Source of the DNA: a virus
Direction: 5' to 3' (one strand)
DNA: 25,088 nucleotides
IMG/VR virus record: IMGVR_UViG_3300013118_000136
Location: 1-25,088 of that record
The position numbers and the translations under genes are program-made. Positions 1-25,088 of this stretch are shown here, piece by piece; the first letter of the stretch is position 1, and each line of letters opens with the position of its first letter. The notes under the pieces were generated by a model, which did no database searches, was not told where the DNA came from, and saw nothing but the letters and a program-made list of their open reading frames with translations.

Positions 1-11
1 CATTTAATGAA

Positions 12-230
12 ATGGCAATTAAAGGAGTTGATGGAGAAAGAGAAACTCCAAAGCAACATGCACAATTCCTTATTATGGATGCAATTGCTTCAAAGCGTGG
101 TTATTGGAAAGAAGGATATTCTGTTGATGATATGACACCAAAAGAAATCAAAGCAGTTGATGATCAATTAAAGAAATTAGGTGATCGTGTAGCTAAGATG
201 TGTGGATATACTAAAAGCTGGATCGCATAA
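12..230 (+). CDS. Hypothetical protein, possibly 5'-truncated
   Basis: A 72-residue product if translation starts at the ATG at 12. The frame is open to the left edge (positions 3-11 would read F-N-E) and no Shine-Dalgarno sequence is visible before this ATG, so this may be the C-terminal part of a longer protein. The product is hydrophilic and probably helical, with no signal peptide or membrane segment. Its stop overlaps the start of the next gene as TAATG, so the two are probably translationally coupled. I do not recognise the family. It carries no capsid-targeting-like leader in the visible part, unlike several genes that follow. Confidence 0.6.
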   Translation: MAIKGVDGERETPKQHAQFLIMDAIASKRGYWKEGYSVDDMTPKEIKAVDDQLKKLGDRVAKMCGYTKSWIA

Positions 231-1651
231 TGAAGACCTTTTCATCATTTCTTATAGAGAAACGCCGTAACCCTGATAAGAATCCTAAGATTCCAGCTTA
301 TAAAGCGCTTGAGAAATATAAAGATGATGAAGATGTATATATATCATTTACTGATATAGATAAAATCGGAATTAATCCAAGATCAAAATTTAATACCCCT
401 TTAGCCATTTATACATATCCTCTTAAAGAAATTTGGGGAGGATTTGATCATAATGCAAAACATGTGAAGGTTCCATTTGCTGAGAAGTCTCCTTATATTT
501 GGGTAGTAAAAGAAAAGAAAGAAAAGTTCGTTAAGGATCTTTATTCTGATTATACATCGGCAGATTTTGATCGGGATATGGATCAAATTGAAAAATTGTA
601 TGGTGATCAAATAAATTTTATTACCATCTCAACCGCTAGTCAATATGTCTTTGACATTTCAAATATAATTATTGATTCAGTACTTACTCCTAGTTCTCCA
701 GAGCAATTTCAGGTCAATATGAAGGAGTTTGCAAAGAAGGGGCATTATGATTTTGTGAAGAAGACTTTACAGATGAAACCTATTGAATGGGAAACCTTTG
801 TAACTAAACTCAATAAAAGATTTGAGAAATTGCCAGATTGGAAAGATGTTGAAGTAAATCCTAAGGCTAGGACTTCTTTATCCGGTAGACTCCAAGCAAA
901 GATCAATAACTACAATAGAGAGTTTGGTGGATTAGATAAAATTATCAATGCTGCTTCTCGCTTTGCAGCTGTAAAATCTCCAGCTGGTTCTTTTTGGTAT
1001 GTAACAAGGAGAGTTGCAACTCTCATTACGGCAAAAGATAATTTTGAAATTGGTGATAATTTTGAAATGGCTAAGAAGGATATTATTGCATGGAATAAAA
1101 TCTTTAGAGAACTTGGTTATTCTGGATTTGCTGATAAATCAGGAAAGGGTATTATACATCCAGCGGAACCAACTCAAGCAATCTTTTTAGAGAAGAGTGC
1201 TTTTAAAGTAATAGAGAAAGTATCTAATATTAATCCACGTCATGTAGTAAGTACTCCAGAAGACATAATGGCGATAATTGCTTCCAATAATATTACTATT
1301 TCTGGCCATCTAATTATGTCAAATGATCCATCAATTTATATAGATCCAAAAATGGGAGATGGTTCTTGGATTCAATCAAAGCATATATCGAAAATATTAT
1401 CTTCACTACTGTCAAAATCGATACCATACGGTGTCACTGAAGATGGTGATTATCGTTTAGGAATGAAGATGGCATTCAAATATGCAAAGAAGCTTAAAGA
1501 TGTTGATTGGGAATATGTTATTGATTACTTAGAAGGTACAATGATAAATATATATAGTAAAGATCCATTTAAGAAATGGTTCAAATTGTATAAAGTTGAT
1601 AAGAAGACACAAAAATATATTTTAGCTAAGATACAGCAGGATAATGTATGA
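230..1651 (+). CDS. Large putative internal head protein with capsid-targeting leader
   Basis: A 473-residue protein that begins MKTFSSFLIE|K. The first ten residues match in length and layout the capsid-targeting sequence of T4 internal proteins (MKTYQEFIAE|A), with L-I-E as the expected prohead-protease site. I infer that the protein is packaged in the head and processed. Past the leader, residues 36-66 carry a Y-I-S-F-T ... G-I-N-P ... T-P-L-A-I-Y-x-Y-P-L pattern, and residues about 295-320 contain G-Y-S-G-F-A-D-K-S-G-K-G-I-I-H followed by E-P-x-Q-A-I-F-L. I have the impression these blocks recur in large phage polyvalent or injected proteins, but I cannot assign an activity. The start overlaps the previous stop (TAATG) and the end overlaps the next start (ATGA). 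It is the largest member of a run of leader-bearing genes. Confidence 0.75.
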   Translation: MKTFSSFLIEKRRNPDKNPKIPAYKALEKYKDDEDVYISFTDIDKIGINPRSKFNTPLAIYTYPLKEIWGGFDHNAKHVKVPFAEKSPYIWVVKEKKEKFVKDLYSDYTSADFDRDMDQIEKLYGDQINFITISTASQYVFDISNIIIDSVLTPSSPEQFQVNMKEFAKKGHYDFVKKTLQMKPIEWETFVTKLNKRFEKLPDWKDVEVNPKARTSLSGRLQAKINNYNREFGGLDKIINAASRFAAVKSPAGSFWYVTRRVATLITAKDNFEIGDNFEMAKKDIIAWNKIFRELGYSGFADKSGKGIIHPAEPTQAIFLEKSAFKVIEKVSNINPRHVVSTPEDIMAIIASNNITISGHLIMSNDPSIYIDPKMGDGSWIQSKHISKILSSLLSKSIPYGVTEDGDYRLGMKMAFKYAKKLKDVDWEYVIDYLEGTMINIYSKDPFKKWFKLYKVDKKTQKYILAKIQQDNV

Positions 1652-2205
1652 AGACATTTATTCAACATATTGATGAAGCAATTGATTTTGCTCCAAGATC
1701 AGATAGATCTAAAGAAGTAAGTATATTCCTTGGAAGAATGCAACCAATTCATATTGGTCATCAAGCTATTATCAAGACAATGAAGAATCCTATTATTCTT
1801 CTTGTGAAAGGTAAAGCTTCATCAAAAGATAAGAAACGTAATCCCTTTGACGCTAAGTATCAAACAAAGTTAATTAAGAAGTTGGACAAAAAGGCATTAG
1901 TATTAGAAGTATCTACCGGGTATCTTCCTGAGATTGCTAATAATCTTCGTAAGGTTGGAAAAGAAGTAGTTGCTGTTCATGCCGGATCAGATAGACTTGA
2001 TTCATATAAGAAACAATTTGAGCGTTTAGGATTAGATGTTGATTACGAATTTAAGATTAATTGGAATCTAACCCCAAGAGTTGCAAGTGCTACTGATGTA
2101 CGCAATTCATTATGGGATAACAATGAAAAAGCCTTTCGTAATTTAATGCCGAAAGAGCTTTGGAAAGAATTTGAAACAATGAAACAAAAATTAGGAGTAG
2201 AGTAA
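1648..2205 (+). CDS. NMN adenylyltransferase-like nucleotidyltransferase with capsid-targeting leader
   Basis: A 185-residue protein. Residues 1-10 (MKTFIQHIDE) are a capsid-targeting-like leader with I-D-E as the putative cleavage tripeptide. The catalytic domain follows: residues 29-38 read G-R-M-Q-P-I-H-I-G-H, the HxGH signature of class I nucleotidyltransferases, and residues 147-152 read S-A-T-D-V-R, the ISxTxxR-type triphosphate-binding motif. A K-x-R-N-P-F segment near residues 62-67 is typical of NadM-type NMN adenylyltransferases. The known reaction of that family is NMN + ATP to NAD + PPi. Substrate is not provable here; related nucleotidyltransferases use pantetheine phosphate or CTP. 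Combining the leader with the enzyme suggests it is packaged and delivered with the DNA. ATGA overlap with the upstream gene. Confidence 0.8.
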   Translation: MKTFIQHIDEAIDFAPRSDRSKEVSIFLGRMQPIHIGHQAIIKTMKNPIILLVKGKASSKDKKRNPFDAKYQTKLIKKLDKKALVLEVSTGYLPEIANNLRKVGKEVVAVHAGSDRLDSYKKQFERLGLDVDYEFKINWNLTPRVASATDVRNSLWDNNEKAFRNLMPKELWKEFETMKQKLGVE

Positions 2206-2390
2206 TGAGTGGAAATGTACATAAACATGTAGAAGATGAAGCACCTGAAGTATTAACTGAGGCACCTGTTCAACCAGTTGCTGGAGATGCATTGCTTCGT
2301 GATGCGAATACTGGAGTATTCTATCGTGGAGCTAAGCTAGCAGGATCACCATCAGGTACTAAGAGCGGGGAACCATACTGGGAAGTATAA
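2205..2390 (+). CDS. Small acidic hypothetical protein
   Basis: A 61-residue product. The N-terminal half is acidic and Pro/Val/Ala-rich (residues about 9-27) and probably disordered. The C-terminal half contains G-V-F-Y-R-G-A-K-L-A-G and ends in Y-W-E-V. There is no MKTF leader, which makes it the one gene in the 230-3505 run without it. TAATG junctions on both sides place it firmly in the operon. Function unknown; its position suggests a virion or internal-protein partner, but that is only inference from context. Confidence 0.65.
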   Translation: MSGNVHKHVEDEAPEVLTEAPVQPVAGDALLRDANTGVFYRGAKLAGSPSGTKSGEPYWEV

Positions 2391-2731
2391 TGAAAACATT
2401 TAAAGAAATAATCAATGAATCAAAACTTACGCCAGCGGTAATGGTTAAGCTTTTTAAGAATGTTGATGACTGGGGTCCTGATACGAAGGATCATGTTTAT
2501 GTTAAAAAAGGCAATCTTGTTTATATTGAATCTTGGTATTATGGTGAAGAGAAGGCTATGAAACAACTTGTAGATTCTTGGAAAAAGGGTGGTCATAATC
2601 ATGACTACTGGATTGATAATGGAGCCAAGAGTATTAAGATTGTTGATACATTTTCTGAAATCAAGGCAAGCGGAAGACATAAGAAACTTACTAAAGACGG
2701 TATTGTAGGAGTGGAACTTAAAATTTCATGA
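2390..2731 (+). CDS. Putative internal head protein with capsid-targeting leader
   Basis: A 113-residue protein starting MKTFKEIINE|S. The leader is ten residues long and ends in I-N-E, as expected for a T4-type prohead-protease site. The mature part would be about 103 residues, Lys/Asp/Trp-rich, with W-Y-Y-G-E-E near residue 50 and a Lys-rich C-terminal half. No membrane segment or enzyme motif is seen. The start overlaps the preceding stop (TAATG) and the end overlaps the next start (ATGA). T4 internal proteins are small and basic, and this fits loosely. No individual function can be given. Confidence 0.7.
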   Translation: MKTFKEIINESKLTPAVMVKLFKNVDDWGPDTKDHVYVKKGNLVYIESWYYGEEKAMKQLVDSWKKGGHNHDYWIDNGAKSIKIVDTFSEIKASGRHKKLTKDGIVGVELKIS

Positions 2732-2946
2732 AGACATTCAAACAACTAATTACTATTTCTGAAGGTAAAGATCGTTACATCAAGTTAGATGGTAAAGATA
2801 GTATGGAAAAACTACATGATACAATGGGTGATGATGCAGATGAATTAGGTCATGAAGGTGATATTATGATTGTTCCTTCAGCTGTATGGAAATCATTTCA
2901 AAAAGCAATTAAGAAATTAAAGTATTCTTATAAGGAAGTAAAGTGA
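2728..2946 (+). CDS. Small putative internal head protein with capsid-targeting leader
   Basis: A 72-residue product starting MKTFKQLITISE|G. The leader is slightly longer (12 residues) and ends in I-S-E, compatible with the (L/I)-x-E rule of the T4 prohead protease. The remainder is mixed-charge (D/K/E-rich), with W-K-S-F-Q-K-A-I-K-K-L-K in the last quarter that could form an amphipathic helix. ATGA junction upstream and GTGA junction downstream. Unknown function; the leader is the only functional clue. Confidence 0.68.
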   Translation: MKTFKQLITISEGKDRYIKLDGKDSMEKLHDTMGDDADELGHEGDIMIVPSAVWKSFQKAIKKLKYSYKEVK

Positions 2947-3194
2947 AACATTTTAAAGAGTATATCGAAGATATGATTGATGAGGGCCGTGCTGATCCTA
3001 AGAGGTATAAGCAGATTATGAAGATCCTCAAAAACGGTAAAAGTGCATCAATTACATTATCACGTGGTGAATGGTGTTCAGTAGATGATGTAGAACAGCT
3101 TGACAAGAATGCAGATACATTTTTCTGTACCGATGAAGATGGCGAAGAGATTGAAACGTCATATGATGATATAGGAAATATTGAAATAGTATGA
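2943..3194 (+). CDS. Small putative internal head protein, GTG start, leader variant
   Basis: An 83-residue product read from a GTG that overlaps the previous stop (GTGA). It begins MKHFKEYIEDMIDE|G, a variant of the shared leader with H for T at position 3. Two candidate cleavage tripeptides are visible, Y-I-E at 7-9 and I-D-E at 12-14; the second fits (L/I)-x-E better and is followed by Gly. The C-terminal half is very acidic (D-E-D-G-E-E-I-E). The GTG is preferred because it preserves the leader and the four-base overlap seen throughout this operon. Confidence 0.66.
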   Translation: MKHFKEYIEDMIDEGRADPKRYKQIMKILKNGKSASITLSRGEWCSVDDVEQLDKNADTFFCTDEDGEEIETSYDDIGNIEIV

Positions 3195-3505
3195 AAACAT
3201 TTTCTGAATTAACTGAAGGCTCTATTATGATGAAGAGCAAATATACTATTGATAATCCGGAAGATCCAGAAGTAATGATTTCTGGATATGGTTCTTTAAC
3301 TCTTTCTAAAATTAAATCTGGTGTTGTTAAGCAATTAGAAGATCTTGTTAAGCGTGCTAAAAAGGATGATTTCAAAACTGCTCTTTGGGCTATGGAAGAA
3401 GGTGGCGGTGCATTACTTGGAAAGCTTCAAGCTATTAGAAATGCTGAAGAAGAAATGAAAAAGGGACCTTATAAACGCAAGCTTACGTTAGCTAAGAAGA
3501 AATGA
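3191..3505 (+). CDS. Putative internal head protein with capsid-targeting leader
   Basis: A 104-residue product starting MKTFSELTE|G, with L-T-E as the putative prohead-protease site nine residues in. The mature part is Lys-rich, ending in K-L-T-L-A-K-K-K, and has a central predicted helix (L-E-D-L-V-K-R-A-K-K-D-D). A basic packaged protein that binds DNA would fit, but this is inference. ATGA overlaps on both sides. It is the last of the six leader-bearing genes. Confidence 0.7.
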   Translation: MKTFSELTEGSIMMKSKYTIDNPEDPEVMISGYGSLTLSKIKSGVVKQLEDLVKRAKKDDFKTALWAMEEGGGALLGKLQAIRNAEEEMKKGPYKRKLTLAKKK

Positions 3506-3738
3506 ATGTCCAAAAGCTAGTCTTTTTGGCCCGACAAGGTTTAATGGATAAAGAGGATGTACCGTTATTTCGTATAGCTCTTAAAAGCCTAAATGAAGGT
3601 AAAAGATTAACTATGCGACAAGGACAACTTTTAGCCAAAACCCTGGATAAGTTATTAATGAATATTACTGAGGACCAACTGATTTATAGAGCAACATTGA
3701 AAAGTTCGAGGAAGAGCAAACGTGAAAGGCAGATCTGA
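3502..3738 (+). CDS. Small basic helical hypothetical protein
   Basis: A 78-residue product starting MNVQKLVFLARQGL. It is strongly basic, mostly helix-forming (Leu, Lys, Arg, Glu), and has no Cys cluster or membrane segment. Its ATG overlaps the previous stop (ATGA), and its end overlaps the next gene by 17 bases. It lacks the capsid-targeting leader, so the leader-bearing series ends just before it. Family not recognised. Confidence 0.62.
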   Translation: MNVQKLVFLARQGLMDKEDVPLFRIALKSLNEGKRLTMRQGQLLAKTLDKLLMNITEDQLIYRATLKSSRKSKRERQI

Positions 3739-4066
3739 ATTATTAAGTTATTTAGCAAGATATTATTATGATCCATCCGGTGATACTAATGAATTTCTAA
3801 AGGATGTTGCTAGAATCAAATTTGTAAATAAGTACTTACAAGAGTATAAGAATACTGGAAATTTTAAGGATAGACAGTGTATAAATATTATTGTAATACT
3901 AAATAATATTTTTGGCCCGACTGCAACAAATGTTGTTTTATTTTATGTAGTAGATCAATCAGTTCATTTAGAATTAAATAGTATTCTTCAATTTCTTGAA
4001 ATTGCTCAACCAGAATTTAATGAATACAACGAAGAATTATTAGAGAAGCTAAGAGAAGAAGTATGA
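3722..4066 (+). CDS. Hypothetical protein, GTG start
   Basis: A 114-residue product read from GTG, preceded by a purine-rich ribosome site (GAGGAAGAG) within the end of the previous gene. The sequence is a mix of aromatic and charged residues. A hydrophobic run at about 54-80 (I-I-V-I-L-N-N-I-F ... V-V-L-F-Y-V-V) is more likely a buried helix or strand than a membrane span, because charged residues interrupt it. The end overlaps the next start as ATGA. No family recognised. Confidence 0.6.
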   Translation: MKGRSELLSYLARYYYDPSGDTNEFLKDVARIKFVNKYLQEYKNTGNFKDRQCINIIVILNNIFGPTATNVVLFYVVDQSVHLELNSILQFLEIAQPEFNEYNEELLEKLREEV

Positions 4067-4830
4067 TCGAGGAAGGACTTTTAAGTACTAAACAATCTGG
4101 AGGCGGTCGAGCTGTAGATATATACATCGTCTATAAGTTCATTAAGATGTTATCTCTTCCTTTTGAAAAGTGGGAAGCGTATAATCTTGGTATTATTGAT
4201 AAAGATGGCAAGATAATTAAGAAGGTCAGATTAAAATCTAATGAAAAGAACAATTATACATTATTTCATAGGTTAGTGAGAAATTTGAAAGTTATGCTGG
4301 AAAAGATTCCGGGTGGAAAGTCAAAACTTGGAAAGGCAGCTGCAGCTTATTTTTTGTTGAGAGAGGAGTTAATTAAAATGGGTGGAAAACAAGAAAAAAT
4401 TGATGAAGCTTTTAGAAAACATTTAAAAGAGAATGAAGATCCATCAACATCATTAATGATGGAATCAGCATTAACTGCTGATCTTGAGAATGATTTTGGT
4501 ATTACATTTGAAGATAATGTTGAAGAAGATGCAGTACAAACTGGTGATGTAGCAACTATTCCTACTCCTTTAGTTACAGAACCAGATGGTAAAGCTATGG
4601 GTATGTATTACTATAAATGTTCTTCTGATGTATATAATAATTGTATGAAAGGTAAGCGTAAGACTGGAAGATGGCAACAATATCTTGAAGGTGATGAAAG
4701 AGCTGAAGGTATTAAGAATTGGGCTAAGTTAAATGCTAAGTCTGGTATTATGATTCAGGATACTGCCACTGGTTCATACACTGTCCTACGTAGGCCACAT
4801 GGTCCTAAGCGTTGGGATCCTCACCACTAA
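4063..4830 (+). CDS. Conserved-looking phage hypothetical protein, possibly structural
   Basis: A 255-residue product. The N-terminal half (residues about 20-125) is basic and helical, with V-Y-K-F-I-K-M-L-S-L-P-F-E-K-W-E-A-Y-x-L-G-I-I-D and A-A-A-A-Y-F-L-L-R-E-E-L. I associate this layout with uncharacterised proteins of T4-type marine phages, though I cannot verify that here. A short acidic linker follows (about 123-165), then a C-terminal region with Y-Y-Y-K-C-S-S-D-V-Y-N-N-C and a final R-R-P-H-G-P-K-R-W-D-P-H-H. A two-domain virion protein is a reasonable guess. ATGA overlap upstream; a 15-base gap follows. Confidence 0.62.
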   Translation: MIEEGLLSTKQSGGGRAVDIYIVYKFIKMLSLPFEKWEAYNLGIIDKDGKIIKKVRLKSNEKNNYTLFHRLVRNLKVMLEKIPGGKSKLGKAAAAYFLLREELIKMGGKQEKIDEAFRKHLKENEDPSTSLMMESALTADLENDFGITFEDNVEEDAVQTGDVATIPTPLVTEPDGKAMGMYYYKCSSDVYNNCMKGKRKTGRWQQYLEGDERAEGIKNWAKLNAKSGIMIQDTATGSYTVLRRPHGPKRWDPHH

Positions 4831-4845
4831 TCCAAATCTTTTGTT

Positions 4846-5052
4846 ATGAAATATTTTTGTGGTGCATTGCATATAACTGAGATTTGTGAATATAAACAAT
4901 ATGTTCCTAAAGTTTGTTGCTGTCATTGTGATAAACGAGAAGATTGTTTCCTAGATCAAATCACTATAGAAGAAGTAACTACAATGCCTTGTGTTACACT
5001 ATCTCCAGAAGATTTTCAAAAAACTTGCGAGGAATGTGAATATTCATTCTAA
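4846..5052 (+). CDS. Cys-rich small protein, probable metal binder
   Basis: A 68-residue product with ten cysteines (5, 14, 24, 25, 26, 28, 34, 49, 61, 64), grouped as CCCHC near 24-28 and CEEC at 61-64. This is the density of a zinc- or Fe-S-binding module. No RBS stronger than a weak purine tract precedes the ATG, and the gene is separated from its neighbours by short gaps. Function unknown. It resembles in style the Cys-rich protein at 16257-16457, without obvious alignment. Confidence 0.55.
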   Translation: MKYFCGALHITEICEYKQYVPKVCCCHCDKREDCFLDQITIEEVTTMPCVTLSPEDFQKTCEECEYSF

Positions 5053-5056
5053 ATAG

Positions 5057-5085
5057 TTAACAAATGATCCATAGTATGATATAAT
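5057..5085 (+). promoter_or_regulatory. Phage promoter P1 (extended -10) for primase block
   Basis: -35 TTAACA at 5057-5062, 17-base spacer, extended -10 TGATATAAT with the hexamer at 5080-5085. The start expected seven bases past the -10 falls on the ATG of the primase at 5092, with no Shine-Dalgarno between. An 8-bp inverted repeat (ATCCATAG at 5067-5074, CTATGGAT at 5090-5097) is centred on the -10. Four more promoters of the same design lie in the window. Confidence 0.8.
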
Positions 5086-5091
5086 TAATCT

Positions 5092-6084
5092 ATGGATTAT
5101 ATTGATAATAGCTATATTCGACAGGCCGGTCTACATCTAGACCGATTCAAAGATAAAGGTAATAATCAATTTAATTTTAGATGTCCGGTATGTGGTGACT
5201 CACATGTGAGTAAGTCAAAAGCCAGAGGTTGGATATATGAGAATAAAGGCAAGGCTTGGGTACATTGCTTCAATTGTAATTATGCTGCTCCATTTGATAA
5301 ATTTCTAAAGCAATTCTTTCCAAACCTATACTCAGAGTATAGGATAGAGAAATTTGGTAAACCAAAGAAGAAAGAAACAAGGGTATCCTTACCTAAATTT
5401 AAAAAACCAATTTTTAAAACATTAGGTATACCATCGTTAGCAAAATTACCTGCAGATCATTTAGCAGTTAAGTATGTAAAATCTCGTCAGATTCCAGAAA
5501 ATAAATTTTCTTTATTATATCATACAGAAACCTTCAAGAAATTTATAAATAATATAGTACCTGATAAATTTCCTGATGTTAAGAAAGACGAACCACGTCT
5601 CATAATACCTTTCTATTCTAAGGATGGCAAATTAACTTATATTCAGGGCAGGTCATATGAACCGAAAGCTGAGATTCGATATATAACTGTAAAGGTAGTG
5701 AATGATGATAAAATTTATGGACTTGAAAGAATTGATGAAACTCGGGACATTATAGTTGTTGAAGGCCCTCTTGACTCATTATTTCTCGATAATGCCCTTG
5801 CTATGGCAGGGTCATCTGTGTCTGATATTAAAGATATTCCTAAAGACAAAATCATCTTTGCTTTCGACCGGGAGCCTAGAAATAAACAAATAATACAACA
5901 AATGGAACGATATGCTAATAATGGATATCGTGTAGCTGTTTTGTCACCAATGCAAGAAGGCAAAGATATTAATGATTGGGTGATGAATGGTATTAATCCA
6001 AAAGATATAAGAAATGATATTATCAATAATTCTTATTCTGGATTGACAGCTAAGCTAAAAATAAATGAATGGAGAAAAGTTTAA
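5092..6084 (+). CDS. 61: DNA primase, T4 gp61 type
   Basis: A 330-residue protein close in size to T4 gp61 (342). Residues 31-62 form a zinc-binding domain: C-P-V-C at 31-34 and C-F-N-C at 59-62, with H38 nearby. A TOPRIM domain follows: V-V-E-G-P-L-D-S around E224, F-A-F-D-R-E around D259, then D-I-N-D-W. The enzyme makes RNA primers for lagging-strand synthesis together with the replicative helicase. The ATG at 5092 coincides with the predicted transcription start of promoter P1 and has no ribosome site, so the message is probably leaderless. The stop overlaps the next gene's ATG as TAATG. Confidence 0.9.
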   Translation: MDYIDNSYIRQAGLHLDRFKDKGNNQFNFRCPVCGDSHVSKSKARGWIYENKGKAWVHCFNCNYAAPFDKFLKQFFPNLYSEYRIEKFGKPKKKETRVSLPKFKKPIFKTLGIPSLAKLPADHLAVKYVKSRQIPENKFSLLYHTETFKKFINNIVPDKFPDVKKDEPRLIIPFYSKDGKLTYIQGRSYEPKAEIRYITVKVVNDDKIYGLERIDETRDIIVVEGPLDSLFLDNALAMAGSSVSDIKDIPKDKIIFAFDREPRNKQIIQQMERYANNGYRVAVLSPMQEGKDINDWVMNGINPKDIRNDIINNSYSGLTAKLKINEWRKV

Positions 6085-6293
6085 TGCCAGTATATGATTT
6101 TAAATGTCAAAACTGTAAAGTAGTTAAAGAAGAAAATATAAAATGGAGCGAAGATATGGCAGATAAACTTGATTTATGTGAATGTGGTGCAAAAAATTGG
6201 AAAAGACTTTATACATTTGCTCAACCGAAGCTTAGGGAAATTGGAGCTGAAGAAAGAGAGACCGAACAAATGTGTGATAGTAAGTGGTACTAA
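6084..6293 (+). CDS. FmdB-like zinc-ribbon protein
   Basis: I place the start at the ATG at 6084 (TAATG overlap with the primase stop, GGAGAAAAG about five bases upstream) rather than the in-frame ATG at 6069. This gives 69 residues beginning M-P-V-Y-D-F-K-C, the typical opening of FmdB-family zinc ribbons. Two CxxC-like pairs (C-Q-N-C near residues 8-11 and C-E-C-G near 33-35) should bind one zinc. The family is widespread in bacteria and phages and is often annotated as regulatory, but its molecular role is unclear. The C-terminal tail is acidic and ends in D-S-K-W-Y. Confidence 0.72.
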   Translation: MPVYDFKCQNCKVVKEENIKWSEDMADKLDLCECGAKNWKRLYTFAQPKLREIGAEERETEQMCDSKWY

Positions 6294-6305
6294 TAAGGAA
6301 TAGAT

Positions 6306-8591
6306 ATGTCAGAAATTCATGTAAAGAAAAGAGATGGATCATTAGAGCTACTAAACTTTGATAAGATTCATGAAGTACTAGAAATATGTTCAGATGGATT
6401 AGAGGTATCAGTATCAGATACTGCATTAAATGCTCACATCAAATTAGTTAATAAAATCTCAACTGTTGATATTCATCAAACATTAATTAAGTCAGCCGCA
6501 GAGAAGATTGGTCCAGAAGAGCCTGACTATGATATATATGCTGGTCGCCTATTAATCTCTCATATGCGTAAAGAAGTATATGGAGCAAATGAAGCTATCC
6601 CATTTTTAGATTACATCAAGAAGAATGTTAAACGTAAGTTATATTCATCAGATATTCTTGAAGCATATACAGAAGAAGAAATTGAAGAGCTTGGATCATT
6701 CCTAGATTATGAGAATGATTTCAATAGAGGTTATGCATCCATTGTTCAAATGGAAAGCAAGTATTTAATCAAAGATGCTAAGACCGATCAAGCTCTTGAA
6801 ATGCCTCAAGAAACATTTATGATTATCCCTATGGTGATCTTCGCAAAAGAAAAGAATCGAATCAGGCTAATCATTGACTTCTATAATGCATTAAAGAATG
6901 ATGAGATTTCTTTACCAACCCCTATCATATCTGGGGTGAGAACACAGTTGAAAATGTTCTCATCCTGTTGTAAAATTAAGAGTGGGGATTCAGCTGAATC
7001 CATTTTAAGCACTGAGTATGCATTATCTCTTATGACAAGTCAAAGAGCAGGTATTGGTATTGATATGGGACAAGTACGAGGCATTCTTGCTCCAGTTAAA
7101 AACAACACCGTTAAGCATACAGGCGCTCTTCCAATTCTTAAAGCGATTGAATCTGTATCAAAACAATTTACTCAAAATTCATTGAGATCCGGTGCAACAG
7201 TAGTCAACTATCCTATATTCAATTGGGAGATTATGGACATTCTTGAGTATAAAAACAATCAAGGATCCAATACAACTCGGGCAAGATTTATTGATTATAC
7301 AATTGGCCTACCTTCAATATTCATTGAGCGTCTTTTAAAGAAAGAAGATTTTACATTATTCTCTTCTGAGGAAGTGCCGGGATTATTTGAACATTATGGA
7401 AACACTGAAAAATTTAATGAAGCTTATCTTAAATATGAACAGAAACGAGGTATTCGTAAGAAAACCTTACCTGCTGCCGAGATATTTAATAAGTTAATTA
7501 AAGAGAGGGTAGGTACTGGTCGCATCTACATCCATTTTATAGATAACGTGAATAACCAGGGAATGTTCAAGGAGCCAGTAACACAAACAAATCTCTGTAG
7601 TGAGGTGTTCATTCCATCTAAACCAATGAAGTTTAAAGGGTTAAGATCATCTAAATTTGAAAACATACAAGATTATGATCCAGAGAACGGGATGATTTCT
7701 TTATGTATTCTTGGATGTATTAACTTTGGCAAACTACAGAATATTACACGAATGGACCTTCTTACAAAATTAATGGTACGGTTCCTTGACAATCTTATTG
7801 ACATTCAAGATTATCCATTAGATGCTGCGGAATGGCCAACAAAAGGATATAGATTCTTGGGTATTGGTATTTCTGATTTTGCTCATTTCCTTGCTAAACA
7901 TGAAGCAAGACTTGGAACAGTTAAAGCAAAAGAGTTATCACATAAGTGGGCTGAGAGATTTCAATATGGATTAATTAAAGCAAGTATGGAATTAGCAAAG
8001 GAACGAGGAACATGTGAATATTTTGATCGTTCATTATATTCAGAAGGAAAACTTCCAATTGATACATACAATAAGAATGTGGATCAACTCGTAGATAATA
8101 AACTATTATGTGATTGGGAAGGATTAAGAGAAGACATTAAAAAGTATGGTATGAGGAATATGGCATTATCTGCTATTCCTCCAACTGCATCGTCTTCTCT
8201 TGTATCAAACTCGACTCAAGGTATTGACCCAATTCAATCTGTGACAGATACATTTGAATCTGCGGCATATACTGTTAAGAGTCTTGTGCCAGATCATGAG
8301 AAGGAAAAGTATTATATGAAGGCTTGGGACATGCCTGATAATAATTCTTCTGAGTATATTAAGTTAATGGCTATTCTTCAGAAGTTTATCGATCAAGGTA
8401 TGAGTGTTAATCAGTGGTATGATCTTACAAAGATCGAAGGAAAAATACTCGATTCAAATCGAGTAAAAAGGGATATCATTACAGCATATAAGTATGGATT
8501 GAAAAGTCTATATTATATTAGAAGTAAGGATAAAGAAAATACAAGTGAAACTATTGTATCTGGTTGTGAATCAGGTGCTTGTGCTATTTAA
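6306..8591 (+). CDS. nrdA: Ribonucleoside-diphosphate reductase class Ia, large subunit
   Basis: A 761-residue protein, the same length as E. coli NrdA. An ATP-cone-type N-terminus (about 1-90) is followed by the catalytic barrel. Visible active-site elements are S-S-C (C221, equivalent to E. coli C225), N-L-C-S-E (equivalent to C439 and E441), S-L-C-I-L-G (equivalent to C462), and the C-terminal C-E-S-G-A-C-A-I redox pair that is re-reduced by a glutaredoxin or thioredoxin. It reduces ribonucleoside diphosphates to deoxy forms for phage DNA synthesis, with NrdB encoded directly downstream. AAGGA ribosome site about eight bases before the ATG. Confidence 0.96.
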   Translation: MSEIHVKKRDGSLELLNFDKIHEVLEICSDGLEVSVSDTALNAHIKLVNKISTVDIHQTLIKSAAEKIGPEEPDYDIYAGRLLISHMRKEVYGANEAIPFLDYIKKNVKRKLYSSDILEAYTEEEIEELGSFLDYENDFNRGYASIVQMESKYLIKDAKTDQALEMPQETFMIIPMVIFAKEKNRIRLIIDFYNALKNDEISLPTPIISGVRTQLKMFSSCCKIKSGDSAESILSTEYALSLMTSQRAGIGIDMGQVRGILAPVKNNTVKHTGALPILKAIESVSKQFTQNSLRSGATVVNYPIFNWEIMDILEYKNNQGSNTTRARFIDYTIGLPSIFIERLLKKEDFTLFSSEEVPGLFEHYGNTEKFNEAYLKYEQKRGIRKKTLPAAEIFNKLIKERVGTGRIYIHFIDNVNNQGMFKEPVTQTNLCSEVFIPSKPMKFKGLRSSKFENIQDYDPENGMISLCILGCINFGKLQNITRMDLLTKLMVRFLDNLIDIQDYPLDAAEWPTKGYRFLGIGISDFAHFLAKHEARLGTVKAKELSHKWAERFQYGLIKASMELAKERGTCEYFDRSLYSEGKLPIDTYNKNVDQLVDNKLLCDWEGLREDIKKYGMRNMALSAIPPTASSSLVSNSTQGIDPIQSVTDTFESAAYTVKSLVPDHEKEKYYMKAWDMPDNNSSEYIKLMAILQKFIDQGMSVNQWYDLTKIEGKILDSNRVKRDIITAYKYGLKSLYYIRSKDKENTSETIVSGCESGACAI

Positions 8592-8602
8592 GGAGATTTG
8601 TA

Positions 8603-9787
8603 ATGGGATGTAAGATTTTTAGTTTAGGTGAAACAGTACACAGCAAAGGAACTACTCTGTTTCTTGGAGAGAACTCGTGTCATAGAAATATTCAAACATA
8701 TCATGATCCGAAGTATCAATGGATTATGGACTTCGCAGAAGAAATGCGAAGTATTGGTAATTGGTCTAAGAACGAAATTGATTTAAGCAAAGAAAAGAAA
8801 GACTTTGATCATTTAGACGAAGCAGGGAGACATATTTATGAAGCAGGACTTAAATTCGCTATTACGTTGGATAGTTGTGCTGGGCGGGCTCCTCTCCAGC
8901 TTTTTAATAGTGGCGGTATCAGTAATAATCCTGAGTGGGAGCTTTATATAACAAACCATCAAAACAATGAGTTACTACATTCAGAAGCTTATACAGAAAT
9001 GGTTAGAGCTATCTATAATGATGTTGATATATTTATTGATTCTATTACTGATGATCCTTATGTACAAAAAAGAGCTACAAGTATTCTAGGCGCATTTGAT
9101 TGGGCAACATCTGTATTTGATAAGATGGATGCTAATAAAGCGTGTAGAGATAATGGAGTGTCTGACAGAGATGGAACACAACTTATACCGTTCCCAGAAG
9201 TAGATGAAAAAATGGTTAAGACTGCAATCTATAAAGCAGCTCTTGTTCTGAATATGTTTGAAGGTATTAGATTCTTCTGTACATTTGTTACTAATTGGAG
9301 TTTCTCTGAACAACCAACGAAACTTATGGCTGGTTCTTCTAATGTATTTAAGCTAATTGCTCGCGATGAGATGATCCATCTTGATGTATTCCAACGAGTG
9401 ATTAAGATGTTGCGTGAAGATAAGAGTGAAGGATTTGTAGAAATTGCAGCTGAACTTGAAGAGGAAACATATGCAATGTATCAAACAGCATATGATGAAG
9501 AGATGGAATGGGTAGAGTATTTGTTTTCTAAGGGTTCTCCTCTGATTGGTATGAATGAGCATATTCTTAAAGAGTATATGGATTACATCTTCTCTGTTCG
9601 TTTAACTAATATTGGTCTTAACCCATCTCGTCTTGGATTGAAGTTAATGCATAATCCTCTACCTTGGGTTGATAATTATCTTGATTCGACTAATATTAAG
9701 AGTGCTCCTCAAGAAATTGAATCAGTGAATTATGTTGCAGCCATTGATAATAGTAAAGATGAAGATTTTGATTTAGATGATCTATGA
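8603..9787 (+). CDS. nrdB: Ribonucleoside-diphosphate reductase class Ia, small subunit
   Basis: A 394-residue radical-generating subunit. I use the ATG at 8603, preceded by AAGGAGATTT, rather than an upstream in-frame ATG at 8579 inside nrdA. Di-iron ligands are recognisable: D in L-D-S-C-A-G-R-A-P, E and H in N-N-E-L-L-H-S-E-A-Y (this Tyr is the radical site by alignment to E. coli E115/H118/Y122), E in F-E-G-I-R-F-F, and E/H in A-R-D-E-M-I-H-L. The acidic C-terminus (D-E-D-F-D-L-D-D-L) matches the tail that docks into NrdA. Eleven bases separate it from nrdA. The stop TGA overlaps an ATG that opens a short frame possibly belonging to the next gene. Confidence 0.95.
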   Translation: MGCKIFSLGETVHSKGTTLFLGENSCHRNIQTYHDPKYQWIMDFAEEMRSIGNWSKNEIDLSKEKKDFDHLDEAGRHIYEAGLKFAITLDSCAGRAPLQLFNSGGISNNPEWELYITNHQNNELLHSEAYTEMVRAIYNDVDIFIDSITDDPYVQKRATSILGAFDWATSVFDKMDANKACRDNGVSDRDGTQLIPFPEVDEKMVKTAIYKAALVLNMFEGIRFFCTFVTNWSFSEQPTKLMAGSSNVFKLIARDEMIHLDVFQRVIKMLREDKSEGFVEIAAELEEETYAMYQTAYDEEMEWVEYLFSKGSPLIGMNEHILKEYMDYIFSVRLTNIGLNPSRLGLKLMHNPLPWVDNYLDSTNIKSAPQEIESVNYVAAIDNSKDEDFDLDDL

Positions 9788-9847
9788 ATATAAAGAAATT
9801 TATACCAACTGAGTGGCAACAACATACCTGCCGCATGGGAGGAGGAG

Positions 9848-10282
9848 TTGAGGTTGAACGAGTTAACATGGACATATAAAGGTAAAGAATTTACTTCTGA
9901 CAATATTGGGGAGTATTATGGCTTCATATATCGTATTACAAATTTGGTTAATGGCCATGACTATATTGGACGTAAATATTTCAAAACTAAGAGGAAGCTT
10001 AAACCACTTAAAGGTAAGAAGAGAAAACGGATCAAAATTGTAGAGACCGACTGGAAAGATTATTATGGTTCTTCAAAGAGATTGTTAGAAGATCTTGAAA
10101 ATTATGGTAAGGAAAACTTCAAACGAGAAATTATTGAATTGTGTACAACAAGAGGAAATACAAATTATGCTGAGTTGGTGTGGCAAGTGAAAGAAGAAGT
10201 TCTATTGAGAGAAGATAACTACAATGGTATCATAGCCATTAAAATAGGAATTGGGAGTGTTACAAATGATGATGAAAAATGA
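9848..10282 (+). CDS. GIY-YIG endonuclease, probable homing-type; 5' end may be frameshifted
   Basis: 144 residues from a TTG preceded by GGAGGAGGAG. The GIY-YIG core is clear: G-F-I-Y at 25-28, Y-I-G-R at 39-42 with the catalytic Arg, then W-K-D-Y-Y-G-S-S and K-E-N-F-K-R-E-I-I, which are typical of phage Seg-like nucleases. Such enzymes cut DNA and are often selfish elements between conserved phage genes; here it sits just after nrdB. The reading frame stays open upstream of the TTG (P-A-A-W-E-E-E), while a separate frame from the ATG at 9784 reads M-N-I-K-K-F-I-P-T-E-W-Q-Q-H. Removing one base near 9826 would join them into one longer N-terminus, so the gene may carry an inactivating or programmed frameshift. 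Confidence 0.8.
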   Translation: MRLNELTWTYKGKEFTSDNIGEYYGFIYRITNLVNGHDYIGRKYFKTKRKLKPLKGKKRKRIKIVETDWKDYYGSSKRLLEDLENYGKENFKREIIELCTTRGNTNYAELVWQVKEEVLLREDNYNGIIAIKIGIGSVTNDDEK

Positions 10283-10469
10283 GAAGCTTAGAAATCAAAT
10301 TGCTGAAGATACTAAACAATTTCTTGAAATTGGTGGAAAAATTGAAGTATTAAAGCCTGGTCCATATCCTGATGGACATCCATGTAAGGATAAGAGTTAT
10401 AGACCATCTGATTTAGAATATTCTGGATATTTTGATAAATTTCTGAATAACTATAAAAATATTTTATAG
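10266..10469 (+). CDS. Small hypothetical protein with FLxxGG motif
   Basis: I prefer the ATG at 10266 (GGGAG eight bases upstream) over the TTG at 10251, giving 67 residues and a 17-base overlap with the nuclease gene. Residues about 19-31 read K-Q-F-L-E-I-G-G-K-I-E-V-L. The same pattern (K-E-F-L-D-N-G-G-T-V-T-K-V) occurs in the small protein at 10988-11161, so the two are likely distant paralogues. The C-terminal half is Tyr/Asp-rich. The TAG stop lies inside an 18-bp palindrome. Function unknown. Confidence 0.6.
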   Translation: MMMKNEKLRNQIAEDTKQFLEIGGKIEVLKPGPYPDGHPCKDKSYRPSDLEYSGYFDKFLNNYKNIL

Positions 10470-10497
10470 GCCTATAAAAAACTTTTTCAAAAAAGTT
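10451..10497. repeat. Nested palindromes, possible terminator or attenuator
   Basis: Three overlapping symmetric elements are read directly: CTATAAAA (10451-10458) pairing with TTTTATAG (10462-10469); a perfect 18-bp palindrome at 10462-10479 with centre GG|CC; and AACTTTTT (10480-10487) pairing with AAAAAGTT (10490-10497). The middle segment can pair with either flank, so the first two hairpins are mutually exclusive. The TTTTT at 10483-10487 after the second hairpin could act as a termination tract. The element lies between a stop codon and promoter P2, so transcript termination is the simplest role. Confidence 0.5.
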
Positions 10498-10507
10498 GAA
10501 AAAAACC

Positions 10508-10536
10508 TGTACAAGAGCATCAAAGTATGATATAAT
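10508..10536 (+). promoter_or_regulatory. Phage promoter P2 (extended -10)
   Basis: -35 TGTACA at 10508-10513, 17-base spacer, TGATATAAT with the -10 hexamer at 10531-10536. From 10519 to 10545 it is nearly identical to P3 at 14101-14128 (CATCAAA, GTATGATATAAT, ATACATAT). Transcription would begin near 10543 and give a leader of about 43 bases before the gene at 10586, which has its own TGAGGA ribosome site. Confidence 0.78.
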
Positions 10537-10585
10537 ATACATATAAATTAAAGGAATAACCCTTTGATGAAATGAGGACTATATC

Positions 10586-10975
10586 ATGAACTACAATAAA
10601 ATTAAAGGTTTTGACAAGATCAACCTTCGTCATCTACGTGAAGATCTTGATGAGCTTTTCGCAAAGTATGAGAAACGCACTGGAGTGAAAATGGATACTG
10701 GCAAGATTCGATACAGTGAAGGATCTGCCACGATTCAGGTTGAGGCAACTCTTCCAAAATCTGATGTTTTGACATCAGAGCAGAAGGCTGTAGGGATATA
10801 CTCCGATTTCAAGTTTGGAGATCAGGTACGAGTTAATCAGCTTGGAATTGTGAAAATCGTTGGTTACAAAACTCGCAATCGCAAGTATCCTTTCATTGTT
10901 GAACCAACTGGTGGTAAGGGCGGTCGTTACAAGCTGTCTGAAAATCAAGTTCTGAAGTCAAATCAAGTAAGATAG
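10586..10975 (+). CDS. Hypothetical protein with a C-terminal SH3-like segment
   Basis: 129 residues. An N-terminal helical part (about 8-35, L-R-H-L-R-E-D-L-D-E-L-F-A-K-Y) leads to a beta-rich C-terminal part. Residues 78-118 read F-G-D-Q-V-R-V-N-Q-L-G-I-V-K-I-V-G-Y then Y-P-F-I-V-E-P, the rhythm of an SH3/KOW-like barrel. This is a structural impression only. ATGAGGA ribosome site upstream; first gene of the transcript from promoter P2. No catalytic motif. The high Lys/Arg content would suit nucleic-acid binding. Confidence 0.65.
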   Translation: MNYNKIKGFDKINLRHLREDLDELFAKYEKRTGVKMDTGKIRYSEGSATIQVEATLPKSDVLTSEQKAVGIYSDFKFGDQVRVNQLGIVKIVGYKTRNRKYPFIVEPTGGKGGRYKLSENQVLKSNQVR

Positions 10976-10987
10976 GATATATATATA

Positions 10988-11161
10988 ATGAATAGACAAG
11001 AAGCAAGCAAGGTATTGGCTAAACAAGTAAAGGAATTTTTGGATAATGGTGGTACGGTTACTAAGGTTGCATCTGTACCCGCACCTAAGCAGGTTGCAAA
11101 TCGAGTGTATAATTCATCTGAAAATGTAATTGCAACATTACTTGAAAGTCGTAGATATTAG
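10988..11161 (+). CDS. Very small hypothetical protein (57 aa) with FLxxGG motif
   Basis: ATG at 10988 to TAG at 11159-11161. The product starts M-N-R-Q-E-A-S-K-V-L and contains K-E-F-L-D-N-G-G-T-V-T-K-V (residues 15-27), matching the pattern in the protein at 10266-10469. The rest is Val/Pro/Ala-rich and ends L-L-E-S-R-R-Y. It fills an otherwise empty gap between two genes of the same operon. Function unknown. The ribosome site is weak (AGGAT about eight bases upstream). Confidence 0.55.
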   Translation: MNRQEASKVLAKQVKEFLDNGGTVTKVASVPAPKQVANRVYNSSENVIATLLESRRY

Positions 11162-11170
11162 GAGAATATT

Positions 11171-11425
11171 ATGAAGCTAAATGAGTTAAAAACGGCATTG
11201 GCCAATGGACCAGTAAGAGTAACTTTCACCAAGAAAGATGGCTCTAATCGTACTGGATATTTTACAACTAAGGAAGAACTATTGGCTCCAGTATCTGGAA
11301 CCGGTACTAGGACTCATCCTAATGATCTTCTTGTTGTAACAGAAATTTTGGCTAATGAGGAACCTCAATGGAGATCTTTCCATTATGATCAAATCACTGA
11401 AGCAGTAGTAGGTAAAAATGCGTGA
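11171..11425 (+). CDS. SH3-fold small protein, DUF2693-like
   Basis: 84 residues with AGGAG seven bases before the ATG. The core pattern is V-R-V-T-F-T-K-K-D-G-S-x-R-T (residues about 15-28), then L-V-V-T-E and W-R-S-F-H-Y-D-Q-I near residues 67-75. This V-x-F-T-K-K-D-G ... W-R-S-F layout is the one I know from DUF2693-type SH3 beta-barrel proteins of phages and bacteria, whose function is not established. The stop overlaps the GTG of the next gene (GTGA). Confidence 0.65.
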   Translation: MKLNELKTALANGPVRVTFTKKDGSNRTGYFTTKEELLAPVSGTGTRTHPNDLLVVTEILANEEPQWRSFHYDQITEAVVGKNA

Positions 11426-11604
11426 AACAAACTTATAGAGTAGAATTCGGTCCGTATGTATCTATCACAGATCCATACGCGACTGGAAATAAAATTTGGA
11501 CATTACCCGGATGTGGTTCTAAACGATATACGGCAGATGAAATTTCAACCATTGCAGAACGTAATGGGTATTATAATATTTGGCAAGGAGTAAAAAATGA
11601 GTAA
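11422..11604 (+). CDS. Small hypothetical protein, GTG start
   Basis: 60 residues from GTG overlapping the previous stop. Aromatic and Gly-rich, for example V-E-F-G-P-Y-V-S-I-T-D-P-Y and N-G-Y-Y-N-I-W-Q-G. No metal or membrane motif. It overlaps the next small gene by eight bases. Possibly a small DNA-mimic or accessory protein, but nothing supports a specific role. Confidence 0.5.
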   Translation: MKQTYRVEFGPYVSITDPYATGNKIWTLPGCGSKRYTADEISTIAERNGYYNIWQGVKNE

Positions 11605-11725
11605 AACTGCAATTCCAGGAATGACCCTAAAGAAAGATACTAATGGAAATCGTATTAGTCGAAAGAATACTAGTCATGGTACATTTCGTTGTAAGCGTAA
11701 ACCAAACTCAAAAAGATGTTCTTAG
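11597..11725 (+). CDS. Very small basic protein (42 aa)
   Basis: ATG at 11597, preceded by AAGGAG about six bases upstream, to TAG at 11723-11725. Strongly basic: a Lys/Arg/Ser/Thr-rich peptide with C-K-R-K-P and ending K-R-C-S. Its end overlaps the next small gene. The good ribosome site and tight packing support it as real; the basic charge suggests nucleic-acid contact. Function unknown. Confidence 0.5.
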   Translation: MSKTAIPGMTLKKDTNGNRISRKNTSHGTFRCKRKPNSKRCS

Positions 11726-11892
11726 AAGAGTTTACATTTACATGGATTGAGTTTATAATAGTTATTGCTATTGTATTTTATGCTGTTAAGTTTTCTTGGG
11801 CAGCTGGATTTCGTGAAGGATTTCTGGTTGGCTTTCAAGTGAATAAAGACAATGTTACAATTGAGGCACCAGAATTTGAACGCGCTGATTAA
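11716..11892 (+). CDS. Small single-span membrane protein (58 aa)
   Basis: ATG at 11716, inside the end of the preceding gene, to TAA at 11890-11892. Residues about 10-30 (W-I-E-F-I-I-V-I-A-I-V-F-Y-A-V ...) form one hydrophobic membrane helix. A short segment with aromatic, Gly and Arg residues follows, then an acidic tail. T4-type phages encode many such peptides, some affecting lysis or host membranes; no specific role can be assigned. Its tail overlaps a second hydrophobic frame at 11876-11983. Confidence 0.5.
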   Translation: MFLEEFTFTWIEFIIVIAIVFYAVKFSWAAGFREGFLVGFQVNKDNVTIEAPEFERAD

Positions 11893-11983
11893 ATTCCTAT
11901 GGCAGTCATTAGTAATTTTAGGTTTAGTGACTATATGGGGAATAATTATACTTGTGATTGTTGCTATAGCAACAACACCATAG
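11876..11983 (+). CDS. Possible second membrane peptide (35 aa), TTG start
   Basis: Read from TTG at 11876 in the +1 frame relative to the previous gene, with GAGG about nine bases upstream. The peptide is M-N-A-L-I-K-F-L-W-Q-S followed by a strongly hydrophobic run of about 22 residues (V-I-L-G-L-V-T-I-W-G-I-I-I-L-V-I-V-A-I-A) and T-T-P. A competing frame from the ATG at 11899 would give a 34-residue Cys/Asn/Tyr-rich peptide that looks less protein-like. The hydrophobic span favours the TTG frame, but coding status is uncertain. Confidence 0.35.
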   Translation: MNALIKFLWQSLVILGLVTIWGIIILVIVAIATTP

Positions 11984-11992
11984 GATTATATT

Positions 11993-13804
11993 ATGAGAAG
12001 TAATGATATTAAAGTCTTATCTGAGAGAGATCATGTAAGACAAAAGCCTGGTATGTATGTAGGAGATATTACGCTATCTCCTCATAATAGGTGGGGGATA
12101 CATGATGATAGTATTAAAAAGCAAGACATTGATATTGTTCCTGCTTTTCTCAAGCTATTTGACGAAATCATTTCAAATTCAATTGATGAATATCTAAGAA
12201 CAGATGGCAAATATGCGAATCTAATCAAGATCAAAGTTGATGGTAATAAAATTACTATCGAAGATAACGGCCGTGGTGTAGCATCAAAGTATGATAATGA
12301 TCATGGAAAGACTAAAGCAGAACTTGCTTTTACTAATCTTAGAGCAGGCGCTAATTTTGGTGAAGATTCATTTGTATCTATAGGTACACATGGTCTAGGA
12401 GCATCTCTTGTTAATATTATGTCTCATCGATTTACTGTCATAACTGATGACGGAAATGATCGTACGCATATTAAATGTAAAGATGGTATGCTTCATTGCG
12501 ATGCTTCAGTATCAAAATCATCACATCAAGGTACTCGTGTAACATTTGAACCTGACTATGAATTATTGAATATGGATCATCTTGATGATATTCATCTAAT
12601 GATGATTCAAAAACGAGTAATGGATTTAGCGGTATGTTACCCCAAGATTCAATTCAAGATGAATGGTAAGCTTGTTAAAAGCCGAGCATTCAAGAATTAT
12701 CTATCAATGATCGATCCAGAGTTTGAGCTACTAGAAACCGATCATTATAAAATTGCTGTACTTCCATCAGAATCTGGTGATCAAATCTCATTCTTAAATG
12801 GTATTGAAACCTTTAGAGGCGGATCACATATTGATCATGTATCAATGATCATTACAAATGCTTTACGAGATAAGATTAATAAAAAATATAAGATCAAAGT
12901 TAAACCTTATGACATCAAATCAAAATTTGTTATAGTTCTTATTACGAATGAGATCCCAGATCTTAAATGGGAAAGCCAAACCAAAGAACGAATGACTCTT
13001 GAAGTTGCTAAGTTCAGAAGTTTATTCGCTGATTTAGAAACTAATGATAAATGGTTCAATAAGATTATGCGTAATGAAGATCTTATTATGCCAATCATTG
13101 AAGCTCAATTACTTAAGAAACAATTAGCCGATGCTAGAGAATTGAGAAAGAAACAAAAAGATGCTCATAGAAAAAAGGTTGTATCGCACGTACAAGCCAA
13201 AGGTATGGGTAATATCTTATTCTTGACTGAGGGACAATCGGCAATTAGTAATCTGATTAAAGTTAGAGATCCAAAAATACATGGTGGATATCCGCTCAAA
13301 GGTAAAGTCAAGAATACTTATGGTATGAAACTTACTGATATTATTAAGAATAAAGAGTTGAGTGATGTAATGAATATCCTTGGTATATCTCTCGGGGAAC
13401 CAATCTCAACAATGAATTATGATTATATTGGTATTCTCACAGATCAAGATGTCGATGGCCACCATATTAAGATATTATTGGTTGGATTCTTCTCCCATTG
13501 GAAAGAGCTATTCAAAAATCATAAAGTACGAATTTACAATTCTCCGCTAATGATTGCGAAGAAGGGTAAAAAGGTTAAGTATCTATATACGTTAAAAGAA
13601 ATCTCTGAAACTGATTTGACGGGCTGGACCACTAAATATGCTAAGGGTCTAGGTTCTCTATCTGCGTCAGAGTATAGGGATATCATCAATACTGATGACT
13701 ATGATGTGATCACTATGGATGATGTAAAAGATGAAAAAGCATTACACCTTGCATTAGGTAATGATGCTCAATTAAGAAAGGACTGGTTATTGTGTACAAG
13801 CTAA
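11993..13804 (+). CDS. 39: Type II DNA topoisomerase large (ATPase) subunit, T4 gp39/gp60-like
   Basis: 603 residues. The GHKL ATPase domain is at the N-terminus: E-I-I-S-N-S-I-D-E (motif N), E-D-N-G-R-G-V and G-T-H-G-L-G-A-S-L-V-N. The TOPRIM domain has E413 in T-E-G-Q-S-A and D484/D486/D488 in D-Q-D-V-D-G-H-H, which hold the catalytic metals. Most homologues have EGDSA; here the Asp is Gln. It works with the DNA-cleaving subunit at 14141-15415 in the phage topoisomerase that supports replication-fork initiation. The gene is continuous, whereas T4 splits it into genes 39 and 60. AGGATT ribosome site before the ATG. Confidence 0.93.
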   Translation: MRSNDIKVLSERDHVRQKPGMYVGDITLSPHNRWGIHDDSIKKQDIDIVPAFLKLFDEIISNSIDEYLRTDGKYANLIKIKVDGNKITIEDNGRGVASKYDNDHGKTKAELAFTNLRAGANFGEDSFVSIGTHGLGASLVNIMSHRFTVITDDGNDRTHIKCKDGMLHCDASVSKSSHQGTRVTFEPDYELLNMDHLDDIHLMMIQKRVMDLAVCYPKIQFKMNGKLVKSRAFKNYLSMIDPEFELLETDHYKIAVLPSESGDQISFLNGIETFRGGSHIDHVSMIITNALRDKINKKYKIKVKPYDIKSKFVIVLITNEIPDLKWESQTKERMTLEVAKFRSLFADLETNDKWFNKIMRNEDLIMPIIEAQLLKKQLADARELRKKQKDAHRKKVVSHVQAKGMGNILFLTEGQSAISNLIKVRDPKIHGGYPLKGKVKNTYGMKLTDIIKNKELSDVMNILGISLGEPISTMNYDYIGILTDQDVDGHHIKILLVGFFSHWKELFKNHKVRIYNSPLMIAKKGKKVKYLYTLKEISETDLTGWTTKYAKGLGSLSASEYRDIINTDDYDVITMDDVKDEKALHLALGNDAQLRKDWLLCTS

Positions 13805-14091
13805 TAAGAAATAAATACAAAGACATTATTCCAAAAGAGAAGTTATCAATTGTAAGCCCAAATGATTCTCCTATTCAATATAAGAAGTTCTTAATTGATA
13901 AAGTACATGAAGAGTTAGATGAATTGGCTGAAACTGATTATACAGATATTAGTGAGTTTGCCGATATTTATGAAGTCTTTCTAACTATCATGAAGATTCA
14001 AGGTATTACTGAACATGAGGTTAGAGAAGCAAGATTAGACAAATTGAAACAGAGAGGTTCTTTTTCTAACGGGCTTTTATTGCAATATTAG
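13792..14091 (+). CDS. MazG-superfamily house-cleaning pyrophosphohydrolase (COG4997-like)
   Basis: 99 residues from GTG, overlapping the end of the topoisomerase gene by 13 bases. It opens M-Y-K-L-I-R-N-K-Y-K-D-I-I and carries an ExxE(n)ExxD metal site: E41 and E44, then E55 and D58. It ends with a R-L-D-K-L-K-Q-R-G-S-F segment. This is the layout of small all-alpha NTP pyrophosphohydrolases related to phosphoribosyl-ATP pyrophosphatase, which hydrolyse (non-canonical) NTPs to NMP and PPi. Its placement between topoisomerase subunits is curious, but it may simply be a nucleotide-pool gene. Substrate unknown. Confidence 0.75.
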   Translation: MYKLIRNKYKDIIPKEKLSIVSPNDSPIQYKKFLIDKVHEELDELAETDYTDISEFADIYEVFLTIMKIQGITEHEVREARLDKLKQRGSFSNGLLLQY

Positions 14092-14120
14092 TATACTTTT
14101 CATCAAAAGTATGATATAAT
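14092..14120 (+). promoter_or_regulatory. Phage promoter P3 (extended -10) for topoisomerase medium subunit
   Basis: -35-like TATACT at 14092-14097, 17-base spacer, TGATATAAT with -10 at 14115-14120. An inverted repeat, ATACTTTT (14093-14100) and AAAAGTAT (14105-14112) with a CATC loop, overlaps the -35 and spacer. It could be a weak hairpin for transcripts arriving from upstream, or an operator. The predicted start at 14127 coincides with an ATG opening a five-codon frame that ends in the ATGA of the real gene. Confidence 0.75.
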
Positions 14121-14140
14121 ATACATATGAGGATTAAATT

Positions 14141-15415
14141 ATGAAACCAATAGAAGCATTAGTTAATAACGAGTTCAAATCGTACTCGGAGTATGTTCTA
14201 TTCAATAGAGCTATTCCAAGTATGATGGACGGCCTTAAAGCCGGTCAGCGCAAGATTCTTTATACTGCCAATAAGGTTGCTCGTAATAAACTCTCCAAAA
14301 CAGCATCTCTTGCGGGTGCTGTTATCTCACACGCAAATTTCCATCATGGTCCAGCATCCTTAGAAGATGCTATCAATGGTCTTGTTGCAGATTTTAATAA
14401 TAACATATCATTATTAAAAGGTGAAGGTTCATTTGGATCTCGTCTTGTTCCTGATGCGGCCGCGGCGCGATATACCTTCACTGGTTTATCAGAAAATTTT
14501 GATAAGTGGTTTACTGATTTTGATGTAATGCCTCACCAAGCTGATCCTGAAGATCCTGAGCCACAATACTATTTGCCATTGATACCTTGGGTTCTAGTTA
14601 ATGGAGTTCAAGGTATTTCTGTTGGATTTGCAACTAAGATCATGCCATATAATCCAAAGGTATTACTTAAATTAGTTAAGGCTAGATTGGCTGGTAAAGA
14701 TATTCGTAGAATGAAGCTTGTTCCTAAGTTTCCTGAATTTAATGGTAAGGTTGAACGAATAGGATCTGAGATTTCTGTTGAAGGAACATATGAGGTTATA
14801 AGTTCAACTAAGATTCGTATTACTGAAGTACCACCTGTATTCACTCGTGAAAAGTATATTGAGCATTTAGAGAAGTTATCAAGTAAAGGTAAAATTACTT
14901 CATACGAAGATCAATGTGATGAAAACGGTTTTCAATTTGAAGTAAGACTTCGTGGCAAGTCAAATATTATACCAGTATTTGCTCTTAAGAAAACTATTCA
15001 TGAGAATATCACTGTCATTGATTATGAAGGCAAATTGAAGATATATGATAATCCTTATGAACTAATCGAAGATTTTGTTGATGTACGTATTGAATATATC
15101 AAGAACAGATTAGTATTCAATATTGATAGAGATCAAAAGGCATTAGATCTTGTTAATGAAAAGATTAGATTTATCAATGAAGTGATTACTAATGTTATTG
15201 ATTTCAAGAAGAAAAATAAAGAGCAAATGGTTAACATCTTAACGAAAAGTGGATATAATTATATTGATACATTGTTGAGAATGAACATATATTCTCTAAC
15301 TCTTGATAACATTGTATTATTGACTAACAAGAAGAAAGAGTTAGAGAAAGAATTAAAACACTGGAAGAGTACCACAGCTGAAAATGAGTACTCTAATGAT
15401 TTGGAAAAACTATGA
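14141..15415 (+). CDS. 52: Type II DNA topoisomerase medium (DNA-cleaving) subunit, T4 gp52-like
   Basis: 424 residues (T4 gp52 is 441). A GyrA/ParC-like breakage-reunion domain: A-I-P-S-M-M-D-G-L-K-A-G-Q-R-K-I-L-Y at 24-41, H-A-N-F-H-H-G near 64-70, and the catalytic tyrosine Y111 in A-A-A-A-R-Y-T-F-T. The C-terminal third is a long coiled-coil-type helical region (D-Q-K-A-L-D-L-V-N-E-K-I ... K-K-K-E-L-E-K-E-L-K), as in the gate region of type IIA enzymes. It forms the covalent DNA-protein intermediate and works with the large subunit. A ribosome site (GAGGA) precedes the ATG. The end overlaps the RNase H gene (ATGA). Confidence 0.94.
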   Translation: MKPIEALVNNEFKSYSEYVLFNRAIPSMMDGLKAGQRKILYTANKVARNKLSKTASLAGAVISHANFHHGPASLEDAINGLVADFNNNISLLKGEGSFGSRLVPDAAAARYTFTGLSENFDKWFTDFDVMPHQADPEDPEPQYYLPLIPWVLVNGVQGISVGFATKIMPYNPKVLLKLVKARLAGKDIRRMKLVPKFPEFNGKVERIGSEISVEGTYEVISSTKIRITEVPPVFTREKYIEHLEKLSSKGKITSYEDQCDENGFQFEVRLRGKSNIIPVFALKKTIHENITVIDYEGKLKIYDNPYELIEDFVDVRIEYIKNRLVFNIDRDQKALDLVNEKIRFINEVITNVIDFKKKNKEQMVNILTKSGYNYIDTLLRMNIYSLTLDNIVLLTNKKKELEKELKHWKSTTAENEYSNDLEKL

Positions 15416-16260
15416 ATTCAATGATGCTAATTGACTTCAATGGAATTGCTGTTGGTAGTTTAATGGCAGTAACAAAGAAGCAAACTGATGTAGATGAAGA
15501 TCTTATAAGACATTTGATAATAAACTCAGTTATAGGATATAAAAAGAAATTTGGTTGTGATGAAGTAATTATTTGTGCTGATGCAAGATCTTGGCGTAAA
15601 GATGAGTTCCCTCATTATAAGGCCGCAAGACAAAAAGGTAGAGAAAAGTCTCCGTATGATTGGCCGAAGATCTTCAATTTATTCAATGAAGTACTTGACG
15701 AGATAAATGATAATTTACCTTGGAAAGTGATTTATGTTAAAGGCGCTGAAGCTGATGATATTATTGGTCACTTAACTTATAAGTATGGTCAAATGAAACC
15801 TATTGTAATTATCTCAGCTGATAAGGATTTTATTCAACTTCATAATATTGGTAATATCAAACAATGGTCACCAACACTTAAAAAGTTTGTACGTCATGAA
15901 GATCCTGTATCATATTTAAAGGAACATATTATTCGTGGTGATTCAGGCGATGGAATTCCAAACATATTATCATCAGATGATACATTCGTTACTAATAAGC
16001 GACAAACCCCAATGCGTAAGAAATATGTTGAGGTTTGGATGGAGCAAAAACCAGAAGATTTTTTAACTACTGCTGAAATGGCAGATCGTTGGACAATGAA
16101 TAAAAAGATGATTGACTTACGATGTACTCCAACAAATATTAAAGTTGAGATTGATAAACAATATGATGAATATACTGGTGAAAGTGGAAGAAGTAAAATC
16201 TTTAACTACTTCACCAAAAAGAGACTTAAAAATCTTATGACAGATATTCAAAACGTATGA
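15412..16260 (+). CDS. rnh: T4 RNase H-type 5'-3' exonuclease / flap nuclease
   Basis: 282 residues (T4 RNase H is 305). It has the FEN-type metal cluster: D8 in M-L-I-D-F-N, D57 in I-C-A-D-A-R, E113/D115/D116 in A-E-A-D-D-I-I-G, D137 and D139 in S-A-D-K-D-F, and D177/D180 in the helix-three-turn-helix motif R-G-D-S-G-D-G-I-P-N. It removes RNA primers and some adjacent DNA from lagging-strand fragments. ATGA overlaps at both ends place it in the same transcript as the topoisomerase subunit and the two following small genes. Confidence 0.92.
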   Translation: MNSMMLIDFNGIAVGSLMAVTKKQTDVDEDLIRHLIINSVIGYKKKFGCDEVIICADARSWRKDEFPHYKAARQKGREKSPYDWPKIFNLFNEVLDEINDNLPWKVIYVKGAEADDIIGHLTYKYGQMKPIVIISADKDFIQLHNIGNIKQWSPTLKKFVRHEDPVSYLKEHIIRGDSGDGIPNILSSDDTFVTNKRQTPMRKKYVEVWMEQKPEDFLTTAEMADRWTMNKKMIDLRCTPTNIKVEIDKQYDEYTGESGRSKIFNYFTKKRLKNLMTDIQNV

Positions 16261-16457
16261 AGAAACTAATTTATTCTTATAGGAATGAACCAAAGAATTG
16301 TAATAATTGTGAGTATTCGTGTAATGATAAAATGAGTTGTTTAAGAGATGATTGTAAAGTGAGTTTTATGGCTGGTAGTTTAGGACCGAAAAATTATCCA
16401 AAATATTTTGATCCTAAGCTACTATTATTTTGTGATGGATATAGAGGTAAACTATGA
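16257..16457 (+). CDS. Small Cys-rich protein, probable zinc binder
   Basis: 66 residues with six cysteines, C15, C18, C22, C28, C33 and C59. C-N-N-C-E-Y-S-C and C-L-R-D-D-C look like a zinc-binding knuckle. The C-terminal part contains Y-P-K-Y-F-D-P-K and ends in C-D-G-Y-R-G-K-L. ATGA overlaps on both sides. Not recognised beyond metal binding. Confidence 0.58.
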   Translation: MKKLIYSYRNEPKNCNNCEYSCNDKMSCLRDDCKVSFMAGSLGPKNYPKYFDPKLLLFCDGYRGKL

Positions 16458-16963
16458 TTAAAGATGATATGAAAGATTTGATTGAAAATTTTGAGGTTAT
16501 AATTACTCAAGATTTTGTTGATTATCGTGATGGCGAATATAATAAGAGAACATACAACCAACATAAACCAAATATGAATTCTCTTGCTTTGGAGTACTAT
16601 CTTCTAAAAGATAAGAAAGTTCAACCGCCAAGTCATGTATGGAGAAATGATTTTATCTTTGATGATAAGAAGATTGATGTTAAGCGAATCTTCTCAGAAT
16701 ATTTTAATTTAGAATCTAGTAAGAAGGTTCAACAATTACTAGAATCTGAACAAATAAAGCAACTTGATTATCTTACATTCTATAAGCAGCTTGCATATCG
16801 TAATGGTCAATTCTTTAATGATAACTATGATATGCTAATGCCAGGTGATACTCTTAATTTTAAATTTATCGGGATACATACACCAACAAGAGCTTTAAGA
16901 AATGTTCAACCATCTGTTAAGAAGAAAGATGGATATTATGTTAGAACAAGTTACTTAAGATAG
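16454..16963 (+). CDS. Hypothetical protein with possible PD-(D/E)xK nuclease core
   Basis: 169 residues. A segment resembling a PD-(D/E)xK core is visible: E47 in a helix (L-A-L-E-Y-Y-L-L), D66 in R-N-D-F-I-F-D, and D75-x-K77 in K-I-D-V-K-R. This spacing (helix Glu, strand Asp, then D-x-K) is common in restriction-like and repair nucleases, but the motif is short and chance matches occur. The C-terminal part is rich in Lys/Asn/Phe. ATGA overlap upstream; the stop is followed at once by promoter P4, so this gene probably ends a transcription unit. Role unknown. Confidence 0.55.
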   Translation: MIKDDMKDLIENFEVIITQDFVDYRDGEYNKRTYNQHKPNMNSLALEYYLLKDKKVQPPSHVWRNDFIFDDKKIDVKRIFSEYFNLESSKKVQQLLESEQIKQLDYLTFYKQLAYRNGQFFNDNYDMLMPGDTLNFKFIGIHTPTRALRNVQPSVKKKDGYYVRTSYLR

Positions 16964-16992
16964 TTTACAATTAATGTTGATTATGATATAAT
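16964..16992 (+). promoter_or_regulatory. Phage promoter P4 (extended -10) for the modification block
   Basis: -35 TTTACA at 16964-16969, 17-base spacer, TGATATAAT with -10 at 16987-16992. The ATG at 16999 is seven bases past the -10, exactly where transcription should begin, and no Shine-Dalgarno precedes it. This predicts a leaderless mRNA, as for P1. Confidence 0.82.
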
Positions 16993-16998
16993 AGATAT

Positions 16999-17307
16999 AT
17001 GAAATTTGATAAGAATAAACCACCCCTAGCTCTGATCCCACCAGAAGTATTATTTGAAATAGCTGAAGTATTTGCCTTTGGTGCAGATAAATATGGAGCT
17101 TATAATTGGCGTAGAGATGGTTCAAATACTGAATGGTCAAGAACATATTCATCAATTCAGCGTCATCTAAATTCTTGGTGGATGGGTGAAGACGAAGATG
17201 AAGAATCTGGTAAGAATCATTTAACGCATGCAATGACACAAATGATTATTTTATACATCCATCAATTAGAACATCCTGAAATGGATGATCGTTATTATGA
17301 GGAATAG
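16999..17307 (+). CDS. dATP/dGTP diphosphohydrolase-like protein (DUF5664-like)
   Basis: 102 residues. It opens K-F-D-K-N-K-P-P-L-A-L-I-P-P-E and then reads F-G-A-D-K-Y-G-A-Y-N-W-R, Q-R-H-L-N-S-W-W-M-G-E-D and S-G-K-N-H-L-T-H-A. This run is distinctive for the family annotated as dATP/dGTP diphosphohydrolase (DUF5664), whose S-2L relative MazZ makes dGMP for base-Z synthesis. The likely role here is nucleotide-pool control. It is the first gene behind promoter P4, with an apparently leaderless start, and sits four bases before the thymidylate-synthase-family gene. Exact substrate unknown. Confidence 0.75.
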   Translation: MKFDKNKPPLALIPPEVLFEIAEVFAFGADKYGAYNWRRDGSNTEWSRTYSSIQRHLNSWWMGEDEDEESGKNHLTHAMTQMIILYIHQLEHPEMDDRYYEE

Positions 17308-17310
17308 ATA

Positions 17311-18135
17311 ATGAGACAATATATAGGACAAAACTTTTCAAGTGTATATCGCAATTTAGGTCATGATCTTCGATGGCTCCCTGATAGAGATGATGTATCT
17401 CCAAGAGGATTTAAGATCAATGAAATTTCTAATGCATACTTGGAAATTCATAATCCACTAAATTCATTATTTCATACTGCTGAACGTGAACCGAGTTTGA
17501 ATTATTTAGCTGGTGAATTGCTTTGGTATTTTTCTGGTAGACGTGATCTTGAATTCATTGAAAAATACAGTACATTTTGGCAACGTCTTACAAACCCAGA
17601 TGGTCAATTGAATTCTGCTTATGGATATCAATTATGGAATAATCCAAATGAACATGGGATTACTGAATGGGAATGGGCAAAGAATTCATTACTTAATGAT
17701 ATTGATTCAAGACAAGCTCTTATTCGATTCAACAAACCAGAAGTAAGCTTTGATGGTGTCAAAGATTTTGTTTGTACTCTCAATGGTATTTTCCAAATTC
17801 GTGGTGATCAACTAAATCTAACTATCAATATGAGATCTTCTGATTATATCCGTGGATTGACATATGATGTACCATTCTTTGGATTATTGATTTCAGCAAT
17901 GAGACATGAGCTTAAAGATGTATATCCTAATTTGAAAAATGGTTATCTTGCAATGCTATTGAATAGTTCGCATCTATATGAAGAACATTTTGATATGGTT
18001 GAGAATATGCTAACCGATCAAATGTGGGATGCTCCTCCTCTACCTGATTATGATGAAAATATTATTCGTCGCCCAGTTGAGAGTATTCTAAAGGCTAATG
18101 GTCAATTAGTAGAATGGATTAATGAACACATATGA
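17311..18135 (+). CDS. Thymidylate-synthase-family enzyme, dCMP-type (deoxycytidylate hydroxymethylase-like)
   Basis: 274 residues. Family landmarks: E69 in A-G-E-L-L-W-Y-F; S-A-Y-G-Y-Q-L-W; nucleophile C155 in D-F-V-C-T-L-N; R175/S176/D178 in N-M-R-S-S-D; and S-S-H-L-Y-E-E-H. In dUMP-specific enzymes the residue aligned with D186 (G-L-T-Y-D) is Asn (E. coli N177). T4 dCMP hydroxymethylase has Asp there (D179), and its D-F-M-C-T-N and N-M-R-S-N-D blocks resemble those seen here. I therefore infer dCMP as substrate, with hydroxymethyl- or methyl-dCMP as product. Followed with ATGA overlap by the SGNH-like gene. Plain thymidylate synthase is the alternative. Confidence 0.8.
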   Translation: MRQYIGQNFSSVYRNLGHDLRWLPDRDDVSPRGFKINEISNAYLEIHNPLNSLFHTAEREPSLNYLAGELLWYFSGRRDLEFIEKYSTFWQRLTNPDGQLNSAYGYQLWNNPNEHGITEWEWAKNSLLNDIDSRQALIRFNKPEVSFDGVKDFVCTLNGIFQIRGDQLNLTINMRSSDYIRGLTYDVPFFGLLISAMRHELKDVYPNLKNGYLAMLLNSSHLYEEHFDMVENMLTDQMWDAPPLPDYDENIIRRPVESILKANGQLVEWINEHI

Positions 18136-19121
18136 AAAAGATAGCAGGATTAATGAGAAATGTTCCTAGTAATGAATATTCACATAATGCTGCATATGCC
18201 AGAATTTGGGGAAAGCTATTAGATGCTGAATGTGAAAAAGGTCATCCTCAATATGATGCTGATGTAACATATATCTATATTGATATTAACTACTCTGGCT
18301 CATTAAATTTATTTGATGGTCTATCAGAAGATATTTACAAAAGATCTTTATCGTTTCTAAACTACGATAAAGATCTTTTTATGTTAGATCATCCAATGCC
18401 AGATATTGGTAAAATATTTCGTAACAGATTAAGTAATAAGAGTACTTTTGAAAAATTCAATGAAAAGTTTTGTGATGATCTATCAAAGAAATGTAAGAGT
18501 ATTAAGACAATTACAATGGATGATATGATTAAGGATTCTTTAGTAATTGGAGATTCTCATTCATTATCTATTGCTCCAATGGCAGTACCAATTTATCGAT
18601 TAGATGGTAAAACTCTTCATGGAGCTACAAAAGATCATTCATTTATAATTGATATGATACCAGAATCAGTTAAAAAACTTACTTTGAATTTTGGTTCTAT
18701 TGATATTAGACATCATCTATTTAGATTTGAAGATCCATATAAATCTGCTGATGAATTATTGGATAGATACTTTAATTTAGTTAAAGCAATACAAGAGAAA
18801 GGTATTGAAGTAGAAATTGCTAGACCAATTCCAGTAGAAACTAAAGAAAGGAAGATGGCAAAAACTACTATGTATAAAGGTAATCCTTTCTTTGGATCTA
18901 GACAAGATCGTTTAGACATAACAAAATATATTATAAATAGTATGGATACCAAAGCACCATGTGATGTTATTGGTTATCCTCTGGATTGGTATGATATGCC
19001 ACCAGAACTATTTGAAAAGGAAATCATGGAAAGACCTAGAGGTATTCATATTGGATACCCAAAATATAGGTTGAATGATTATGGTGTAAAGGGTGATACT
19101 TTAGAATCGTTCTTTACTTGA
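18132..19121 (+). CDS. SGNH/GDSL-like protein with C-terminal LxxFF tail
   Basis: 329 residues. V-I-G-D-S-H-S-L-S with S142 is block I of the SGNH hydrolase fold; L-N-F-G-S-I-D-I-R-H-H (about 184-195) may stand for block III; and H306 in R-G-I-H-I-G-Y-P may be the catalytic His. The Asp usually three residues before that His is Arg (R303), so ordinary esterase chemistry is doubtful. The protein ends D-T-L-E-S-F-F-T, an L-x-x-F-F tail shared with two downstream proteins. ATGA overlap with the dCMP-type enzyme suggests a common pathway. A transferase or hydrolase acting on a group attached to DNA is possible, not shown. Confidence 0.65.
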   Translation: MKKIAGLMRNVPSNEYSHNAAYARIWGKLLDAECEKGHPQYDADVTYIYIDINYSGSLNLFDGLSEDIYKRSLSFLNYDKDLFMLDHPMPDIGKIFRNRLSNKSTFEKFNEKFCDDLSKKCKSIKTITMDDMIKDSLVIGDSHSLSIAPMAVPIYRLDGKTLHGATKDHSFIIDMIPESVKKLTLNFGSIDIRHHLFRFEDPYKSADELLDRYFNLVKAIQEKGIEVEIARPIPVETKERKMAKTTMYKGNPFFGSRQDRLDITKYIINSMDTKAPCDVIGYPLDWYDMPPELFEKEIMERPRGIHIGYPKYRLNDYGVKGDTLESFFT

Positions 19122-19134
19122 TGTGCGTCCTACT

Positions 19135-19159
19135 CTGCAATTTTGCAGTCAAATTTGAC
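19135..19159. promoter_or_regulatory. Overlapping palindromes upstream of the inositol-phosphate-synthase homologue
   Basis: CTGCAA (19135-19140) and TTGCAG (19143-19148) form a stem with a very short loop. A perfect 12-bp palindrome, GTCAAATTTGAC, covers 19148-19159. They lie in the 62-base gap between two genes, one of the few gaps in this block. A TGATATAAG extended -10-like sequence at 19167-19175 lacks a good -35. Candidate operator or weak terminator; no stronger claim. Confidence 0.35.
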
Positions 19160-19183
19160 GTTAAACTGATATAAGGAGAAAAT

Positions 19184-20464
19184 ATGTCAAAGAAAATTAA
19201 AGCCGCAATAGTCGGCGTTGGCTCTTGTGCCAAATCCCTAGTTGAAGGTATTCAATATTACGTTCAAACTCCCGAAGATAAAGTTGGTCTTATGTATGAA
19301 GACATTGGTGGTTATACCGTCAATGATATCGAATTTGTTTGTGGATTCGATGTAGATAAACGAAAGGCTGGTAAAGATCTAATCACAGCTTTAAGAGCTA
19401 AACCAAATTGTTCAATGAATCATGTAAATGAAATTGACAATACTTGTGTCCATGAAGATGCTAAAGTTTATTCTGGTCCAGTACTAGATGGAATTGCTCC
19501 TCATATGCTTAATTATCCTGAAAATGTTTCATTTAGAGTTGGAGCAGAACCAGCTATTAAAGCTGATCGAGTAACTGAACTTCTTAAGTATCATGAGGTT
19601 GATGTTCTAATCAACTATCTTCCTGTTGGTTCTCCAGAAGCTTCTAAATTTTATATTGATGCTGCCATGAAAGCTGGATGTCATATCATTAATTGTATTC
19701 CAACTTTCATTTCTACAGAAGATGCGATGGAACTTGAACAAAAAGCAATTGATAAAGGATTAACCATTGTTGGATCAGATATGAGATCTGCTTTTGGTGC
19801 TTCAAGACTATCTGAAGTTTTACAAGGTTCTATGCTTGATGCTGGTTTGCAAATCACACAACATATTCAAGAGAATAAAGCGTGTGGTTCTACTCAAGGT
19901 CAAGAACATATTAGAACTGGACGAACAGCTAATACTGACTTCTTGAATATGGCTAAACAAGATCGTCTTCATGATAAGCATGTATCAAAAGAGAATGTTC
20001 TTAAAGGTCAAAATACAGTAAGAGATGTAGATTTTGGTGGTAATACACTATATGCTGGTCCTTCATTAACTGTTCTTCAAAAGCCAGGTGGTGAGTATGT
20101 TGGATCAGATAATAAGGTAGCTCAAATTGATATGGTTGCATATGGATTTGGTGGTGCCCGTTATGAATTAACTTCAAGATTATCTGTTCAGGATTCACCT
20201 AACTCAGGTGGTGTTGTTGTTTCAGCTCTTCGTTTTTGTAAGGTTGCTTCAGAAATGGGTATTGTTGGTTTTTTAAGAGGTCCATCAGCTTGGACTCAAA
20301 AGACTCCACCAGTACAACTTACAACAGCAGATGCAAAATATGAATGTGATGCTCTTGCTAGAAGAGATTTAACTGGATATACAGAGCCACAACTTAAGAG
20401 TAATAATCCCAAGGCTAAAAATCTACCTTATACATTCCAATCAGCAAAGAATGATTATGAGTAA
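19184..20464 (+). CDS. myo-Inositol-1-phosphate synthase homologue
   Basis: 426 residues with AAGGAG upstream. Rossmann NAD-binding motif G-V-G-S-C-A-K-S at 11-18, then F-D-V-D, G-P-x-L-D-G-I, V-D-V-L-I-N-Y-L-P-V-G-S, N-T-D-F-L-N-M and S-V-Q-D-S-P-N-S-G-G-V-V. These follow the actinobacterial/archaeal-type synthase in order. The family converts glucose-6-phosphate to inositol-1-phosphate. In G-S-D-M-R-S the residue aligned with a conserved catalytic Lys (G-D-D-I-K-S) is R201, so activity or product may differ. There is also an insertion with A-C-G-S-T-Q-G-Q before the N-T-D-F-L-N-M block. The following HAD phosphatase could dephosphorylate the product. An unusual gene for a phage. Confidence 0.82.
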   Translation: MSKKIKAAIVGVGSCAKSLVEGIQYYVQTPEDKVGLMYEDIGGYTVNDIEFVCGFDVDKRKAGKDLITALRAKPNCSMNHVNEIDNTCVHEDAKVYSGPVLDGIAPHMLNYPENVSFRVGAEPAIKADRVTELLKYHEVDVLINYLPVGSPEASKFYIDAAMKAGCHIINCIPTFISTEDAMELEQKAIDKGLTIVGSDMRSAFGASRLSEVLQGSMLDAGLQITQHIQENKACGSTQGQEHIRTGRTANTDFLNMAKQDRLHDKHVSKENVLKGQNTVRDVDFGGNTLYAGPSLTVLQKPGGEYVGSDNKVAQIDMVAYGFGGARYELTSRLSVQDSPNSGGVVVSALRFCKVASEMGIVGFLRGPSAWTQKTPPVQLTTADAKYECDALARRDLTGYTEPQLKSNNPKAKNLPYTFQSAKNDYE

Positions 20465-20843
20465 ATCCATCAAGTCTTATGATATAGATGGTGTTATCAA
20501 CCTGGACGAGTATGGAATTGGTATTCGTCCAGGTTCTGATAATGATATTATAATTACTGGCCGATCGATTGAAGAAAGTGAAGAGACATATAAGTTCTTA
20601 GAAGAACATAATATTTCAAATATAGTTTATCTAAATCCTATACCATTTGATGAAAAGACTAGAGAAAGTAGTGGTTGGCATAAAGTAAATATCTTGAATT
20701 CGTTAACAAATCAAGGAATTAATATTATAATACATTATGAGGATGATGAAATTCAAGCCAATATCATTAGAGAGAATACTAATGTGAAGGTTATTAAAGT
20801 TGATCATCAAGATATGATTGAATTGGAGAATGTGAGAAGATGA
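20451..20843 (+). CDS. HAD-superfamily phosphatase
   Basis: 130 residues, overlapping the previous gene by 14 bases (a second ATG at 20457 is equally possible). The four HAD motifs are present: D11-I-D13-G-V (nucleophile and acid), T36 in I-I-T-G-R-S, K78 in W-H-K-V-N, and D98/D99 in Y-E-D-D-E. HAD phosphatases hydrolyse small phosphate esters. Next to an inositol-1-phosphate-synthase homologue, inositol monophosphate is an attractive substrate, but that is inference. It has no cap domain of any size and no LxxFF tail. ATGA overlap with the FkbM gene. Confidence 0.72.
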   Translation: MIMSKSIKSYDIDGVINLDEYGIGIRPGSDNDIIITGRSIEESEETYKFLEEHNISNIVYLNPIPFDEKTRESSGWHKVNILNSLTNQGINIIIHYEDDEIQANIIRENTNVKVIKVDHQDMIELENVRR

Positions 20844-21523
20844 AATATTATAATAATAAAGGATCAATTCAAGAAGCTGAAGTAAAACAAACTAAGGAAG
20901 GATTCTTCTTTAGAGTAAATACTTCAGACAAAGCTATGATCAGAGATTGTATAGTAGAGTATGATACAATCGATTTTCAAGATAAAGTAGTATTTGATTG
21001 TGGTGCTAACATTGGAGCATTATCAAAAATTGCAATAGATCGAGGTGCTAAGCAAGTTATTGCATATGAACCAGAAGAAAGTAATTATCAAATGGTTCTT
21101 AAGAATACTAAAGGATATCCTATTATTACAAAAAATAGTGCTTTGTCTAGTCAAGATGAAGATACACTATCATTCTGGATCAATAAATCAAATAATGCAC
21201 AATGTTCTGGTACATTAGATTGTAAACAGAAAGGTAGACGAGTAGAAGTAAAAGTGAATAATTTGAATTTTTGGAAGGAGCTAGATTTATATAAGCCTTC
21301 TATAATTAAAATGGATATAGAAGGCGGTGAATATGACATATTCAAAGAAGGATTTGAAATGCCAGATTACGTAACTGATATAGCTATTGAAATTCATCAT
21401 CCAAAAGAAATGGATAAATTATTTGAAGCATTGAACAAAATCTTTCCTGTTGTGAAGCATAAACATATTATTACTATGTTCAATAAACCTGGAATGATTG
21501 TAACACATTTGTCTAGAGCATGA
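20840..21523 (+). CDS. FkbM-family SAM-dependent methyltransferase
   Basis: 227 residues. SAM-binding motif V-F-D-C-G-A-N-I-G (about 52-60), acidic E-P in I-A-Y-E-P-E, and K-M-D-I-E-G-G-E-Y-D-I-F (about 156-167), the signature of FkbM-type methyltransferases. The family mostly O-methylates sugars or polyketides. In this cluster a hydroxyl of a polyol or sugar attached to the modified base is a plausible acceptor. ATGA overlaps at both ends show tight coupling to the HAD gene and to the next gene. Cell-surface or glycan decoration is the alternative. Confidence 0.8.
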   Translation: MKYYNNKGSIQEAEVKQTKEGFFFRVNTSDKAMIRDCIVEYDTIDFQDKVVFDCGANIGALSKIAIDRGAKQVIAYEPEESNYQMVLKNTKGYPIITKNSALSSQDEDTLSFWINKSNNAQCSGTLDCKQKGRRVEVKVNNLNFWKELDLYKPSIIKMDIEGGEYDIFKEGFEMPDYVTDIAIEIHHPKEMDKLFEALNKIFPVVKHKHIITMFNKPGMIVTHLSRA

Positions 21524-22737
21524 AATTAACAAAAGAGTATGTAGGAAAACCAAACCAACCTTCTTATGATTATGTACCTGATGATTGGTACAATATTGAT
21601 AAAGGATATAATCCAAATATAAATTACTCAAAATTGAAAGTAATTTCTCCAGAGTTATCTAAAAAGCTTTGGGATAATGTTAATAAGGATCTATTATGGG
21701 ATTTAAGATATTTTGCTCATAATGTTCAAAAAGGTTGGGAAGTAAAATATGATGTAGTTCCTGAAAAAGATTATGAAGTACCTGAAGCAGCTCTTGATTT
21801 AGATGTAGAGTATTTTGGATTTTGGGCCACGGCAGATGATCGTCTTAGATATATTTGTGAAAATATTGTTACTAATGATTCAATACCTCTTATTGATAAG
21901 ATTGGTAATGGATTAGCATCTCATTTTTATGGTGCACGAAATGTTCATCAAGGAATGACTGGCAAATCAAACCCTAAAGAAGCATTGATTGATTATAATC
22001 AATTAGCTGATGACCAATTAGAATTCTCAGAATCGGGAGAAGTTGGAGTATATACTTCAAATCTAAGATCATTCTTAGAACAGCAAAAGAAAGCTGGTGT
22101 AAAATTTTGGGGTACGACAGAGTTACATACGTCTATACAAACAGCTGGAAGACGTATGGTTAATGGTTATTATAAAGGAAATCCCTTAGATGATGATAAG
22201 GGGACTACAGCCAATGTTGCTGAATGGATTGCCTCTTGGAGAAATTCTGGTCTATTACAAAATATGATTGAGAATTCTGGTCTTAAAGCTATGTGCGAAA
22301 TTCTTGGATCTGAATGGGGTATTGGTGATTATTATAAATTTCATGGAGGTTCAGATCTAAGTCTTTGCCCTGAACTTAATGCTTATTTGGATGAAAGATA
22401 TGTTATTCCAGGACCTGGTGCATCATCTACTCTTAAAGACTTATGGCCAAATCTTACTAAAAAAGAAGTACCATATGATAAGAGAGTTATATGGTTACGA
22501 GAAAATCAAAAAGAACTATTAGGCTTACCTGAAATCAACGAGTTTTTTCATGAATTGAAAGTTGGAGATATTAGTATATTTCCTGAAAAAATTAATGAGA
22601 TCAAAACAACTCAAGCAGAAGTATTATGCTGTCAGTTTGCTATCTTTAAAGACTTACAACAGAATCCAGAAAAAATAGCCAAACGTAAAGTTGCAAGAAC
22701 AGCTACTTCATGCACATTAGAGGAATTCTTTACATAA
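21520..22737 (+). CDS. DNA-glycosylase-fold protein resembling alpha-glutamyl/putrescinyl-thymine pyrophosphorylase / hmdU DNA kinase helical domain; LxxFF tail
   Basis: 405 residues, all-helical in appearance. Residues about 265-340 contain G-I-G-D-Y-Y, Y-V-I-P-G-P-G-A-S-S-T-L-K-D-L and V-I-W-L-R-E-N-Q-K-E-L, then V-L-C-C-Q-F-A-I-F-K. This order (Gly-Pro-Gly-Ala turn, R/E-x-x-Q helix, C-x-F near the end) is what I recall for the helix-hairpin-helix, DNA-glycosylase-like proteins of phage thymine hypermodification systems. The product could attach or transfer a group on a hydroxymethylated base in DNA. It ends C-T-L-E-E-F-F-T, matching the tail of the SGNH-like protein. Family assignment is from memory and only moderately sure. 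Confidence 0.55.
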   Translation: MKLTKEYVGKPNQPSYDYVPDDWYNIDKGYNPNINYSKLKVISPELSKKLWDNVNKDLLWDLRYFAHNVQKGWEVKYDVVPEKDYEVPEAALDLDVEYFGFWATADDRLRYICENIVTNDSIPLIDKIGNGLASHFYGARNVHQGMTGKSNPKEALIDYNQLADDQLEFSESGEVGVYTSNLRSFLEQQKKAGVKFWGTTELHTSIQTAGRRMVNGYYKGNPLDDDKGTTANVAEWIASWRNSGLLQNMIENSGLKAMCEILGSEWGIGDYYKFHGGSDLSLCPELNAYLDERYVIPGPGASSTLKDLWPNLTKKEVPYDKRVIWLRENQKELLGLPEINEFFHELKVGDISIFPEKINEIKTTQAEVLCCQFAIFKDLQQNPEKIAKRKVARTATSCTLEEFFT

Positions 22738-22862
22738 TGAAATATGCTAAACAAGGCATTCATGCCAAAAAGAAATGCCCATATTGTGATCACGAAAACA
22801 ACCCCGCCAATTTAGCCAGACATATTAAAAAACAACATAAGGATAAATTAGATAATGATTAA
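22737..22862 (+). CDS. Very small C2H2-type zinc-finger protein (41 aa)
   Basis: ATG at 22737 (TAATG overlap with the preceding stop) to TAA at 22860-22862. The peptide carries C14-P-Y-C17 and H29-x4-H34, a single C2H2 finger, flanked by Lys-rich ends. It overlaps the cytosine-methyltransferase-like gene by eight bases. It is likely a nucleic-acid-binding accessory of the surrounding modification genes, although this is inference from position. It is short but well supported by motif and junctions. Confidence 0.65.
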   Translation: MKYAKQGIHAKKKCPYCDHENNPANLARHIKKQHKDKLDND

Positions 22863-24069
22863 ACATGCTAGCATAATACCATTAATTGGTGGAATAACAC
22901 TCGGTGCTGAAAAAATATTTGGACAAAGGCCTGAATATATACTTTCATATCCACTGTTTGCGAGTAATGATAAACACCTATTAGAGTATTATAATAATGA
23001 AGTGCCATATCACGTGATGGAAGTCGGTGACAATCAAACATTCCCACAAGTAGATGTTGTGACAACATGCTGTCCATGTGCTGGTTTATCAAGTTTAAGT
23101 ATTAATCCTGGTAGTGATAAAGAAGTAAATGATTGGATGTTGAATTCGGCTGAGTTTGTTATGGGTGAAATGAAGCCTAAAGTATTTTGGGGTGAAAATG
23201 CTCCAAGACTTGCTACTAAATTGGGTGCTCCAGTAGTAAAGAAACTAAGAAAAATTGCTTCAAAAAATGGATATGTAATGAGTCTTTATAAAACTAAGAG
23301 TATTTTACATGGGCTAGGTCAAGTTCGTGATAGAACATTTTACTTCTTTTGGAAAGATTCTCAAATTCCAATGTTTGAATATTATGATCGTCCATATGAG
23401 AAGATTGAAGACATGATTCGATCGGTTGAGTATGATGAAAATGATCCAATGTCAGTACTAACAAATGATAAGATTCCTTCTAAAGATGATTTATATTATC
23501 GATACATTTTAGAAGAGATTGAAGGTGGAATAAGTCATTCGAAGTTCCAAGATAAAATATCTTCTGAGAATAGACGAACTGGTAGTGTAATGTCATATCT
23601 TGAAGAGAAAGATGGTGGTTACTTAAAGTTTATTGAATGGCTTAAGAAAATTGGTCGAGATGATATAGTTGAAAAGACTATGAAAAAGCATCTTAAGTTA
23701 ATGGAAGGAAAGAACATTATGCGCCGTACGACTGAAGTTCCTTCAGATTATATTGGTGCATTTGTTGCTCATTTACCTCAATATCTTACTCACCCAGATG
23801 AAGATCGATATTTGACTGTTCGTGAAGCTATGTCAGTTATGAAACTTCCCTCAAATTTTAATTTAATAGAACCTAAGAAAAATCTTAATCATATTTGTCA
23901 AAATGTTCCAGTAACAACAGCTGCTGATATGGCTAAAAATGTGAAAAGTTATCTTGAAGGAAATATTGAAATGATTAAATCTGAATTCATCATTCAAGAT
24001 AACAAGTCTAAGAAGATAGAAGATTTTCATCAAGAAGATCTAACTAAATTTTTTAGTTTACAAGCATAG
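22855..24069 (+). CDS. C5-cytosine methyltransferase-like protein with LxxFF tail
   Basis: 404 residues. The m5C-methyltransferase motif order is intact: motif I-like P-L-I-G-G-I-T-L-G-A near the start, motif IV with P-C at 74-75 (T-C-C-P-C-A-G-L-S), motif VI G-E-N-A-P-R-L, motif VIII Q-V-R-D-R-T-F, then R-Y-L-T-V-R-E-A-M (motif IX-like) and Q-N-V-P-V (motif X-like). About 200 residues between VIII and IX form the variable target-recognition region. The protein ends D-L-T-K-F-F-S-L-Q-A, an L-x-x-F-F tail. The reaction is probably SAM-dependent transfer to C5 of cytosine, or a variant. It overlaps the zinc-finger gene; promoter P5 follows directly. Confidence 0.82.
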   Translation: MIKHASIIPLIGGITLGAEKIFGQRPEYILSYPLFASNDKHLLEYYNNEVPYHVMEVGDNQTFPQVDVVTTCCPCAGLSSLSINPGSDKEVNDWMLNSAEFVMGEMKPKVFWGENAPRLATKLGAPVVKKLRKIASKNGYVMSLYKTKSILHGLGQVRDRTFYFFWKDSQIPMFEYYDRPYEKIEDMIRSVEYDENDPMSVLTNDKIPSKDDLYYRYILEEIEGGISHSKFQDKISSENRRTGSVMSYLEEKDGGYLKFIEWLKKIGRDDIVEKTMKKHLKLMEGKNIMRRTTEVPSDYIGAFVAHLPQYLTHPDEDRYLTVREAMSVMKLPSNFNLIEPKKNLNHICQNVPVTTAADMAKNVKSYLEGNIEMIKSEFIIQDNKSKKIEDFHQEDLTKFFSLQA

Positions 24070-24085
24070 AAAAATGTGATATAAT
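24057..24085 (+). promoter_or_regulatory. Phage promoter P5 (extended -10)
   Basis: -35 TTTACA at 24057-24062 overlaps the last codons of the methyltransferase-like gene. A 17-base spacer leads to TGATATAAT, -10 at 24080-24085. The predicted start near 24092 leaves a leader of about 17 bases containing CCGGAG before the ATG at 24109, so this transcript does have a ribosome site. Confidence 0.8.
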
Positions 24086-24108
24086 AATATTTTAATACCG
24101 GAGTTTTT

Positions 24109-24513
24109 ATGAGTACAGATTGGGCAAAGGATATGAATGATATGCACCGACATTATGGTGTACATGATGTTGTAGAGAAAATGGATCCAGAGATGCTAAT
24201 AAAATTTGTTAGTTTTAGACATCTTTGTATCAATGAAGAGGTTGAAGAATTCAAAGAAGCATACGACAATAATGATGCTGAAGAAATGGTAGATGCTCTT
24301 ATTGATATGTGTGTATTCGCAATTGGTACTTTAGACCTTATGGGTGTTGATGCTAATGAAGCTTGGAGCAAAGTATTCGATGCTAATATGAATAAGAAAG
24401 TTGGTGTTAAAGAAGGAAGACCTAATCCGTTTGGTCTACCAGATTTAATTAAACCAGAGGATTGGGTTGCCCCAGATCATTTAGATAATCATGGAAAGTT
24501 TATCTATGTATAG
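24109..24513 (+). CDS. MazG-like nucleoside triphosphate pyrophosphohydrolase
   Basis: 134 residues. The metal site ExxE(n)ExxD is visible: E44-x-x-E47 in N-E-E-V-E-E-F, then E59-x-x-D62 and D66 in E-E-M-V-D-A-L-I-D. A later A-N-M-N-K-K-V-G-V-K-E-G-R-P-N-P-F segment is typical of phage MazG / phosphoribosyl-ATP-pyrophosphatase-like proteins. It hydrolyses a (d)NTP to the monophosphate. T4 with hydroxymethylcytosine needs a dCTPase (gp56) from the same broad superfamily, so a dCTP or dUTP substrate would suit this cluster, but specificity cannot be read off. Behind promoter P5. Confidence 0.78.
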   Translation: MSTDWAKDMNDMHRHYGVHDVVEKMDPEMLIKFVSFRHLCINEEVEEFKEAYDNNDAEEMVDALIDMCVFAIGTLDLMGVDANEAWSKVFDANMNKKVGVKEGRPNPFGLPDLIKPEDWVAPDHLDNHGKFIYV

Positions 24514-24581
24514 TTAATATTGTACAGCATTGAGAATTATATTATGGTGGTTTTTCACAAAACAGGAGCAGTATACAACAA

Positions 24582-25088
24582 ATGAGATCAATTTTAGGTA
24601 TTCTAAATGAATTGGAATCTACCACTAAGAGATTAGAAAAACTTGAGATCCTTGAAAGGAATAAAGATAACAAGCATCTAAAGAAAGTTCTTAAGTATGC
24701 ATTAGATCCACATATAACATTTTATATAAAGAAGATACCAGTATATCGTCATATCAAAACAAATCATGATGATGCGGTATTCCAATATCTTGATAAGTTT
24801 TCATCTAGGAAACTAACTGGTGGAAAAGCTATCAGATCATTAACAACACTTCTTGAAAGTACTTCGTCTGAAGTTGCTGAAGTCGTTGAACGAATCATTA
24901 AAAAAGATTTGCGTTGTGGTGTATCAACCGCTACAGCCAATACCATTTATGGAAAGGATTTCATTAAGAAGTTTCCTTGTATGCTAGCATCATCTATGAA
25001 TGAAAAGAATCTATCAAAAATTGAATATCCAGCGTATGTTCAAACTAAGATGGATGGAATGCGAGCAATGGTTGTCTTTAAAGACGGT
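24582..25088 (+). CDS. 30: ATP-dependent DNA ligase, T4 gp30 type (5' part; runs off the window)
   Basis: The first 169 residues are present. A helical N-terminal domain (1-150, with K-K-D-L-R-C-G-V-S and F-P-C-M-L-A) leads to the adenylation site V-Q-T-K-M-D-G-M-R-A with K156 as the likely AMP-accepting lysine (K159 in T4 ligase). The window ends just after. The ligase seals nicks in lagging-strand synthesis and repair. The ATG is at 24582; the nearest purine-rich site (GGAG) is some 14 bases upstream, so initiation may be weak. The 68-base gap before it shows no clear member of the P1-P5 promoter family. Confidence 0.9.
   Translation, partial: MRSILGILNELESTTKRLEKLEILERNKDNKHLKKVLKYALDPHITFYIKKIPVYRHIKTNHDDAVFQYLDKFSSRKLTGGKAIRSLTTLLESTSSEVAEVVERIIKKDLRCGVSTATANTIYGKDFIKKFPCMLASSMNEKNLSKIEYPAYVQTKMDGMRAMVVFKDG

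Follow-up and report, generated by a model that had tools for sequence, protein, structure and literature searches.

Ten consecutive genes of an uncultured virus combine enzymes of nucleotide metabolism with a homologue of myo-inositol-phosphate synthase (MIPS), and this raises the question of what such an inositol branch is used for. The window, i.e. the whole stretch of 25,088 nucleotides that was analysed, belongs to a marine, T4-like virus that infects bacteria. The first-pass annotation had proposed that a hydroxymethyl cytosine is made, that inositol phosphate is synthesized and dephosphorylated, and that the polyol is attached to DNA and then O-methylated. Our analysis suggests that the region is probably a DNA hypermodification island that puts inositol on 5-hydroxymethylcytosine: the precursor enzyme, the inositol source, the glycosylase-fold protein and the DNA context of the earlier scheme stand, whereas O-methylation as a core step and the reading of the C5-methyltransferase-like protein do not.

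Organization and recurrence of the island

An ORF scan and profile searches confirmed all ten previously listed genes, exclusively on the + strand and with mostly overlapping frames (Table 1). Neighbouring ORFs overlap or almost touch, with the exception of the gaps between the SGNH and MIPS genes (62 bp) and between the C5-methyltransferase-like and MazG genes (39 bp); the zinc-finger ORF fills the gap between the PF18723 gene and the C5-methyltransferase-like gene. For the SGNH and HAD proteins the Pfam signal is weak or absent, and they were assigned by AlphaFold and fold search (SGNH) or by PHROG and motifs (HAD).

Table 1. Genes of the candidate hypermodification island, with their positions in the window and the basis of their assignment.
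Feature	Position	Strand	Basis
dATP/dGTP diphosphohydrolase N-terminal-type protein	16999..17307	+	PF18909 dGTP_diPhyd_N 1.6e-30 (Pfam)
dCMP hydroxymethylase-type enzyme (thymidylate synthase superfamily)	17311..18135	+	thymidylate-synthase family 9.5e-20 (Pfam)
SGNH/GDSL-fold protein	18132..19121	+	AlphaFold model and fold search
myo-inositol-phosphate synthase homologue (MIPS)	19184..20464	+	Inos-1-P_synth 1.4e-7 (Pfam); PDB 1gr0
HAD-type phosphatase, predicted inositol-phosphate phosphatase	20451..20843	+	PHROG and motif conservation
FkbM-family methyltransferase	20840..21523	+	PF05050 7.5e-11 (Pfam)
HMUDK_hel (PF18723) protein, HhH-glycosylase fold	21520..22737	+	PF18723 3e-7 (Pfam); AF2 model
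small C2H2 zinc-finger ORF	22710-22862, or 22737..22862 via internal ATG	+	translation CPYCDHENNPANLARHIKKQHK
C5-cytosine-methyltransferase-like protein without canonical SAM motifs	22855..24069	+	PF00145 C-5 DNA methylase 4.3e-21
MazG-type nucleotide pyrophosphohydrolase	24109..24513	+	PF01503 PRA-PH 2.9e-10 (Pfam)

Since the arrangement was found again in dozens of other viral contigs and in several gene orders, it is not a product of chance. Among 39 MIPS loci whose downstream sequence extends for 4.5 kb or more, the HAD gene is present in all 39, and the PF18723 and SGNH genes in 38 each. Conversely, a search seeded with PF18723 (the best 80 of 324 relatives) found MIPS in 76 of 78 loci and, if only long loci are counted, in all 34; these counts are not independent trials, because the T4-like phages are related to each other and the PF18723 query was built from MIPS-bearing loci. 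Alignments were needed as queries, since scans of IMG/VR with single sequences (the PF18723 and SGNH proteins of the window, and the fusion protein of phage 44RR described below) returned only the queries themselves or near-identical contigs.

The islands adjoin uvsX, gene 41, DNA polymerase or ribonucleotide reductase genes, often in a T4-like 42-uvsX-41 neighbourhood, and the beta-gt gene of T4 and the arabinosylation genes of RB69 also sit between 42/43 and uvsX. FkbM, SGNH and HAD enzymes are frequent in polysaccharide clusters, and the first-pass annotation had named surface glycans as the alternative target. However, the neighbours are a hydroxymethylase, dCMP deaminase, MazG, uvsX, gene 41, DNA polymerase and ribonucleotide reductase, and no polysaccharide polymerase or flippase was matched in the window or the tested core. 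This DNA-metabolism context led us to reject a cell-surface glycan island and makes it exceedingly improbable that the genes decorate glycans of either the cell surface or the virion.

A 5-hydroxymethyl-dC handle

The proposed first step, synthesis of a hydroxymethyl cytosine, is supported by a precursor enzyme of the hydroxymethyl-dC type. The top PDB match of the window enzyme is the T4 dCMP hydroxymethylase (1b49, 7.8e-17), followed by a CMP hydroxymethylase, and the equivalents of the catalytic Cys148 and Asp179 are kept in this enzyme and in 26 of 26 aligned homologues. Thymidylate synthase has Asn instead of Asp at position 179. The hydroxymethylases of the recurring cassettes are close relatives of T4 gp42 (1b49, 8.4e-70, PDB profile search), and both they and the window enzyme retain the equivalents of E60, W82, C148 and D179. 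The window enzyme itself is divergent (24% to T4), a point that counts against our explanation. The E60 position is occupied by Glu in T4, 44RR, XG4, the window and nine further homologues, and by Phe in RB69, whose p048 protein we take to be a 5-hydroxy-dCMP synthase. In RB69p048, both E60 and W82 are lost (alignment; cf. PMC13390438). Since the signature of the T4 dCMP hydroxymethylase (C148, E60 and D179 equivalents) is present, the sequences indicate that the DNA handle is most likely 5-hydroxymethyl-dC. RB69-type 5-hydroxy-dC is ruled out by the retained E60 and W82, and hypermodification of thymidine by the Asp179-type enzyme and the absence of ADDT from the cytosine loci tested.

Two further enzymes act on nucleotides. 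The diphosphohydrolase at the start of the island is an accessory protein that shapes the nucleotide pool; it does not belong to the core, because its gene occurs in just 8 of the 43 loci that were seeded with MIPS and have upstream sequence. A MazG relative lies inside the locus in 35 of the 43, and this pyrophosphohydrolase possibly removes dCTP.

The predicted inositol source

The combination of MIPS and a phosphatase is supported as a predicted source of inositol, in line with the synthesis and dephosphorylation envisaged earlier. The MIPS homologue matches Ino1 of M. tuberculosis (PDB 1gr0) at 3.2e-52 with residues 2-384 aligned, i.e. over its full length, and K265, K269, K311 and K373 are unchanged in an alignment of 14 phage homologues; K-x-x-x-K is the catalytic pentapeptide of myo-inositol-phosphate synthase (PMC5614600). 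With 210.7 bits, the phage protein falls below the cut-off of the NCBIfam equivalog TIGR03450 (638 bits); this model describes the actinobacterial mycothiol enzyme, so the score is compatible with MIPS activity. In the HAD protein, which matches phrog_415 (T4 Pnkp phosphatase region, 1.3e-8), the motifs DxDG (D11xD13), T36, K78 and D98-D99 are identical in 20 aligned sequences; its profile had no match in the PDB.

Some MIPS homologues make other cyclitols, and this speaks against inositol: the second PDB relative of the phage enzyme (6k96, 6.5e-22) is a synthase of a five-membered cyclitol phosphate. Hydroxymethyl-dC might thus be hypermodified with a different cyclitol, the product of a MIPS that has drifted, or with a compound processed from inositol phosphate. 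The 211 bits against the 638-bit Ino1 cut-off would fit this idea, and the substrate imported by 44RR (see below) could equally be a hexose. Nevertheless, the full-length match to Ino1 (3e-52) compares with 6.5e-22 for 6k96, all four catalytic lysines are invariant, and the core has no recurring dehydrogenase, aminotransferase or nucleotidyltransferase. We therefore consider a group other than inositol unlikely.

The PF18723 protein and its SGNH partner

The protein described earlier as a hypermodification-type glycosylase-fold protein indeed has a base-flipping HhH-glycosylase fold. It matches PF18723 with 30.5 bits (gathering cut-off 25), and the domain was detected in 26 of 27 family members; no fused P-loop kinase domain and no second family was found in the 27. 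For the AF2 model (pLDDT 81.5), the best solved fold is PUGT (8z2n; Z 10.1, 4.2 A, 223 residues), and further matches are DUF2419, OGG1/AlkA and MutY. PUGT puts glycine onto a phosphomethylated base in phage DNA. By its modelled fold, the PF18723 protein is predicted to be a transferase working on a flipped modified cytosine. PUGT-type transferases act on a phosphorylated base, though, and in the island we saw no P-loop hydroxymethyl kinase, which counts against our explanation. A profile search of the PF18723 proteins against PDB sequences gave no match, and profile comparison detected no homology of the family to the 358-aa protein of phage 25 or to the ADDT of Cr30.

The SGNH-like protein, listed without a role in the first-pass annotation, kept its identity and proved to be a core partner: it is present in 38 of the 39 MIPS loci and fused to PF18723 in Aeromonas phage 44RR. 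Residues ~128-303 of its AF2 model (pLDDT 80) match SGNH carbohydrate esterases (Z ~12), and Ser142 (the GDS Ser) and His306 (block V) are invariant in 24 sequences. In the same 24 sequences, the catalytic Asp three residues ahead of the His is missing, with R, K or Q in its place. SGNH proteins are also widespread in dCMP-hydroxymethylase islands without inositol genes.

Roles of the two methyltransferase-type proteins

FkbM is optional tailoring, possibly O-methylation. It is encoded in 8 of 39 MIPS loci and in 21 of 78 PF18723 loci (best 80 of 324 relatives), and this minority occurrence rules out the O-methylation proposed earlier as a core step.

The C5-methyltransferase-like protein lived up to its earlier description only in part. 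The catalytic Cys, Glu and Arg of motifs IV, VI and VIII are kept (Cys75, E114-N115 and Q156-x-R-x-R160, invariant in 13 sequences), but the SAM-binding motifs are missing: in the same 13 sequences, motif I reads PL[IV]GG instead of FxGxG, the Glu of motif II is unconserved (P/E/D/T/S), and the Asp of motif III is not conserved. Moreover, the PDB profile match starts only at motif III/IV. Judged by these motifs, an ordinary methyltransferase is unlikely. The carboxymethyltransferase CmoX is marked by an SPPC motif and Arg350 (PMC12783734); the alignment shows CPC, PPC or PVC for SPPC and Gln349 for Arg350, so that CmoX-type carboxymethylation is ruled out.

C5-methyltransferases can couple nucleophiles onto hydroxymethylcytosine in vitro without SAM. 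This activity, together with the retained Cys, Glu and Arg and the lost SAM motifs, brings up the idea that another enzyme such as this protein joins the inositol via a Cys-C6 adduct. The PF18723 protein would then attack or read DNA in the manner of a DNA glycosylase and tell host from phage DNA, as OGG1, AlkA and MutY among its fold matches might suggest. Yet the top fold match is the base-modifying transferase PUGT (Z 10.1), and PF18723 accompanies MIPS in all 34 long loci (best 80 of 324 relatives); in 44RR, the PF18723 protein comes without a C5-methyltransferase-like protein, and relatives of the latter in XG4 and S-TIM5 lack a PF18723 partner. This division of labour thus seems quite improbable to us.

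Related phages with other arrangements

Aeromonas phage 44RR has gp42 and the SGNH::PF18723 fusion, which is adjoined by a symporter of the vSGLT type (sugar-type Na+ symporter, 3e-103). In our searches of 44RR, neither MIPS, the HAD protein or the C5-methyltransferase-like protein nor a known glucosyltransferase was found. The symporter and the lack of MIPS suggest that import replaces synthesis. According to a review of T4-related genomes, the Aeromonas phages 44RR, 31 and 25 have gp42 but no glucosyltransferase, and it was left unanswered whether such phages carry further modifications of hydroxymethyl-dC (PMC2993671). The 44RR genes 233c/234c are a candidate for such a modification.

The MIPS-HAD pair, whose genes again adjoin in Moby and Cr30, also lies beside folE/QueC/TGT/QueE (Stenotrophomonas phage Moby, L007) and beside ADDT and TAGT-like genes (Caulobacter phage Cr30, L053). 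No dCMP hydroxymethylase was found in Cr30 or Moby; therefore inositol, if used there, would be on another base. MIPS is a housekeeping enzyme of many organisms, and the different modification genes that accompany it in Cr30 and Moby could mean that inositol synthesis is auxiliary metabolism (for an osmolyte, a lipid head group or a redox cofactor) and just a neighbour of modification islands. However, the linkage of MIPS and PF18723 (38 of 39 and, among the best 80 of 324 relatives, 34 of 34) persists in several gene orders, the alternatives in 44RR, Moby and Cr30 likewise adjoin modification-type genes, and genes for phosphatidylinositol or mycothiol were not seen to recur. Auxiliary metabolism is thus very improbable.

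Discussion

Our preferred reading, inositol on 5-hydroxymethylcytosine, would involve four steps: (i) The dCMP-hydroxymethylase-type enzyme would form 5-hydroxymethyl-dCMP to be incorporated into phage DNA instead of dC, and dCTP would probably be removed by MazG-type pyrophosphohydrolases. (ii) MIPS would convert host glucose 6-phosphate to inositol phosphate, from which the HAD phosphatase would release free inositol. (iii) The PF18723 protein with its PUGT-like glycosylase fold would flip the 5-hydroxymethylcytosine out and, with the SGNH-fold protein as partner, link inositol to either the oxygen or the carbon of the 5-hydroxymethyl group. (iv) Where FkbM is present, it may O-methylate the inositol, and the C5-methyltransferase-like protein may help by binding covalently to C6 and thereby loosening the substituent at C5. 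Computation supports the protein families, the catalytic residues in steps (i) and (ii), the protein fold in step (iii) and the conserved linkage. We infer inositol as the attached group, its attachment to DNA (free or as the phosphate), the bond that links it and the functions proposed in step (iv).

It is tempting to go further, albeit tentatively: phage DNA may bear cyclitols, with a portable MIPS-phosphatase module feeding at least three base chemistries, polyol import in 44RR, and a glycosylase-fold transferase making the bond in the cytosine branch. The three chemistries would be those of hydroxymethylcytosine (window), ADDT/TAGT-like enzymes (Cr30) and 7-deazaguanine (Moby). In the cytosine branch, the SAM-less C5-methyltransferase relative perhaps aids the glycosylase-fold transferase.

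The island resembles several known systems and differs from each. With the T4 pathway to glucosyl-5-hydroxymethylcytosine it shares the catalytic residues of the hydroxymethylase, a similar 42-uvsX/41 position and the logic of DNA camouflage; unlike T4, which uses host UDP-glucose and a glucosyltransferase, it has MIPS, the HAD phosphatase, PF18723 and SGNH proteins. No glycosyltransferase family was found among the nine island proteins scanned (Pfam, PHROG), and one could sit elsewhere in the genome, since the window is a fragment. The 5-hydroxy-dC arabinosylation of RB69 and other Mosigviruses likewise involves a phage-made group, an enzyme of the thymidylate synthase superfamily and a similar locus (gene 43-uvsX in RB69), but arabinose rather than a cyclitol is attached, RB69p048 lacks E60 and W82, and no MIPS or PF18723 protein is annotated there. 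Thymidine hypermodification (hydroxymethyl-dU kinase, PUGT, ADDT) has in common the PF18723 domain and the HhH-glycosylase fold nearest PUGT; in contrast, the island hydroxymethylase is of the dCMP rather than the dUMP type, no kinase or amino-acid branch was seen, and a polyol product is proposed. The CmoA/CmoX/CmoY system for 5-carboxymethylcytosine (PMC12783734) also repurposes a C5-methyltransferase homologue in a phage cytosine-modification island, whereas our island families have neither CmoA nor a ligase, no SPPC, and Gln instead of Arg at the Cx-SAM position. Finally, the 7-deazaguanine islands of Menderavirus (Moby) have MIPS and HAD next to base-modification genes, but theirs is a guanine pathway, and relatives of the dCMP hydroxymethylase, PF18723 and SGNH proteins were not found there.

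In the literature searched, we found no inositol-bearing DNA and no use of inositol in phage DNA modification, although there may be an earlier mention; cyclitol-bearing DNA, if real, would be a class of base modification absent from these sources. Inositol as the attached group would make the nucleoside isomeric with glucosyl-hydroxymethyl-dC, with identical formula and mass, so that it could pass for the known T4 base. If our explanation is true, polyols would join the groups used in DNA hypermodification, a new transferase family would be added, and some uncultured marine phages may carry a polyol modification.

A recurrent island and its linkage

The window, a 25,088-bp IMG/VR virus record, comes from a T4-like phage, judged by its translations, among which we recognise subunits of ribonucleotide reductase, a topoisomerase, RNase H and a ligase. 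All genes listed for the hypermodification island in the first-pass annotation were found in place, the small zinc-finger ORF included, and Pfam, PHROG and NCBIfam scans back their family assignments. The island is real and recurrent. The central idea of that annotation, inositol joined to a modified cytosine in phage DNA, is the best-supported reading, and we hold it with moderate confidence.

Searches with the inositol-phosphate-synthase homologue (MIPS) gave 106 stretches encoding relatives, and 80 loci were taken. Those with at least 4.5 kb downstream carry the HAD phosphatase (39/39), the glycosylase-fold PF18723 protein (38/39), the SGNH-fold protein (38/39), the C5-cytosine-methyltransferase-like (C5MT-like) protein (36/39) and the FkbM methyltransferase (8/39); the exception is the metagenomic contig L053, arranged as in Caulobacter phage Cr30. 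When the best 80 of 324 PF18723 relatives were used as seeds, MIPS was present in 76 of 78 loci, and every one of the 34 that span 14 kb or more has it. The counts from the two seeds overlap in ancestry and in some contigs and cannot be taken as independent, and the PF18723-seeded ones are biased to near relatives, as their alignment came from MIPS-bearing loci. The procedure does not force this linkage, since the SGNH scan, likewise built, gave mostly MIPS-free loci. Gene orders differ, and the common arrangement places the cassette between a homologue of gene 42 (T4 dCMP hydroxymethylase) and uvsX/gene 41, the neighbourhood that harbours the beta-glucosyltransferase in T4 and arabinosylation genes in RB69. 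DNA polymerase and ribonucleotide reductase genes adjoin other cassettes.

Position of the island in the window and gene orders among related loci
Feature	Position	Strand	Order
Hypermodification island	16999-24513	+	
Gene order			42-deaminase-MIPS-HAD-PF18723-SGNH-C5MT
Gene order			42-SGNH-MIPS-HAD-PF18723
Gene order			SGNH-MIPS-HAD-FkbM-PF18723
Gene order			jumbo contig, order shuffled

Proposed inositol supply and likely base handle

MIPS residues 2-384 align with M. tuberculosis Ino1 (3e-52), and the second PDB relative is a five-membered-cyclitol-phosphate synthase. The 14 phage homologues all keep lysines 265, 269, 311 and 373, of which 265 and 269 form the K-x-x-x-K pentapeptide that is essential to MIPS activity (PMC5614600). 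The gene directly downstream encodes a HAD phosphatase with the full motif set. This pair is kept in phages otherwise sharing little of the island: in Stenotrophomonas phage Moby it is located between folE and QueC/TGT/QueE, in Cr30 it adjoins ADDT and a TAGT-like protein, and both arrangements recur in metagenomic contigs (L007 with QueC; L053 with TAGT-like protein and ADDT). Because of these settings, we think that the pair supplies inositol for DNA-base modification generally.

The thymidylate-synthase-family protein of the window matches T4 dCMP hydroxymethylase best in the PDB (7.8e-17), followed by CMP hydroxymethylase and thymidylate synthase; homologues from related islands reach 8e-70 with the T4 enzyme. 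Equivalents of Cys148 and Asp179 are present in 26/26 aligned homologues. Since a homologue in RB69-like phages produces 5-hydroxy-dCMP instead (PMC13390438), the active sites were compared. Glu60 and Trp82 are kept in T4, 44RR, nine marine homologues, Pseudoalteromonas phage XG4 and the window enzyme. Both are lost in RB69p048, which we take to be the RB69-like enzyme making 5-hydroxy-dCMP. These residues and the closest PDB matches make 5-hydroxymethyl-dC the likely handle, less certainly so for the enzyme of the window itself, which shares only 24% identity with T4. In 37 of the 43 upstream-complete MIPS loci the hydroxymethylase has a dCMP deaminase as neighbour; where the cassette lacks the hydroxymethylase, 9 of 13 long contigs searched have a match elsewhere, some of them weak.

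Aeromonas phage 44RR and its relatives possess gp42 and are without a known glucosyltransferase (PMC2993671); MIPS and HAD were both looked for in these phages, and neither was found. Their ORF233c is a fusion of the SGNH and PF18723 proteins, and the adjoining ORF234c is a vSGLT-type Na+ symporter (3e-103). In alignment with the vSGLT site, which we take to comprise Gln69, Glu88, Ser91, Tyr263, Asn260, Lys294 and Gln428, Glu88, Tyr263, Lys294 and Gln428 are kept, and Gln69, Ser91 and Asn260 are changed. The predicted site is of the sugar or polyol type with altered specificity, and polyol import would replace the phage's own synthesis.

Candidate transferase and partner proteins

Pfam PF18723 was assigned to 26 of 27 family members. 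The confident model of this protein (pLDDT 81.5) gave no significant Foldseek match; VIA-align ranked the phage glycinyltransferase PUGT first (Z 10.1, 223 residues, 4.2 A), followed by the queuine-salvage enzyme DUF2419 and HhH DNA glycosylases. A Z of 10 for a helical model, with which Pfam agrees, is suggestive of a PUGT-type fold. PUGT acts on a phosphomethylated base, whereas no hydroxymethyl kinase is visible in the island.

The SGNH protein (model pLDDT 80) has its fold at residues 128-303 (Z about 12), with invariant Ser142 and His306 and without the Asp usual before His. Its relatives reach far beyond inositol islands: dCMP hydroxymethylase occurs in 25 of the 29 long loci seeded with SGNH and MIPS in only 3, and the SGNH protein is thus a general partner across such islands. 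UDP-sugar enzymes occur in some of these loci, and in Aeromonas phage 25 UDP-galactopyranose mutase lies close to the SGNH gene. There (L087:5764-9035), the mutase, a 358-aa protein and SGNH stand where 44RR has its symporter and fusion, a hint that hydroxymethyl-dC may carry a furanose. The family has at least 591 IMG/VR relatives (L189-L267), in which SGNH mostly adjoins dCMP hydroxymethylase, dCMP deaminase and two proteins of 300-350 aa, possibly another cytosine-hypermodification pathway. On a 360-kb contig (L054:5556-6041), an anti-CBASS Acb1 homologue is located immediately 5' of the SGNH gene.

In 13 members of the C5-METHYLTRANSFERASE-like family, the catalytic Cys, Glu and Arg are invariant and motif I reads PL[IV]GG; conservation is lacking at both the acidic residue of motif II and the Asp of motif III, and PDB matches start only at motif III/IV. 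SAM-contact residues were compared with those listed for the carboxymethyltransferase CmoX and M.HhaI (PMC12783734). The protein does not resemble CmoX either, and we do not class it as a methyltransferase. Relatives without the PF18723 protein occur in XG4, with hydroxymethylase and glycosyltransferase-like proteins, and in cyanophage S-TIM5, with an ordinary thymidylate synthase. We hypothesize that the C5MT-like protein acts on the hydroxymethyl group without SAM. The family with PL[IV]GG for the SAM motif includes window 22855-24069 and relatives in L089 and L090, with members in S-TIM5 and XG4. The unannotated XG4 record holds a separate hypermodification island (L090:100-6580), whose consecutive genes encode dCMP hydroxymethylase, a PNKP-like HAD protein, a fusion that resembles an NTP-transferase and choline kinase, a pair of glycosyltransferase-like proteins and the C5MT-like protein.

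Elsewhere in the window

Between 230 and 3505, ATGAARACNTTY (MKTF) starts five ORFs (0.13 expected), most continuing with short acidic stretches; these starts are similar to the leaders that target T4-type internal head proteins to the capsid. The product of one such ORF (1648-2205) resembles a nucleotidyltransferase and could be packaged. The ORF at 9848-10282 has a GIY-YIG-like start (FIYRITNLVNGHDYIGRKYF) and is possibly a homing endonuclease, and a second small MazG-like protein (13792-14091) lies between two topoisomerase-like ORFs.

Possible novelty of the chemistry

Our search of the open literature, from which some important papers were missing, found no inositol or cyclitol DNA modification; the list of modifications in PMC12783734 names glycosylation, amination and carbamoylation, with inositol and cyclitol absent. 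Phage DNA hypermodification is a known kind of system, and the chemistry of this island would be new.
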